A stretch of DNA of 64,000 bases from Aquabacterium sp. NJ1 (GTDB lineage Bacteria; Pseudomonadota; Gammaproteobacteria; Burkholderiales; Burkholderiaceae_C), in contig NZ_JRKM01000001.1 in the NCBI RefSeq assembly GCF_000768065.1, positions 434,001-498,000 on the forward strand, read 5' to 3'. The position numbers and the translations under genes were made by a program. Below are positions 1 through 64,000 of the stretch, in pieces. Within the stretch, counting starts at the first letter, position 1, and each line of letters begins with the position of its first letter. The notes under the pieces are model-generated. The model ran no database searches and was not told where the DNA came from. It saw only the letters and a program-made list of their open reading frames with translations.

Positions 1-1
1 C

Positions 2-442
2 GGCGTCAACACCTTGACGGTCGTCATCGTGACCGTGGCCATCTCGCTGGTGCTGTGTGGCCTGAGCGGCAATTCGCTGACGGCCACCACGCTCCTGCTG
101 ATGCTGTGCTTCGCGGCATTGGGCGCCGGCAATGGCGCGCTGTTCCAGCTGGTGCCGCTGCGCTGGCCTTTGACCACCGCCGTGGCGGGTTCGATGATTG
201 GCGAGATCGGCGCGCTGGGTGGCGGCCTGGTGCCCAACGCCATGGGGATGTCCAAACAGCTCTCCGGCACCTACCTCTGGGGCTTCGTGACCATCGCCGT
301 GCTGGCCGTCATCGCGCTGAGCATGATGCGCGTCATGCAAGTGCGCTGGACGCGCACCTGGGCTGAAAAGGGCGGCCGTGCCCGCACCATGCCGGCCGCG
401 CCTGCAAGCGCTGTCTACGGCAAGCAGGCCGTCAGCCGCTGA
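2..442 (+). CDS. narK: NarK-type nitrate/nitrite MFS transporter, C-terminal part
   Basis: The reading frame is open from the window edge, so this is the last ~146 residues of a longer protein. Four hydrophobic membrane segments are visible, followed by a basic cytoplasmic tail. The second contains GAGNGALFQLVP, which resembles the signature of the nitrate/nitrite porter (NNP) family of MFS transporters. The segment GEIGALGGGLVP is also typical of that family. Its expected role is nitrate uptake (or nitrite exchange) across the inner membrane. The context agrees: kinase, nitrite reductase and nitrate reductase genes follow, the same neighbourhood as Pseudomonas nasA-kinase-nirB-nirD-nasC. Whether the full protein is a single or fused NarK cannot be judged. 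Confidence 0.85.
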   Translation, partial: GVNTLTVVIVTVAISLVLCGLSGNSLTATTLLLMLCFAALGAGNGALFQLVPLRWPLTTAVAGSMIGEIGALGGGLVPNAMGMSKQLSGTYLWGFVTIAVLAVIALSMMRVMQVRWTRTWAEKGGRARTMPAAPASAVYGKQAVSR

Positions 443-553
443 CAGGTAGCTGGCGCGCGCCCGTCAAGGTCGCGCGTCACACATCACAACGCTTTCAATC
501 GAAAGCCGCCCCATAAGGGCGGTATTGACCTGACCGACACCCCTGGTCAGCCG

Positions 554-588
554 CCCTGGAGGTCCCTCGTCCTTCCAGGGCTTTTTTT
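554..588 (+). terminator. Rho-independent terminator after the transporter gene
   Basis: The arms CCCTGGA (554-560) and TCCAGGG (574-580) are perfectly complementary and are followed by a run of seven T (582-588). It lies about 110 bases after the transporter stop codon and before the convergent kinase gene. Confidence 0.8.
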
Positions 589-606
589 AGCCTCGATGTG
601 CCGCTG

Positions 607-2340
607 TCAATGCGGCAGGAACAGCAGCCAGTAGGCCATCAGCACGTTGAGCAGCACCGACACCGCAAGCGCGATCTTCCAGATGGCCATCGGGTCGCGC
701 GCCAGCAAGGGTGTCGACAGGGGGGCGGACAGCGGCCTGGATGCGCCACGCTCCAGCGCCAGCAGCAGTTCCTCCGCGGTCTCAAAGCGTTGGCGAGGGT
801 CTCGCGCCACGGCCTTCAAGACGAGGTGATCCAGCCAGATGGGCACGTCGGGGCGCAACCTCGATGGCGGTGTCGGGTCCCGGCGATAACGCCCCACCTG
901 ATACGGCTCGATCTCGCCATAAGGCAGCCGGCCCGTGAGCCATTGGTACAGCGTCACGCCAAAGGCGAACAGGTCGCTTTGCGGGCTGACACGCGCCACG
1001 TCGGGGTCCTCACTCCATTGCTCCGGGTTCATGTAGCTGGGCGTGCCGGCATGCAGCACACGCAGGCTTTCGGGCTCTTTGCCGGACAAGGCCACCCCCA
1101 GGTCCAGCAGGCGCCATTGGCCATCATCAGCCAGGTGCACGTTATCGGGCTTGATGTCCCGGTGGATGACGCCAAACTGGTGCAGGCGGCCGAGGGCGCG
1201 CACCACATTCGCCGCAGCCTCCACGATCTCGGTGACGGTGAAGTGCTTCTTGGCTTGAAGCAGTTCACCGAGTGTCTGGCCGCTGTGCCAATCGAACAAG
1301 GCATAAAAGCTGGAGGCGTCCTTGGGCTCATGCACATGCACGAGGCCCTTGGTCTTGCGCTCGGTCACGCGGGCGCCCAGCCAGGCTTCATGGGCCAGCA
1401 TGGCCCGCTCTTCTGGATCGTTCGCGCGCGCTTCGTGCAAGGTCTTGAGCGCCAGCAACTCACCGGTCTGTTGATGCCTGACCTGGTAGAGCCGGTGCAC
1501 GCCGTTGGCGAACACACAGGCTTCGACCCGCATGCCGTCGATCACGTCACCGGGCTGCAAGCGCGATGGAACGGGCAACTGGCGGCCTCGGCGCTCGGCG
1601 TCTTCCAGCCGGGCCGCGGCCAGGCCCTTGACGCGGATGACGAGCGCGGTCGCGTTGTCCCGCCCGTTGGATGCCAGGGCCTTGGCCACCAGGGCCTCGC
1701 TGGCCTCTTGCGCATCACCTTGCTCGGCCAGGGCCTTGAGCAGCTTGGGCTTGAGCACGCCGTGCACGCCATCGCTGGTCAGCACAAAGGTGTCGCCGAT
1801 CTGCAGATCACCCTCCAGGTAGTCCACACGCAGACCATCGTCAAGCCCCACGGCCCGCGTCAGCCCACCCTGGAACTCGAGTGGGCCCAGGGTGTGGTCC
1901 TGCGTGAGCTGGGTGCATTCGCCGGCCCGCAGCAAGTAGGCGCGGGTGTCGCCCACATGGGCCATTGTGTAGCCGTGGCCACGCAGCACGATGGCCGTCA
2001 GCGTGGTCATGCCCGCCACGCCCAGGCCTTCGAGGTTGCGCACACCCTGGCGGCGCCGGTTGTGGTCGGCCAACCAGGCGTTCTGCGCGCCGATCAGGCG
2101 GTCCAGTGCGACGGTGGTGTCCCAGGTGGCGGGCGTGGCGTAGTAGTCGCGCAGCAAGGTTTCGACCGTGGTCTGCGCAGCCTCACCCCCCAGGCCACCG
2201 GTCGAGACGCCATCGGCCAGCGCGGCGATCACACCCCAGGCCTCTTCGTGGGGCGCGGGTTGCCCCACACCGGCGTGGTCCTCCAGCACCGATCGGGGGC
2301 CGCGCTGGCTGGCGTAGCCCACATCGAGGTCAAAACTCAT
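607..2340 (-). CDS. Bifunctional PP2C-type phosphatase / Ser-Thr protein kinase, membrane anchored
   Basis: This 577-residue protein has three parts. Residues ~1-240 are a PP2C-like phosphatase with the metal-site signatures ADGVSTGG (Asp43), TSDG (Asp190) and RDNAT (Asp228). Residues ~265-535 are a Hanks-type kinase: Lys299 in LLALKT, the catalytic loop HRDIKPDN (Asp395) and the metal-binding Asp413 in DLG, a variant of DFG. One hydrophobic helix near residues 554-574 anchors the C terminus, so both enzymes face the cytoplasm. The glycine-rich loop is degenerate. The gene sits divergently beside nirB; a kinase gene also lies between nirB and the nitrate transporter gene in Pseudomonas. A role in post-translational control of nitrate assimilation is inference; the substrate is unknown. 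The ATG at 2340 is the only good start. Confidence 0.9.
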   Translation of the reverse strand: MSFDLDVGYASQRGPRSVLEDHAGVGQPAPHEEAWGVIAALADGVSTGGLGGEAAQTTVETLLRDYYATPATWDTTVALDRLIGAQNAWLADHNRRRQGVRNLEGLGVAGMTTLTAIVLRGHGYTMAHVGDTRAYLLRAGECTQLTQDHTLGPLEFQGGLTRAVGLDDGLRVDYLEGDLQIGDTFVLTSDGVHGVLKPKLLKALAEQGDAQEASEALVAKALASNGRDNATALVIRVKGLAAARLEDAERRGRQLPVPSRLQPGDVIDGMRVEACVFANGVHRLYQVRHQQTGELLALKTLHEARANDPEERAMLAHEAWLGARVTERKTKGLVHVHEPKDASSFYALFDWHSGQTLGELLQAKKHFTVTEIVEAAANVVRALGRLHQFGVIHRDIKPDNVHLADDGQWRLLDLGVALSGKEPESLRVLHAGTPSYMNPEQWSEDPDVARVSPQSDLFAFGVTLYQWLTGRLPYGEIEPYQVGRYRRDPTPPSRLRPDVPIWLDHLVLKAVARDPRQRFETAEELLLALERGASRPLSAPLSTPLLARDPMAIWKIALAVSVLLNVLMAYWLLFLPH

Positions 2341-2571
2341 TGTTGTCCTTCAGCGTGTTGTCTTGCCGACCGCACTGTTTGCGTGCGGCCATTTTCTTGC
2401 CCCGGGTTGACGCAATTTCTGCGCCCGCTATCGGTGCAGGCCAGCGCATTGAATCGTGACGCCCCCAGCAAGACCACCCTGTTCAATTTGGTGCGCCCCG
2501 AAACCGTGCTGGCCCGCTTATTGCTGAGTGAAAGGCACAACTATTTTGATTCCCGCTGACGGAGCGTTCGC

Positions 2572-5004
2572 ATGAAGAAGATGAAGCTGGTGATGGTGGG
2601 CAACGGCATGGCCGGGGTCCGCACACTCGAAGAGCTGTTGAAGGTCGCGCCTGATCTGTATGAGATCACCGTCTTTGGCGCCGAGCCTCATCCCAACTAC
2701 AACCGCATCCTGCTGTCGCCCGTGCTGGCCGGCGAACAGACCGTGGACGAGATCATCCTCAACCCGCTGACCTGGTATGAGGAAAACGGCATCAAGCTGC
2801 ACCTCAACAAGAAGGTCGTCAGCGTGGACCGCACCCGCCGTGTGGTGGTGGCCGAGGATGGCACCGAAGCGGAATACGACCGCCTGTTGCTGGCCACGGG
2901 CTCCAACCCCTTTATCCTGCCGGTGCCGGGCAAGGACCTCAAAGGTGTGATTGCCTACCGCGACATCGCCGACACCCATTACATGATCGAGACGGCCAAG
3001 ACGCACAAGCATGCGGTCGTGATCGGTGGCGGCCTGCTGGGGCTGGAAGCGGCCAATGGCCTGATGCTGCGCGGCATGGACGTGACCGTGGTGCACATTG
3101 CCCCGTGGCTGATGGAGCGCCAACTGGATGATGTCTCGGCCAGGCTGCTGCAGCGTTCGCTGGAAGAGCGTGGCCTGAAGTTCCGCATTGGTGCCCAGAC
3201 GCAGGAGCTCGTGGGTGGCGAAGACGGGCGCGTCAAGGCCGTCAAGTTCAAGGATGGCACCGAGGTGGCGGCCGACCTGGTCGTGATGGCCGCGGGCATC
3301 CGCCCCAACACCGAACTGGCTGAGAAGATCGGCATCCATTGCAACCGCGGCATCGTGGTCACCGACACCATGCAGACGGTGACGGACCCGCGTGTGTATT
3401 CGGTCGGCGAATGCGCGGCGCACCGTGGCATTGCCTATGGCCTGGTGGCGCCCTTGTTCGAGCAGGGCAAGGTGTGCGCGAACCACCTGGCGCTGTATGG
3501 CATTGGTCGCTACACCGGCTCGCAAGTGTCGACCAAGCTGAAGGTGACGGGCATCGACCTGTTCTCGGCAGGGGATTTCATGGGCGGCGAAGGCACGGAA
3601 GAGATCGTGCTGTCGGACCCCTTTGGTGGTGTCTACAAGAAGCTGGTGCTCAGGGGCAACAAGCTGGTCGGCGCGTGCCTGTATGGCGACACGGTCGATG
3701 GCAGCTACTACTTCAAGCTGATCCGCGAAGGCACGTGTGTCAACGACAAGCGCGACCGCCTGATGTTCGGCGAGTCCAATATCGGTGACACCGGGCATGA
3801 AGGCCACAGCAAGGCGGCGGCCATGGCCGATACCGACGAGGTCTGCGGCTGCAATGGCGTGACCAAGGGCACCGTTTGCAAGGCCATCAAGGAAAAAGGC
3901 CTGTTCACGCTGGATGAAGTGCGCAAGCACACCAAGGCCAGTGCCTCGTGCGGTTCGTGCACTGGCCTGGTCGAGCAGTTGATCATGTTCACGGCAGGCG
4001 GTGACTACTCGGCCACGCCGCAGAAGAAGGCCATCTGCGGTTGCACGGACCTGAGCCACCAGGATCTGCGCGACGCCATCCGCGAAGAGAAGCTGTTGTC
4101 GATCGACGGGGTCTACAAGGTCAAGGGCTGGCGCACGCCCAATGGCTGCGCCACCTGCCGCCCCGCCATCAACTACTACCTGATCAGCACCTGGCCCAAG
4201 GAGGCGCAGGACGACCCGCAAAGCCGCCTGATCAACGAGCGCAGCCATGCCAATATCCAGAAGGATGGCACCTATTCGGTGGTGCCGCGCATGTGGGGCG
4301 GCGAGACCACAGCCGACGAGTTGCGCCGCATTGCCGATGCGGTGGACAAGTACAAGATCCCCACGGTCAAGGTCACCGGTGGGCAACGCATCGACCTGCT
4401 GGGCGTGAAGAAGGAAGACCTGGTCAATGTCTGGAAGGACATCGGCATGCCTTGTGGCCACGCCTATGCCAAGGCCCTGCGCACCGTGAAGACCTGTGTG
4501 GGCAGCGAGTGGTGCCGCTTCGGCACGCAGGACAGCACGCAGATGGGCAAGGATCTGGAGAAGGCCTTGTGGCGCATGTACGCCCCACACAAGGTGAAGA
4601 TCGCGGTGTCGGGCTGCCCGCGCAACTGCGCCGAAGCCGGCATCAAGGATGTGGGCGTGATCGGCGTCGATTCAGGCTGGGAGCTGTACGTGGCCGGCAA
4701 CGGCGGCATCAAGACCGAGGTGGCGCACTTCTTTGCCAAGGTGAAGACATCAGAGGAAGTGCTGGAATATTCGGGCGCCTTCCTGCAGCTCTACCGTGAA
4801 GAAGGCTGGTACCTGGAGCGCACTTGCCACTATGTGAGCCGCGTGGGCCTGGACCACGTCAAGCGCAAGATCCTGGAAGACCACGCGTACCGCAAAGCGC
4901 TGTGGGCCAAGCTGCAGTTCTCGCTCGAAGGTGAGCCGGACCCCTGGTTCGAGTTCGACAAGGCCCATGTCGATGTGCGCCAGTTCGAACCGCTGACCGT
5001 CTGA
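2572..5004 (+). CDS. nirB: Assimilatory nitrite reductase, large subunit
   Basis: NirB reduces nitrite to ammonium with NAD(P)H in the cytoplasm. The 810 residues are full length. In order: an FAD site GNGMAG (10-15), an NAD site GGGLLGLE (152-159), a BFD-like [2Fe-2S] domain (Cys425, 427, 460, 463), a second BFD-like domain (Cys489, 491, 526, 529), then the sirohaem/[4Fe-4S] domain with CVGSEWC (Cys642, 648) and CPRNC (Cys682, 686). All ligands are present. The ATG follows GGAG at a normal distance. It heads the row nirB - PilJ-like gene - nirD - nitrate reductase - ybiB. The 231 bases upstream, shared with the divergent kinase gene, contain a CAGCAA (2466-2471)/TTGCTG (2521-2526) inverted repeat of uncertain meaning and no clear promoter. 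Confidence 0.97.
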   Translation: MKKMKLVMVGNGMAGVRTLEELLKVAPDLYEITVFGAEPHPNYNRILLSPVLAGEQTVDEIILNPLTWYEENGIKLHLNKKVVSVDRTRRVVVAEDGTEAEYDRLLLATGSNPFILPVPGKDLKGVIAYRDIADTHYMIETAKTHKHAVVIGGGLLGLEAANGLMLRGMDVTVVHIAPWLMERQLDDVSARLLQRSLEERGLKFRIGAQTQELVGGEDGRVKAVKFKDGTEVAADLVVMAAGIRPNTELAEKIGIHCNRGIVVTDTMQTVTDPRVYSVGECAAHRGIAYGLVAPLFEQGKVCANHLALYGIGRYTGSQVSTKLKVTGIDLFSAGDFMGGEGTEEIVLSDPFGGVYKKLVLRGNKLVGACLYGDTVDGSYYFKLIREGTCVNDKRDRLMFGESNIGDTGHEGHSKAAAMADTDEVCGCNGVTKGTVCKAIKEKGLFTLDEVRKHTKASASCGSCTGLVEQLIMFTAGGDYSATPQKKAICGCTDLSHQDLRDAIREEKLLSIDGVYKVKGWRTPNGCATCRPAINYYLISTWPKEAQDDPQSRLINERSHANIQKDGTYSVVPRMWGGETTADELRRIADAVDKYKIPTVKVTGGQRIDLLGVKKEDLVNVWKDIGMPCGHAYAKALRTVKTCVGSEWCRFGTQDSTQMGKDLEKALWRMYAPHKVKIAVSGCPRNCAEAGIKDVGVIGVDSGWELYVAGNGGIKTEVAHFFAKVKTSEEVLEYSGAFLQLYREEGWYLERTCHYVSRVGLDHVKRKILEDHAYRKALWAKLQFSLEGEPDPWFEFDKAHVDVRQFEPLTV

Positions 5005-5051
5005 ACCAAAGTCGACATTGTTTTATCTGGAGACCCCTGTCGGGGGGCAAC

Positions 5052-5870
5052 ATGCAGTTGATTGAAAGTCGCACCGAAAGTCGTCGTACATGGTTGAAGC
5101 AGAGCCTGGCCCTGGCCGCAGGCGCTGCGCTGGTCACCCCGGCCTGGGCACAGATCAGCAGCCTGAACGAGGCCATCAACAAGGCGGGCCGCCAACGCAT
5201 GCTGTCGCAGCGCATGGCCAAGGCCTGGTTGGCCATTGGCCAGGGGGTGGATGCAAAACGGGCCGAAAAAGTCCTGTTTGATTCCATGTCCTGGTTCGAC
5301 CGCCAGTTTGTGGAGTTGAAAGCCTATGCACCGACGCATGAGATAGAAGCCACGTACAAAGCCATGGAGCCCGTGTGGAGCGACTACAAATCAGCCCTGG
5401 TGGGCTCGGCGCCTGATCGCAGCGCCGCACCCATCCTGCTGAGCCTGGACGCCAAGGTCTTGAAGCTGGCGCATCAAGGCACGGTGCAACTGGAGCAGTA
5501 CTCGGGCAAGGCAACCGGCAAGCTGGTGAACCTGGCCGGCCGCCAGCGCATGCTGTCGCAACGCACGGCCAAGTTCTACCTCAGTCAGAGCTGGGGCGCC
5601 GCCGTGCCGGAGCAGGTGAAGGAGCTCAATGTGGCACGCCAGGAGTTTGCGCAAGCCCTGACCCTGCTGAGCAACGCGCCGCAGGCCACCCCCGCCATCA
5701 AGCAGGAGCTGGAACTGGCCAGGCAACAGTGGATCTTTTTTGACAACGCGCTCGCCCGCATCGGCGAGAACACAGGCAGCCTGCACCACGCCACCGAGGT
5801 CTTCACCAGCAGTGAAAACATCCTGCAGGTGATGGACAAGGTCACCGGCCTGTACAGCAGGCTCGCCTGA
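5052..5870 (+). CDS. Tat-exported protein with two PilJ/NIT-like sensor modules
   Basis: This is a 272-residue protein that lacks the membrane and signalling domains normally attached to PilJ modules. The N terminus SRRTWLK followed by a hydrophobic stretch and AWA (residues 31-33) fits a twin-arginine signal peptide, so it should be exported to the periplasm. The mature part is helical. It carries the PilJ N-terminal domain motif twice, GRQRMLSQRMAK at 46-57 and GRQRMLSQRTAK at 163-174. PilJ-type domains are the periplasmic parts of chemoreceptors and resemble nitrate/nitrite-sensing NIT domains. The gene lies 47 bases after nirB and 136 before nirD. A periplasmic nitrate or nitrite binding role is inference from family and location. 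Confidence 0.8.
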   Translation: MQLIESRTESRRTWLKQSLALAAGAALVTPAWAQISSLNEAINKAGRQRMLSQRMAKAWLAIGQGVDAKRAEKVLFDSMSWFDRQFVELKAYAPTHEIEATYKAMEPVWSDYKSALVGSAPDRSAAPILLSLDAKVLKLAHQGTVQLEQYSGKATGKLVNLAGRQRMLSQRTAKFYLSQSWGAAVPEQVKELNVARQEFAQALTLLSNAPQATPAIKQELELARQQWIFFDNALARIGENTGSLHHATEVFTSSENILQVMDKVTGLYSRLA

Positions 5871-6006
5871 ACCAGGTGAGACGGGGCGGTCGCGCGCCCC
5901 ATCAAGCCAGCGGCCCGGCCGCATCGCTCTTTGGATCACCATGTGAAGGCTGGCGAGCAGAACTCGCCGCCACCCGCTGAGAAACACAACGAAACCGAGA
6001 ATTGCC

Positions 6007-6363
6007 ATGAGCCAATGGAAGCCCATCTGCTACGTTGAAGACATCCCCAAACTGGGCGCACGCCGTGTGCAGCGCCAGCAAGGTGGCGAGGTGGCCGTAT
6101 TCCGTGCGGCGGATGACCAGGTCTTCGCCCTGCTGGACCGCTGCCCGCACAAGGGTGGCCCGCTCTCTCAAGGCATCGTCTTCGGCCACAGCGTGGCTTG
6201 CCCGCTGCACAACTGGACCATCGGGCTGGACAACGGTTGCGCCAAAGCGCCCGACGAAGGCTGCACGCCGAAGTTCTCCGTCAAGGTCGAGGCGGGCCAG
6301 GTCTTCCTGGACCTGGATGAGTTGAACAGCCTCGCGCTTGAAGCTGCCAAGGCTGCGGAGTGA
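6007..6363 (+). CDS. nirD: Nitrite reductase small subunit, Rieske type
   Basis: NirD partners NirB in the cytoplasmic nitrite reductase. The 118-residue protein is one Rieske-like domain. Both cluster motifs are complete: CPHKGG (Cys46, His48) and CPLHNW (Cys65, His68), so it could hold a [2Fe-2S] cluster. Structurally studied enterobacterial NirD proteins have the same fold but lack these ligands. The gene is separated from nirB by the PilJ-like gene, whereas nirB and nirD are usually adjacent. Its stop codon nearly abuts the nitrate reductase start, so the two are probably translated together. The upstream 136-base gap contains a GGGGCG/CGCCCC hairpin (5883-5900) without a T run. Confidence 0.95.
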   Translation: MSQWKPICYVEDIPKLGARRVQRQQGGEVAVFRAADDQVFALLDRCPHKGGPLSQGIVFGHSVACPLHNWTIGLDNGCAKAPDEGCTPKFSVKVEAGQVFLDLDELNSLALEAAKAAE

Positions 6364-6368
6364 ACGCC

Positions 6369-9251
6369 ATGAGCACGCCTAGCAACGCCAACATGGGCGG
6401 GCACGCGCTCGCCTCCGACGCCTCTAACGCCTCCGCCGACACCCAGACCACCCGCGCCACCTGCCCTTATTGCGGCACGGGTTGCGGCGTGTTGATCGAG
6501 TCACGCCAGGGCCGCATCATCCAGATCCAGGGTGACCCCCAGCACCCGGCCAACTTTGGCCGCCTGTGCACCAAGGGCAGCACCTTGCACCTCACCGCCT
6601 GCCCATCGGTCACCCAGCAGACGCGCCTGCTCGCGCCCATGCGCCGTGATCAGCGCGGCGAGGCCCCCGCCCCCGTCGCGTGGGACACCGCACTGGAAGA
6701 AGCCGCCGACAAGTTCGCCGCCATCATCCGCCAGCATGGCCCGGACGCCGTGGGCTTTTACGGCTCGGGCCAGTTGCTGACCGAGGACTACTACGTCCTC
6801 AACAAGCTGGTCAAAGGCCTGATCGGCACCAACAACGTCGACACCAACTCGCGCCTATGCATGAGCAGCGCGGTGGCCGGCTACAAGGCCACGCTGGGCA
6901 GCGATGCCCCACCGGCCTGCTACGACGACTTCAAGCACGCGCAGACGCTGTTCATCGTGGGCGCGAACACGGCATACGCGCACCCCATCCTGTTCCGTCG
7001 GATCGAGGATGCGCGCCGCGCCAACCCGGCCATGAAGCTGATCGTGGCCGACCCGCGCCGCACCGAAACGGCCGACATGGCCGACCTCTTCCTGCCCATC
7101 CTGCCGGGCACGGACGTGGCCTTGTTCCACGGCATGCTGCACGTGCTGATCACCGAGGGCCTGATCGACATGGCCTATGTGAACCGCCACACGCAGGGCT
7201 TCGAGGCACTGCAGACCATCGTGCAGGACTTCACCCCCGAAGCGGTGGCCAGTACCTGCGGGATCCCCGTGGCCGACCTGGTTCAGGCCGCGCGCTGGTT
7301 CGGCGCCCAGACGCCCACCTTGTCGCTTTACTGCCAGGGCTTGAACCAGAGCAGCAGCGGCACGGACAAGAACGCCGCACTCATCAACCTGCACCTGGCC
7401 ACCGGCCAGATCGGCATCCCCGGCGCAGGCCCCTTCTCGCTGACCGGCCAGCCCAATGCCATGGGGGGCCGCGAAGTGGGCGGCATGGCCAACCTGCTGA
7501 GTGCGCACCGCGACCTGGGCAACCCGTCACACCGCGCCGAGGTGGCCGCGCTATGGGGCGTGGACGATGTGCCCGCCCACCCCGGCAAGACCGCCGTCGA
7601 GATGTTCGAAGCCGCCGCCCGAGGCAAGATCAAGGCCTTGTGGATTGCGTGCACCAACCCTGCCCAATCCCTGCCGGATCAGGCCACCGTGCGCAAGGCC
7701 CTTGAAAAGGCCGAGTTCGTGGTCGTGCAGGAGGCCTTCGCCACCACCGCCACCTGCGCCTTTGCCGACCTGCTGCTGCCCGCCACCACCTGGGGCGAGA
7801 AAGACGGCACGGTCACCAACAGCGAACGCCGCATCAGCCGCGTGAACGCCGCCGTGCCGCCTTCTGGCGAAGCCCGCCATGACTGGGCCATCCTCAGCGA
7901 CTTCGGCCGCCGCCTGGAAAAGCGCCTCACCCAACGCACCGCACATTACCGTGCGGGCACCACCACCCTCTTCCCTTACGACTCGCCTGAATCCGTGTGG
8001 AACGAGCACCGCGAATCCACACGGGGCCGCGACCTGGACATCACGGGTTTGAGCTATGCCATCCTCGAGACGGTCGGGCCCCAACAGTGGCCCATGCCCG
8101 AGGGCGCATCAACAGGCCAGACCCGCCTGTACGCCGGTGGCGTCTTCCCGACCGACGACGGCAAGGCGCGCTTTGCGGCCATGCGCTACGAACCCGTGAG
8201 CGAGCCGCGTGACCAGCGCTACCCATTCAGCCTCAACACCGGCCGCCTGCGCGACCAATGGCACGGCATGAGCCGCACGGGCACATTGGGCCGACTGTTT
8301 GGCCATGTCAGCGAACCCAGCATCGACCTCAACCCGGGCGACATGGCCCGCATGGGCCTGCAGGCGGGCGACCTGGTGCAGGTGGCCTCACGGCGCGGCC
8401 AGATCATTGCGCCGGCTCAACCCAGCGAGGCCATCGCCCCCATGCAGGCCTTCATGGCCATGCACTGGGGCGAGGAATACCTCAGCGGCCTGGACAAGCA
8501 AGGCCAGGCCATGAGCGGCGTCAATGCGCTGACCGTGCCCACGTTCTGCCCCAAGTCCAAACAACCGGAACTCAAACACGCAGCGATCAAGATCACGGCC
8601 ACCCGCCTGCTCTGGCGTTTGCTGGCCGTGGCCTGGATGCCCGAATCTGAAGCCCTGGCGGCCAAAGAGGCGCTCAAGCCCTTGATGTCGGCGTTTGCCT
8701 TCACCAGCTGCGTGCCCTTTGGCCGTGAGCCGCACGAAAAGGGCAAGGTGGGCTTGCTGTTCCGTGCCGCGGCCATGGAAGCGGCCAGCAGCGAACTGAT
8801 CAGCCGCATTGAAGCCTTGCTGGGAATCGAAGGCGTGGACGTGTTGCGCTATGAGGACAAGTCTCGCGGCCAACGCCGTGCCATGCGCATGGAGCGCACC
8901 GACGAGGGCCTGAAGCTGGATGCTTTCGTGCTGGCCGGCGACATCAGCGCGGAAGCCTGGATCAAGCCCCTGCTGCAAGACGAGTTGCTGGCCGACGCCT
9001 ATGGCCGCGCCCTGCTCTCGCCCGGCGCCACGCCACCCGTGGCGGTCGTCTCCAAGGGCAAGCAGATCTGCACCTGCTTCAACGTGACGGAGCCCGCCAT
9101 CATCGACACGCTGGCCACCTGCCAGGGTGACACCGATGCCCGCCTGGCGCAGCTGCAGGGCGCATTGAAATGCGGCACCAACTGCGGCTCCTGCATCCCC
9201 GCCTTGCGGCAGCTTGTCAAGCTGCATCCGGCCCTCGCGTCGGCATCTTGA
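6369..9251 (+). CDS. nasA: Assimilatory nitrate reductase, molybdopterin catalytic subunit
   Basis: Reduces nitrate to nitrite in the cytoplasm, feeding NirBD. From the ATG at 6369 it has 960 residues. The N-terminal [4Fe-4S] motif CPYCGTGC gives Cys32, 35 and 39, with Cys67 as the fourth ligand. The bis-MGD molybdopterin oxidoreductase domains follow. The last ~60 residues form a BFD-like [2Fe-2S] domain (Cys901, 903, 939, 942), as in the Klebsiella NasA type, so it probably takes electrons from a separate reductase not seen here. I chose ATG 6369 because GGAG at 6357-6360 is well spaced. A GTG at 6360 overlapping the nirD stop would add three residues. No signal peptide is present, which excludes a NapA-type periplasmic enzyme. 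Confidence 0.95.
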   Translation: MSTPSNANMGGHALASDASNASADTQTTRATCPYCGTGCGVLIESRQGRIIQIQGDPQHPANFGRLCTKGSTLHLTACPSVTQQTRLLAPMRRDQRGEAPAPVAWDTALEEAADKFAAIIRQHGPDAVGFYGSGQLLTEDYYVLNKLVKGLIGTNNVDTNSRLCMSSAVAGYKATLGSDAPPACYDDFKHAQTLFIVGANTAYAHPILFRRIEDARRANPAMKLIVADPRRTETADMADLFLPILPGTDVALFHGMLHVLITEGLIDMAYVNRHTQGFEALQTIVQDFTPEAVASTCGIPVADLVQAARWFGAQTPTLSLYCQGLNQSSSGTDKNAALINLHLATGQIGIPGAGPFSLTGQPNAMGGREVGGMANLLSAHRDLGNPSHRAEVAALWGVDDVPAHPGKTAVEMFEAAARGKIKALWIACTNPAQSLPDQATVRKALEKAEFVVVQEAFATTATCAFADLLLPATTWGEKDGTVTNSERRISRVNAAVPPSGEARHDWAILSDFGRRLEKRLTQRTAHYRAGTTTLFPYDSPESVWNEHRESTRGRDLDITGLSYAILETVGPQQWPMPEGASTGQTRLYAGGVFPTDDGKARFAAMRYEPVSEPRDQRYPFSLNTGRLRDQWHGMSRTGTLGRLFGHVSEPSIDLNPGDMARMGLQAGDLVQVASRRGQIIAPAQPSEAIAPMQAFMAMHWGEEYLSGLDKQGQAMSGVNALTVPTFCPKSKQPELKHAAIKITATRLLWRLLAVAWMPESEALAAKEALKPLMSAFAFTSCVPFGREPHEKGKVGLLFRAAAMEAASSELISRIEALLGIEGVDVLRYEDKSRGQRRAMRMERTDEGLKLDAFVLAGDISAEAWIKPLLQDELLADAYGRALLSPGATPPVAVVSKGKQICTCFNVTEPAIIDTLATCQGDTDARLAQLQGALKCGTNCGSCIPALRQLVKLHPALASAS

Positions 9252-9314
9252 ACCCAGCGCGCAAGTGGCCACGTCCGGCCGGATAATGGCCCGCCAGGAC
9301 GTGGACACACCAAC

Positions 9315-10283
9315 ATGAGCATTGCCGCATACATCAAGATCATTGGCCGGGGCAAGGATGGCGCCCGCTCTCTGGGCATCGACGAGGCCCGCGACCTGTT
9401 CGAGCAGGTGCTGGATGCCAAGGTCAGCGACCTGGAGATCGGCGCCTTCTGCCTGGCCATGCGCATCAAGGGTGAATCCGTCGAGGAGCTGGATGGCTTT
9501 GTGCAGGCCACGCATGCGCGCTGCATCGACCTGTCGGAAGCCACTGCGGCCGCGCCCAAGGGCATCGTTGTCCTGCCCTCGTACAACGGTGCGCGCAAAC
9601 TGCCCAACCTGACCGCCCTGCTGGCACTGGAACTGGCTCGGCAAGGCGTGGGCGTGCTGGTACATGGCCCGTCCGTGGACCCCACCCGCGTGACCACGGG
9701 CCAGGTCTTCGAGGCCGCAAGCTTGCCCATCGTGCGCGATGCCAGCGAACTGGCCGCCGCCTGGCAAGCAGGCCAGCCCGCCTTCATGGACATCGCCGAC
9801 CTGTGCCCCGCCATGGACAAGCTGCTGGCCGTGCGCTGGACCATCGGCCTGCGCAACCCCGGGCACTCCGTGGCCAAGCTGCTGGACCCGTTCACGCTGT
9901 CGCACGGCCACCTGCCCAGCGTGCGCGTGGTCAACCACACCCACCCCGAGTACGCGCACTCGCTGCGTGCCTACCTGCAACACGCGCATGCCAACGCCAT
10001 GCTGATGCGCGGCACCGAAGGCGAACCCGTGGCCGATGCGCGCCGCCAGCCCAAGTGCGACATCTTCATCCGCGGTGAACACGACGAGGCACTCAGCCTG
10101 TCACCGGTAGAAGGTGTGCTGACCACCCTGCCGGATCTGCCCACCAGCCACACCGCCGCCGACACGGCTCAGTACATCGCACAGGTGCGCGCGGGTGTAC
10201 AGCCTCTGCCACCCGCCATTCAGGCGCAGGCCCAGGCGCTGGTTCAGGCCTTGGCCCGCGTGGCAGCCACGGCCACGGCCTGA
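9315..10283 (+). CDS. ybiB: YbiB/TrpD2 family DNA-binding protein
   Basis: The 322-residue protein matches the YbiB (TrpD2) family, which has the fold of anthranilate phosphoribosyltransferase but binds nucleic acid rather than making a tryptophan precursor. Recognisable family features are the start MSIAAYIKIIGRG, the segment ARDLFEQVLD, and the stretch VRWTIGLRNPGHSVAKLLDP. It is the last gene of the nitrate assimilation row, 63 bases after the nitrate reductase. YbiB in Escherichia coli is associated with DNA damage; why it travels with nitrate genes is not known. Its 3' end overlaps the convergent transporter gene by 40 bases. Confidence 0.85.
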   Translation: MSIAAYIKIIGRGKDGARSLGIDEARDLFEQVLDAKVSDLEIGAFCLAMRIKGESVEELDGFVQATHARCIDLSEATAAAPKGIVVLPSYNGARKLPNLTALLALELARQGVGVLVHGPSVDPTRVTTGQVFEAASLPIVRDASELAAAWQAGQPAFMDIADLCPAMDKLLAVRWTIGLRNPGHSVAKLLDPFTLSHGHLPSVRVVNHTHPEYAHSLRAYLQHAHANAMLMRGTEGEPVADARRQPKCDIFIRGEHDEALSLSPVEGVLTTLPDLPTSHTAADTAQYIAQVRAGVQPLPPAIQAQAQALVQALARVAATATA

Positions 10284-11275
10284 GCCTTTGCAGGCTGGCT
10301 GGCCCTGCTCAGAATCACGATCCCGGCCAGCACGGTGGCCGTGCCCACCAGCAGGCGCCAGGTGACCGGCTCGCCCAGCCACCAAGCCGCCATCCAGATG
10401 GTGGACAAAGGCCCCACCATGCCCGCCTGCGAGGCCATGGACGCGCCCACCAGCTGCACCCCGCGCATGACCAGCCACACGGGCAAGACCGTGCAGCAGG
10501 TGGCGTTCAAGGCCGACAAGGCCCAGGCCTGCCAGGGCAAATGGGCCACCTGCCCCTGTTGCCCATGGGTGAGATAGCCCACGGCCCACCATTGCAAGAG
10601 CGCCATGCCGCAGGCTGCACACGAAGCCAGGCCCACCAGACGCATGGAGCCGAACTTCTGCACCAATTGGCCACTGCCCATCAGGTAGACCGCATAAGAC
10701 ACCGCACTGAGAAACACCAGCACCGACCCCAGCGTGATCGCATGATGCGCGTCCAGGTCATGGGCACTCTTGGCCACCAGCGCGGCGGCGTCCCAATCGT
10801 GCAACCACACAATGACCACGCCGATGTAGGACAAGGCCATGGCCAGCACCTGCTGCCAGCGCACGACATGCCCCAGCCAGAGCGCCGACAGAATCAGCAC
10901 GATGGTCGGGTTCAGGTAAAGAATGGCGCGCTCCAGGCTTGCGCTGATGTACTTCAGGCCCATGAAATCCAGCGTGCTGGCCAGGTAGTAGCCACAAAAG
11001 CCCAGGCCCACGATCTGCCACATCTGGCGCCGCGTGAGCCGCCCGCCGGTGCCTGAGGCTTGCTGCTGTCGCCCCGCCCACCAAGCCATCGCCAGGAACA
11101 TCGGGAAGGCCATCAGCATACGCAGGCCGACCACCGTAAACGGGTCTGCCCCCATGCGGTACATCAGCTTGGCCACCACGGCCTTGCCCGAAAACGCGAT
11201 CGCGCCGGCCACCGCGAAGATCAAGCCTTGTGTGCGGTAACGATGGAAATCCGAAGTGGCTGCCCTGTCTGTCAT
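10244..11275 (-). CDS. EamA-type drug/metabolite transporter (DMT family)
   Basis: A 343-residue inner-membrane protein with about ten hydrophobic segments arranged as two EamA repeats; the first begins near GLIFAVAGAIAFSGKAVVAKL. The family exports metabolites or amino acids, but the substrate cannot be read from the sequence. I placed the start at the ATG at 11275 (MTDRAATSDF). The open frame continues upstream to 11392, but that extension is proline-rich, hydrophilic and unlike the family. The last 40 bases overlap ybiB, which is transcribed towards it. Confidence 0.85.
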   Translation of the reverse strand: MTDRAATSDFHRYRTQGLIFAVAGAIAFSGKAVVAKLMYRMGADPFTVVGLRMLMAFPMFLAMAWWAGRQQQASGTGGRLTRRQMWQIVGLGFCGYYLASTLDFMGLKYISASLERAILYLNPTIVLILSALWLGHVVRWQQVLAMALSYIGVVIVWLHDWDAAALVAKSAHDLDAHHAITLGSVLVFLSAVSYAVYLMGSGQLVQKFGSMRLVGLASCAACGMALLQWWAVGYLTHGQQGQVAHLPWQAWALSALNATCCTVLPVWLVMRGVQLVGASMASQAGMVGPLSTIWMAAWWLGEPVTWRLLVGTATVLAGIVILSRASQPAKAQAVAVAATRAKA

Positions 11276-11411
11276 GCCAGGCACCATAGCCCACTTTGGT
11301 GCGCCGCAAGGGGTAGCACACGATTCTCCCGGCGCAGGCTCAGGGGTTTCAGCGAGGCTGGTGTCACCCGACATGGGTAGACTGCGGGGCAACGCATTCC
11401 ACCTCTACAAC

Positions 11412-11990
11412 ATGAAACGACTCCACCGTTTTGCCCTGGCATCCTTGCTCTTGCTGAGCACGCAGCTGGCTCTCGCCGACAAGGCCGCCCCGCAAGCCAG
11501 CAAGCCTGCCGACAAGGCCAGCGCCCCTAAGACGAACCAGAAAGCCGCAGCCAAAGCGGACGAAGTGGTCGAGATCGACACCGAAGACCCGGCCATGAAG
11601 GCGGCCGTCAAGAAGGCGCAAGCCACCTTCGACGACTTCATCAAGACGGTGTCGGTGCGCAACCCCAATATCGGCAACATCTCCGTGCGCGTGGCGCTGC
11701 GCGATGGCAAGAAGCTCGAATACGTCTGGCTGGCGCCCTTCACCATCCTGGACAAGGGCGGCTACAAGGGCACGATCAGCGCCATCCCGACCATCGTCAA
11801 GAAGTACCAGTTCTCGCAGCAGGTGCCCTTCAAGCGCGCCGACGTGGTGGACTGGATGTACACCGAGGCCGACACGCGCATCATGCACGGCAACTTCACC
11901 ACCTGCGCCCAGCTCTCACACGCCCCCGAGTCGGACATCAGGGAAATCAAGAAGCGCTACGGCCTGGACTGCACACGCAGCGCACCTTGA
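11412..11990 (+). CDS. Exported DUF2314 (YegJ-like) protein
   Basis: A 192-residue protein with an N-terminal signal peptide (MKRLHRF, a hydrophobic core, then ALA). A low-complexity Ala/Lys-rich linker follows (residues ~25-50). The globular part, from about residue 55, reads as a DUF2314 domain (AQATFDDFIKTV, then LEYVWLAPF and YTEADTRIMHGNFTTCAQL). The domain has no assigned biochemical function. The frame is open further upstream to 11256, but the signal peptide supports the ATG at 11412. The gene stands alone between the divergent transporter and the convergent iorAB gene, 18 bases away. Confidence 0.75.
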   Translation: MKRLHRFALASLLLLSTQLALADKAAPQASKPADKASAPKTNQKAAAKADEVVEIDTEDPAMKAAVKKAQATFDDFIKTVSVRNPNIGNISVRVALRDGKKLEYVWLAPFTILDKGGYKGTISAIPTIVKKYQFSQQVPFKRADVVDWMYTEADTRIMHGNFTTCAQLSHAPESDIREIKKRYGLDCTRSAP

Positions 11991-12008
11991 TCGCAGCTGG
12001 CAAGGCCC

Positions 12009-15000
12009 TCAAGCCTTGCCAAACGCCGCCATCAACTTGGCCCACTCGCCCTGCACCGGCACCAGGTTGGCGTGGCGCACCGGGCCATAGCCCTTGATCT
12101 TGTCGGCCAACTCGGCCACCTTGCAGGCTGTCTCCAGATTGCCCGCATTCAGCGTGCGCAAGATGGTTTCCAGCATGCCCACGTACTGCGCCAGCACGGC
12201 GCGGTCTTCCCGGCGATCACGGCTGTAGCCCATCGGGTCCAGCCAGGTGCCACGCAAGCCGCGCAGCATCGCAAGCCACCGCATCCCCCACTGCCACAAC
12301 GGGCCGAAGTCATGCTTGCGCGGGCGATCGCTGGCGCTCTTGGCGCCGCCCAGCCATGGTGGCGCCAGGTGCAGCACCATGCGCCAGTCGCCCTCGAACT
12401 GCTCGTCCAGCTGGGCCTTGAAGGCACGAGAAGTCAGTAAGCGGGCCACCTCGTATTCGTCCTTGTAGGCCATCAGCCGGAACAACTGGCGCGCCACGGC
12501 CTCGGTCAGCCGGGTGCTGCTCAAGGTGGACTCGGCCTGGCGCACGCGCCCGACCAGCGCGCGATAGCGCTCGGCATACGCCTCATCCTGGTACTCGGCC
12601 AGGTAGCTCATGCGGCGCTGCACCAGAGTATCCAGGTCTTCCTTGCCGTAGCGCAACGGGCGCGCGGCCCATTGCACCGGCTGCGCAGGCATGCTCATGC
12701 GGGCCACGAACACCGGGTCGTGCGCGGCACGGCGGCCCCATTCGAATGCTGCCAGATTACGTTCCACCTGCACGGCGTTGAGCTCGATCGCGCGGGTCAG
12801 CGAAGCCAGGCTCAAAGGCACCCAGCCCATCTGCCAGGCGTAACCCAGCATCAGCGGGTTGGCGTAGATGGCATCACCCAGCAAGCGGGTGGACAAGGCC
12901 ACGGCGTCCAGCCGCTTGATGGCTTGCACGCTCACCTCATCGGCCAGCACCTGATCACAATGGCCGGCTGGGAACTGCCAGTTGGCATCGTGCATCAGGG
13001 CCGCGGTGGGGGTGTGGTGAGTGTTGAGCGCCACGCGTGTGCGGCCTTTGCGCATCACGGCCACGGTACTGGCATGTGCGGCCACGATGGGATCACAGCC
13101 AATCACCAGATCGGCCTCGGCCATGCCCACCTTGGTGGTGAAGATGGCGTCTGGTGTGTCGGCGATCTGGATGTGGCTCCAGGTGGCGCCGCCCTTTTGC
13201 GCCAGCCCGGCTGACTCCTGCGTCACCGCGCCCTTGCCTTCCAGGTGGGCCGCCATGCCCAGCAACTGGCCGATGGTGATCACGCCCGTGCCGCCAATGC
13301 CAGCCACCACGACGCCGTAGGCCGATGCGGCCGATGGCAGCTCGGGCTCGGGCAAGGCGGGCAGCTTGCTCAGGTCAGGCGCGCCCTCCTTGGGTTTGGG
13401 CGCCCGCAACTGGCCGCCCTCGACGGTGACCAGGCTGGGGCAGAAGCCCTTCACGCATGAGAAGTCCTGGTTGCACGAGCTCTGGTTGATCTTGCGCTTG
13501 CGCCCGAACTCGGTCTCCACCGGCTCGACACTCAAGCAATTGGACTGCACGGCGCAGTCGCCGCAGCCTTCGCACACCAGCTCGTTGATCACCACGCGCT
13601 TGGCCAGCTTGGGCATGGTGCCGCGCTTGCGGCGGCGGCGCTTTTCGGTGGCGCAGGTCTGTTCATAGATGATGACCGTGCAGCCCTCGACCTCGCGCAG
13701 CTCCTTTTGGACGCTGTCCAGCTCGTCCCGGTGGAACACCTGCACGCCTGGCGCCAGGTCATCGATAGACAGGTACTTGTCCGGGTCATCGCTGACCACC
13801 ACCACGCGGCGCGCACCTTCTGCATGCAGCTCACGCGTCATGGCCGGCACAGACAAGGTGCCATCAATGGGTTGGCCACCGGTCATGGCCACCGCATCGT
13901 TGAACAGGATCTTGTAGGTGATGTTGACCTTGGCTGCGATGGCCTGGCGCACGGCCAGCAGGCCTGAGTGGAAATAGGTGCCGTCACCCAGGTTGACGAA
14001 CACATGCTTTTCATCGGTGAACGGGGCCTGGCCGACCCAGCTCACGCCCTCGCCGCCCATTTGCGTGAAAGTGCCGGTGCTGCGGTCCATCCACATGGCC
14101 ATGTAGTGGCAACCGATGCCGGCCATGGCACGCGAGCCCTCCGGCACGCGTGTGGAGGTGTTGTGCGGGCAGCCACTGCAGAACCACGGGGCACGCTCGA
14201 CACTGGCGCTCTGGTGCGCCAGGGCTTCTTCCTTGGCTTCGATCACGCGCAGGCGCTCGGTGATGCGCTCGCGCAAGGCGGGCTCCATGTCGCGCAAGAG
14301 GCCGAGCTTGTCGATGCGCTGCGCCACGGCCTTGGCGATGATGGCCGGGGTCAGATCGGCCTTGGCGCGCAGCAACCAGCGCGAAGCCGGGTTGGGCATG
14401 GACCATTCGCCACCGGTGAAGTCGCCATCGGGCTCGCTGAACTTGCCCAGTACATTGGGGCGCACGTCTTCACGCCAGTTGTACAGCTCTTCCTTGAGCT
14501 GGTACTCGATCATCTGGCGCTTTTCTTCGATGACCAGGATCTCCTGCAGGCCGGTGGCGAACTCGCGCGTGCTGCTGGCCTCCAGCGGCCACACCACCGA
14601 CACCTTGTGGATGCGCAAGCCGATGCGCCGGCAGGTGTCATCGTCCAGGCCCAGGTCATGCAAAGCCTGGCGCAAGTCGTTGTAGGCCTTGCCACTGGCG
14701 ATCAGGCCCAGCTTGGGGTTGTCGCTGTCGAGCACCGTGCGGTTGAGGCGGTTGGCGCGGATGTAGGCCAAGGCCGCGTACCACTTGTAGTCCATCAGCC
14801 GCGCTTCCTGCGCCAGCGGGGCATCGGGCCAGCGGATGTGCAAGCCGCCTTCGGGCATCACAAAATCACCAGGCAAAACGATTTGCACACGGTCCGGGTC
14901 GACACACACCGTGCTGGACGACTCCACCACTTCCTGAATGGCCTTCAGGCTGGACCACAGGCCCGAGAAGCGGCTCATGGCAAAGGCGTGCAGGCCCAGG

Positions 15001-15575
15001 TCCAGAATTTCCTGCACCGAGCTCGGGAAGAACACCGGCAGGCCACAGGCCTTGAAGATGTGGTCGCTCTGGTGCGCCACGGATGAACTCTTGGCCGTGT
15101 GGTCATCACCGGCCACGGCCACCACGCCACCGTATGGCGAGGTGCCGGCCATGTTCGCGTGTTTGAACACGTCAGAGCAACGGTCCACACCGGGGCCTTT
15201 GCCGTACCACATGCCAAAGACACCATCGAAGCGATGCGGCCCTGGCGTCAGCGCCAGCTGCTGCGTGCCCCAGACCGCCGTGGCGCCCAACTCCTCGTTG
15301 ACCCCGGGCTGGAACACGATGTGGTGCTTCTGCAGATGGGGCCTGGCCTGCCACAAGGCCTGGTCATAACCACCCAGGGGTGAGCCTCGATAGCCGCTGA
15401 TGAACCCGGCGGTGTTCAGGCCCACCATGGCGTCTCGGGTGTGTTGCAGGATGGGCAGGCGAACCAGCGCCTGGATCCCGCTCATGAAGGCCTGGCCTCG
15501 ATCAAGCGCGTACTTGTCGTCCAGCGACAGGGTCGCCAGGGCCTTGAGCACATCTGCCGGCAGCGGTGCGTTCAT
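12009..15575 (-). CDS. Indolepyruvate ferredoxin oxidoreductase, fused IorA-IorB type
   Basis: This 1188-residue protein oxidatively decarboxylates an aryl- or branched-chain 2-oxo acid to the acyl-CoA with ferredoxin as acceptor. Domains in order: a pyrimidine-binding half (~1-420), a TPP pyrophosphate-binding domain with GDGTYFHSGL and NDAVAMTGGQ (~440-640), a cysteine-rich iron-sulfur segment (CEGCGDC, then CNQDFSC), and a C-terminal gamma-type domain beginning GVVVAGIGGTGVITIGQ. Archaeal enzymes use two chains; the single-chain form is typical of many proteobacteria. AGGAGG lies six bases before the ATG at 15575, which decides the start. Exact substrate preference is unknown. It is transcribed alone. 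Confidence 0.93.
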   Translation of the reverse strand: MNAPLPADVLKALATLSLDDKYALDRGQAFMSGIQALVRLPILQHTRDAMVGLNTAGFISGYRGSPLGGYDQALWQARPHLQKHHIVFQPGVNEELGATAVWGTQQLALTPGPHRFDGVFGMWYGKGPGVDRCSDVFKHANMAGTSPYGGVVAVAGDDHTAKSSSVAHQSDHIFKACGLPVFFPSSVQEILDLGLHAFAMSRFSGLWSSLKAIQEVVESSSTVCVDPDRVQIVLPGDFVMPEGGLHIRWPDAPLAQEARLMDYKWYAALAYIRANRLNRTVLDSDNPKLGLIASGKAYNDLRQALHDLGLDDDTCRRIGLRIHKVSVVWPLEASSTREFATGLQEILVIEEKRQMIEYQLKEELYNWREDVRPNVLGKFSEPDGDFTGGEWSMPNPASRWLLRAKADLTPAIIAKAVAQRIDKLGLLRDMEPALRERITERLRVIEAKEEALAHQSASVERAPWFCSGCPHNTSTRVPEGSRAMAGIGCHYMAMWMDRSTGTFTQMGGEGVSWVGQAPFTDEKHVFVNLGDGTYFHSGLLAVRQAIAAKVNITYKILFNDAVAMTGGQPIDGTLSVPAMTRELHAEGARRVVVVSDDPDKYLSIDDLAPGVQVFHRDELDSVQKELREVEGCTVIIYEQTCATEKRRRRKRGTMPKLAKRVVINELVCEGCGDCAVQSNCLSVEPVETEFGRKRKINQSSCNQDFSCVKGFCPSLVTVEGGQLRAPKPKEGAPDLSKLPALPEPELPSAASAYGVVVAGIGGTGVITIGQLLGMAAHLEGKGAVTQESAGLAQKGGATWSHIQIADTPDAIFTTKVGMAEADLVIGCDPIVAAHASTVAVMRKGRTRVALNTHHTPTAALMHDANWQFPAGHCDQVLADEVSVQAIKRLDAVALSTRLLGDAIYANPLMLGYAWQMGWVPLSLASLTRAIELNAVQVERNLAAFEWGRRAAHDPVFVARMSMPAQPVQWAARPLRYGKEDLDTLVQRRMSYLAEYQDEAYAERYRALVGRVRQAESTLSSTRLTEAVARQLFRLMAYKDEYEVARLLTSRAFKAQLDEQFEGDWRMVLHLAPPWLGGAKSASDRPRKHDFGPLWQWGMRWLAMLRGLRGTWLDPMGYSRDRREDRAVLAQYVGMLETILRTLNAGNLETACKVAELADKIKGYGPVRHANLVPVQGEWAKLMAAFGKA

Positions 15576-15846
15576 CACGACCTCCTGAGGTCTGCTGCAC
15601 CGCGTCATGCCTGATCACGATCGACAGGCTCGCCGCGCAGCAGGAAACCTGGATACAGACACAGTGTAGGCCTGCATACCCCAGCATGGTCTATCGCTTT
15701 CACGGGGGAAACGGCGCCCGTTGGGCCCTTGCAAAACCGGTGCATCGGCCCTATTTCACGCACACCACGCATCGCCCCTCTCAAGCCAGGCTTGCTGCAG
15801 CGCAACGATAATGGCGCCTTGGCTTGAACCACAGGATTTTTCGACC

Positions 15847-16494
15847 ATGTACACCGGCATCGTCCAGGGCCTCGGCCGCGTCGTGACCCTCACTCCGACC
15901 ATCAGCGGCTTGCACCTCACCCTGCGCATCCCCCAGGCACTGCTCCACGATCTGCAGATCGGCGCCAGCGTGTCGGTCGACGGCGTGTGCCTGAGCGTGG
16001 TCACCATCGAGGGCGAACTGGTCTCGTTCGATGCCATCAACGCCACGCTGGAGCGCACGAACCTGGGCGACCGCCTGGTGGGCGATGTGGTCAATATCGA
16101 GCGATCGGCCCGTCAAGGCGACGAAAACGGCGGGCATGCCATGTACGGCCATGTGTCCGACACAGCGCGCATCAGCTCCATCGTCCTGGATGGGCCCCGT
16201 GCCCACGTGGAGTTGCATGTGCGCGCACCCTGGCGCAACTACCTGTTCCCGCGCGGCTTCCTGTCGATCAACGGCTGCAGCCTGACCCTGGCCGAAGCCG
16301 ATTCGGAACGGGGCTACTGCCGCGTCAACCTCATCCCCGAAACCATCCGCGTCACGGGCCTGTTCCAGTACCGCGCTGGCGACCGGCTCAACATCGAGGT
16401 CGAGCAACAGACACAGGTGCTGGTGGATGTGATCGAGCGGGTGCTGGAGCGCCAGGCCAGACGCGCTGCGAACGGGGCGCCTTCTGCAGCCTGA
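15847..16494 (+). CDS. ribE: Riboflavin synthase alpha chain (gamma-proteobacterial-like form)
   Basis: A 215-residue protein with two lumazine-binding barrels. It would dismutate two 6,7-dimethyl-8-ribityllumazine molecules into riboflavin. Visible family features are the start MYTGIVQG, Cys48 in DGVCLS, NGGHAMYGH with His97 and His102, CSLTL with Ser145 and Thr147, and LIPET. The residue after Met is Tyr, where most enzymes have Phe, and Ser50 replaces the usual Thr. The overall pattern resembles Escherichia coli RibC more than the usual Burkholderiales enzyme encoded with ribD. No other riboflavin gene is nearby and no FMN riboswitch was seen. It may be a second copy or a lumazine-binding relative. 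Confidence 0.75.
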   Translation: MYTGIVQGLGRVVTLTPTISGLHLTLRIPQALLHDLQIGASVSVDGVCLSVVTIEGELVSFDAINATLERTNLGDRLVGDVVNIERSARQGDENGGHAMYGHVSDTARISSIVLDGPRAHVELHVRAPWRNYLFPRGFLSINGCSLTLAEADSERGYCRVNLIPETIRVTGLFQYRAGDRLNIEVEQQTQVLVDVIERVLERQARRAANGAPSAA

Positions 16495-16616
16495 AACCGT
16501 CCGGTTTGCCCGACAAAGTAGATACCCCACGCTGTATCAAGAATCGTTCTCAACTGGACCCCGTTAAACCACCCTGATTCACCCTTCTTTACATTCATCC
16601 CGCACGCTGCTCAAGC

Positions 16617-16635
16617 GTTTGGTCACACACCAAAC
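16617..16635. promoter_or_regulatory. Inverted repeat upstream of the cytochrome operon
   Basis: GTTTGGT (16617-16623) and ACCAAAC (16629-16635) form a perfect 7-5-7 palindrome about 145 bases before the cytochrome-porin gene. It could be an operator or the stem of an RNA hairpin; there is no T run. The rest of the 286-base gap (16495-16780) shows nothing else that I can name. Confidence 0.35.
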
Positions 16636-16780
16636 CTAGACTAATGGGATGAATGCACATTTCCAGGATCCTCTCCGATCCCTGATGTTGCGTTCACGAA
16701 GACGACAAGCCCCAGGGATTCAAGTGCGGCAGTGCCTGAAGGCCGACCGCACGCCACAACACGGAGATAGAGGATCAAGC

Positions 16781-18082
16781 ATGAGTAAGAGTTCTTCCTT
16801 GGCGCTCAAGGCGCTGTGGGCCTGCGTGCCTGTTGCCATGGCTTTTCTGAGCAGCCAGGCCCAGGCCGTTCCCAGCTTTGCGCGCCAGACCGGCCAGGAC
16901 TGCGCCGCCTGTCACATTGGTGCCTACGGCCCGCAACTGACGCCCTTCGGCATCAAGTTCAAGCTCGGCGGTTATGTGGACTCTGACGGCAAGGCCGGCA
17001 AGATCCCGCTGTCTGCCATGGTGGTCGCCGAATACGCGCGCTTCAAGGAGCCCGACGCCAACGGCAACAACGTCACGTCCTCCAAGATGGGCCTGGCTGA
17101 GTCGTCCGTGTTCCTGGCCGGCAAGCTGAGCGACAACATCGGCAGCTTCGTGCAGGTCACCAACAGCGGCGTGGACCACACCACCGGCATCGACCAGGCT
17201 GACCTGCGCTACGCCACCACGCTGGGCATCGGCGGCGGCAAGGAAGCGCTGGTTGGCGTGTCCGTCAACAACAACCCCAGCGTGCAGGACCCCTTCAACA
17301 CCCTGCCCGTCTGGAGCTTCCCGTACACGGCATCTGACCGCGTCACCAACCCGGGTGTGGACACGGTCTCCGGCTCGCTGGAACAACGTGTCATCGGCGT
17401 CAACGCCTACAGCCTGATCGACGACAACATTTACGCCGAACTGGGCTTGTACAACAGCATCTCGCCTGCGATGCAGTCCCGCCTGGGCTCGGGCCGCTAC
17501 CCGGACGGCGCAGAGTTCGGCGGCTTGAGCAACGCCCCTTATGTGCGCCTGGCCTACATGAAAGACCTGCACACGCAAGCCTGGAATGTGGGGCTGCTGG
17601 CTTTCAACGGCAAGCTGGAGGATCGCGCTTCGGCCGACTCGACCAAGTTCAAAGACTTCGGCATCGATGGCAGCTACCAGTTCCTGGGTACGCGCGAGCA
17701 CATCGTCACGGTCAACGGCAGCTACATCCGCGAGCGCACCACCGCCAACGCGAGCGGCGTCGACACGAACAACACGGTCAAGAACACCAAGCTGGCAGCG
17801 TCCTATCACTTCCAGAACACCTATGGCGCCACCTTGGGTTACTTCAAGGCCACCAGCGAAGACCAGCACGCCGGCAACCGCGGCTTCCTGTACCAGGTGG
17901 ACTGGACGCCCTGGGGCAAGGAATCGTCCTGGGCCGCGCCGTGGGCCAACCTGCGCGTGGGCATGCAGTACATCCAGTTCAAGCGCTACGTGAGCTATGA
18001 CGCGGACAACGACATCACCACCGTACTCGGCAAGCCTGGTGACATGAACAGCCTGCGCCTGTTCGCCTGGACGTCGTTCTAA
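16781..18082 (+). CDS. Outer-membrane monohaem cytochrome c-porin fusion protein
   Basis: This 433-residue protein has a signal peptide ending SSQAQA (residue 29). A short cytochrome segment carries a single CAACH haem motif (Cys41, Cys44, His45) within SFARQTGQDCAACHIG. About 350 residues follow, rich in alternating polar and hydrophobic strands, and the protein ends in phenylalanine (LFAWTSF). That is the profile of an outer-membrane beta barrel. The one-haem-plus-barrel architecture and length recall Cyc2-type iron oxidases, but the similarity is architectural and I cannot claim orthology. It is followed after 64 bases by a tetrahaem NapC/NirT gene and a cytochrome c gene, so electron transfer across the outer membrane is a reasonable inference. 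A start at 16649 is possible but would precede the signal peptide with a non-signal extension. Confidence 0.75.
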   Translation: MSKSSSLALKALWACVPVAMAFLSSQAQAVPSFARQTGQDCAACHIGAYGPQLTPFGIKFKLGGYVDSDGKAGKIPLSAMVVAEYARFKEPDANGNNVTSSKMGLAESSVFLAGKLSDNIGSFVQVTNSGVDHTTGIDQADLRYATTLGIGGGKEALVGVSVNNNPSVQDPFNTLPVWSFPYTASDRVTNPGVDTVSGSLEQRVIGVNAYSLIDDNIYAELGLYNSISPAMQSRLGSGRYPDGAEFGGLSNAPYVRLAYMKDLHTQAWNVGLLAFNGKLEDRASADSTKFKDFGIDGSYQFLGTREHIVTVNGSYIRERTTANASGVDTNNTVKNTKLAASYHFQNTYGATLGYFKATSEDQHAGNRGFLYQVDWTPWGKESSWAAPWANLRVGMQYIQFKRYVSYDADNDITTVLGKPGDMNSLRLFAWTSF

Positions 18083-18146
18083 CCCTGCAGATGAACAGCG
18101 CCTTGCCTGCACCCAATCGTGCAGCAAGGCGCTCGTGGAGCAAACG

Positions 18147-18755
18147 ATGACGTCCCTCTGGCAGCGCATCAAGAATCAAAAACCATGGGCCAAAGTGCTC
18201 GAAATCCAGGCCATCTTCCTGATGATGGTGGGCGCCGCACTCGCGGTCGGTGGCAAGGTCTCGGTCGACCACACCAACACGCTCGAATTCTGCGTCTCGT
18301 GCCACGAGATGAAGGACAACAACTACGCCGAGTACAGCCACACCATCCATGCGAAGAACCGCACCGGGGTCAAGGCCATCTGCTCGGACTGCCATGTGCC
18401 GCATGAATTCATCGACACGATGATCCGCAAGGCGCGGGCCTCCAACGACGTGCTGCAACACATGCTGGGCACCATCGACACCAAGGAGAAATTCGAAGCC
18501 CGCCGCCTGGAGATGGCCAAGAAGGTCTGGCTGCGCATGAAGCAGACGGACTCCAAGGAGTGCCGCAACTGCCATGACGTCAAGGCCATGGACCCCGAGA
18601 TGCAGGGCAAGACCGCCCAGACACAGCACAAGAAGCTGCTCAACGGCAGCAGGACCTGCATCGATTGCCACTACGGCATCGCGCACAAGGAGCCTGAAGG
18701 CGGCGTGGAGCCTCAGGACGTGCTGGACGAAGCCACGCACAAGCAACCCGGTTAA
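18147..18755 (+). CDS. NapC/NirT family tetrahaem cytochrome c, membrane anchored
   Basis: A 202-residue protein with one N-terminal membrane helix (~residues 17-37) and a periplasmic domain. The domain has four CxxCH haem sites: CVSCH (49-53), CSDCH (79-83), CRNCH (139-143) and CIDCH (171-175). NapC/NirT/CymA proteins oxidise the quinol pool and pass electrons to periplasmic partners. No reductase gene of the napA, nirS or nrfA type is adjacent. Instead the flanking genes are an outer-membrane cytochrome-porin and a monohaem cytochrome. I use the ATG at 18147, preceded by GGAG; a GTG at 18135 would add four residues. Confidence 0.92.
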   Translation: MTSLWQRIKNQKPWAKVLEIQAIFLMMVGAALAVGGKVSVDHTNTLEFCVSCHEMKDNNYAEYSHTIHAKNRTGVKAICSDCHVPHEFIDTMIRKARASNDVLQHMLGTIDTKEKFEARRLEMAKKVWLRMKQTDSKECRNCHDVKAMDPEMQGKTAQTQHKKLLNGSRTCIDCHYGIAHKEPEGGVEPQDVLDEATHKQPG

Positions 18756-18791
18756 ACGACTGTTTTCGACTGTTTTCGAAAGATTCAAGTG

Positions 18792-19175
18792 ATGAAGAAC
18801 ATGAAGCCCATGCACGCCCTGTTGATGGCAGCGTGCACACTGACCATGGCCGGCCACGCCATGGCGGCCGGTGACGCCAAGAAAGGCGCCGATGTCTTTG
18901 CAGGCGAATGTGGCGACTGCCACAGCCCCAAGGAAGGCAAGGCCAAGAAGGGCCCGCCGCTGTTTGGCGTCATCGGGCGCAAGGCCGGTACGGTCGCTGA
19001 CTTCAACTACTCTGAGGCCATGAAGCAAAGCGGCATCACCTGGTCGCCCGACAAGATCGACCTGTACATCACCCGCCCCAAGAAGCTGGTTCCTGGCGGC
19101 AAGATGAAGTACGACGGCCTGGATGACGCCGCGGCGCGCGCCGACGTCATCGCCTACATCCAGTCGCTCAAGTAA
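18792..19175 (+). CDS. Periplasmic class I monohaem cytochrome c
   Basis: A 127-residue protein with a signal peptide ending AMA (residue 26), the haem motif CGDCH (Cys40, Cys43, His44), and a likely axial Met105 in PGGKMKY, as in class I c-type cytochromes. It would be a soluble electron shuttle in the periplasm. It is the third gene of the cytochrome operon, 36 bases after the NapC-like gene, so it could carry electrons between the inner-membrane tetrahaem protein and the outer-membrane fusion. The ATG at 18792 is preceded by a poor ribosome-binding site. Confidence 0.9.
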   Translation: MKNMKPMHALLMAACTLTMAGHAMAAGDAKKGADVFAGECGDCHSPKEGKAKKGPPLFGVIGRKAGTVADFNYSEAMKQSGITWSPDKIDLYITRPKKLVPGGKMKYDGLDDAAARADVIAYIQSLK

Positions 19176-19190
19176 ACGCGACAGTGATGC

Positions 19191-20288
19191 TCAATGGGTG
19201 GCCGGTGCAGCCTTGGGCTTGTCCGGCCACTCGATTTCAGCCGAGCTGGTGCACTCCGAATCGTTGGGCTTCATGTCGCAACGGATGCGCTTGAGCACCT
19301 TCAACGCACGCTTGTCATACAAGCCGGCCTCGGCGATTTCCACGCGGCCATCGCGCAGCATCTGGATGTAGCGCACCAGATCGGCCGAGGGGATGTCCAT
19401 CCACACCTTGGCAGGCAACTCGGCTTCAGCCTTGCGGATCATGCCCAGGGTCGTATCAAACTGGCTGAGCCAGTACTGGCGCGCCTTGAGGCCGGTGCCG
19501 GGCGGGAACTTGTTCTTGTTGATGATGACCTGGTAGGTCAGGAAGGTGACAGGCATGCGCGAGATCGCGCCCTTGGTGCCAATGCCTTTGTACAGCTCCA
19601 GCGGCTTGTAGGCCAAGGCTGGGGCAAAGATCACATCGACCAGACCATTGTTGAACTTGCTGGCGAAATTGGTGATGTCGGCGGGAATCGGCTGCGCGCC
19701 AATGCGCGTGATCGCCATGTTCTGCACCTTGTCCACATCGAATGCGGCAATGCGCTTGCCAGCCGCAGCTTCCACGCTGTTGATCTTGCGGTCATTGACG
19801 ATCGGGTAGGCCGCGCCCATGGGGATGATGCCCGCCACCTCGTACTTGTCCTGCACCATCAGCTTGCTGGCGCCCGGCGAAGCGAACACCTCGATGGCCT
19901 TGCGCAGGATCTCGTAGCTGGCTTCCATGTCGATCTTGCCGTTGCGCTCCATGGTGGTGGCGCCCAGGGCGTCCACCGTGGCGGCGACCAGGTTGTAGGG
20001 CTTGCTGCGAAACGAGGTCACGGCCATGGCATCACACTGGCCGCTGCGGAAGTCTTCAGCGGCCACACGTTCGTCGGTGTAGGCCTTGAGTTCGATGTCC
20101 ACGCCCATGTTGAGCTTCTGCATCGCCAGCACGAAGTCCTTGGCGGCGGAAAAGGCCGGCCCCGACGTCCCGATGATGTCGAAGACGCAAGCCGTCTGGC
20201 CAGACCAGGCGGGTGCGGTGGCCAGGCTGATCAAGCTCAGGGCCAGCCATCTTGCAGGGCGGAAACGCGAAAGGGTTGCAGGCAGCAT
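19191..20288 (-). CDS. Periplasmic solute-binding protein (TRAP/DctP-like, lone)
   Basis: About 365 residues with an N-terminal hydrophobic signal sequence. The body has the alternating alpha/beta pattern of a solute-binding protein (SAAKDFVLAMQKLNMGVDIELKAY, DLVRYIQMLRDGRVEIAEAGLYD). It appears to belong to a group of putative solute-binding proteins distantly related to DctP. No permease genes adjoin it on this strand: it lies tail to tail with the cytochrome c gene (15-base gap) and upstream of the separate dctR-dctS pair. I prefer the ATG at 20288; a GTG at 20300 is the alternative. The ligand is unknown. Confidence 0.7.
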   Translation of the reverse strand: MLPATLSRFRPARWLALSLISLATAPAWSGQTACVFDIIGTSGPAFSAAKDFVLAMQKLNMGVDIELKAYTDERVAAEDFRSGQCDAMAVTSFRSKPYNLVAATVDALGATTMERNGKIDMEASYEILRKAIEVFASPGASKLMVQDKYEVAGIIPMGAAYPIVNDRKINSVEAAAGKRIAAFDVDKVQNMAITRIGAQPIPADITNFASKFNNGLVDVIFAPALAYKPLELYKGIGTKGAISRMPVTFLTYQVIINKNKFPPGTGLKARQYWLSQFDTTLGMIRKAEAELPAKVWMDIPSADLVRYIQMLRDGRVEIAEAGLYDKRALKVLKRIRCDMKPNDSECTSSAEIEWPDKPKAAPATH

Positions 20289-20409
20289 CGACTCGTCCAC
20301 ATGTGAATATTGGGTAAGTCAATCTAACAAACGCGATTGCGGCCCTGCCAAGGGGTTTCACCTGTGGCCCCCGCGAGTTGACGCCTGCAGCCCCCACTGC
20401 GTCGCCAAT

Positions 20410-21036
20410 TCACCCGCCAGCCAACCAGCCCGCCAGTTCGGCGGCAGAGCGCACACCCAGTTTGGAAAACACCCTTGCCCGGTGCACTTCCACCGTCCGC
20501 ACCGCGATGTGCAGTTCGTCGGCGATCACCTTGTTGAGCTTGCCTGCGGCCACGCGGTGCATCACCTCCTGCTCGCGCTCGCTGAGGCTGGCCAGACGGG
20601 CCTGACGCTCCTGCGCCTGCGCGTTGTGGGCGCGCGAGGCGGCCTCCACGGCCAGCGCCTGCTCGATGCGGTCCACCAGGGTGTTGTCGCTGTAAGGTTT
20701 TTCGAGGAAGTCGAAGGCCCCTTTCTTCAAGGCCTCCACCACCATGGGGATGTCGCCGTGCCCGCTGAGAAACAGTACGGGGTTGCGCACGCCCATGGAC
20801 AACAGGGATTCGTGCAGCATCAAACCTGACATGGGCTCCATGCGGACATCCAGCACGAACACACCGGGCATGGGCTGACTGGAGCGAGCCAGGAAATCCA
20901 GCAAGGCCAGCCCGCCATCAAACGCATGCACCACCAGGCCGCGTGAGCCCAGCAGAAACACCAGTGCGTCACGCACCACGGCTTCGTCATCCACCAGGTA
21001 CACCACACCCTTGTCCTTCAATGGCACGGCATTCAT
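20410..21036 (-). CDS. dctR: Response regulator, FixJ/DctR type
   Basis: A 208-residue two-domain regulator. The receiver domain has the acidic pair VDDE near residues 16-17, phospho-acceptor Asp63 in VLDVRM, and the conserved lysine in FLEKPYS. The C-terminal LuxR/FixJ-type helix-turn-helix (LSEREQEVMHRVAAGKLNKVIADEL) binds DNA. The start overlaps the dctS stop by four bases (ATGA), so the pair is translationally coupled. The divergent dctPQM genes are the likely target, giving dicarboxylate-induced uptake, as for Rhodobacter DctSR. The regulated site is not proven. Confidence 0.88.
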   Translation of the reverse strand: MNAVPLKDKGVVYLVDDEAVVRDALVFLLGSRGLVVHAFDGGLALLDFLARSSQPMPGVFVLDVRMEPMSGLMLHESLLSMGVRNPVLFLSGHGDIPMVVEALKKGAFDFLEKPYSDNTLVDRIEQALAVEAASRAHNAQAQERQARLASLSEREQEVMHRVAAGKLNKVIADELHIAVRTVEVHRARVFSKLGVRSAAELAGWLAGG

Positions 21037-23057
21037 GCGTCCACCTCCCTTGAATCAGCTTGATCTACACCGTGGTCAGCCGCGTCGATGGGCAGGCTGA
21101 AGGAGAACACGGCGCCGCGCTCTGGCGCCTCCTCGGCATCCAGCACCCCATAGTGCAACTCGATGATGGAGCGGCAGATCGCCAGCCCCATGCCCATGCC
21201 CTCGGCCTTGGTTGAATAAAACGGCGCAAACAGGCGATCACCACGCTGGCCTTGCAAGCCGGGGCCGTTGTCGGTCACGGACACGCGCACGAAGCGCCCT
21301 GCTGGCGCCGCAGACACGTGGATGCGCCGCTCGCCCGCTTGCGTGGACAAGGCATCGCTGGCGTTGCGCACCAGGTTGACGACCACCTGCTCAATCAGCA
21401 CGGGGTCGGCCACCACCTCAGGCAAATGCGGATCACCCTGGATGCTCACATGCACATCATGCCGAGACAGGTCACGCTTGAGCAATGACACGCCCGATTC
21501 GATCACCCCCATGATGTTGCAGGGCTCGCGTCGAGGCTCGCGTCGCGTCAGGAACTCGCGGATGCGCTTGACGATGCGCCCGGCATGCGCCGCCTGTTCG
21601 CCCATGCGCTGCAGGGCCTTCATGATCTGCGGGTCCATGTCGTCGCGCGCGCCCAGCGCATTGAGCAAGCCGGCGTTGTAGCTGGCAATGGCCGACAAGG
21701 GCTGGTTGAGCTCGTGCGCCAGCGTGGAGGCCACTTCGCCCAGCATGGTCAGGCGTGCGTGGTGCGCCATGGTTTCCATCTGCTTGCGCTCGCGTTCCTC
21801 CATGTGCTTGCGCTCGGTCACGTTGAGCACGGAGGCCATCCAGCCGATCTGCATGCCCTTGGCGTCCACCAGGGGCGCCTCGAACACCATGACGTCCACC
21901 TCGGTGCCGTCCCGATGCTGCCAGCGCGATTCGTAGCCTTCCCGCGGCGCCTTGCCCGCCATGTTGCGCAAGTGGCGGCTCATGCTTTGCTCCAGCTCGT
22001 GCGGCACCCAGTAAGGCATTGGCGGCATCAAGCCGATCAGCTCGTCAGGCTGGTACCCGACCATGTCGGCCATGGTCTTGTTGACGTACACAAGGCGCCC
22101 CTGCATGTCCCGGGCGCGGATGCCCACGGCCAGCGAGTCCTCCATGGCCGAGCGCCAGGCGGCCTCGGTGCGCCAGGCTTCTTCGGCCCGGGACACGCTG
22201 TGCATCTGCTTCCGGAGCATGACACTGGCAATGCCCAGCAGCACCACGAAGCCCCCCATCAAGGCCATGGGCATGGTGCGCCACCAGGGGGTGATGCGTT
22301 CGCGAGAAGCCAGCTCCAGCCAGGCATTGGGCAAGGAGGGGGCCATCGACACGCGGTACCAGGCCTGCATGGGGTGCCGCGGGCCATCCACTGTCGAGGC
22401 AATCACCTCGTCAGATTCATCCACCAGCCGGATGTCGTACTTGGCAGCGAGCCACCACGGCACCTTCTGGCGCAGCAGCGCGCCGGCCGAGTAACGCGCC
22501 ACCAGCATGCCACCCGGGTGCTCATCGTGCCCCGCCAGCGAAACGGACAGGTGCCCCGCCATGCCCACCTCGTCACCGATGTTGCGCGCGGCGTCATGTG
22601 CCGGCATGGAATCATCAGGCACGTGCGCCAGAATGCGCCCATCGTCCCCCAGCCAGGTCAGGCTGACCCAGAAGCGCCGCAGCCCGTCGAGCACCAGCGC
22701 ATGCCGCGCGAAAGCGTCCTGGCTCATGGGCCTGGACTGGATGACATCTGCCAGCGCGCGCAGCTTGTTGGTCTCTTCGTCCAGCCGGTTGGTGATCTGC
22801 GCCTCCAGCGACAAGGCGTCCGAGATCATGTCGGCGCGCTGCGCCTCGCGATCGGCCACCTCCTTGGCCTGCAACCAGATCATGACGCCGGCCACCAGCA
22901 GCACGGACAGCACAAGCGGCCAGGCCCACAGAGAGGGCATCAAGGCAAAGCGGGAGCCCAGCAGGTGCAACCTCGGGCGCGGTGGCACGGCCAGAGCGGG
23001 ACGCTCGGGCACACGCACGCCAGGCGCACGGCGATCGACCTTGTCCTTGTTTGTCAT
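21033..23057 (-). CDS. dctS: Sensor histidine kinase, DctS-like with PAS domain
   Basis: A 674-residue membrane kinase. Two hydrophobic segments near residues 37-60 and 265-285 flank a periplasmic sensing region of ~200 residues. A PAS/PAC region follows (~300-420), then the phosphorylation box AHELNQPLSAI. The ATP-binding domain carries DNGPGLQG and MGMGLAICRS. This order is that of DctS-type C4-dicarboxylate sensors. It pairs with the overlapping dctR gene and is divergent from the TRAP operon. The long proline- and arginine-rich N terminus is unremarkable. Confidence 0.88.
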   Translation of the reverse strand: MTNKDKVDRRAPGVRVPERPALAVPPRPRLHLLGSRFALMPSLWAWPLVLSVLLVAGVMIWLQAKEVADREAQRADMISDALSLEAQITNRLDEETNKLRALADVIQSRPMSQDAFARHALVLDGLRRFWVSLTWLGDDGRILAHVPDDSMPAHDAARNIGDEVGMAGHLSVSLAGHDEHPGGMLVARYSAGALLRQKVPWWLAAKYDIRLVDESDEVIASTVDGPRHPMQAWYRVSMAPSLPNAWLELASRERITPWWRTMPMALMGGFVVLLGIASVMLRKQMHSVSRAEEAWRTEAAWRSAMEDSLAVGIRARDMQGRLVYVNKTMADMVGYQPDELIGLMPPMPYWVPHELEQSMSRHLRNMAGKAPREGYESRWQHRDGTEVDVMVFEAPLVDAKGMQIGWMASVLNVTERKHMEERERKQMETMAHHARLTMLGEVASTLAHELNQPLSAIASYNAGLLNALGARDDMDPQIMKALQRMGEQAAHAGRIVKRIREFLTRREPRREPCNIMGVIESGVSLLKRDLSRHDVHVSIQGDPHLPEVVADPVLIEQVVVNLVRNASDALSTQAGERRIHVSAAPAGRFVRVSVTDNGPGLQGQRGDRLFAPFYSTKAEGMGMGLAICRSIIELHYGVLDAEEAPERGAVFSFSLPIDAADHGVDQADSREVDA

Positions 23058-23109
23058 GCGCCCAGTCTAGATGGCCCGCACCCGGTGCAACCCTAGGGTG
23101 ATGCACGAA

Positions 23110-23123
23110 TGTGGATGTCCACA
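23110..23123. promoter_or_regulatory. Palindrome in the dctS-dctP intergenic region
   Basis: TGTGGA-TG-TCCACA is a perfect 6-2-6 palindrome, 61 bases before dctP and 52 bases before dctS. Its place between a LuxR-type two-component system and its likely target operon makes it a candidate DctR operator. Confidence 0.4.
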
Positions 23124-23184
23124 ATTTGCCGCAGGCACCTGAAGCTGAACAATGGGCCATCCAAAACGCCCCGGAGACACCCCC

Positions 23185-24213
23185 ATGTTCAAGCTGAAGA
23201 CTGCCTCCTCTCTGCGCCGCAGCATGCTCACCCTGGCCGCGTCCATGGCCCTGCTGCCTGCCGCATTTGCCCAATCCCCCATCATCATCAAGTTCAGCCA
23301 CGTGGTGGCCGTGGACACCCCCAAGGGCAAGGCTGCCGAGTTCTTCGCCAAGCGTGCGGCCGAGTTGACCAAAGGCCGCGTCAAGGTCGAGGTCTACCCC
23401 AACAGCCAGCTCTACAAGGACAAGGAAGAGATGGAAGCCCTGCAATTGGGCTCCGTCCAGATGCTGGCACCCTCGCTGTCCAAATTCGCACCGCTGGGCG
23501 TGAAGGAATTCGAAGTCTTCGACCTGCCCTTCATCTTCGACGACTACCCTTCCCTGCACAAGGTCACGAACGGCCCCATCGGCCAGGGCCTGCTGCGCAA
23601 GCTGGAAACGCGCGGCATCCACGGCCTGGCCTACTGGGACAACGGCTTCAAGGTCATGTCCGCCAACAGGCCTCTCAAGACCGTCGAAGACTACAAGGGC
23701 CTGAAGATGCGCATCCAGTCCTCCAAGGTGCTGGATGCTGAAATGCGCGCGCTGGGTGCCCTGCCCCAGGTGCTGGCCTTCTCCGAAACCTACCAGGCCC
23801 TGCAGACGGGGGTGGTCGACGGCACCGAGAACCCGCCTTCCAACCTGTACACCCAGAAGATGCATGAGGTGCAAAAGCACGTCAGCGTCACCAACCACGG
23901 CTACCTGGGTTACGCCGTGGTCGTGAACAAGAAGTTCTGGGACGGCCTGCCCTCGGACATCCGCGTCGCACTGAGCAAGGCCATGGCCGAAGCCACCCAG
24001 GTGGCCAACGACGTGGCCTTCCAGGACAACCAGGAGGCCCTGGCCAAGGTGCAGGCCTCGGGCAAGACGGTGGTCTACAAGCCCACGATCGGCGAGCGCT
24101 TCCTGCTCAAGAAGGCGCTGATGCCCGTGCACAAGCAGATGGCCTCGCGTATCGGTGAAGACGTCATCCAGTCCATCTACAAGGAAACCAACTTCGATCC
24201 CAGCAAGATGTGA
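23185..24213 (+). CDS. dctP: TRAP transporter substrate-binding protein DctP
   Basis: A 342-residue periplasmic receptor with a signal peptide (MFKLKTASSLRRS, hydrophobic core, then AFAQ). It shows the DctP fold signatures IIKFSHVVAVDTPKGKAAEFFAKR and VEVYPNSQLYKDKEEMEAL, and the arginine-containing segment KGLKMRIQSSKV that contacts the ligand carboxylate. It matches the C4-dicarboxylate (succinate, malate, fumarate) branch. GGAG lies nine bases before the ATG. It is the first gene of dctP-dctQ-dctM, and a hairpin terminator after it probably lets it be made in excess over the permease. Confidence 0.95.
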   Translation: MFKLKTASSLRRSMLTLAASMALLPAAFAQSPIIIKFSHVVAVDTPKGKAAEFFAKRAAELTKGRVKVEVYPNSQLYKDKEEMEALQLGSVQMLAPSLSKFAPLGVKEFEVFDLPFIFDDYPSLHKVTNGPIGQGLLRKLETRGIHGLAYWDNGFKVMSANRPLKTVEDYKGLKMRIQSSKVLDAEMRALGALPQVLAFSETYQALQTGVVDGTENPPSNLYTQKMHEVQKHVSVTNHGYLGYAVVVNKKFWDGLPSDIRVALSKAMAEATQVANDVAFQDNQEALAKVQASGKTVVYKPTIGERFLLKKALMPVHKQMASRIGEDVIQSIYKETNFDPSKM

Positions 24214-24239
24214 TCGAAGCGGGATGACACCAGGACTCA

Positions 24240-24265
24240 GCCCACGCCACGACGTGGGCTTTTTC
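24240..24265 (+). terminator. Terminator-like hairpin inside the dctP-dctQ gap
   Basis: GCCCACG (24240-24246) pairs perfectly with CGTGGGC (24253-24259) and is followed by six T. It lies between two genes of one operon, so it is likely a partial terminator that lowers permease expression relative to the binding protein. Confidence 0.75.
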
Positions 24266-24284
24266 ATACCGAGGAGATGCCATC

Positions 24285-24884
24285 ATGAAATGGCTTGACC
24301 ACCTGGAAGAGTGGCTGATCGCGACCTTCATGGGCGCCGCCACACTGATCATTTTTGTGTCCGTGCTGCACCGTTACGCGGTTGGCTTCAACAGCCCCAT
24401 ACAGGACTGGCTGCTGACACTGAACTTCGCCTGGGCCCAGGAGGCCACCATCTACCTGTTCGTCTGGATGGCCAAGTTCGGCGCAGCCTATGGCGTGCGC
24501 ACCGGCATCCACGTCGGGGTGGACGTACTGATCAACCAGCTGTCGCCGCCCAGGCGCAAGTTCTTCGTGTTGTTCGGCCTGCTGGCGGGCGCCCTGTTCA
24601 CCGGCACCATCGCCACCATGGGCGCGAGTTTCGTGTGGCACAACGGTGCGCACTACGCGTTCTACAACGCCTTCCACCTCGACATGACCGACCTGATCGA
24701 AGGCCCCACCACACCCGATCTGGAATGGCCGACCTGGATCATCTACATGGCGATCCCGCTGGGCTCATCCCTGATGTGCTTCCGCTTCCTGCAGGTGGCC
24801 TGGAACTTCACCCGCACGGGTGAACTGCCTCACCACGACCATGGCCATGTGGATGGCCTCGACGACGAAGTGGCCAAGGCCTGA
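24285..24884 (+). CDS. dctQ: TRAP transporter small membrane subunit DctQ
   Basis: A 199-residue protein with four hydrophobic segments, typical of the small TRAP permease subunit. The central WAQEATIYLFVWMAKFGAAYGVRTGIHV region is a DctQ hallmark. The tail is rich in histidine and aspartate (HHDHGHVDGLDDE). It partners DctM in sodium-driven dicarboxylate uptake. GAGGAG precedes the ATG. It follows the hairpin after dctP and is 11 bases before dctM. Confidence 0.93.
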   Translation: MKWLDHLEEWLIATFMGAATLIIFVSVLHRYAVGFNSPIQDWLLTLNFAWAQEATIYLFVWMAKFGAAYGVRTGIHVGVDVLINQLSPPRRKFFVLFGLLAGALFTGTIATMGASFVWHNGAHYAFYNAFHLDMTDLIEGPTTPDLEWPTWIIYMAIPLGSSLMCFRFLQVAWNFTRTGELPHHDHGHVDGLDDEVAKA

Positions 24885-24895
24885 AGGAGCAGCAC

Positions 24896-26176
24896 ATGAA
24901 CGGCATCATCATTTTCGCTGTGCTGCTCGCACTGATGCTCACGGGCATGCCCGTGTCCATCTCGCTGGGCCTCACGGTTCTCACCTTCATCTTCGGCTTC
25001 ACACAAGTACCGCTGGAATCGGTCGCGCTCAAGCTGTTCACCGGCATCGAGAAGTTCGAGATCATGGCGATCCCCTTCTTCATCCTGGCCGGCAACTTCC
25101 TGACGCACGGCGGCGTCGCGCGGCGCATGATCAACTTCGCCACCAGCATGGTGGGGCACTGGCACGGTGGGCTGGCCTTGGCTGGCGTGGTGGCCTGCGC
25201 CTTGTTCGCTGCAGTGTCGGGCTCTTCGCCTGCCACGGTGGTGGCCATCGGCTCGATCCTGCTGCCGGCCATGGCCAAGGCGGGTTTTCCCAACAAGTTC
25301 GGCGCGGGCGTGGTCACCACCTCGGGCGCACTGGGCATCCTGATCCCACCCTCCATCGTGATGGTGATGTATTCGGTGTCCACCAACACCTCGGTCGGGG
25401 CGCTGTTCCTGGCTGGCGTCGTCCCTGGCGCCCTGCTGGCCTTGATGCTGGGCTTCACCACCTGGTGGCGTGCACGCAAGTTCGGTTACCCGCGCCAGCC
25501 CAAGGCCACGTTTGCGCAGCGCTTCAAGGCCTTCAAGGAGTCCTTCTGGGGTTTGCTGTTGATCGTGGTGGTGATGGGCGGGATCTACACCGGCATCTTC
25601 ACCCCCACTGAGGCTGCCGCCATGGCCGCGGTGTACGCCTTCTTCATCGCCGTGTTCGTCTACAAGGACATGGGCTTGAAGGACGTGCCCCGCGTGCTAC
25701 TGAACTCGGCCAACATGAGCGCGATGCTGCTCTACATCATCACCAACGCGGTGCTGTTCAGCTTCGTGCTGGCCAATGAGAACATCCCGCAGCAACTGGC
25801 CGACTGGCTGGTCGGCATGGGCCTGGGCCAGATCGCCTTCCTGCTGGTGGTCAACATCCTGCTGCTGGTGGCGGGCAACTTCATGGAACCGTCGTCGATC
25901 GTGCTGATCATGGCGCCCATCCTGTTCCCCGTGGCCACCAAGCTGGGCATCGACCCCATCCACTTCGGCATCCTGATCGTGGTCAACATGGAAGTCGGCA
26001 TGTGCCACCCGCCGGTGGGGTTGAACCTGTATGTGGCCTCGGGCATCACCAAGATGGGCATCACCGAGTTGACCGTGGCCGTCTGGCCCTGGCTGTTGAC
26101 CATGCTGGTCTTCCTGGGCCTGGTGACCTACTGGCCGGGCCTGTCCTTGTGGCTGCCCCACCTGCTGATGCAATAA
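24896..26176 (+). CDS. dctM: TRAP transporter large permease subunit DctM
   Basis: A 426-residue inner-membrane protein with about twelve hydrophobic segments, the usual length for DctM, which forms the transport channel. Recognisable segments are GMPVSISLGL near the start, VSGSSPATVVAIGSILLPAM, and LGILIPPSIVMVMYSVSTNTSVG. AGGAG lies six bases before the ATG. It completes the TRAP system, and a strong terminator follows. Confidence 0.95.
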   Translation: MNGIIIFAVLLALMLTGMPVSISLGLTVLTFIFGFTQVPLESVALKLFTGIEKFEIMAIPFFILAGNFLTHGGVARRMINFATSMVGHWHGGLALAGVVACALFAAVSGSSPATVVAIGSILLPAMAKAGFPNKFGAGVVTTSGALGILIPPSIVMVMYSVSTNTSVGALFLAGVVPGALLALMLGFTTWWRARKFGYPRQPKATFAQRFKAFKESFWGLLLIVVVMGGIYTGIFTPTEAAAMAAVYAFFIAVFVYKDMGLKDVPRVLLNSANMSAMLLYIITNAVLFSFVLANENIPQQLADWLVGMGLGQIAFLLVVNILLLVAGNFMEPSSIVLIMAPILFPVATKLGIDPIHFGILIVVNMEVGMCHPPVGLNLYVASGITKMGITELTVAVWPWLLTMLVFLGLVTYWPGLSLWLPHLLMQ

Positions 26177-26196
26177 GCCACCCTGCGCCCCCCTCA

Positions 26197-26231
26197 AAGC
26201 CGCGTCCGCGACCCGCTGACGCGGCTTTTTT
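26197..26231 (+). terminator. Terminator after the TRAP operon
   Basis: AAGCCGCGTC (26197-26206) pairs with GACGCGGCTT (26218-26227), followed by a T run to 26231. It separates dctM from the glycine riboswitch. Confidence 0.85.
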
Positions 26232-26271
26232 CACACGCGAAGCCGACACGGGCTGATACACTCGCGGCTTG

Positions 26272-26535
26272 TCAGGAGAGAGCCGACGCCACCGTGCCGA
26301 GGCCGCCGAAGGCGCAGGGCCCACCAACGCGAGTTGGCCGCCCGAACGCTCAGGCAAAAGGACTGGCAAACATGGCGGCCAGGCTGATGAAGCCCACCAC
26401 CATGATCCTCACTGGAGAGAGCCTGGTGACCTTGCTGCAAGCGAGGTGAGCCCGGCCACCGAAGGGGCAAGCCCACAACGCCGCGATCAGGTCGCAGCGA
26501 GGGGTCAATCTCTCAGGTAAAGCGGACAGAGAGGG
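26272..26535 (+). promoter_or_regulatory. Tandem glycine riboswitch upstream of gcvT
   Basis: Two glycine-aptamer-like units follow each other. The first begins CAGGAGAGAGCC near 26273, contains GCCGCCGAAGGCGCAGG, and closes with CGCTCAGGCAAAAGGAC near 26348-26362. The second begins TGGAGAGAGCC near 26413, contains GCCACCGAAGGGGCAAGCC, and closes with TCTCTCAGGTAAAGCGGACAGAGAGG near 26509-26534. These conserved words are those of the known gcvT-motif riboswitch, which binds glycine and normally turns the cleavage operon on. A further hairpin (GTGGATC 26561-26567 with GATCCAC 26589-26595) lies between it and the gcvT start and may be part of the expression platform. Confidence 0.92.
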
Positions 26536-26635
26536 CAGCACCGGAAACGGTTTCAGCTGGGTGGATCACCTGGTCGAAAGCGGGTCTGGATCCACTCAGA
26601 TTGCCCTCCCGCTGGCCTCGCAGCCAGCTACTGCC

Positions 26636-27763
26636 ATGTCCGCTGACACCACCGCAACCCTGTTGAAGACACCTCTGCACGCCCTGCACATCGAACTGGG
26701 CGCCAAGATGGTGCCCTTTGGCGGCTACGACATGCCCGTGCAGTACGCCACCGGCATCCTCAACGAGCACAAGCACACCCGCGCCGCCGCTGGCCTGTTT
26801 GACGTCTCGCACATGGGCCAGGTGCTGCTCAAGGGTGAAGGCGCCGACGCCGCGCTCGAGTCCCTGGTGCCGGTGGACATCGTCGACCTGCCCAAGTTCA
26901 AGCAGCGCTACGCCCTGTTCACGAACGAGCAAGGCGGCATCCTGGACGACCTGATGGTCACCCGCCGCGAGAACGACCTGTTCGTGGTCGTGAACGCCGC
27001 CTGCAAGGTGCAGGACATCGCCCACATGCAACAGCACATCGGCGGCCGCTGCACCGTGCAGCCCCTGCCTGACCAGGCCCTGCTGGCCCTGCAAGGCCCG
27101 CAAGCCGTGACGGCCCTGGCCCGCCTGAACGCCGATGTGCAGAAGCTCACCTTCATGACCGGCGGCCACTTCGTGCTCGACGGCATCGATTGCTTCCTGA
27201 CCCGCTCGGGCTACACCGGCGAAGACGGCTTCGAGATTTCCGTGCCCGCCGACAAGGCCGAGCAACTGGCCCGCGCCCTGCTGGCCCAACCCGAAGTCAA
27301 GCCCATCGGCCTGGGTGCCCGCGACACCCTGCGCCTGGAAGCCGGCCTGTGCCTGTACGGCCACGACATCGACACCAGCACCACGCCCGTTGAAGGCAGC
27401 ATCACCTGGGCCATCCAGAAGGTGCGCCGCGCCGGTGGCGCACGCGCTGGCGGCTACCCCGGTGCCAGCGTGATTGACGGCCAGCTGGCCAATGGCGCTG
27501 CACGCAAGCGTGTGGGCCTGATCAGCACCGAACGTATGCCAGTGCGTGAAGGCGCCAAGGTGGTCAATGCCGACGGACAAGAAATCGGCATCGTCACCAG
27601 CGGCTCGCCCAGCCCCAGCCTGGGCCAACCGATCGCGCTGGCTTACCTGGCCACGCCGCAGGCCGCCGTGGGCACCCCGGTTTTCGCCATCGTGCGCGAC
27701 AAGCGTGTCGCCATGACCGTGACCACCCTGCCCTTCGTGCCCAACCGCTACTACCGCGGCTGA
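26636..27763 (+). CDS. gcvT: Glycine cleavage system T protein (aminomethyltransferase)
   Basis: GcvT transfers the methylene group from the aminomethyl-lipoyl H protein to tetrahydrofolate and releases ammonia. The 375-residue protein is full length. Conserved segments are [29 protein letters not shown] near the start, [11 protein letters not shown], and [12 protein letters not shown]. The frame is open upstream to 26561, but family members begin close to [16 protein letters not shown] therefore use the ATG at 26636, although its ribosome-binding site is weak. It is the first gene of gcvTHP, under a tandem glycine riboswitch. Confidence 0.95.
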
Positions 27764-27864
27764 AAACACCGCGCCGGCCCGGCCTGAGCATGGCACCCTG
27801 AGCCATACTCTCGCCCGTTCGGCACACAAGCACCCTTTTATCCCATCTATCCAGGACGTCCAAC

Positions 27865-28239
27865 ATGACCATCAAGTACACGCCCGACCACGAATGGCTG
27901 CAAATCGAAGCTGACGGCACCGCCACCGTCGGCATCACCCACCACGCTCAGGACGCCCTGGGCGACGTGGTGTTCGTGGACCTGCCCGCCGTGGGCACCA
28001 CCTTCAACCCCAAGGACGTGGCCGGCGTGGTCGAGTCCGTGAAGGCTGCCGCAGACGTCTACATGCCCGTGACCGGTGAAATCACCGCCGTCAACGAAGC
28101 CCTGCGCGACGACCCCTCGCTGGCCAACAGCGACCCCACCGGCGCCGGCTGGTTCTTCAAGGTCAAGCTGTCCAACCCCGCCGAGCTCGACGCCCTGCTG
28201 GACAAGACCGCTTACGACGACCTGCTGAAAAACGCCTGA
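27865..28239 (+). CDS. gcvH: Glycine cleavage system H protein (lipoyl carrier)
   Basis: A 124-residue lipoyl carrier that shuttles the aminomethyl group from GcvP to GcvT and is re-oxidised by the L protein. The lipoylated lysine is Lys60 in [10 protein letters not shown]. The N terminus ([21 protein letters not shown]) is typical. It lies 101 bases after gcvT, a larger gap than usual in this operon, with no clear terminator in it, so co-transcription from the riboswitch is likely. The gcvL/lpd partner is not in the window. Confidence 0.96.
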
Positions 28240-28349
28240 TCGCCCACAGCGATCCGAGGGTGGCCCGCCTCAGTGCGGCCGCCCGCCGGGCACCGGCTTG
28301 ACCGCGTGCCCACACCGTGCCCCTAGAGCTTTGCCTGCCGCCGAACGCC

Positions 28350-31256
28350 ATGCTGAACACCCACCTGCCCACCCTCGCTGAACTCGAAAACGCGACCGAA
28401 TTCCAGGCCCGCCACCTTGGCCCCTGGGACGAAGAGCAGCAACACATGCTCAGTGCCATCGGCGTGGCCTCGCGGCAAGCCCTGATCGACGGCATCGTGC
28501 CGGCCAGCATCAAGCGCGGCAACCCCATGGAGCTGCCCGCCCCGCTGACCGAAGCCCAGGCGCTGGCCGAGCTCAAGGCCATCGCGCAGCAGAACAAGCT
28601 GATGCGCAACTTCATCGGCCAGGGCTACTACGGCACCCTGACACCCGGCGTCATCCTGCGCAACATCCTCGAGAACCCCGCCTGGTACACCGCCTACACG
28701 CCCTACCAGGCCGAAATCTCGCAAGGCCGCATGGAAGCGCTGATCAACTTCCAGACCATGGTCACCGACCTGACGGGCATGGCGATTGCCAACGCCTCCA
28801 TGCTGGACGAGGCCACGGCAGCTGCTGAAGCCATGACGCTGGCCGCACGTGGCGGCAAGAGCAAGTCCACGCGCTTCGTGGTCTGCCATGACGTGTTCCC
28901 CCAGACGCTGGAAGTGATCCAGACGCGCGCCAAGCCGCTGGGCATCACCGTGGACCTGGTGCACGCCGCCCAACTGGCCGAGCACCTGCAAACCAACGAC
29001 TGCTTCGCCGCGCTGATGCAGTACCCCGGCGTCAATGGCCAGGTGCGTGACCTGCGCCCCTTGATCGACGCGCTGCACGCCAAGGGCGCCATGGCCATCG
29101 TGGCCGCCGACCTGCTGGCCCTGACCCTGCTGACGCCTCCGGGTGAACTGGGCGCCGACATCGCCTGCGGCACCACCCAGCGTTTCGGCATGCCCATGGG
29201 CAACGGTGGCCCGCACGCTGCCTACATGGCCACCAAGGACGAACTCAAGCGCTCCATGCCCGGCCGCCTGGTCGGCGTGAGTGTCGATAGCCACGGTGAC
29301 CCGGCCTACCGCCTGGCCCTGCAAACCCGCGAGCAGCACATCCGCCGCGAGAAGGCCACCTCCAACATCTGTACCGCCCAGGTGCTACCCGCTGTGGTGG
29401 CCAGCATGTACGCGGTCTACCACGGCCCTGAAGGCCTCAAGCGCATTGCCCTGCGTGTGGCCAGCTACGCCTCCATCCTGGCTGAAGGCCTCAAGGCCAT
29501 GGGCCGCAAGGTGGTTCACACCACCTGGTTCGACACGGTTCAGGTGCTGACAGAAGACCGCGAAACCGTGCTGGCCGATGCCGTCAAGTTGGGCATCAAC
29601 CTGCGCGACGCCAGCAACGACAGCGTGACCATCTCGCTGGACGAAACCACCACCCGCAACGACATCATCGACCTGTGGACGGTGTTCTCCGGCGGCAAGC
29701 CGCTGCCTTCGTTTGCCGCGTTTGAGAACGGCGTGGCCCTGGGCCTGCCCGCCAACCTGCGCCGCGACAGCGCCTTCCTGACGCACCCGGTGTTCAACAG
29801 CCACCACAGCGAAACGGAAATGCTGCGCTACCTGCGCGGCCTGGCCGACAAGGACCTGGCCCTGGACCGCACCATGATCCCGCTGGGTTCGTGCACCATG
29901 AAGCTCAACGCCACCAGCGAGATGATCCCCATCACCTGGCCCGAGTTCGCGCACATCCACCCCTTCGCACCGCGCGACCAGCTCAAGGGCTACGAGCTGC
30001 TCAATGAAGAGCTGTGCGCCTGGCTGTGCCAGGCCACGGGCTACGCCGGCATCAGCCTGCAACCCAATGCCGGCTCGCAAGGCGAATACGCTGGTTTGCT
30101 GGTCATCAAGGCCTATCACGAATCCAAGGGCCAGGGCCACCGTGACATCTGCCTGATCCCCGAATCGGCCCACGGCACCAACCCCGCCAGCGCCCACATG
30201 GCCGGCATGAAGGTGGTGGTCACCAAGTGCGACACCGATGGCAACGTGGACCTGGACGACCTCAAGGTCAAGTGCGAGCAACACAGCGCCAACCTGGCTG
30301 CCGTGATGATCACCTACCCCTCGACCTACGGCGTGTTCGAAACCCGCGTGACCGAGCTGTGCAAGCTGGTGCACAAGCACGGCGGCCGCGTCTACGTGGA
30401 CGGCGCCAACATGAACGCCCTGGTCGGCCTGGCCGCACCGGGCCAGTTCGGCGGCGACGTCAGCCACCTGAACCTGCATAAGACCTTCTGCATCCCGCAC
30501 GGCGGTGGCGGCCCCGGCGTCGGCCCCGTCTGCGTGGTTGAAGACCTGGCGCCCTTCCTGCCCGCGCACCGCTCGGCCGGCATCGGTTCTGAAGTGCAGG
30601 TCGGCGCTGTGTCAGCCGCCCCGCTGGGCAACGCTGCCGTGCTGCCCATCAGCTGGATGTACATCCGCATGATGGGTGCCGATGGCCTGAAGGCCGCCAC
30701 CGAAGTGGCCATCCTCAACGCCAACTACGTGGCCGCCCGCCTGGCTGACCACTACGACATCCACTTCAGCGGTGGCAGCCAGACCATCAAGGGTGGCGGC
30801 GTGGCCCACGAGTGCATCCTGGACCTGCGCCCCTTGAAGGACAGCAGCGGCGTCGCCGCCGAAGACGTGGCCAAGCGCCTGATCGACTACGGCTTCCATG
30901 CACCCACGCTGAGCTTCCCTGTGGCCGGCACCTTGATGGTCGAACCGACCGAGAGCGAATCCAAGGCGGAACTGGACCGCTTCTGCGACGCCATGATCGC
31001 CATCCGCGAGGAAATTCGCCTGGTGGAACAAGGCAAGCTGCCGCAGGACGACAACCCCTTGAAGAACGCGCCGCACACCGCCGCCAGCCTGCTCAAGGCC
31101 GAGTGGCCGCACGCCTACAGCCGAGAACTGGCCGCCTACCCTGTGGCCAGCCTGCGCAAGCAGAAGTACTGGTCGCCCGTGGGCCGCGTGGACAACGTCC
31201 ATGGCGACCGCAACCTGTTCTGCTCCTGCGTGCCGGTGAGCGACTACCAGGGCTGA
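28350..31256 (+). CDS. gcvP: Glycine dehydrogenase (decarboxylating), P protein
   Basis: GcvP decarboxylates glycine with pyridoxal phosphate and passes the aminomethyl group to GcvH. At 968 residues it is the homodimeric single-chain type with both halves in one protein. The PLP-binding lysine is in [17 protein letters not shown]. The N-terminal half contains YHTP-like segments ([19 protein letters not shown]). I use the ATG at 28350 ([13 protein letters not shown]); a GTG at 28317 would extend it by eleven residues. It closes the operon. A weak hairpin follows. Confidence 0.96.
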
Positions 31257-31301
31257 TCCGGCGCTGGCCGCATCTGCGCGCCTGAGCCTCCACACGCCAA
31301 C

Positions 31302-31343
31302 TGGCCCACCCGGGACACCCGTCCTCGGTGGGCCAGACTGTTT
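31302..31343 (+). terminator. Possible terminator after gcvP
   Basis: TGGCCCACC (31302-31310) pairs with GGTGGGCCA (31327-31335), but only a short T stretch (31341-31343) follows after a few other bases. It is a strong hairpin but a weak terminator candidate. Confidence 0.4.
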
Positions 31344-31380
31344 CCTGCCGCCAACAACGCGCAGATTTCAGGTCGGCACA

Positions 31381-31409
31381 TTGCCAAGCTGACACTTAAC
31401 CGCTAATGT
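31381..31409 (+). promoter_or_regulatory. Sigma-70-like promoter for the hybrid histidine kinase
   Basis: TTGCCA (31381-31386), a 17-base spacer and TAATGT (31404-31409) form a good sigma-70-type pair. It lies about 125 bases before the hybrid kinase start, in the 279-base gap after gcvP. Confidence 0.45.
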
Positions 31410-31535
31410 GAGCCATCCGATCCGGGTTCATCGGACAGGCTGCTTTACCCGATTTCCGAATTCCAGAACCCCATCAGCCCAGTAAAGCGGCAGGCCCCCT
31501 CCAGCCGCGCATCAAGCTCCCTTTCAAGGAGGCAT

Positions 31536-34262
31536 ATGCAGGCCCTGACGGAGATCGACGCGCCCACCCTGCGGTTCATGCCGACAGACGATGGGTTGAA
31601 GATGGCACTGTCCGCCGCACAGGCGGGCTTGTGGGAATGGCATCTGGGCACCAACCTCAATGCCTGGTCTGACGAGGTCTGGGCCTTGTTCGGCCTCCCA
31701 CCCGATACGCCCCCCACCCAGGATGCCTGGCTTGCCAGCATCCACCCCGAGGACCGCGCACAAGCCAGGCAGCACGTCTTTGCCGCCAGAGAGCGGGGCG
31801 TCCCCTTCGAAATCGAGTGGCGCACCAACCCGTGCAGCGGCCCAGTGAGGTGGATCCTGTCGCGCGGCCAGCCAGGCCAGCCCAGGCCAGACGGCCAGGA
31901 CACCTATACCGGCATCGTCATGGACATCACGGCCCGCAAGCAGGCCGAGAGTGCCGCCCTCAAGCTCACCGAATCCCTCGAAGAGCGTGTCAAGGAGCGC
32001 ACCGCCGCGCTAGGCGAACACGAACGCCTGCTGCAAAACATCCTGGACGGCATTCCCGGCCTGATCGGCTACTGGACCAAAGACCTGCACAACCGCTTCG
32101 CCAACAAGGCCTACCTGGACTGGTTTGGCATGTCGGCCGACCAACTGCGCAACTTGCACATCAAAGACCTGCTCGGGCCGACACTCTTCGAGCAAAACTG
32201 GCCCTACATGCAGGAGGCGCTCAAAGGCCATTCTCAGCGCTTTGAGCGGCTGCTCCCCATCCCGAAACAACCCGGCCGCCATCGTCACAGCGAAGCCCAC
32301 TACCTGCCCGACATCGTCAACGGCGTGGTACAGGGCTTTCTGGTCATCGTGTTCGACATCAGCCAGATCAAGCAGGCCGAACTGGCCGCCGAGGCGGCCA
32401 ACCAGGCCAAGAGCGAGTTCCTGGCCAACATCAGCCACGAGGTGCGCACGCCTTTGAACGCCATGTTCGGGCTTGCGCAGGTCGGGGCGCGCCAGGCCAT
32501 CGGTACCCCACAGGCCAGGACCTTCGAGCAGATACTCGACTCGGCCCAGCACCTGCTCACCCTGGTCAACGACGTGCTGGATTTCTCCCGGATCGAATCG
32601 GGCAAGCTCAACCTGCACTACGAGCGCATCAACCTCGGCCAGGTGCTGGAACACGTGCTCACGCTCAAGGCCATCCTGGCCCAGGCCAAGGGCCTGCCGC
32701 TGATCATCCACGAGTCGGCCGACGTCCCGCAGTACTTCCATGGCGACGCCACGCGGCTGTCGCAGATCCTGTTGAACCTGCTGTCCAACGCCATCAAGTT
32801 CACCGACACCGGGCAGGTCAGCATCCACCTGGATTACGTCGCCCCTGACCTCATCATGGAGGTCACCGACACAGGGATCGGCATGTCCGAGGACAAGCTC
32901 CTGCAGCTGTTCCAGCCCTTTGTGCAGGTGCATGGCCATCACCCAGCGCAATCGGGCGGCACCGGCCTGGGCCTGGCCATCTGCAAACGGCTGGTGGAAA
33001 TGATGCGCGGCCACATCCAGGTCCGCAGCCAACCGGGCGAAGGCACCACGTTCACGGTCAAGTTGCCGGTGTTGCACCCCGAAGGCGGCGACGTTCGCCA
33101 CATTCGCCACGTGGCCATGGTCGGCAGCCCCACGCCAGCCTCCAGTGCGCTGACCGAGTCCCTGCGAGACAGGGCGCTGAAGGTCACCCACAGCGCCGCG
33201 CTCCCCTTGCCACCAGGCAGCCAGCCCGACGTGATCATCCTGTCTTCAGACGCCTTGCCCCGATGCGCGCCAGAAGAGATCCGCCGCAATATCGCACTCG
33301 GGCACACGGTGCTGGTCAACGCCCCCGCCAGCACGGTGGTCGAGCTGCCGCAGCCCCTCCAGAATGAACTCCCGGTGGTGGCCGGCCCCCTGAGCCCCTT
33401 GCGCCTGCTCAACGCCATCAAGACCAAGCTGAACCGAACGGCCGTGAGCAGCAGCCAGCGCCTGGCGCACATCCGTGTGCTGGCCGCTGAAGACAACCCC
33501 GTCAATCGCCTGGTGCTGCAACAGATGCTGGAGCAGGAAGGCGCCATCGTCACCTTCGCCTTCGACGGTGCCCATGCACTGGAGCAGGTCCGCGTCCATG
33601 GGCCATCGAGCTTCGACGTCGTGCTGTGCGACATCCAGATGCCCGTCATGGACGGCTACCAGGCTGCCCAGGCGCTGGGCCACATCGCCCCTTCGCTGCC
33701 TGTCATCGGCCTGACCGCGCACGCCTTCGACACGGCCAAACAACAAGCCCGACGGGCCGGCATGGTGGGCTATGTCACCAAACCCTATATGCTGGATACT
33801 CTGGTCGACGAAATACGCCGCTTTGCTCGTTGGCGCCCGGGAGATGCCCCGCAGGCCGACAACGTGGCAGCCCAAGCAACGATGAGCACCGAGCCCGATA
33901 TGCAGCAGGACATCACCGACTGGCAGGCCATGCAGCAGTATTACCAGGCGCAGCCCCAACTGCTGGACCGCCTGATCGCCATGCTGGGCGACACCCTCAG
34001 CGAGATCCAGCAGGAGCTGGAGCACACCATCCAGAACCAGAACCTGGAACAGCTGGCCAAGATCGCCCACAACATCAAGGGCACGGCCCTGAACCTGCAC
34101 ACCCCTGAACTGGCGCGGCTCGCCGTGCAAACCCAGGAGCAGGCCCGCCAAGGTGACAGCGACACACTGCGCACGGCCGAGGACCTGTCAAAACGCCTGA
34201 GCCACTTCATCGAGATGGCCACGCATCACCAGGGGCAGAAACGCCAAGGCGCGGATCAATAG
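31536..34262 (+). CDS. Orphan hybrid histidine kinase: PAS-PAS-HK-REC-Hpt
   Basis: A 908-residue cytoplasmic kinase with no evident membrane helix. Residues ~18-135 and ~160-280 are PAS-like sensors. The kinase core has the phospho-accepting His301 in ISHEVRTPLN, the N box NAIKFTDTG, DTGIGM and GGTGLGLAI. A linker of unclear fold (~530-640) follows. The receiver domain (~645-765) has Asp699 in CDIQMPVMDG, and a C-terminal Hpt domain has His845 in AHNIKGTALN. So it carries a full phosphorelay without an output domain, and no response regulator gene is adjacent. A sigma-70-like promoter precedes it. Its stop overlaps the convergent ppsR by seven bases. Signal and target are unknown. Confidence 0.9.
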   Translation: MQALTEIDAPTLRFMPTDDGLKMALSAAQAGLWEWHLGTNLNAWSDEVWALFGLPPDTPPTQDAWLASIHPEDRAQARQHVFAARERGVPFEIEWRTNPCSGPVRWILSRGQPGQPRPDGQDTYTGIVMDITARKQAESAALKLTESLEERVKERTAALGEHERLLQNILDGIPGLIGYWTKDLHNRFANKAYLDWFGMSADQLRNLHIKDLLGPTLFEQNWPYMQEALKGHSQRFERLLPIPKQPGRHRHSEAHYLPDIVNGVVQGFLVIVFDISQIKQAELAAEAANQAKSEFLANISHEVRTPLNAMFGLAQVGARQAIGTPQARTFEQILDSAQHLLTLVNDVLDFSRIESGKLNLHYERINLGQVLEHVLTLKAILAQAKGLPLIIHESADVPQYFHGDATRLSQILLNLLSNAIKFTDTGQVSIHLDYVAPDLIMEVTDTGIGMSEDKLLQLFQPFVQVHGHHPAQSGGTGLGLAICKRLVEMMRGHIQVRSQPGEGTTFTVKLPVLHPEGGDVRHIRHVAMVGSPTPASSALTESLRDRALKVTHSAALPLPPGSQPDVIILSSDALPRCAPEEIRRNIALGHTVLVNAPASTVVELPQPLQNELPVVAGPLSPLRLLNAIKTKLNRTAVSSSQRLAHIRVLAAEDNPVNRLVLQQMLEQEGAIVTFAFDGAHALEQVRVHGPSSFDVVLCDIQMPVMDGYQAAQALGHIAPSLPVIGLTAHAFDTAKQQARRAGMVGYVTKPYMLDTLVDEIRRFARWRPGDAPQADNVAAQATMSTEPDMQQDITDWQAMQQYYQAQPQLLDRLIAMLGDTLSEIQQELEHTIQNQNLEQLAKIAHNIKGTALNLHTPELARLAVQTQEQARQGDSDTLRTAEDLSKRLSHFIEMATHHQGQKRQGADQ

Positions 34263-35074
34263 ATCAGCCGATCCGGCCTGATGTCGCGCAGGATGGTCGT
34301 GGCGATCTCTTCGATCGACTTGTGCGTGGACGACAGCCAGTCGATGCCCTCGCGGCGCATCATGGACTCGGCCTGCGCCACCTCCAGCCGGCAATTCTCC
34401 AGGCTGGCGTACTTGCTGCCGGGCCGGCGCTCATTGCGGATCTGGCTCAAGCGACTGGGCTCGATCGTCAGACCGAAGCACTTCTTCTTGTAAGGCTTGA
34501 GCATCGAAGGCAGGAAGCCGCGGTCGAAGTCCTCCGGGATCAGCGGCACGTTGGCCGCCTTGATGCCATGCTGCATCGCCAGGTACAGAGAGGTTGGCGT
34601 CTTGCCACAACGGCTCACGCCCACCAGCACCACATCGGCCAACTCCAGGCTGCGTGAAGACTGGCCATCATCGTGCTCCAGCGCAAAATTGATCGCCTCG
34701 ATGCGGTCGTTGTATTCCTGGTCCACGCTGGCGTCGCTGAAGCGGCCCACCCGGTGGTTGGACTTCATGCTGAACTCTTCTTCAAGCGGCTCGACGAAGG
34801 TCTTGATCACGTCGAACACGCGCGCGTCGCAGCCCTTGAGAATGGCCAGCACATCGTCGTTGGCCAGGGTGGTGAACACGATGGGCCGCTTGCCTTCACG
34901 CTGCCCTGCCGCATTGATTTCACGCACCACCTGATGCGCCTTGTCCACGGTGTCGATGAAGGGCCGACGCACGTGCCGGGGCTTGATGGCGAATTGGGCC
35001 AGGATGGAGTTCCCCATCGTTTCGGCCGTGATACCTGTGCCATCCGACACGAAAAACACACTGCGATCAGACAT
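34256..35074 (-). CDS. ppsR: PEP synthase regulatory protein (DUF299 kinase/pyrophosphorylase)
   Basis: PpsR inactivates PEP synthase by ADP-dependent phosphorylation and reactivates it by phosphate-dependent removal. The 272-residue protein starts MSDRSVFFVSDGTGITAETMG, a hallmark of the family, and has the nucleotide-binding loop GVSRCGKTPTS. The ATG at 35074 is used; an upstream extension to 35104 exists but is not supported by the family start. It is divergent from its target ppsA, across a 241-base gap in which I see no firm promoter. Confidence 0.93.
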   Translation of the reverse strand: MSDRSVFFVSDGTGITAETMGNSILAQFAIKPRHVRRPFIDTVDKAHQVVREINAAGQREGKRPIVFTTLANDDVLAILKGCDARVFDVIKTFVEPLEEEFSMKSNHRVGRFSDASVDQEYNDRIEAINFALEHDDGQSSRSLELADVVLVGVSRCGKTPTSLYLAMQHGIKAANVPLIPEDFDRGFLPSMLKPYKKKCFGLTIEPSRLSQIRNERRPGSKYASLENCRLEVAQAESMMRREGIDWLSSTHKSIEEIATTILRDIRPDRLIY

Positions 35075-35315
35075 ATGCAGACAAAAGAAGAAAAGCCCCC
35101 TCAAGTGGACGTGTCAGCTTTGCACGCAAACACCCGTTCACTGGTCGGAGGAATTGAGCTTGATGAGCGCACGATCATAGGCCTGACCCTACAATCAGTC
35201 CATCTCGTGTCCACAGCTGTTGTCAGATGTGTGGCAAAGGTCGTCCAACAACTCCAACAGACCTGAGCCCACCCGTGGATGCCAAACAGATTTTTTTCAC
35301 CATCCTGGAGCTTTT

Positions 35316-37730
35316 ATGACCAACCGCTTTGAGCCGACCGCCCTGGTCGTGCCCTTCGAGCAACTGCGCATGTCCGATGTCGAGATCGTCGGCGGCAAGA
35401 ACGCCTCGCTGGGCGAAATGATCTCGCAATTGCCCACCGGCCCCAACGGTGTGCGCGTGCCCACGGGCTTTGCCACCACGGCCCACGCCTTCCGCGAATT
35501 CCTCAAGCACGATGGCCTGGCTGACCGCATCAGCAAGCGCCTGGCCGCGCTCAACACCGAAGACGTGCGCGCCCTGGCCGAAGCCGGTGCCGAAATCCGT
35601 GGCTGGGTCGAAGCCCAGCCCTTCCCCGCCGACCTGGAAAAGGCCATCCGCGGCGCCTTCGCGACCTTGGCTGGTGACAACCTGCAGGCCTCGTTCGCCG
35701 TGCGTTCTTCTGCCACGGCCGAAGACCTGCCTGACGCCTCCTTTGCAGGCCAGCAAGAGACCTTCCTGAACGTCGTCGGCATCGAAGACGTGCTGCACAA
35801 GATGAAGGAAGTGTTCGCCTCGCTGTACAACGACCGCGCCATCTCCTACCGCGTGCACAAGGGCTTTGCGCATGACGTCGTCGCCTTGTCGGCCGGCGTT
35901 CAACGCATGGTGCGTTCCGACCTGGGTGCCGCCGGCGTGATGTTCACCATCGACACCGAATCGGGCTTCCAGGACGTGGTCTTCATCACCTCCAGCTACG
36001 GCCTGGGCGAAACCGTGGTGCAAGGCGCCGTCAACCCCGACGAGTTCTACGTGCACAAGCCCGCCCTGAAGGCCGGCAAGCAGGCCGTGATCCGCCGCAA
36101 CCTGGGCTCCAAGCTGCTGAAGATGGAGTTCGCCACGCCTGAAGAAAAGGCTGCATCCGGCAAGCTGGTCAAGACCGTGGACACCACCGTCGAAGCCCGC
36201 AACCGCTACAGCCTGAGCAACGAGGACGTGACCGAGCTGGCCCGCTACGCCCTGATCATCGAGCAGCACTACGGCCGCCCGATGGACATCGAATGGGGCA
36301 AGGACGGCACCGACGGCAAGCTGTACATCCTCCAGGCCCGTCCTGAGACGGTCAAGAGCCAGATGCAAGGCAAGGTCGAGCAGCGCTACAAGCTCAAGAG
36401 CACCGGCACCATCCTGGCCGAGGGCCGCGCCATTGGCCAGAAGATCGGCACCGGTCCCGTGCGCATCGTGCACAACATCTCCGAGATGGACACCGTCAAG
36501 CCCGGCGACGTGCTGGTCACCGACATGACCGACCCCAACTGGGAACCCGTGATGAAGCGCGCCAGCGCCATCGTCACGAACCGTGGCGGTCGTACCTGCC
36601 ACGCCGCCATCATCGCGCGTGAACTCGGCATCCCGGCCGTGGTGGGCTGCGGTAACGCCACCGAGCGCCTGACCGACGGCACCCTGGTGACCGTGGCCTG
36701 CTCCGAAGGCGACACCGGCTACATCTACGAAGGCCTGCTGGAAACCGAAGTCACCGAGGTCAAGCGTGGCGAGATGCCCCACATCGGCCTGAAGATCATG
36801 ATGAACGTGGGCAACCCCCAGCTGGCGTTCGACTTCGCCCAGATGCCCAACAACGGCGTGGGCCTGGCCCGCCTCGAGTTCATCATCAACAACAACATCG
36901 GCGTCCACCCCAAGGCGATCCTGGACTATCCGAACATCGACACCGACCTGAAGAAGGCCGTCGAGTCCGTGGCCCGTGGCCACGCCTCGCCTCGCGCTTT
37001 CTACGTGGACAAGCTGGCTGAAGGCATTGCGACGATCGCCGCCGCCTTCTGGCCCAAGCCCGTCATCGTGCGCCTGTCGGACTTCAAGTCCAACGAGTAC
37101 AAGAAGCTCATCGGTGGTTCGCGCTACGAGCCGGAAGAAGAAAACCCCATGCTGGGTTTCCGCGGTGCCTCGCGCTACATCAGCGCCGAGTTCGGCGAAG
37201 CCTTCGCCATGGAGTGCGAAGCCCTCAAGCGCGTGCGCAATGACATGGGCCTGAGCAACATCGAGATCATGGTGCCCTTCGTGCGCACTTTGAAGCAGGC
37301 CGAGCGCGTGACCAACATGCTGGCCGACCATGGTCTGGTGCGCGCCTCCAAGGGCGGTACGGACGGCCTGCGCGTCATCATGATGTGCGAAGTGCCGTCC
37401 AACGCCATCCTGGCCGAGCAGTTCCTGGAGTACTTCGACGGCATGTCCATCGGCTCGAACGACCTGACCCAGCTCACCCTGGGCCTGGACCGCGATTCCG
37501 GCCTGGAACTGCTGGCCCACGACTTCGACGAACGCGACCCGGCTGTCAAAGCCATGATCTCGCGTGCGATTGCCGCCTGCCGCGCACACGGCAAGTACAT
37601 CGGCATCTGCGGCCAGGGCCCTTCGGACCACCCCGACTTTGCCGAATGGCTGGCCGCCGAGGGCATCGTCTCGATCTCGCTGAACCCCGACACCGTGGTC
37701 GAAACCTGGCAGCGCCTGGCCGCCAAATAA
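35316..37730 (+). CDS. ppsA: Phosphoenolpyruvate synthase
   Basis: Makes phosphoenolpyruvate from pyruvate, ATP and water, the first step of gluconeogenesis from pyruvate. At 804 residues it is full length. Domains in order: ATP-grasp domain ([31 protein letters not shown]), the phosphohistidine swivel domain with [18 protein letters not shown] (catalytic His), and the C-terminal PEP/pyruvate-binding barrel with GICGQGPSD (catalytic Cys). The threonine before the active-site His is the residue that PpsR modifies in other bacteria. GGAG precedes the ATG. It is divergent from ppsR. Confidence 0.97.
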
Positions 37731-37747
37731 GGTTTTCGGACAAAACG

Positions 37748-37809
37748 GCCGGATTTCCTTGCGAAATCCGGCGCCGCAAGCGTCAGACGCCACCTCCGGG
37801 TGGCGTTTT
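37748..37809 (+). terminator. Double hairpin terminator after ppsA
   Basis: Two hairpins follow ppsA. GCCGGATTTC (37748-37757) pairs with GAAATCCGGC (37763-37772), without a T run. ACGCCACC (37787-37794) pairs with GGTGGCGT (37799-37806) and ends in TTTT (37806-37809). The second is the likely terminator. Confidence 0.75.
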
Positions 37810-37812
37810 CAC

Positions 37813-37821
37813 TGCTACAAT
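37813..37821 (+). promoter_or_regulatory. Extended -10 promoter of the rpsF operon
   Basis: TGCTACAAT contains a TGN extension directly before TACAAT (37816-37821). No -35 hexamer is recognisable because the ppsA terminator occupies that position. The likely transcript start is near 37828, just before the structured leader. Confidence 0.4.
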
Positions 37822-37835
37822 CGCAGGCTTTTCCG

Positions 37836-37907
37836 CCAGTTGCTCATTTCTTGAGCAGCCCTTGCCGTCTACGGGTTTGACGCTTCGTGGCGGCTTCCAT
37901 CAACTGG
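37836..37907 (+). promoter_or_regulatory. Structured rpsF leader, candidate S6:S18 autoregulatory RNA
   Basis: CCAGTTG (37836-37842) can pair with CAACTGG (37901-37907), closing a domain just before the rpsF ribosome-binding site. Inside it are a local hairpin GCTCA-TTTCT-TGAGC (37842-37856) and a second arm with GCCG/CGGC around 37864-37894. Many bacteria control this operon through an S6:S18 complex that binds a leader RNA of this general shape; matching that specific motif is inference. Confidence 0.45.
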
Positions 37908-37925
37908 AATCCACAAGGAGTATCC

Positions 37926-38291
37926 ATGCGTCACTATGAAATCGTCGTGCTGATCCACCCGGATCAAAGCGAGCAAGTTCCCGCCATGCTGGAACGCTAC
38001 AAGGCCCTGATCGCCTCCACCGGCGGCCAGGTTCACCGTCTTGAAGACTGGGGCCGCCGTCAGCTGGCATACCAGATCAACAAGCTGGCCAAGGCTCACT
38101 ACCTGTGCCTGAACATCGAAACCAGCAAGGAAACCCTGGCTGAGCTCGAAACCGGCTTCAAGTTCAACGACGCCGTGCTGCGTCACCTCACCGTGCTGAA
38201 GGACAAGGCTGAAACCGCTCCTTCCGTGATGATGAAGCAAGTTGAGCGTGAAGAGGCCCGCAAGGCCCAGCAGGAGCAAGCCGCTGCCTGA
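37926..38291 (+). CDS. rpsF: 30S ribosomal protein S6
   Basis: A 121-residue protein beginning [19 protein letters not shown], the standard S6 start, with [22 protein letters not shown] in the body. S6 pairs with S18 on the small subunit platform. The tail is rich in Glu, Ala and Gln. AAGGAG precedes the ATG. It is the first gene of rpsF-priB-rpsR-rplI, behind a structured leader that may mediate feedback by S6 and S18. Confidence 0.98.
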
Positions 38292-38334
38292 TTGATGCCG
38301 CAAGGCATTGACAGACATCGCGACCGCGTCGTTC

Positions 38335-38625
38335 ATGAACCGTGTGCTGATCACAGCCCAGATCATTGAACGCAGCGCGCTGAGATACACCCCCGCCGGC
38401 CTGCCCGCACTCGACGTCGTGCTTCAGCACGAATCCGATGTGACCGAGGCGCAGCTTCCCCGCAAGGTCAAGCTGGAAATGAAGGCCGTGGCGATTGGTC
38501 CGATTGCAGAGCAATTGAACCGAAAGCCGGTTGGCGAGCCATTGGGCATCGTCGGCTTCCTGGGTGCTCCGCGCAACGGCCGTGGCGTGCTGCTCCACAT
38601 CACCGAACTCAACGACATCGTTTAA
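38335..38625 (+). CDS. priB: Primosomal replication protein N (PriB)
   Basis: A 96-residue single-OB-fold protein. PriB helps reload the replicative helicase at stalled forks through PriA. The start MNRVLITAQIIERSALRYTPAGLPALDVVLQHES and the position between rpsF and rpsR identify it. I use the ATG at 38335; an in-frame TTG at 38308 would add nine residues. It lies 43 bases after rpsF and 30 before rpsR. Confidence 0.92.
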   Translation: MNRVLITAQIIERSALRYTPAGLPALDVVLQHESDVTEAQLPRKVKLEMKAVAIGPIAEQLNRKPVGEPLGIVGFLGAPRNGRGVLLHITELNDIV

Positions 38626-38655
38626 ACACATCCATTCGGATACTGAGAGGTCATC

Positions 38656-38949
38656 ATGGCTGCTCCCCGCTCCAAGAACGGCAAGTTCTCCAAAGACCGC
38701 AAGGGCAAGCGCAACACGCAATCCCTGCTGTTCCGTCGCAAGCGCTTCTGCCGCTTCACCGTCGCCAACGTCGAACAGATCGACTACAAGGACGTTGACA
38801 CCCTGCGCGACTTCATCGCTGAAAACGGCAAGATCATCCCCGCACGCCTGACCGGCACCCGCGCGATCTACCAGCGTCAGCTGACCACCGCCATCAAGCG
38901 CGCTCGCTTCCTGGCCCTGCTGCCTTACAGCGACCAGCACCGCGTCTAA
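38656..38949 (+). CDS. rpsR: 30S ribosomal protein S18
   Basis: A 97-residue protein with the conserved core [37 protein letters not shown] and the lysine/arginine-rich C terminus ([13 protein letters not shown]). It forms a heterodimer with S6 on the ribosome platform. A GAGAGG site precedes the ATG. The N terminus is slightly longer than in many S18 proteins. Confidence 0.98.
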
Positions 38950-38962
38950 GGAGTTCTCTGTC

Positions 38963-39415
38963 ATGCAAATCATCCTCCTCGAAAAAGTCGCCAACCTGGG
39001 CAACCTGGGTGATGTGGTCCGCGTGAAGGACGGTTACGCTCGTAACTTCCTGATCCCCACAGGCCAGGCTCGTCGCGCCACCGAAAAGGCCGTCGCCGAA
39101 TTCGAAGCCCGTCGCGCTGAACTGGAAAAGGTTCAAGCTGAAAAGCTGGCCGCCGCTCAAGCCATGGGCGAGAAGCTGTCTGGCAAGACTGTCACCGTCA
39201 GCCAGAAGGCTGGCGTGGACGGCCGCCTGTTCGGCTCGGTCACCAACTTCGACATCGCTGAAGGCCTCAAGGCTGCCGGCTTCGAAGTGGCCAAGCACCA
39301 GATCCGCCTGCCTAACGGTCCTCTGAAGACCGTGGGCGAGCACCCTGTGTCGCTGTCGCTGCACACCGACGTGGTCGCCGAGATCACCGTCGCTGTGGTG
39401 GGCGAAACCGCCTAA
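38963..39415 (+). CDS. rplI: 50S ribosomal protein L9
   Basis: A 150-residue protein starting [32 protein letters not shown], which is the rRNA-binding N domain of L9, followed by a charged central helix (residues ~42-75) and a C-terminal domain. It influences reading-frame fidelity. AAGGAG precedes the ATG. It is the last gene of the operon, and a terminator follows. Confidence 0.98.
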
Positions 39416-39472
39416 GCATCAGGTCTCACCAGACCACGCGAACCCGGTGCGCTGCGCCGGATTCGCCCCAGG

Positions 39473-39497
39473 AAGCCGGCCTTGCGCCGGCTTTCTC
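39473..39497 (+). terminator. Terminator after rplI
   Basis: AAGCCGGC (39473-39480) pairs with GCCGGCTT (39486-39493) around a five-base loop, followed by a pyrimidine-rich TCTC. It closes the rpsF operon. Confidence 0.7.
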
Positions 39498-39511
39498 ATT
39501 GGGCGCGCAGC

Positions 39512-39584
39512 TTATCCACGCCAATCCCCAAGCTATCCCAGGGTTGCCCACAGACTTGCCCACATGTACACAGCTTTATCCACA
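39512..39584 (+). promoter_or_regulatory. Cluster of DnaA-box-like sequences before dnaB
   Basis: One perfect DnaA box TTATCCACA lies at 39576-39584 and a one-mismatch box TTATCCACG at 39512-39520. Two further related words TTGCCCACA stand at 39544-39552 and 39556-39564, all on the same strand. The cluster ends 30 bases before the dnaB start, suggesting DnaA control of dnaB transcription. Confidence 0.5.
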
Positions 39585-39613
39585 TGTGCGCCGCGCCGGC
39601 AACCTTATGATTG

Positions 39614-41059
39614 ATGACCATGGCCGCAGTTCTCCCGACACCCTTCTCCCCATCCGGTTTGAGTGCCTCGATTGGCGCCGATGAGATCGCCAAGCTGCGG
39701 GTGCCGCCGCACTCCATCGAAGCCGAGCAGAGCGTGCTGGGCGGCTTGCTGCTGGACAACAGCGCCTGGGACCGTGCCTCGGATCTGCTGACCGACAGCG
39801 ACTTCTACCGCCATGAGCACCAGCTCATCTTCACGGCCATCCAGCAACTGATCAACGCCTCCAAGCCCGCCGACGTGATCACGGTCTTCGAGCAGCTGCA
39901 GATGCAAGGCAAGGCCGCGGATGTGCCTGGCGGCTTGATGTACCTGAATGCCCTGGCCCAATCGGTGCCCAGCGCGGCCAACATGCGCCGCTACGCGGAA
40001 ATCGTGCGCGAACGCGCGGTGCTGCGCAAGCTGGTTTCGGTCAGCGACGAAATCGCCACCAACGCCTTCAGCCCCAACGGCAAGTCCGTGGCCGACCAGC
40101 TCGACGAAGCCGAAGCCAAGATCATGAAGATCGGCGAGGAAGGCAACAAGGGCAAGCAAGGCTTCCACTCGATGGACGGCCTGGTGGTGGACCTGCTGGA
40201 CCGCGTCCAGGAGCTGGCCGACAACGGCTCGGAAGACGTCACCGGTGTGCGCACCGGCTTCATCGAAATGGACAAGATGACGGCCGGCCTGCAAAAGGGC
40301 GACCTGATCATTCTGGCCGCCCGCCCCTCCATGGGTAAGACGGCTTTTGCACTGAACATCGGCGAAAACGTGGCGGTCAACGAAGGCCTGCCGGTGGCCG
40401 TGTTCTCCATGGAAATGGGCGCCTCTCAGCTGGCGCTGCGTATGGTCGGCTCCATTGGCCGCATCAACCAGCAGAACCTGCGTACCGGCCGCCTGAGCGA
40501 CGATGAATGGGGGCGCCTGAGCGAGACGGTCGAGAAGCTGCGCACGGCCAACGTCTTCATCGACGAAACACCTGGCCTGTCACCCAATGAATTGCGCGCC
40601 CGCGCGCGCCGCCTGGCCCGTCAGTTCGGCGGCACGCTGGGCCTGATCATCATCGACTATCTGCAGCTGATGAGCGGCTCGGGCGGCAACGAGGAAAACC
40701 GCGCCACCGTGATCGGTGAAATCTCGCGAGGCCTCAAAGCGCTGGCCAAAGAGTTGCAGTGCCCGGTGATCGCGCTGTCGCAGTTGAACCGCTCGGTCGA
40801 AACCCGCCCTGACAAGCGCCCCATGATGTCCGACCTTCGCGAATCAGGCGCCATCGAGCAGGATGCGGACGTGATCATGTTCATCTACCGCGACGAGTAC
40901 TACAACAAGGAGTCCAAGATTCCCGGCGTCGCCGAGATCATCATCGGCAAGCAGCGTAACGGCCCGGTCGGCAGCTTGCATCTGGCCTTCCTGAAATCGA
41001 ACACGCGCTTCGAAAACCTGGCACCTGGCACTCACATCGGTGAGGGTGACCAGTATTGA
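39614..41059 (+). CDS. dnaB: Replicative DNA helicase DnaB
   Basis: The ring helicase that unwinds DNA at the replication fork. About 481 residues, with no intein. The N-terminal domain starts PPHSIEAEQSVLGGLLLD. The RecA-like domain has the Walker A loop ARPSMGKTAFAL, the Walker B region LIIIDYLQLMSG, and the segment LSQLNRSVETRPDKRPMMSDLRESGAIEQDADV. Starts at 39611 (TTG), 39614 (ATG) and 39620 (ATG) are all in frame and none has a strong ribosome-binding site. It follows the ribosomal operon, after a terminator and DnaA-box-like sequences. Confidence 0.96.
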   Translation: MTMAAVLPTPFSPSGLSASIGADEIAKLRVPPHSIEAEQSVLGGLLLDNSAWDRASDLLTDSDFYRHEHQLIFTAIQQLINASKPADVITVFEQLQMQGKAADVPGGLMYLNALAQSVPSAANMRRYAEIVRERAVLRKLVSVSDEIATNAFSPNGKSVADQLDEAEAKIMKIGEEGNKGKQGFHSMDGLVVDLLDRVQELADNGSEDVTGVRTGFIEMDKMTAGLQKGDLIILAARPSMGKTAFALNIGENVAVNEGLPVAVFSMEMGASQLALRMVGSIGRINQQNLRTGRLSDDEWGRLSETVEKLRTANVFIDETPGLSPNELRARARRLARQFGGTLGLIIIDYLQLMSGSGGNEENRATVIGEISRGLKALAKELQCPVIALSQLNRSVETRPDKRPMMSDLRESGAIEQDADVIMFIYRDEYYNKESKIPGVAEIIIGKQRNGPVGSLHLAFLKSNTRFENLAPGTHIGEGDQY

Positions 41060-41086
41060 CCTTCTCCATTGCGGCGGCAGTACCTT

Positions 41087-41115
41087 ACGGTGCCTTTCGG
41101 GGTGCCGTTTTTTTT
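41087..41115 (+). terminator. Terminator after dnaB
   Basis: ACGGTGCC (41087-41094) pairs with GGTGCCGT (41101-41108) using two G-U pairs on the plus-strand RNA, followed by a run of eight T. The wobble pairs would be mismatches on the other strand, so it acts for dnaB rather than the convergent trxC. Confidence 0.75.
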
Positions 41116-41122
41116 GAGAGGC

Positions 41123-41563
41123 TCAATGGCCGTGGCGCGCCAGCCAGGCCTTCAACTGCGCAGGCTGCAAGGCGCCGGACACGCGGTCAATCTCGCGGCC
41201 ATTGGCGAACAGCGCCAGCGTCGGGATGCTGCGGATGTTGTAGCGCGCCGCCAGCTGTTGCTCGGCTTCGGTGTCGACCTTAGCGAACAGCACGCGGCCC
41301 TTGTAGCTGCCCGCCATCTGCGCGAACACGGGGGCGAACATCTTGCAGGGGCCGCACCAGGGCGCCCAGAAGTCGACCAGCACGGGCAACTGGTTGCGCG
41401 TGACAAATCGCTCGAAGTTCTGGGTCTGGAGATTGAGCGCTTGCCCGGGCAAGAGGCTCTGCGCGCATTTGCCACACTGAGGCTGGTCATGGACACGATC
41501 AGCCGGCACGCGGTTGATCGCCTGACAGTGTGGGCAAACCAGTTCAAGAGAAGAAGCAGACAT
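41123..41563 (-). CDS. trxC: Thioredoxin 2 with N-terminal zinc site
   Basis: A 146-residue reductase. The N-terminal zinc module has CPHC (Cys10, 13) and CGKC (Cys30, 33); the thioredoxin domain has the redox site WCGPC (Cys70, Cys73). This pairing defines thioredoxin 2, a cytoplasmic disulfide reductase often induced by oxidative stress. GGAG precedes the ATG. The gene is convergent with dnaB, with only the dnaB terminator between them. Confidence 0.95.
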   Translation of the reverse strand: MSASSLELVCPHCQAINRVPADRVHDQPQCGKCAQSLLPGQALNLQTQNFERFVTRNQLPVLVDFWAPWCGPCKMFAPVFAQMAGSYKGRVLFAKVDTEAEQQLAARYNIRSIPTLALFANGREIDRVSGALQPAQLKAWLARHGH

Positions 41564-41635
41564 GGGGTTCTCCGTGAGAGCTATACCCCATGTCGTATCG
41601 ATTCACGCCAATTCAAGAGGCGCAGACCGATTGGC

Positions 41636-42334
41636 TCAATCGTCGTTGCCAGTCAGCGCCATCAGCAGCTGCAGCAGCGACACGAAGACGTTGTAGACGT
41701 CCAGGTAGATGGCCAAGGTTGCCATCACGTAGTTGGTTTCGCCGCCGTCGATGATGCGCTTGAGGTCATACAGCATGTAGGCCGAGAAGATCACGATGGC
41801 CATGGCCGACACAGCCAGCATCAGCGCAGGCATCTGCAGCCAGATGTTGGCCACCGAGGCCACCAGGATCACGATCAGGCCCACGAACAACCACTTGCCC
41901 ATGTTGGACAGATCGGTCTTGATCGTGCTGGCCAGAGCCGACATGCCCAGGAACACGGCGCCGGTACCGCCAAAGGCCATGCCGATGAGGGCGCCGCCAT
42001 TGGAGCGCCCCATGGCCATGCCCACGATGCCCGACAGCATCAAACCAGCGAAAAAGGTATAGCCCAGCAGCAGCAGGACGCCTGCGCCTGAATCCTTGAA
42101 CTTGTTGATGCCGAAGAAAAAGGCCATGGAGATGCCCATCAGCACCATGAAGGCCATCAGCGGGCGACCCGCAAACATGCCCATCACGTTCATCGACACG
42201 CCCAGCCAGGCGCCGACCACGGTGGGCAACATCGACAAGGCCAGCAAGGCATACGTGTTGCGCAGCACCCGCTGACGGTCCACGCCCATCGAAGAGCCAT
42301 AAACAACATCAAGGGGTTTCAACGAACGGTCCAT
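41636..42334 (-). CDS. Bax inhibitor-1 / YccA family membrane protein
   Basis: A 232-residue inner-membrane protein with about seven hydrophobic helices. The start MDRSLKPLDVVYGSSMGVDRQRVLRNTYALLALSM and the final segment LAIYLDVYNVFVSLLQLLMALTGNDD are typical of the bacterial Bax inhibitor-1 group. YccA in E. coli modulates the FtsH protease; other members leak calcium ions. GGAGG lies close before the ATG at 42334, which settles the start; the upstream extension to 42442 is excluded. Confidence 0.9.
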   Translation of the reverse strand: MDRSLKPLDVVYGSSMGVDRQRVLRNTYALLALSMLPTVVGAWLGVSMNVMGMFAGRPLMAFMVLMGISMAFFFGINKFKDSGAGVLLLLGYTFFAGLMLSGIVGMAMGRSNGGALIGMAFGGTGAVFLGMSALASTIKTDLSNMGKWLFVGLIVILVASVANIWLQMPALMLAVSAMAIVIFSAYMLYDLKRIIDGGETNYVMATLAIYLDVYNVFVSLLQLLMALTGNDD

Positions 42335-42529
42335 GTTTCCTCCGGAAAACGCAAAAGAAGTCAGGTCAGGCTGACCTTCCTTGGAACCTGCCAGGCAGGC
42401 AGAGGTTCCACAAAGATTGTAGGCGGCTTGTGTCAACCCCAAACGCCCGGCGCAGTATCTGCGGGCCGGTCAGGGGTTTTTCAAGCACGATTTCATGTGG
42501 TGAGAGCCCGCAAGCCGCCCCAGACAGCC

Positions 42530-43357
42530 TCAGGCGGCCAGGCGACGTCGCAGTGACTCGTACAGGCACACCGCCGCCGCGGCCGCCACGTTGAGCGACT
42601 CCTCGCCGCCCGGCTGGGGAATGGCCACCCTCAGCGCACAGCGGGCCATGACGGCTTCGGCGACACCCTGCCCCTCGTGCCCCATCACCCAGGCGCAGGG
42701 GTCAGGCAGCGGCGCGGAAGGCAAGAGCTGATCGGTGTGCGAGCTGGTGGCCACAAGGGGCACACCGAGCTCAGCCAGATCATCGGCCACCACCTGCTCA
42801 ACCAGATGCAGCGCAAAGTGCGCGCCCATGCCCGCACGCAAGACCTTGGGCGACCACAAGGCCGCCGTGCCCTTGAACGCCACCACCTGCTGAAACCCCA
42901 TGGCCGATGCGCTGCGCAGGATGCTGCCGACATTGCCGGCGTCCTGAACACGGTCCAGCACCACCGAACGCAAGCCCGAGCGGATGCCGGCATCAACCGC
43001 CCCTTCATCGGGGCGAGACAGCAGGAAGCCCAGATGCGCATGGGACTCCAGCCCGCTGAACACCTTCCACAAGGCTTGCGGCACCACCACCACCTTGTCG
43101 GCCTGGCGAGCCAGCTCGCTCAGCTTGCGCGCCAGCTCGTCATGCCCCGCCGCCGTGCCATGCTCACCCAGCCACGCCGTATCGGCGATCACGGCCAAGG
43201 CCACGGGCACGCCACGCGCCAGACAGGCCGAACACAGGTGGTCGCCCTCCAGCCAGACTTCGCCCAGCTTGCGGTAGGCGGACGGGTCCTGCGCGTGCTT
43301 GCGAAGGCGTTGCACCAGCGGGTTGTCGCGCGAGGTGATCAGTTGGGTGATGCTCAT
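42530..43357 (-). CDS. TrmH/SpoU family RNA 2'-O-methyltransferase
   Basis: A 275-residue enzyme. The N-terminal substrate-binding part starts ITSRDNPLVQRLRKHAQDPSAYRK. The SpoU knot domain carries the three family motifs: LDRVQDAGNVGSILRSA, VMGHEGQGV, and IPQPGGEESLNVAAAAAVCLYE. It methylates a ribose in rRNA or tRNA; which nucleotide cannot be read from the sequence. The ATG at 43357 is used instead of the TTG directly before it. It is the last gene of the rpsB-to-rnhB row, 30 bases after rnhB. The 195-base gap downstream (42335-42529) contains a GGAACCT/AGGTTCC hairpin (42383-42409) without a T run. Confidence 0.9.
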   Translation of the reverse strand: MSITQLITSRDNPLVQRLRKHAQDPSAYRKLGEVWLEGDHLCSACLARGVPVALAVIADTAWLGEHGTAAGHDELARKLSELARQADKVVVVPQALWKVFSGLESHAHLGFLLSRPDEGAVDAGIRSGLRSVVLDRVQDAGNVGSILRSASAMGFQQVVAFKGTAALWSPKVLRAGMGAHFALHLVEQVVADDLAELGVPLVATSSHTDQLLPSAPLPDPCAWVMGHEGQGVAEAVMARCALRVAIPQPGGEESLNVAAAAAVCLYESLRRRLAA

Positions 43358-43387
43358 CAAAATCAGGCCATCCAGGTGGCGCAGCGG

Positions 43388-44092
43388 TCAGCGAGGCTGA
43401 ACCAGGGAGGGATCAGGCGCCAGGCCCAGCGCAACCTTCACGGGCCCGAAGCTGCGGCGGTGCGCCGGGGTCGCGCCGTGCAGACGCAACGCGGCCACAT
43501 GGTCGGCCGTGGGGTAGCCCTTGTGGGCATCGAAACCGTATTGCGGATAGGCCTCGTGCAACTGTACGCACAAACGGTCGCGGTGCACCTTGGCCAGGAT
43601 GGATGCCGCAGAAATCGCCTGCACTTTCGAGTCGCCCTTGACGATGGCCTGCGCCGGCACATTGAGCACGGGCACACGGTTGCCGTCCACCTGCACCATG
43701 GCCGGCTTCAGGCGCAGGCCTTCCACCGCACGGCGCATGGCCAGCATGGTGGCCTGCAGGATGTTGATCTCATCGATCTCCTCGACCGTGGCCTCGGCAA
43801 TGCAACAACACAGCGCCTTGGCGCGGATCTCGTCATACAGGCGCTCGCGCTGGCGCGCGGTGAGCTTCTTGGAGTCCGCCAGACCGACGATGGGCTGCTC
43901 GTCGTCCAGGATGACAGCAGCGGCCACCACCGGGCCGGCCAGCGGGCCGCGGCCGGCCTCGTCCACGCCTGCGAGCAGGCCCGCCGAGTCTGCGGGCCAC
44001 AACAGATCCAGCTGCTGCGGCACGAGCAGCTCGACGCCCGTACGCGCCGTCCTGGCGCCCTTAACGGCTTTCGATGACTTGGGCGATGGCAT
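43388..44092 (-). CDS. rnhB: Ribonuclease HII
   Basis: A 234-residue endonuclease that cuts the RNA strand of RNA-DNA hybrids and removes misincorporated ribonucleotides. The active-site motif [33 protein letters not shown] and the motif [25 protein letters not shown] are clear. The N-terminal ~35 residues are a basic and variable extension. Its start overlaps the lpxB 3' end by 32 bases, indicating translational coupling. The lpxB-rnhB neighbourhood is conserved in many proteobacteria. Confidence 0.95.
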
Positions 44093-45221
44093 CGCTGGCA
44101 GCCCGGGCGGTATCGCGCCTCAGGGTGTGGTGAAGTTCAAGGAAACGTTGTTGCACCGACTGGGCTCGGGCAGGCTGATCCAGCCAGGCCAGCACATCCG
44201 AAGCCAGTTGCTCGGGGTTGGCCTCGTGCTGCAGGCGCTCAGGCACGACGAAGTCGGACAACAGGATATTGGGCAAGCCGACCCACGGCAGGTAGGCCAT
44301 GCGCTTCATGATGGGCCAGCTCAAGGCGCTGATCTTGTAGGCGATCACCATGGGGCGCTTGAACAAGGCCGCCTCCAGCGTGGCCGTGCCGCTCGCAATC
44401 AGCGTGACATCACAAGCGGCCAGCGCTTCGTGCGATTGCCCGTCAAGCAGGGTCAAGGCAGCCTTGGGCGCATGCTCGGCCACCATGGGCTCAACCAGCG
44501 CACGCATGCCGGGCACGATGGGCAACAGGAAGCGCAGATCAGGCCGTTGCTGGCTCAAACGCGCCACGGTCTGCAGGAAGGTGGGCGCAATGTGGCGGAT
44601 CTCGCCACCGCGGCTGCCTGGCAATACGGCCACGACCTGGGCATCGGCGCTCAAACCCAGCTTGGCACGCGCCGCTTCACGCGGCACCTCCAGCGGGATC
44701 GTGTCGGCCAGCGGGTGCCCCACATAACTGGCCGCGATGCCCTTGTCCTGGTACAGCTTGGGCTCGAAGGGGAACAGGCACAGCATGTGGTCCACCGAAC
44801 GGTGGATCTTGTTGATGCGCCCGCCTCGCCAGGCCCAGATGGACGGGCTGACGAAGTGCACGGTCTTGATGCCTTGTGCTTTCAGGCGCGCTTCCAGGCC
44901 CAGGTTGAAGTCCGGCGCGTCCACCCCGATGAACACATCAGGGCGCTCCTGCAGCAGGCGCGCCGCCAGTTGCTCACGGATGCCCCATATCTCGCGAAAG
45001 CGCCGCAGCACTTCGAGGTTGAAGCCGTGGACGGCCAGTTTTTCGTAAGGCCAATGCGCCTGGAAACCATGGGCTGCCATCTTCGGGCCGCCAATGCCTG
45101 ATGCCGTCAGATCAGGCCAGCGTGCGCGCATGCCCCCCAGCAGCAAACCAGCCAGCAGGTCGCCGGAGGTTTCGCCGGCCACCATGGCCACGCGTGGACC
45201 CGTCATCGCCATGCCGCTCAA
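44061..45221 (-). CDS. lpxB: Lipid-A-disaccharide synthase
   Basis: LpxB joins UDP-2,3-diacylglucosamine and lipid X to form the lipid A disaccharide, at the inner face of the inner membrane. The 386 residues begin with [30 protein letters not shown] and [12 protein letters not shown] are typical GT19 segments, and [20 protein letters not shown] contains the donor-binding site. It overlaps the lpxA stop by four bases (ATGA) and rnhB by 32. Confidence 0.96.
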
Positions 45222-46006
45222 CGCACGATGCCGCGCGAGGCATCCGCCAGAAAGGCCAGCATCATGTCGATGTCGGCATCTGCTTCAGGCACCTGCCCAC
45301 GCAGCGCAGCGATCTCGGCCTTGGATGCCTCCAGCGTCAGCCCCTTGCGGTACAGCAGCTTGTACATCTGCTTGAGCGTGCTCAGACGCTCGGCTGAATA
45401 ACCGCGGCGGCGAGGGCCTTCCTGGTGCACGTTCTGGGCTTGGGCTGGGTTGCCTGCGGCTTGCACGAAGGGCGGCAAGTCTTGCGACAAGCGGGTCTGG
45501 AAACCCAGCATGGCGAAGTCGCCAATGCGCACGAACTGGTGCACACCACTGATGCCACCGATCAGCGTGTGGTTGCCCACGGTCACGTGGCCGGCGAACT
45601 GCACGGAGTTGGCGATCACGTTGTCGTTGCCGATCACGCAGTCATGCGCCACGTGCACATAGGCCATGATCCAGTTGTCATCGCCGATCTGCGTGACACC
45701 CTTGTCCTGCACCGTACCGGTGTTGAAGGTGGTGAATTCGCGGATGGTGTTGCGGTCACCAATGATCAGTTTGGTGGGCTCGCCCGCGTACTTCTTGTCT
45801 TGTGGGGCAGCGCCCAGCGAGGCGAACTGGAAGATGCGGTTGTCGCGCCCGATCGTGGTGTGGCCCTCGATCACGCAATGCGAGCCGACCGACGAGCCTT
45901 CACCGATGGTGACATGGGGCCCGATGGTCGTGTAGGCGCCCACCGAGACCGAATCGGCCAGCCTGGCCTGCGGGTCAACGATGGCGGTTGGGTGAATGCT
46001 TGCCAT
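45218..46006 (-). CDS. lpxA: UDP-N-acetylglucosamine acyltransferase
   Basis: LpxA starts lipid A synthesis by adding 3-hydroxyacyl to UDP-GlcNAc. The 262-residue protein begins [20 protein letters not shown] and is a left-handed beta helix of hexapeptide repeats. The catalytic histidine lies in [18 protein letters not shown]. The frame is open upstream to 46129, but the family start and the fabZ gene exclude that. It is 7 bases after the fabZ stop and overlaps lpxB by four bases. Confidence 0.96.
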
Positions 46007-46013
46007 GACGGGA

Positions 46014-46451
46014 TCAGGCCACCTTGCGCACGGTGCACATGATCTGCGCGGACACAGCCAGCTCTTCACCCACGAAGGCCTGGGCATTGAACTTGTAGAT
46101 GCCAGCCTTGTTGCGGTCCATCTGCACATCTAGGATCAACTGGTCACCGGGCTCCACGGGGCGCTTGAAACGCGCACCGTCGATGCCGACGAAGTAGTAG
46201 ACCGAGTTTTCATCGGCGCCCTCGCCCATCGCATCAAAAGCCAGCAAGGCAGCAGCCTGCGCCAGGGCTTCGAGCATCAGCACGCCGGGCATCACCGGGC
46301 GCGTGGGGAAATGGCCCTGGAAGAACGGCTCGTTGATGGTCACGTTCTTCAAGGCGCGGATTCGCACGTTTTTTTCGATTTCCAGCACGCGGTCGACCAG
46401 CAGGAAGGGGTAGCGGTGCGGGAGCTTGTCGAGGATCTTGTGGATGTCCAT
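46014..46451 (-). CDS. fabZ: (3R)-hydroxymyristoyl-ACP dehydratase
   Basis: FabZ dehydrates 3-hydroxyacyl-ACP in fatty acid elongation, competing with LpxA and LpxD for the same intermediate. The 145-residue hot-dog protein starts [20 protein letters not shown] and has catalytic His47 in FFQGHFPT and Glu61 in MLEALAQ. Its ATG overlaps the lpxD TGA by one base. A GTG one codon earlier is possible. Confidence 0.97.
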
Positions 46452-47539
46452 CACGATTTGATCTGTTTCTCTAGGGTACGGATGCGATCACGCAGGGCAT
46501 GAAGCTGGCGCAGCGTGGCCGCGTTCTTCTCCCAGGATGCGTTCTCGTCGAATGGGAAGACCCCGCTGTACACGCCGGGCTTGTTGATGGAGCGCGAAAT
46601 CAGCGTGCCCGAGGACACGTGCACATTGTCCGCCAGGCTCAGGTGGCCAAGGATCATGCCTGCGCCCCCCACCGTGCAATGGGCGCCAATGTGCGCACTG
46701 CCCGCCACGCCCACGCAGCCAGCCATGGCCGAGTGCTCGCCGATGTGCACGTTGTGCGCGATCTGGACCAGGTTGTCGAGCTTGACGCCCTTCTCGATCA
46801 CGGTGTCTTCGATGGCGCCGCGGTCGACACAGGTATTTGCACCCAGTTCGACATCGTCGCCGATGCGCACGGCACCGAGCTGCTCGATCTTTTCCCAGGT
46901 GCCTTTGTTGGGGGCAAAACCAAAGCCGTCCGCGCCGATCACCACGCCACTGTGGAAGATGCAGCGCTGGCCCACCACACAATCGAAGCCCAGCGTGACG
47001 TGGGCCGCCAGACGCGTCTGTGCGCCCACGCGGGCACGCTCGCCGACCACGCAGTGCGGGCCGATGATCACGTCGTCACCGATCACGGCACCCGCCTCGA
47101 TGACCGCCAGTGGGCCGATGGTCACGCCCAGCCCCAGTACCGCGCTCGGGTCGACCACAGCCGACGGATGCACACCAGCAGCTGGTCGAGGCCGCACACG
47201 CTGAGCCCACCACTGTGTCAGGCGAGCGAAATACAGATAGGGGTCGTCCGTGACGATGGCCGCACCGCGTGCCACGGCCTCATCCTTGGCCGCAGGGCTC
47301 ACGATCACGCAGGTGGCCTGCGTCGTCAGCAACTGGCTGCGGTACTTCGGGTTGGACAGGAAGGAGATCGCCGCCACCCGGTCCGTGTCGAGCGGGCCGA
47401 TGTTCTGGATGGGCGTCTCGCGGTCGCCGTACAGCTCACCGCCCAGCGCGTCCACAAGCTGACCCAGCGTGGTGCTCAGGCGGGGCGCCGCACGGTCTGA
47501 AAGAGAGGTCGTGTCAGGCGCTGGAGATGAGCCGTTCAC
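46451..47539 (-). CDS. lpxD: UDP-3-O-(3-hydroxyacyl)glucosamine N-acyltransferase
   Basis: LpxD adds the second 3-hydroxyacyl chain, to the 2-amino group, in lipid A synthesis. The 362 residues comprise an N-terminal uridine-binding domain ([15 protein letters not shown]), a central beta helix of hexapeptide repeats (~125-320) and a C-terminal helix ([22 protein letters not shown]). The catalytic His is in [15 protein letters not shown]. The N-terminal ~20 residues before LSTTLG are Ser/Pro-rich and variable. It overlaps skp by four bases and fabZ by one. Confidence 0.96.
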
Positions 47540-48045
47540 TTGCTCGATCCGCCATTCAAGGCCTTGATGACCTTGTCGGTGATGTCCACGCGCGGGCCGG
47601 CAAACACGGCTTCCTGCAGGATCAGGTCGAACTTCTCCTGGTCGAATATCTGCTTGACGACGCGGTTCGCGCGGTCCAGCACGCTGGAGAGCTCTTCGTT
47701 CTTGCGCTGGTTGAGGTCTTCCTGGAACTCGCGGCGCTTGCGCTGCAGCTCGCGGTCCTGGTCCACCAGGTCACGCTGGCGGCGAACCCGCTCGCCCTCG
47801 CCCAGGGTGGGCGCATCCTTCTCGAAACGATCGGAGGCGCTCTTGAGGCGGGACTCGGCCTCGCTCAGTTCTTTCTCGCGCCGATTGAACTCGGCTTCGA
47901 GCTTGGTCTGTGCGGCCTTGGCCGGCACCGCGTCACGCAGGACGCGGTCCAGGTTCACAAAACCGATCTTGAGTTCCTGGCTGTGAGCCGCCACCGCGCC
48001 CATGAGCAGGGCGCTGGCGACCAGTGTCTTGAAAATCGATTTCAT
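47536..48045 (-). CDS. skp: Periplasmic chaperone Skp/OmpH
   Basis: A 169-residue protein with a signal peptide ([23 protein letters not shown]) and the typical start [29 protein letters not shown]. Residues ~50-130 form long charged coiled-coil helices, the tentacles that hold unfolded outer-membrane proteins. It lies between bamA (2-base gap) and lpxD (4-base overlap). Confidence 0.95.
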
Positions 48046-48047
48046 GA

Positions 48048-50351
48048 TCAGAATGCCGTGCCGATCTGGAACTGGAGTTTCTGGATTTTATCTTGATCGA
48101 AGTAGCGGAACGGCTTGCCGTAGCTCAGCTTGAGCGGGCCGACCGGCGACACCCAGCTGATACCGACACCAGCCGAGGCCCGGAAGTCCTTCCAGCGAAC
48201 CGCTTCGGTCTCACCCCAGACGTTACCCGCATCCACGTAACCGAACAAGCGCAGCGTGCGGTCATTGCCCGCGCCGGGGAACGGCACGTAGAGTTCGGTG
48301 TTGAGGTTGATGCGCTTGTTGCCGCCCACATAGGCGCCTTCGATGTCCACAGGGCCCAGAGAGCCTTGCTCGAAGCCACGCACGGTACCCAGACCACCAC
48401 CGGTGAAGTTCTTGAACACAGGGTAAGGCTTGCCTGACAGGCCCGTGCCGTAGCCGAACTCGCCGTTGAAACCCAGCGTGTAGCGGTTGGTCAGCGGCAG
48501 GTATTGCTGGAACTGGTAGTCGCTGCGCAGGTAGCGCGTGTCGCCGGCCACACCCCATTCCAGGTTGACGCGCTGGTAGCGACCGCTGGTGGGCGCGATC
48601 GTGCTGTCGCGCGCATCACGCGCCCAGCCCACCGTCAGGGGCACGGACAGGCTGCGCTCGCCGAAGATTTCGCGGTGCAACTGGTAGCTCACGGGCAAGC
48701 CCGTGGTGCCATGGATGGCCGTCTGCTCGGCACCGGCGCCAAAGAACACCGTGTCGAACTCGGTGTAGGGCACGCCGAAACGCACGGCCGCACCGGGGGT
48801 GACGATCTCGTAGTCACCACCTTGTGTGCTCAAGGGGCGGGAGGTGCGGTAGAACACGTCGTAGGAGCGCGAGATACCGTTGTCCGTGAAGTACGGGTCC
48901 ACCGTGCTGACGACAATGGTGCGGTTGTACTTGCTGGTGTTGAGCTCCACCCCCAGGTAGTTACCGGTGCCGAAGACGTTGTCCTGCTTGACCGATGCGG
49001 TCAGGGTGAACTTCTCGGCGCTGGAGAAGCCTGCACCCAGCATCAGGTTGCCGGTGGGCTTTTCTTCCACCGTGATGGTGAGGTCGACCTGGTCGGCCGT
49101 GCCGGGCACCTCGGTCGTTTCGATGTTGACCTGCTTGAAGTAGCCCAGACGGTCCACGCGGTCGCGCGACAGCTTGATCTTCTGGCCGTCGTACCAGGCG
49201 GCTTCGAACTGGCGGAACTCGCGGCGGATCACTTCATCGCGCGTGCGGGAGTTACCGGCCACGTTGACGCGGCGCACATAAACGCGGCGCTGAGGCTGCG
49301 CCACCAGCACGGCCACGGCCTGGCCCTTGTCACGGTCCAGCTCGGGGCGGAAGTCCACCTTGGCAAAGGCATAACCGAATGCCGCAAAGCGATCCGTGAA
49401 GGCCTTGATCGTCGAGGCCACGTCCTCGGCGCGGTAGGCCTCGCCGGGCTTGATGGTGATCAGCTTGCGGAAGGTTTCTTCCTTGCCCAGGTAGTCGCCA
49501 TCCAGCTTGACACCGGTGATCACATAGCGTGGCCCTTCGGTCACGTTGATCGCAATCGAGATGTCCTGCTTGTCTGGCGAGATCGCCACCTGGGTGGACT
49601 CGATCTTGAACTCCAGGTAACCACGGTTCAGGTAGTAGGCCTTGATGGACTCCAGGTCGGCATTGAGCTTGGAGCGCGCGTACTGGTCGGACTTGGTGTA
49701 CCAGGTCAGGTAGCCACCCGTCGTCAAGTCCATCTGCGACAGCAAGGTGCTTTCCGAGAAGGCCTGGTTGCCGGTGATGCGGATGCTTTTGATCTTGGTG
49801 ACCTCGCCTTCGGTCACGGTGAAGGTCACGTTCACGCGGTTGCGCTCGGCGGGCGTGATCGTGGTGACCACTTCGACGCCGTACAGGCTGCGCGTGAGGT
49901 ACTGGCGCTTGAGCTCCTGCTCGGCGCGGTCGGCCAGTGCGCGGTCAAAGGGCTGGCCTTCGCCAATGCCGACGTCCTTCAGCGCCTTGACCAGGTTGTC
50001 CTTGTCGAACTCCTTGGTGCCGACGAACTCCACGCGGGAGATCACGGGGCGCTCTTCCACGACCACGACCACCACGTTGCCGTCGATCTGGATGCGCACG
50101 TCCTTGAACAGGCCAGTGGCAAACAAGGAGCGCAAGCCCGCCGCGCCCTTGTCATCGGTATAGGTGTCGCCTACCCGGAAAGGCAAGGAGGCAAACACGG
50201 TGCCGGCGTCGGCACGCTGAAGGCCTTCTACGCGGATGTCCTTGAGCACGAAGGGCTCGACAGCCCATGCAGCCTGGAACAAGGAGGATGCCAGCAAGGC
50301 AGCGAGCAGGGTCGGCTTGAACCGGACAGCAGTCATGGAAGGAATTTGCAT
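48048..50351 (-). CDS. bamA: Outer-membrane protein assembly factor BamA
   Basis: BamA inserts beta-barrel proteins into the outer membrane. The 767-residue protein has a signal peptide ending AAWA, followed by VEPFVLKDIRVEGLQRADAGTVFASLPFRVGD, the first of five POTRA domains (~30-430). The Omp85 barrel fills the rest, with the lid-loop motif region GGLGTVRGFEQGSLGP, and the protein ends in phenylalanine (QIGTAF). Start choice is between ATG 50351 and ATG 50336; neither has a clear ribosome-binding site. It is 11 bases from the rseP stop. Confidence 0.96.
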   Translation of the reverse strand: MQIPSMTAVRFKPTLLAALLASSLFQAAWAVEPFVLKDIRVEGLQRADAGTVFASLPFRVGDTYTDDKGAAGLRSLFATGLFKDVRIQIDGNVVVVVVEERPVISRVEFVGTKEFDKDNLVKALKDVGIGEGQPFDRALADRAEQELKRQYLTRSLYGVEVVTTITPAERNRVNVTFTVTEGEVTKIKSIRITGNQAFSESTLLSQMDLTTGGYLTWYTKSDQYARSKLNADLESIKAYYLNRGYLEFKIESTQVAISPDKQDISIAINVTEGPRYVITGVKLDGDYLGKEETFRKLITIKPGEAYRAEDVASTIKAFTDRFAAFGYAFAKVDFRPELDRDKGQAVAVLVAQPQRRVYVRRVNVAGNSRTRDEVIRREFRQFEAAWYDGQKIKLSRDRVDRLGYFKQVNIETTEVPGTADQVDLTITVEEKPTGNLMLGAGFSSAEKFTLTASVKQDNVFGTGNYLGVELNTSKYNRTIVVSTVDPYFTDNGISRSYDVFYRTSRPLSTQGGDYEIVTPGAAVRFGVPYTEFDTVFFGAGAEQTAIHGTTGLPVSYQLHREIFGERSLSVPLTVGWARDARDSTIAPTSGRYQRVNLEWGVAGDTRYLRSDYQFQQYLPLTNRYTLGFNGEFGYGTGLSGKPYPVFKNFTGGGLGTVRGFEQGSLGPVDIEGAYVGGNKRINLNTELYVPFPGAGNDRTLRLFGYVDAGNVWGETEAVRWKDFRASAGVGISWVSPVGPLKLSYGKPFRYFDQDKIQKLQFQIGTAF

Positions 50352-50362
50352 GCGGAAATAAC

Positions 50363-51772
50363 TCAGTGCGCGCCCATCAGGCGCGCCAGGTCGTTGTAGA
50401 GGGCCAGTGACATCATCATCAACATGATGGCGACGCCACCACGTTGCAGGCGTTCCAGCCAACGTTCAGAGACGGGCCGGCCCGTGACACCTTCGAAAAG
50501 ATAATACATGAGGTGCCCACCATCGAGGACCGGCAGCGGCAGCAAATTCAGCACCCCCAGGCTGACACTGACCAGCGCGAGGAAACCCACGTAGTAGGCC
50601 CAGCCCAGGCGCACGGACTGCCCGGCGTAGTCGGCAATCGTCAAAGGCCCGCTCAGATTCTTCAGGGACGCCTGCCCAATCAGCATCTTGCCCAGCATGT
50701 TCAGGCTCAGCACCGAGACATCCCAGGTCTTGACCACGGCGCGCTGCATGCCATCGAGCAGGCCATAACGCACCGTCACCGTCGCGGCCGGCCCGCCCAG
50801 GGCGGCGTCGATGCGAGGCAACATCTGCCCTTCCACCTGCTTCATCACCGGCAGCACGTGTAAATCCAGTACCTGCCCGCCGCGCTCGATGTGCATGGTC
50901 ATGGGCAAGGCCTGACCTTTGTTCTGGCTCTCGCGGATGATGCGCAACAGATGGGATACGTCAGTAGGCGCCTGGCCATTGACGTCCAGCACGCGGTCAC
51001 CGCTGAGCAGCCCCGCCTTCTGGGCCGCGCCACCATCGAGCACCTTGCTGATGATGGGTTCGGCATAAGGCCCGGTCAGGCCGATGCGACTCATCAGCTC
51101 GCCATCCACCTCCGAGGCACTGATCTGGCTGAGCTTGAGCCGCAGGAGGCGCTCGCCACCAGCAGGCTGGTCTGGGCTGCTCCTGGACTGCACACGCAAG
51201 ACCAGATCCTGCCCCTTGAGTGCATGCTGGGTCAGGCGCCACTGCAGGTCGTTCATGGAGCGCACCGCGCACCACGTGGCGCCCTCACCAGAATCGGCGC
51301 CGTCAGGCTTGAGGGCGATGATTTCGTCGCGCACCTGCAAACCCGCCTGAGCGGCCAGGCTGCCGGCCTTCGGCTGCGCGAACCAGGGGCGCAACTCGGA
51401 CACACCGGCCCAGTTCACGCAGGCGTACAAGAGCACCGCCAAGGCCAGGTTGGCCAGCGGGCCCGCCGACACCACGAACGCCCGCTGCGGCAAAGGCTTG
51501 CGGTTGAATGCCCGGTGCAACTCGGCCGGGTCCACCGCGCCCTCGCGCTCGTCGAGCATCTTGACGTAGCCGCCCAAGGGCAAGGCCGACACCACGAACT
51601 CGGTCTCCCCCCGCATGCGGGACCACAGCACGCGCCCGAAACCCATCGAAAAGCGCAACACCTTGACATTGCACGCCACGGCAGCCCGGTAATGGCCGTA
51701 CTCATGGATGACCACCAGCACCCCGATGGTCACGATGAACGCCAGCGCTTTGATCAAGAAGGTGATCAGCAT
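50363..51772 (-). CDS. rseP: Site-2 protease RseP
   Basis: RseP is an intramembrane zinc metalloprotease that cleaves RseA to release the envelope-stress factor sigma E and also clears signal peptides. In 469 residues it has HEYGH (His23, Glu24, His27) in the first helix, two PDZ-like regions (~125-320, the second with SKVLDGGAAQKAGLLSGDRVLDVNG), and PVLDGGHLMYY with the third zinc ligand. It sits between dxr and bamA, the usual position in proteobacteria. Confidence 0.95.
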   Translation of the reverse strand: MLITFLIKALAFIVTIGVLVVIHEYGHYRAAVACNVKVLRFSMGFGRVLWSRMRGETEFVVSALPLGGYVKMLDEREGAVDPAELHRAFNRKPLPQRAFVVSAGPLANLALAVLLYACVNWAGVSELRPWFAQPKAGSLAAQAGLQVRDEIIALKPDGADSGEGATWCAVRSMNDLQWRLTQHALKGQDLVLRVQSRSSPDQPAGGERLLRLKLSQISASEVDGELMSRIGLTGPYAEPIISKVLDGGAAQKAGLLSGDRVLDVNGQAPTDVSHLLRIIRESQNKGQALPMTMHIERGGQVLDLHVLPVMKQVEGQMLPRIDAALGGPAATVTVRYGLLDGMQRAVVKTWDVSVLSLNMLGKMLIGQASLKNLSGPLTIADYAGQSVRLGWAYYVGFLALVSVSLGVLNLLPLPVLDGGHLMYYLFEGVTGRPVSERWLERLQRGGVAIMLMMMSLALYNDLARLMGAH

Positions 51773-51830
51773 CGCCCTACTCCTTGGAACACGGCCACAT
51801 AGACATCCGATGCGGTGGGTCGCAGCACGC

Positions 51831-53036
51831 TCAGCGCGCCAACCCCATCACCACCGACTCTGCCACACGGCGAGCCTGCGCATCCAGCGACAGCAAACCC
51901 TCTACCGACTCGACGGCGCCGGCGGGCACCACGCAATCGGACAAGGCCTGCAGGTTCACGTGATGGATCTGATCAAAACGGATGCGACGGTTCAGGAAGG
52001 CATCCACCGCCACCTCATTGGCCGCGTTGAGCACACAGGTGCTGCCAGGCGCGGCACGCAAGGTCTGCCAGGCCAGTTGCAGCCCGGGGTAGCGAGCGGC
52101 GTCCGGCGGCTCGAAGGTCAGGGCCGCCAGCCGGCTGAAATCGAGCAGATCGGCACCCGACTCGATGCGCTGCGGCCATGACAGGCCATAGGCAATGGGC
52201 ACGCGCATATCGGGTGTACCCAGTTGGGCCAGCACGGAACGGTCGCGGCACACCACCATGGAGTGGATGATGCTCTGCGGATGCAGGACCACGCGGATCT
52301 GATCGGGTTCCAGGTTGAACAACCAGCGCGCTTCGATCACCTCCAGCGCCTTGTTCATCATGGTGGCCGAGTCCACCGAAATCTTGCGCCCCATGACCCA
52401 GTTCGGGTGCGCGCAAGCCTGCTCGGGCGTGATGTCTGCGAATGTGGCGGGGTCGCGCTGGCGGAAGGGCCCGCCCGATGCGGTCAGCACGATGTGATCA
52501 ATGCGCGAAGCCCAGGTCGACGGGTCTTCTGGCAGGCACTGGAAGATGGCGGAATGCTCGCTGTCGATTGGCAGCAAGGTGGCACCACCGTCCTTGACGG
52601 CCTGCATGAACAGCTTGCCGCCGACAACCAGGGCCTCCTTGTTGGCCAGCAAGAGCCGCTTGCCTGCACGCGCTGCTGCCAGACAAGGCGCCAGCCCGGC
52701 GGCACCCACAATGGCGCCCATCACGACGTCCACATCAGGGTGCGCGGCGATGTCGCACAGAGCTTGCTCGCCACCAAGCACTTCCGTGCGCAGGCCTGCG
52801 GCACGCACCTTGTCGCGCAATTGCGCGGCCACGGGCTCCGACGACATCACGGCAAACCGAGGCTGATGCTTGACGCACTGCGCCAGCAGTTCATCGACAC
52901 GAGAGGCGCCGCTCAGCGCCCAGACCTCGAACCGCTCGGGGTGGCGTGCAGCCACATCGAGCGTGTTGGTCCCGATGGAGCCCGTCGCACCAAGGATGCA
53001 CAGGCGTTGAGGGCGGCTGGAAAGGTGGTCAACCAT
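51831..53036 (-). CDS. dxr: 1-deoxy-D-xylulose 5-phosphate reductoisomerase
   Basis: Dxr converts DXP to 2-C-methylerythritol 4-phosphate with NADPH, the committed step of the MEP isoprenoid pathway. The 401 residues include the NADPH-binding start LCILGATGSIGTNTLDVAARHPERF, LLLANKEALVVGG, PIDSEHSAIFQCL and the flexible-loop region ASGGPFR. Its start overlaps the cdsA 3' end by eight bases. It links isoprenoid supply to the adjacent uppS. Confidence 0.97.
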   Translation of the reverse strand: MVDHLSSRPQRLCILGATGSIGTNTLDVAARHPERFEVWALSGASRVDELLAQCVKHQPRFAVMSSEPVAAQLRDKVRAAGLRTEVLGGEQALCDIAAHPDVDVVMGAIVGAAGLAPCLAAARAGKRLLLANKEALVVGGKLFMQAVKDGGATLLPIDSEHSAIFQCLPEDPSTWASRIDHIVLTASGGPFRQRDPATFADITPEQACAHPNWVMGRKISVDSATMMNKALEVIEARWLFNLEPDQIRVVLHPQSIIHSMVVCRDRSVLAQLGTPDMRVPIAYGLSWPQRIESGADLLDFSRLAALTFEPPDAARYPGLQLAWQTLRAAPGSTCVLNAANEVAVDAFLNRRIRFDQIHHVNLQALSDCVVPAGAVESVEGLLSLDAQARRVAESVVMGLAR

Positions 53037-53952
53037 GGCACAAGGTCATCAAAGCCAGCGACAAAGGCAGCACCGGCAACAGGGCATCGATGCGATCCAG
53101 CACCCCGCCATGGCCCGGCAGCAACTGGCTGCTGTCCTTGGCACCGGCCTGGCGTTTGATCAGGGACTCGAACAGGTCGCCCACCACGCTCATGGCAGCG
53201 AGGAACGCCAGTGCCACCAGCATACCGGCGGGCCCCAGCCCCATCAACAAACGACTGTAAAGACTGGGGGCATCCACCCCGATGTTGCGGTCGATCCAGA
53301 TCCAGATGACGGACAGCAGGGCCACGGCCAGCATGCCGGACCACACGCCCTCCCAGCTCTTGCCCGGGCTGATGGAGGGCGCCAGCTTGTTCTTGCCAAA
53401 GGCACGTCCACCAAAATACGCCCCGATGTCGGCCGCCCAGACCAGGCAGAACACCGACAGCAGGTAGTTCAAGCCTTGTGCCTTGCTTTCAACCAGCGCC
53501 AGCCAGGCCAGCATCAGCAAACCCAGGCCCAGCAGGCGGCGCAGCAGCTGCGGCACCTGCTTCCAGTATTCGGTACCGAAGCGCAACACAGCCGCGCCAC
53601 CTGGCACCCAGACGGCCACAGCCACCAGCCAGATGACCGCGGGCGTGGCAAAACCGACCAGGGGGTGCCCCCAACCGTGCACATGCCCGACCGACTCCGA
53701 TACGGCAGACAGTTGCGCCCCCCAAACGGAGAGCCCCAGAGACTGCGCCACGAACAGGCAGGCCCCTGCGACGGCCGCCCCCATCATCACGGCTCGCGCG
53801 CCAGGCGCTTCATTCAGACGGGACCACTCCCAACCTGCCGCGGAGATGAACACCAGCGTCAGGATGGCAAACGGCCAGGCGGCCTGTGCAGCCAGCGTCG
53901 GCAGCAGGATGGCTACCAGGATCAGCGCGGTAATGACACGTTGCTTGAGCAT
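53029..53952 (-). CDS. cdsA: Phosphatidate cytidylyltransferase
   Basis: CdsA makes CDP-diacylglycerol from phosphatidic acid and CTP, the precursor of membrane phospholipids. The 307-residue protein has several membrane helices and the family motif SPGKSWEGVWSG followed by KRQAGAKDSSQLLPGHGGVLDRID. The ATG at 53952 (MLKQRVITALILVAILLP) matches known starts; a TTG at 53970 overlapping the uppS stop is the alternative. The protein is somewhat longer than E. coli CdsA because of extra hydrophobic segments. Confidence 0.93.
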   Translation of the reverse strand: MLKQRVITALILVAILLPTLAAQAAWPFAILTLVFISAAGWEWSRLNEAPGARAVMMGAAVAGACLFVAQSLGLSVWGAQLSAVSESVGHVHGWGHPLVGFATPAVIWLVAVAVWVPGGAAVLRFGTEYWKQVPQLLRRLLGLGLLMLAWLALVESKAQGLNYLLSVFCLVWAADIGAYFGGRAFGKNKLAPSISPGKSWEGVWSGMLAVALLSVIWIWIDRNIGVDAPSLYSRLLMGLGPAGMLVALAFLAAMSVVGDLFESLIKRQAGAKDSSQLLPGHGGVLDRIDALLPVLPLSLALMTLCHG

Positions 53953-53966
53953 CTGCCTGTCCCCAG

Positions 53967-54752
53967 TCAAACCGAGCCGAAAGCGCCAGCTTCGCCGTCA
54001 CCGGCACCACCACTGCCGATGGCGCCCTCACCTTCACCGGACGCCCCCACATCGCCAAAGCGACGCTCGCGCCGGACGTAACTGGCAAGGGCCTTGTCCA
54101 GCTCCCGCTCGTCAAAGTCAGGCCACAGGCAATCGGTGAAATACAGCTCGGCATACGCGCTCTGCCACAGCAGGAAGTTGGACAAGCGCACCTCGCCCCC
54201 CGTGCGGATGAACAGATCCGGGTCAGGTGCGTAGTTCATGGCCATATAGCGCGACAACGTGGTCTCATCCATTTGATCGGCCTGAACGCCCGCCCGCATG
54301 GCCTGGCGCGCTGCCTGAACAATGTCCCAGCGACCGCCATAGTTGAAAGCGACCGTCAGGATCAGGCGCGTGTTGTGGATCGTTGCGTTCTGGGCTTCCA
54401 GCAAGGCGTTGCGCACTTTCTCGGACACATTGGCCAGATCGCCCACGACGCGGATGCGCACGCCGTCCGCCTTGAGCTTGATCAGGTGCTTGGACAAGGC
54501 CACCAGCAACAGGCTCATCAGACCAGAGACTTCCTCCTCGGGCCGTTTCCAGTTCTCGGACGAGAAAGCAAACACCGTGAGGAAACCAATGTGCCGGTCA
54601 GCCGCGGTCTGCACCACTTTGACCAGTGCGTCCACCCCCGCCTTGTGCCCCACACCGCGTGGCATGAAACGTTTGCGAGCCCAACGCCCATTGCCATCCA
54701 TGACGATCGCAACATGACGAGGAACCGGATCAACAGCGGGAGACTTGGCCAT
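53967..54752 (-). CDS. uppS: Undecaprenyl diphosphate synthase
   Basis: UppS builds the C55 lipid carrier for peptidoglycan and O-antigen from farnesyl and isopentenyl diphosphates. The 261-residue protein has HVAIVMDGNGRWA (catalytic Asp), FAFSSENWKRP, and the C-terminal DLFIRTGGEVRLSNFLLWQSAYAEL. The last ~25 residues are Gly/Ser/Glu-rich and appear dispensable. ATG 54752 (MAKSPAVDPVPRH) is used; the longer frame to 54809 has no family support. Confidence 0.95.
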   Translation of the reverse strand: MAKSPAVDPVPRHVAIVMDGNGRWARKRFMPRGVGHKAGVDALVKVVQTAADRHIGFLTVFAFSSENWKRPEEEVSGLMSLLLVALSKHLIKLKADGVRIRVVGDLANVSEKVRNALLEAQNATIHNTRLILTVAFNYGGRWDIVQAARQAMRAGVQADQMDETTLSRYMAMNYAPDPDLFIRTGGEVRLSNFLLWQSAYAELYFTDCLWPDFDERELDKALASYVRRERRFGDVGASGEGEGAIGSGGAGDGEAGAFGSV

Positions 54753-54865
54753 CAGCGCAACAAAGGTGAGAGGGTTCACCGCGCCAGCAACAAGGCGCGC
54801 CAGAAACACAGCGAGGCGGCAATGCCGCCTCAGACTGCGTCGAGATTATGACAAAGCGCCGCAGC

Positions 54866-55426
54866 TTAAACGGCCAGCACTTCGGCTTCTTTGGAGGCCA
54901 CCAGCTTGTCGATCTCGGCGATCGTCTTGTCGGTGAGCTTCTGAACGTCGTCCTGCGAACGGCGATCCTCGTCTTCGGTGATTTCCTTGTCCTTGAGCAG
55001 GCGTTTGGCGTGCTCGTTGGCATCGCGCCGCAGATTACGCACGGCCACTTTCGCGTCTTCGCCAGCGCTCTTGACCACCTTGGTCAGCTCCTTGCGTCGC
55101 TCTTCGGTCAGCGGCGGCATCGGCACACGGATCAGATCGCCCTGCGTCGATGGGTTCAGGCCCAGATCCGATTCGCGGATGGCCTTCTCGATCTTGGCGC
55201 CCATGCCCTTTTCCCAAGGCTGGACGCTGATGGTGCGGGCGTCCAGCAAGGACACATTGGCCACCTGGCTGATCGGCACCAGCGAACCGTAGTAGTCCAC
55301 CTGAACCTGATCCAGGATGCCTGGATGGGCGCGACCGGTACGGATCTTGGCCAGTTCGTTCTTGAAGGCCTCGATCGACTTGAGCATTTTCTGCTCGGCG
55401 TTTTTCTTGATTTCTGCGATGCTCAT
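54866..55426 (-). CDS. frr: Ribosome recycling factor
   Basis: Frr splits the post-termination ribosome with EF-G. The 186-residue protein starts [39 protein letters not shown] and includes [27 protein letters not shown], both conserved. GGAG precedes the ATG. The gap to pyrH is 88 bases and to uppS 113 bases. Confidence 0.98.
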
Positions 55427-55514
55427 GGAGAACTCCGTGCGAATGTTTTACAGCCTGACAAACGCGTGAGTGAAAAAACCAGACGACAAAACCGTGGATC
55501 GGCAAGCCGCCCGA

Positions 55515-56225
55515 TCAGACGTGAACCAGGGTACCTTCGTCTTCACCCAGCACGACACGCTTGAGCGCACCGGGCTTGAAGATCGAGAACACTTTCAAGG
55601 GCAGATTCTGGTCGCGACACAGCGCAAAGGCGGTGGCATCCAGCACCTGCAGGTTCTTGATCAGGGCCTCGTCAAACGTGATGCTGCCATAACGCGTGGC
55701 CGAGGGATCCTTCTTGGGGTCCGCGGTGTACACGCCGTCCACCTTGGTGGCCTTGAGCATGATCTCTGCGCCAATTTCGGCGCCGCGCAGGGCCGCAGCG
55801 GTATCCGTCGTGAAGAAGGGGTTACCGGTACCGGCAGCGAACACCACCACCTTGCCCTCTTCGAGGTACTGCAAGGCCTTGGGGCGCACATAGGGCTCGA
55901 CCACCTGGTCGATGCTGATGGCCGACATGACGCGCGCGGTCATGCCTTCCTGGCGCATGGTGTCAGCCAGCGCCAGCGAATTCATTACCGTGGCCAGCAT
56001 GCCCATGTAGTCGGCCGTGGCGCGGTCCATACCGACCGAGCCACCCGCCACGCCGCGGAAGATGTTGCCGCCGCCGATCACCACCGCCACCTGGGTGCCC
56101 AGGGCCGTCACCTCTTGGATTTCCTTGACCATGCGAACGATGGTCGCGCGGTTGATGCCATAAGCATCATCGCCCATGAGGGCTTCACCAGAAAGTTTCA
56201 AGAGGATGCGCTTGTAGGCGGGCAT
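55515..56225 (-). CDS. pyrH: Uridylate kinase
   Basis: PyrH phosphorylates UMP to UDP for nucleotide synthesis. The 236-residue protein starts [19 protein letters not shown] and has [32 protein letters not shown], and [21 protein letters not shown], all typical of the bacterial hexameric enzyme. It lies between tsf and frr as in most bacteria. A 202-base gap with a symmetrical hairpin separates it from tsf. Confidence 0.98.
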
Positions 56226-56392
56226 TCGAACGTCCTTGTTTGATGACTTGCGGCAAGCTCAAAGGTTATCGCAACTTTGAACCTGCCCAGACCTGTGGTC
56301 TTTGAAAGACTGGCCGCGCGATGGTTCCACCAACCGGCGACCTTTGTTGTGTAAAGCCCCTGCCACTGCTGGCAGAGCAAAGCCGCATAGCA

Positions 56393-56415
56393 CAAGGGGG
56401 CCAGAAGCCCCCTTG
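56393..56415 (-). terminator. Hairpin after tsf
   Basis: CAAGGGGGC (56393-56401) pairs with GCCCCCTTG (56407-56415) just after the tsf stop. On the tsf transcript no U run follows, so termination or RNA processing is uncertain; the other strand has TTTT after it. Confidence 0.45.
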
Positions 56416-56427
56416 TTTTGCGTCGGG

Positions 56428-57324
56428 TTACTGACCCTTGGCTGCGGCCACCGTGGCGGCCACTTCAGCAGCAAAGTCGTCTTGCTTCTTCTCGATGCCC
56501 TCGCCCACGATGAACATCGTGAAGCTCTTGATCGAGGTGTTGGTCGACTTCAGGTACTGCTCGACGGTCTGCTTGCCGTCAGCGGCCTTCACGAAGACCT
56601 GGTTCAGCAGCGACACTTCCTTGAGGTACTTCTGAACAGCGCCTTCGATCATCTTGGCGGCGATGTCAGCCGGCTTGCCGGACTCGGCAGCCTTGGCCGT
56701 GGCCACGCTGCGCTCGGTCTCGATCAGAGCGGCAGGCACATCGGCCGACGACAGCGACACGGGCTTCATCGCGGCGATGTGCATGGCGACGTCCTTGGCG
56801 GCCACGTCGTCACCGTCGAACTCCACGACCACACCAATGCGGGCGCCGTGCAGGTAGGCAGCCAGCTTGCCGCCGTCAGCGTAACGCTTGAAGCGACGGA
56901 TGGACATGTTCTCGCCGATCTTGCCGATCAGGCCCTTGCGAACTTCTTCCACCGTGGGGCCGAAACCGTCTTGCGACAGGGGCAGCTCGCCGATGGCAGC
57001 GACGTCAGCAGGATTGTTCTTGGCGATCAGCTCGGCCACCGACTTGGCAAAAGCCAGGAAGGATTCGTTCTTGGAGACGAAGTCGGTTTCGCAGTTGATT
57101 TCGACCAGGGCACCGGTGGCGCCGGACACGGCGGCAGACACGACGCCTTCGGCGGTCACGCGGGTAGCAGCCTTGGAGGCCTTGCTGCCCAGCTTGACGC
57201 GCAGGATCTCTTCAGCCTTGGCGAAGTCGCCATCGGCCTCGGTCAGCGCCTTCTTGCACTCCATCATGGGAGCATCGGTCTTGGCGCGCAGTTCGGCGAC
57301 CATGCTGGCGGTAATAGCAGCCAT
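56428..57324 (-). CDS. tsf: Elongation factor Ts
   Basis: EF-Ts exchanges GDP for GTP on EF-Tu. The 298-residue protein starts [33 protein letters not shown] and contains the conserved [14 protein letters not shown] and [19 protein letters not shown] core segments including [18 protein letters not shown]. It follows rpsB after a 107-base gap holding a terminator-like hairpin. Confidence 0.98.
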
Positions 57325-57384
57325 TTGCTTTCTCCGTTTGATTCAGGTGCGGTGTCATCACCGCATCACAAGAAAATCTGTTTG

Positions 57385-57412
57385 AAAAAAAGGGGCTGAT
57401 CGTCAGCCCCTT
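57385..57412 (-). terminator. Attenuator-like terminator between rpsB and tsf
   Basis: On the minus strand AAGGGGCTGA pairs with TCAGCCCCTT (arms at 57403-57412 and 57390-57399 on plus) and a U run (57385-57391) follows. It lies 20 bases after the rpsB stop and would give partial termination before tsf. Confidence 0.8.
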
Positions 57413-57431
57413 CTTCTTGAGTCAAGGCAGC

Positions 57432-58178
57432 TTAAGCAGCTTCGTTGACTTCCACGAACTCGTCGTCGCCACCGGCAGCAGCGGCAACCACTTCGTTCAC
57501 GGCGTTGGCCTTGCCTTCCAGCACGGCGTCAGCCACGGCCTTGGCGTACAGCGCCACAGCCTTGGAGGAGTCGTCGTTACCGGGGATGACGTAGTCGATG
57601 CCTTCGGGCGAGTGGTTGGTGTCCACCACGCCAATCACGGGGATGCCCAGCTTCTTGGCTTCGGCGATGGCGATCTTGTGGTAACCGACGTCGATCACGA
57701 ACAGGGCGTCAGGCAGGGCGTTCATGTCCTGAATGCCGCCGATGTCCTTTTCCAGCTTGGCCAGCTCACGTTGGAACAGCAGGCCTTCCTTCTTCTTCAG
57801 GTTGTCCAGGCCGGCTTCGACTTGAACCTGCATGTCCTTGAGCTTCTTCAGCGAACCCTTGACGGTCTTGAAGTTGGTCAGCATGCCGCCCAGCCAACGC
57901 TGGTTCACGAAAGGCACGCCAGCGCGTTCAGCTTCCAGGGCGATGGTGTCGCGAGCTTGACGCTTGGTGCCGATCATCATCACGGTGCCGCGGCGAGCCG
58001 ACAGCTGCTTGATGAACTTCAGAGCCTCTTCGAACGCAGGCTGCGTCTTCTCGAGGTTGATGATGTGGATCTTGTTGCGATGGCCGAAGATATACGGGGC
58101 CATCTTGGGGTTCCAGAAGCGGGTTTGGTGACCGAAGTGGACACCGGCTTCCAGCATTTCGCGCATGGATACGGACAT
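57432..58178 (-). CDS. rpsB: 30S ribosomal protein S2
   Basis: A 248-residue small-subunit protein starting [45 protein letters not shown]. The central [17 protein letters not shown] and [32 protein letters not shown] are conserved. The tail is Ala/Glu-rich. It heads the long minus-strand row down to rnhB. A structured leader precedes it. Confidence 0.98.
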
Positions 58179-58202
58179 GGAATGCTCCAGAGGTTGGTTC
58201 TA

Positions 58203-58317
58203 GAAGCCGTCAGCGATCTCAGGGGGCGGTACAGGCCAGCAATTGACCTTGAACCCCGCTGCGACACCTTGGGAATTGACGGCTTCGCGAGTAATTTGCC
58301 CGAACCATTTCAGGCAA
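58203..58317 (-). promoter_or_regulatory. Structured rpsB leader, candidate S2 autoregulatory RNA
   Basis: In the 162-base gap upstream of rpsB, GAAGCCGTCA and TGACGGCTTC (plus-strand positions 58203-58212 and 58277-58286) form a perfect 10-base inverted repeat around 64 bases. A second hairpin TTGCCTGAA/TTCGGGCAA lies at 58296-58317. The long stem ends 24 bases before the rpsB start, a position suited to translational feedback by S2. Confidence 0.4.
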
Positions 58318-58340
58318 ACTCTGGCATTCTAGCATGAATC

Positions 58341-60740
58341 TCAGCGCTTACCCTTGCCACTCTTTCGGCTGGCCGTCTTTTTGCCCGCCGTCTTGGCTGC
58401 GCGCCCCGAACTCGCCGAACGCGGTGCTGCGGACTCAGGTGCGACGTTGTGCGCCCTGCCCTTGACAACCGCCTTGCCGCCCTTGCCCGCCGACTTCCCG
58501 GCGCGTTTGGCCTCACGGTCCGCCTCCTGGATATCGGCCAGCTCCTCCTGAGCAGACATGTCGCCAGCCCAGGGCGCATCCCCACCGCGACCTCGGCGAC
58601 GCGCGTTCGCCGGCGCACCAGCAGGCCGCAACTCGGCGCCCTCTCTCACCATGCGGAAATCGATCTTGCGGGTATCCAGGTCGACTCGGCTAACCTGCAC
58701 GCGCACACGGGTGCCGACGCTGTAGCGCACGCCCGTGCGCTCGCCGCGCAACTCCTGGCGCGCCTCATCAAACCGGTAGTACTCGCCGCCCAGCTCGGTG
58801 ATGTGAATCAGCCCTTCGACATACAAGCCATCAAGCTGCACGAACAAGCCGAAGCTGGTGGCCGCCGTCACCGTGCCGCCATACTCCTCGCCCAGGCGCT
58901 CGCGCATGAACATGCACTTGAGCCAGGCCTCCACGTCACGCGAGGCCTCATCGGCACGGCGCTCATTGGCACTGCAGTGAATGCCCACCGTCTCCCAGGC
59001 CGCCAACTCTTCAGGTGGCAACTTGATGCGCGACGCGGCCTTGGTCGGCGCTGCAGGCAAGCCCTTGGCAGGCGCGCCCGGCTTGCCACCCGGCTTGCGC
59101 TTGAAACTCCCGACTGACGACACCACCCCGGGCGGCACCTTCAGGCCATAACGGCCACTGCCCAGCAGCGCCTTGATCACACGGTGCACCAGCAAGTCCG
59201 GATAACGGCGGATCGGGCTGGTGAAGTGGGTGTAAGCCTCGTAGGCCAGACCAAAGTGGCCACTGTTGACGGGCGTGTACATGGCTTGCTGCATCGAGCG
59301 CAGCAGCATGGTGTGGATCTGCGTGGCATCCGGCCGGTCCTTGGTGGCTTGCGCAATCGCCTGGAAATCGCCCGGTGTCGGCTCCTCGCCCAGGCTCAAA
59401 CCGAGCCCCAGGGCCTTCAGGTAGTTCTTGAGCAAAGCCCGCTTCTCGGGGGTCGGCCCCTCGTGAACGCGGAACAGCGACGGGTGCTTGGCGCGCGAGA
59501 TGAAATCAGCCGAGCACACATTGGCCGCCAGCATGGCCTCTTCGATCAGACGGTGCGCTTCGGTGCGCACACGCGGCACGATCTTGGCGATGCGGCCGTT
59601 GTCATCACACACGATCTGCGTTTCGGTGGTGTCAAAGTCCACCGCACCGCGGCTGGAGCGCGACTTCAACAGCGCACGGTAAACCTCATACAAGTGCAGC
59701 AGATGGGGCACCAGCTCGCCCCGCTTTTGCGCCTCGGGGCCACGCGTGTTCCCCAGGATCGCCGCCACCTCGGTATAGGTGAAGCGCGCATGCGAATTGA
59801 TCACAGCCGGATAGAACTGGTAGGCGTGCACCTCACCATCGTCCTTGACCAGCATGTCGCACACCATCGACAAGCGCTCGACTTCCGGATTGAGCGAGCA
59901 CAGCCCGTTGGACAACTTCTCCGGCAGCATCGGGATGACGCGCCGAGGGAAGTAGACCGAGGTTGCACGCTCGTAGGCATCGCGGTCCAGCGGGTCGCCA
60001 GGCTTCACGTAGTGACTCACATCGGCGATGGCCACCAGCAGACGCCAGCCATTCGGCGCCTTGGAGCGGCCTATGGTGGCCGGCTGGCAATACACCGCAT
60101 CGTCAAAGTCGCGCGCGTCCTCGCCGTCGATGGTGACCAACGGCACATCGGTCAGGTCAATGCGCCCCTTCTTGTCAGCTGCACGCAGCTTCTCCGGCAG
60201 CTTCGCCGCCTGCGCCAGCGTGTCTTCGTTGAATCGATGCGGCACCTCGTACTTGCGCACCGCAATCTCGATTTCCATGCCGGGGTCATCAATGCCCCCC
60301 AGCACCTCCGTGACGCGCCCCACGGGCTGCGCATGGAGCGACGGCGCCTCGGTGAGCTCGACCGCCACCACCTGCCCAGGCTCGGCATTGGCCGTGGCTT
60401 TCGCCGGGATCAGGATGTCTCGGCCAAACCTTCTGTCTTCCGGTGCCACCAGCCAGGCCCCACCCTCGTGCAGCAGCCGGCCGATGATCGGCGTCTTGCG
60501 CCGCTCAACGATCTCAAGGACCAAGCCCTCAGGGCGCCCCTTGCGGTCAAAGCGCACCACGCGAACCTTGACCCGATCCCGGTGCATGACCGAGCGCATT
60601 TCCTGAGGCGACAGGTAGATGCTCGCATCGCCTTCATCAGGTTGAACGAAGCCGTGCCCGTCACGGTGGCCCTGTACAGTGCCGATCACTTCGCTCATGA
60701 GGTTCACAAAATTTTGAGAGGGTGTTGTCATAGTCATCAT
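58341..60740 (-). CDS. rnr: Ribonuclease R
   Basis: A processive 3'-5' exoribonuclease that degrades structured RNA. The 799-residue protein has N-terminal cold-shock domains (GTVQGHRDGHGFVQPD), the RNB catalytic domain with TIDGEDARDFDDAVY (metal-binding Asp residues), TSPIRRYPDLLVHR, a C-terminal S1 domain (GTVTAATSFGLFVQLDGLYVEGLIH), and a basic Lys/Arg/Ala-rich tail of ~90 residues. An unusual Gly/Pro/Lys-rich insert (~545-570) lies between the RNB and S1 parts. The start is uncertain: ATGs at 60740, 60737 and 60731 lack a ribosome-binding site, and the ATG at 60698 (MSEVIGTVQGH) is a credible alternative. Confidence 0.93.
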   Translation of the reverse strand: MMTMTTPSQNFVNLMSEVIGTVQGHRDGHGFVQPDEGDASIYLSPQEMRSVMHRDRVKVRVVRFDRKGRPEGLVLEIVERRKTPIIGRLLHEGGAWLVAPEDRRFGRDILIPAKATANAEPGQVVAVELTEAPSLHAQPVGRVTEVLGGIDDPGMEIEIAVRKYEVPHRFNEDTLAQAAKLPEKLRAADKKGRIDLTDVPLVTIDGEDARDFDDAVYCQPATIGRSKAPNGWRLLVAIADVSHYVKPGDPLDRDAYERATSVYFPRRVIPMLPEKLSNGLCSLNPEVERLSMVCDMLVKDDGEVHAYQFYPAVINSHARFTYTEVAAILGNTRGPEAQKRGELVPHLLHLYEVYRALLKSRSSRGAVDFDTTETQIVCDDNGRIAKIVPRVRTEAHRLIEEAMLAANVCSADFISRAKHPSLFRVHEGPTPEKRALLKNYLKALGLGLSLGEEPTPGDFQAIAQATKDRPDATQIHTMLLRSMQQAMYTPVNSGHFGLAYEAYTHFTSPIRRYPDLLVHRVIKALLGSGRYGLKVPPGVVSSVGSFKRKPGGKPGAPAKGLPAAPTKAASRIKLPPEELAAWETVGIHCSANERRADEASRDVEAWLKCMFMRERLGEEYGGTVTAATSFGLFVQLDGLYVEGLIHITELGGEYYRFDEARQELRGERTGVRYSVGTRVRVQVSRVDLDTRKIDFRMVREGAELRPAGAPANARRRGRGGDAPWAGDMSAQEELADIQEADREAKRAGKSAGKGGKAVVKGRAHNVAPESAAPRSASSGRAAKTAGKKTASRKSGKGKR

Positions 60741-60754
60741 TTTGATGCTAGAAT
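60725..60754 (+). promoter_or_regulatory. Sigma-70-like promoter of the first tRNA-Leu
   Basis: TTGTCA (60725-60730), an 18-base spacer and TAGAAT (60749-60754) fit a sigma-70 promoter directed at the tRNA gene about 80 bases downstream. It overlaps the start of rnr on the other strand. Confidence 0.45.
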
Positions 60755-60833
60755 TGCATTCTTCGCTGATGACTGAAGCACATATTTCACAGTGTGAGTA
60801 GTGTGCGAACAGTCAGAAGCTAAAAAAGTACCT

Positions 60834-60918
<85 letters not shown>

Positions 60919-60922
60919 ATTG

Positions 60923-60959
60923 AAAAGCCGCTTCGATCTCTGCATCGAAGCGGCTTTTT
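60923..60959 (+). terminator. Terminator after the first tRNA-Leu
   Basis: AAAAGCCGCTTCGAT (60923-60937) pairs over its full length with ATCGAAGCGGCTTTT (60944-60958) around a six-base loop, and the T run forms the end of the stem. Confidence 0.88.
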
Positions 60960-61343
60960 CTTTGCCTGATGCAGCACATGGCGCCAGTCATGACTTCAAT
61001 CTTGCATGCTGTCAACGCAGCGCCCTGCTTACGGAGCGCCGGGCCGCGGCGATTGCGCCATCCATGATGCGCATGCGATGAAATTAAAAAGCTGGTAATC
61101 ATCAAATCTGCAAATGCCAAGCCAGCGTACACCGTTTCTCAGGCCACAACATCGCCTGTGGCACTTGTCGCACACCCGGCAAGGATCGATACGCCCAGTC
61201 TGCTGGCACTGACAGGCCAGCCAGGCAGTTGAATTCATCTTTTTTGATGCAACTGAGCCACATAGCCAGGAAACAGAAAAACTCATGCTATAGTCATGGT
61301 CTCGATGACGCGCTGGCAACAACGCAGATTCAAAAAAGTACCT
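60960..61343. other. Spacer between the two tRNA-Leu genes, no firm gene
   Basis: This 384-base stretch is less GC-rich than its surroundings around 61075-61130 and 61230-61300. I see no convincing gene. A minus-strand frame from ATG 61286 to 61029 (85 residues) encodes an odd cysteine-rich segment CQCQQTG followed by CRVCDKCHRRCC, but it has no ribosome-binding site. A TATAGT at 61289-61294 could be the -10 box for the second tRNA; no good -35 box is visible. Confidence 0.5.
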
Positions 61344-61428
<85 letters not shown>

Positions 61429-61434
61429 ATTGAG

Positions 61435-61469
61435 AAGCCGCTTCGATATCAAAGTCGAAGCGGCTTTTT
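61435..61469 (+). terminator. Terminator after the second tRNA-Leu
   Basis: AAGCCGCTTCGA (61435-61446) pairs with TCGAAGCGGCTT (61455-61466), followed by T to 61469. The stem matches the first copy, but the loop sequence differs. Confidence 0.87.
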
Positions 61470-61532
61470 CATTTGCACCGCTCCAGGTGCAACACCATGG
61501 CACCTCGCCAAGCATCGGCAGCGCAAGGCATG

Positions 61533-61557
61533 AAAAAAGCAGCCCGAGGGCTGCTTT
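61533..61557 (-). terminator. Terminator after the phosphoribosyltransferase gene
   Basis: On the minus strand AAAGCAGCCC pairs with GGGCTGCTTT across a tight loop and is followed by a U run (plus-strand A run at 61533-61538). It ends the hisZ-purA-phosphoribosyltransferase row. Confidence 0.75.
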
Positions 61558-61587
61558 CTAACGGAGAGCTCAGGGCCGATGGCCTGA

Positions 61588-62109
61588 TCAGAGCTTGTAG
61601 CGCTTCATCAGCGCCTCCGGCCGGAGGGTGTCATAGTCCTCGAAAGGCTGATGGATCCAGGGGCTGGTGGGCAGCGTCTCGACGTAATAGTCAGGCGTGT
61701 AGCTGGACACACCCTTCACCCAGATCACGGCTGAGCGCAGCTCCGTGATGGCCGGCATGCTGCGCAGGCGGTCCACCACGGCACGCAAGGTCACGCCGGA
61801 ATCAGCCAGGTCGTCCACCAGCAGCACGCGGCCAGCCAGTTCACCTTTGGGCATGGTGATGTACTTGGCCATGTCCAGGCGCCCCTGCAAGGTGCCGCCG
61901 TCATCACGGTAGGAACTGGTCGACATGATGCCCAACGGGCGATCAAAGATGCGAGAAAGCACATCACCAGGCCGCATCCCGCCACGCGCCAGACACAGGA
62001 TCTGATCGAACTGCCAACCCGAGGTGTGCACCTTCAGGGCCAGACGTTCCGTCAACTGGTGGTACTCCTCCCAGGAGACATACAGATGCTTGCCGTCGTC
62101 AGTGAGCAT
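61588..62109 (-). CDS. Purine phosphoribosyltransferase (hypoxanthine/xanthine type)
   Basis: A 173-residue type I phosphoribosyltransferase. The PRPP-binding loop VLLVDDLADSGVTL is clear, and CLARGGMRPGDVLSRIF near the N terminus resembles Gpt-type enzymes. It likely salvages hypoxanthine, guanine or xanthine; exact base preference is inference. ATG 62109 with GGAAG before it is preferred over the open frame to 62163. It lies 62 bases after purA, which makes AMP from IMP, so a purine role fits. Confidence 0.88.
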   Translation of the reverse strand: MLTDDGKHLYVSWEEYHQLTERLALKVHTSGWQFDQILCLARGGMRPGDVLSRIFDRPLGIMSTSSYRDDGGTLQGRLDMAKYITMPKGELAGRVLLVDDLADSGVTLRAVVDRLRSMPAITELRSAVIWVKGVSSYTPDYYVETLPTSPWIHQPFEDYDTLRPEALMKRYKL

Positions 62110-62171
62110 GAGAACTTCCTTCTTGCTGGATTGCGATGGGTTGAGCTTGGGACCTGCTTGCATCAGCCGTG

Positions 62172-63563
<1,392 letters not shown>

Positions 63564-64000
63564 TTAGAGCGCGCGCACCGACCAGCGTCCATCGACCAGC
63601 GCGAGTTCGCGATCGCAGTCGAATTCCTGGACGTCGTGTTCATGTCCGGGCAGCACGCACACGACGGTGTGGCCCTGCCCTCTCAGTGCGCGCACAGCCT
63701 CGCGCAAGGCGGGATCTTCACCCCAGGGTGCACGCACAGCCGAACGCACAGACAGCCCCTGGAGGCCAGCCAGCAGATCAGCCAGGATCTTCAGGTCGAG
63801 ACTGAAGCCCACGGCGGGGCGACGACGGCCAAAGACCGCCCCCACCTCGTCGTAGCGGCCACCACGCACCAGGGCATCTGCATGCCCCTTGGCGTAAATG
63901 GCAAAACGGGTGCCGCTGTAGTAGGCGTACCCGCTCAGGTCGGACAAATCAAAGCCCACAGCCACATTGGGTTGCGCCTGACGCAACTGCTTGGCCAGCC
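63564..64000 (-). CDS. hisZ: ATP phosphoribosyltransferase regulatory subunit, C-terminal part
   Basis: The frame is open to the right edge, so this is the last ~145 residues of a longer protein. It resembles the catalytic core of histidyl-tRNA synthetase ([46 protein letters not shown]), which is what HisZ is derived from. HisZ activates the short form of HisG in histidine synthesis. A HisS identity is less likely because the HisS C-terminal anticodon-binding domain is absent, and because hisZ-purA is a known Burkholderiales order. Confidence 0.88.

Follow-up and report, generated by a model that had tools for sequence, protein, structure and literature searches.

A Cyc2-like porin-cytochrome encoded beside its own NapC/NirT protein in Aquabacterium sp. 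NJ1: a candidate compact conduit for electrons through the cell envelope

The operon and its three products

The window analysed here is a stretch of 64,000 nucleotides from the 5.0 Mb genome assembly of Aquabacterium sp. NJ1, and three cytochrome genes lie together on its + strand at positions 16781-19175. The first of them (16781..18082, stop included) encodes a Cyc2-like fused cytochrome-porin of 433 aa, recognised by its motif, its predicted barrel and its C-terminal Phe. It is followed after 64 bases by the gene of a membrane-anchored tetrahaem protein of the NapC/NirT family (18147..18755, 202 aa) and, after 36 more, by that of a periplasmic class I cytochrome c with a signal peptide and one CxxCH, which has 127 aa if read from its ATG (18792..19175) and would have 128 aa from an alternative GTG at 18789. 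A Pfam search of the window gave no reductase gene within the operon; gene order, strand, gaps and the lack of a terminal reductase gene are thus as the original prediction had described them. The order porin, then NapC is also found in genomes G318 and G317, and in G311 the NapC gene begins at a contig end directly after the porin gene. Because of this recurrence, the grouping of the genes goes beyond chance.

The same Pfam search placed a lumazine-binding (riboflavin synthase-like) gene upstream of the operon. Downstream, a gene for an AdeT-type solute-binding protein (19191-20300; PF19582, 288 bits) lies on the other strand, convergent with the operon, and a two-component system and a TRAP transporter (DctP, DctQ, DctM) occupy window positions 20410-26176. 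A gene of the indolepyruvate ferredoxin oxidoreductase family was observed at 12009-15608. Scanning the operon for promoters and terminators turned up nothing promoter-like; two terminator-like sites lie on the opposite strand, no more than shuffled sequences gave.

The 433-aa protein has a signal-peptide-like start, the motif AVPSFARQT and, three residues further on, a CAACH haem site at residue 41, which is its only CxxCH. PQL and a long region ending in Phe complete it, in agreement with the single haem, signal peptide and long C-terminal region that had been predicted. Keffer et al. 2021 (PMC8406198) define Cyc2 proteins by three sequence motifs, AXPXFAR[Q/K][T/Y], CXXCH and PXL, by a minimum length of 365 residues and by a porin of 16 strands. 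The first of these motifs is present in the window protein, the published distance of "5 amino acids upstream" depending on how one counts, and its length and single haem site also agree with the definition. The proline of PQL is the sixth residue after the His of CxxCH, versus a published PXL four residues after CXXCH. A scan of named genomes confirmed at least 583 porin candidates, and the best 80 of these were kept as named relatives; all 80 show the same PXL spacing as the window porin, 50 carry the strict first motif, and 69 do if Tyr is permitted for Phe.

According to an AlphaFold2 model computed without haem (mean pLDDT 84.8, pTM 0.83), the porin would have 16 strands, the number expected in the original prediction. 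The alignment behind it had 70 rows, namely the window protein and 69 named relatives out of the 80, the remaining 11 being omitted by choice. Used as a Foldseek query, the model found general porins as top matches (VhChiP, OmpT, Omp32), and the 50 matches listed also include OprP and OprO, the porins with which Cyc2 has been compared (Keffer et al., PMC8406198). Query TM values in these 50 ranged from 0.27 to 0.50, and the fit is therefore one to barrels in general. With E values allowed up to 1, the porin had no match to any Pfam family, PF11854 (MtrB/PioB) included, and it matched nothing informative in NCBIfam or among PDB sequences, where a 20-row profile gave two weak matches (E 0.034 and 0.6). 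With Pfam, a single one of 70 porin members had a match, to an unrelated family at E 0.009. The comparison with MtrB/PioB proposed beforehand for the 433-residue protein thus ended without a PF11854 match and with a Cyc2-like motif instead. An MtrB/PioB-type porin was rejected on the 16 predicted strands and on the lack of any MtrB/PioB match in the genome. Motif, length, single haem and predicted barrel agree with the proposed Cyc2-type identity; sequence and model together support gene 1 as a Cyc2-type porin.

The second product matches PF03264 with 218.9 bits (gathering cut-off 24.1) and carries four CxxCH, with CxxCHxM at haem I, which bears out its prediction as a tetrahaem NapC/NirT protein. 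Against TIGR02161 it reaches 225.2 bits, under the cut-off of 310.6. As controls, the NapC of a nap operon in G304 passes (321.7), the NapC linked to MtoA at locus L267 scores 223.7, and that linked to a FARKY-type porin at locus L262 scores 296. The operon NapC is the sole NapC match in its genome (G000). Since the genome has no NapA above the cut-off, the best weak matches being the NasA-like gene of the window, a Nap-type role of this NapC was rejected. Three genomes of the genus hold a NapC with 51-52% identity and no porin match; in one of them, G304, it adjoins a true NapA. The third product, likewise foreseen as a soluble class I cytochrome, matches PF00034 with 41.3 bits, and its best matches among PDB sequences are cytochromes c and c2.

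Neighbours of the porin gene in related bacteria

Of 42 genomes in the genus, 14 had a porin match, as did 37 of 299 genomes in a family sample and 71 of 300 in an order sample. Neighbours were counted as BLAST matches to the window cytochrome, to NapC and to b561 within 2.5 kb of the porin. Among the 80 named relatives, the best of at least 583, a cytochrome match lies near the porin in 55, NapC in eight and b561 in 33. One more NapC case (L114) was counted by hand: its contig ends just past the porin, and the matching contig of G311 contains the first 56 NapC residues after the porin. For these best 80 of at least 583, the tally of partners is then nine with NapC, 33 with b561, none with both, nine with too short a flank and 29 with neither, the last meaning no match to the NapC and b561 queries, so that they may carry partners beyond these. 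Four b561 proteins were checked and belong to PF01292 (181-196 aa); the remaining b561 calls are BLAST similarities to two of these four. All 41 loci of the best 80 with a NapC or b561 partner by BLAST also have the cytochrome (41/41). The chance of zero overlap between eight and 33 of these 80 is 0.011, kinship ignored.

Porin and cytochrome are therefore the commoner core, and the quinone-linked neighbour is exchangeable, either NapC or b561. The original prediction had called for a survey of whether the three genes remain linked. Porin, cytochrome and NapC are indeed linked in some genomes, but the three genes are often apart, NapC being present in nine and b561 in 33 of the best 80 of at least 583 relatives; unlinked genes had been named beforehand as a refutation, and the survey in part counts against the original prediction in this respect. 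The NapC-or-b561 pattern fits a link to quinone in which NapC is one of two alternatives.

In a quick tree built from 99 porin rows, four changes are required to explain the NapC label; rows L262 and L263 sit in it on very long branches and their placement is unsure. The window, L074 and L114, all with NapC, cluster next to a group of which L077, L115 and L116 carry b561, and the eight rows of both groups form one clade (100 SH-aLRT). As L077 (by the code of its genome, G340) and L116 (by its title) belong to Aquabacterium, the partner was exchanged inside or near the genus. We also observed that porin and b561 of L130, a MAG titled Chitinophaga pinensis, group with betaproteobacterial rows, and the label may be wrong. 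At locus L084, in G310, a further genome of the genus, the type of site seen at window positions 15802-23057, next to genes resembling those of riboflavin synthase and DctS, contains another Cyc2-like porin (31% identity) and a dihaem cytochrome, as if alternative cassettes had been taken up at one site.

NapC-type places were also sought in 300 genomes of the order. There were 100 of them, in 64 genomes, and by coordinates four lie within 5 kb of a porin match (G000, G096, G154 and G067). In a careful, unrooted NapC tree of 42 rows, the ten full-length NapC linked to window-type porins form one clade (100/97), and four NapC adjoining decahaem cytochromes form a separate one (97/88). A split separates both, together with row L242, from the remaining 27 NapC/NirT rows (97/96). 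The same split was seen in an earlier 46-row tree (90/97), from which the 42 rows were obtained by removing three duplicates and L121, a 107-aa fragment at a contig end that fell among other NapC. Without L242, the 14 rows are no clade in the best tree, yet they are not rejected as a clade (p-AU 0.268). The L242 NapC gene lies between two monohaem genes, and no porin was found there. Of the decahaem-linked loci, L267 encodes a DmsE-type protein (TIGR03508) with MtrB/PioB as the next gene, both by family search, and the other three were assigned from ten haem motifs alone. The TIGR02161 scores given above agree with the tree, the window and L267 proteins lying under the cut-off and the nap-operon NapC of G304 above it. 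From this grouping we infer that the window NapC is related to ImoA, the tree being unrooted and containing no named ImoA. As a side observation, a NapC gene at L268:5147-6734 is flanked by two monohaem cytochrome genes; neither a decahaem nor a porin gene was found nearby, and the NapC groups with Mto-type NapC.

Two of the linkages in the order differ in their arrangement. In G154 (L262:4556-8084), a FARKY-type Cyc2 homologue is followed by two monohaem cytochromes and then NapC; in G067 (L263:4937-7986), a dihaem protein and then NapC come after a Cyc2-like homologue, with response-regulator-like genes adjoining. We take the FARKY form of the motif to be a mark of Cyc2 cluster 1. Both NapC lie outside the window NapC clade in the 42-row tree, which suggests that NapC was recruited on at least two occasions; judged from these sequences, the G154 locus is an independent Cyc2-NapC linkage.

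Substrate, direction and rival readings

We propose that the operon encodes a compact, Mto-like electron conduit through the envelope, in which one fused cytochrome-porin takes the place of MtoAB. Its likely task would be to oxidise dissolved Fe(II), and the direction of exchange between NapC and quinone would depend on conditions. We consider this somewhat more probable than otherwise. The proposal builds on gene order, family features, the predicted strand count, the grouping of NapC and the exchange of partners, and goes from these to where the proteins would be located, how electrons would pass among the three, what the substrate would be and which way the electrons would run. At the outer membrane, a small dissolved redox substrate would reach the single haem of the Cyc2-type porin; electrons would travel through the periplasm on the class I cytochrome c and be exchanged with the quinone pool by the NapC/NirT protein. 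The idea of a conduit between quinone and outer membrane had been put forward in the original prediction and is supported, and the NapC-or-b561 pattern fits its link to quinone.

Knowledge of the family makes Fe(II) the leading candidate substrate. The three biochemically characterised Cyc2 proteins oxidise iron; the function of Cyc2 outside the well-known iron oxidisers is called uncertain, and homologues outside cluster 1, above all those of cluster 3, are regarded by their describers as uncertain iron oxidases (PMC8406198). Several Aquabacterium have been reported as nitrate-dependent Fe(II) oxidisers (PMC4732344), and a Cyc2-like gene of strain NJ1 has already been published (PMC5566968). 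Groundwater MAGs of the genus combine RuBisCO with possible metal oxidation, and the same study describes 25 MAGs with Cyc2, all of cluster 3 types (PMC13264449). The NJ1 genome contains the large and small subunits of RuBisCO, phosphoribulokinase, NarG and, about 4.1 Mb from the operon on the same contig, a gene for cytochrome cd1 that includes a c-type domain. In this strain, the operon would most likely serve to oxidise dissolved Fe(II) and to pass the electrons into the cytochrome c pool.

The direction is less straightforward. The potential of Cyc2 from M. ferrooxydans is +208 mV (PMC8406198). The transitions of ImoA span 0 to -400 mV, compared with +100 mV for ubiquinol, and PmcA (-143 mV), not MtoD (+155 mV), interacts with ImoA (PMC13390432). 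If the window proteins were like these relatives, transfer from cytochrome through NapC to ubiquinone would be uphill, and from quinol through NapC to cytochrome downhill. For this reason we read the cytochrome c as a junction that would receive electrons from the porin, with NapC exchanging with quinone as conditions allow, and we leave the direction either way, since ImoA, the characterised relative, has low-potential haems. The proposed conduit has against it these uphill potentials, the absence of NapC beside most relatives' porins, the doubt over iron oxidation by Cyc2 homologues outside cluster 1 and, in the kinases described below, the 2CSK_N type and the lack of RExxE.

A homologue of the sensor kinase lies within 5 kb of the porin in 32 of the 41 partner loci (8/8 with NapC and 24/33 with b561) versus five of the 39 loci without a partner, again among the best 80 of at least 583; among the 24, the one at L115 seems to be another kinase, to judge from its length and its identity of 32%. 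The four kinases tested are of the 2CSK_N type, presumably a TctE-type sensor domain. RExxE, which we take to be the Fe(II) motif of sensor kinases, is absent from the first 190 residues of all 37 neighbouring kinases (0/37), and the idea of an Fe(II) sensor was rejected. By eye, from protein starts, TRAP-like genes were also noted close to the porin elsewhere in the genus, in four genomes (L077, L078, L080, L081), and at Thiomonas-type loci (L090-L092). The 2CSK_N kinases and the TRAP transporter are hints of an organic-acid complex as substrate or signal.

These hints, with the TRAP transporter adjoining the cluster in the window, would also suit a conduit working outwards, in which quinol would pass electrons through NapC (b561 in relatives) and the cytochrome to a soluble oxidant inside the pore, such as a ferric-organic-acid complex. 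ImoA does oxidise quinol when expressed in Shewanella (PMC9600427), and the potentials of NapC-type proteins favour the path from quinol to cytochrome (PMC13390432). However, the characterised Cyc2 proteins work as iron oxidases, and NarG and cytochrome cd1 offer the cell other electron sinks; we regard outward transfer as unlikely, if worth keeping in mind. In other bacteria, nitrite reductases are served by proteins of the NapC/NirT family (PMC9600427), and the presence of cytochrome cd1 in a genome with no NapA above the cut-off allows the operon to be divided into two functions, a NirT-like quinol dehydrogenase that would feed cytochrome cd1 through the cytochrome c, and a porin merely co-transcribed with it. 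Against this division, NapC recurs beside the porin (nine of the best 80 of at least 583), the ten sampled full-length proteins have a clade of their own, and the cd1 gene is far away on the contig, which leaves it distinctly improbable. The patchy spread of the porin in the genus and order samples could even point to a decaying or neutral remnant with no present function. We give this very little credence, as the frames are open, the haem motifs are kept, and identity to G318 and G317 amounts to 89% for the porin and 92-95% for NapC, the G317 porin being cut by a contig end.

Relation to known systems

The window porin resembles Cyc2 of clusters 1-3 (McAllister 2020; Keffer 2021) in its motif, single CxxCH, length above 365 residues and 16 predicted strands. 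It differs in the two extra residues between CxxCH and PXL, common to all of the best 80 of at least 583 relatives, and in adjoining NapC. As in the Mto cluster of Sideroxydans lithotrophicus (mtoAB, mtoD, pmcA, imoA), an outer-membrane haem porin, a small monohaem cytochrome and a NapC/NirT protein are encoded together, and the window NapC groups with those beside decahaem cytochromes, plus row L242. In contrast to Mto, one fused monohaem porin replaces the decahaem MtoA and the 26-strand MtoB, and the genome is without an MtrB/PioB match. The rus operon of Acidithiobacillus (cyc2-cyc1-cup-coxBACD-rus) likewise contains a Cyc2-type gene and a periplasmic cytochrome gene (PMC10654088), but the operon described here has no oxidase or rusticyanin gene, and NapC stands in place of the terminal oxidase. 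The exchange of b561 and NapC among relatives recalls the Mto operon of KS Gallionellaceae, where a b561 protein has been proposed in the position that CymA holds elsewhere (PMC5566968). There, however, b561 is fused to a dihaem cytochrome beside MtoAB, whereas the four b561 proteins tested here belong to PF01292, are 181-196 aa long and are encoded next to a Cyc2-like porin.

In the open-access literature, Cyc2, ImoA/CymA and b561 are discussed, and we met no Cyc2 operon with its own NapC; subscription papers and supplements lie mostly outside this search, which makes it weak evidence of absence. The route from Cyc2 to quinone is described as unsettled; the proposals under discussion are the bc1 complex or alternative complex III (PMC5566968). 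It is tempting to propose that Cyc2-type porins have dedicated, exchangeable inner-membrane partners, either an ImoA-related NapC subfamily or b561, which would tie them directly to the quinone pool. The operon would then be a self-contained conduit, one that may work in either direction and on dissolved metal-organic complexes, and would not be only an Fe(II) oxidase feeding a terminal oxidase. We consider this quite possible, though we stop short of calling it probable.

In summary, the operon couples a Cyc2-type porin with a candidate quinone oxidoreductase of its own, which makes the question of the route testable with three genes, in a genus with cultured species. The exchange between NapC and b561 could serve as a genomic marker of quinone-linked Cyc2 systems.
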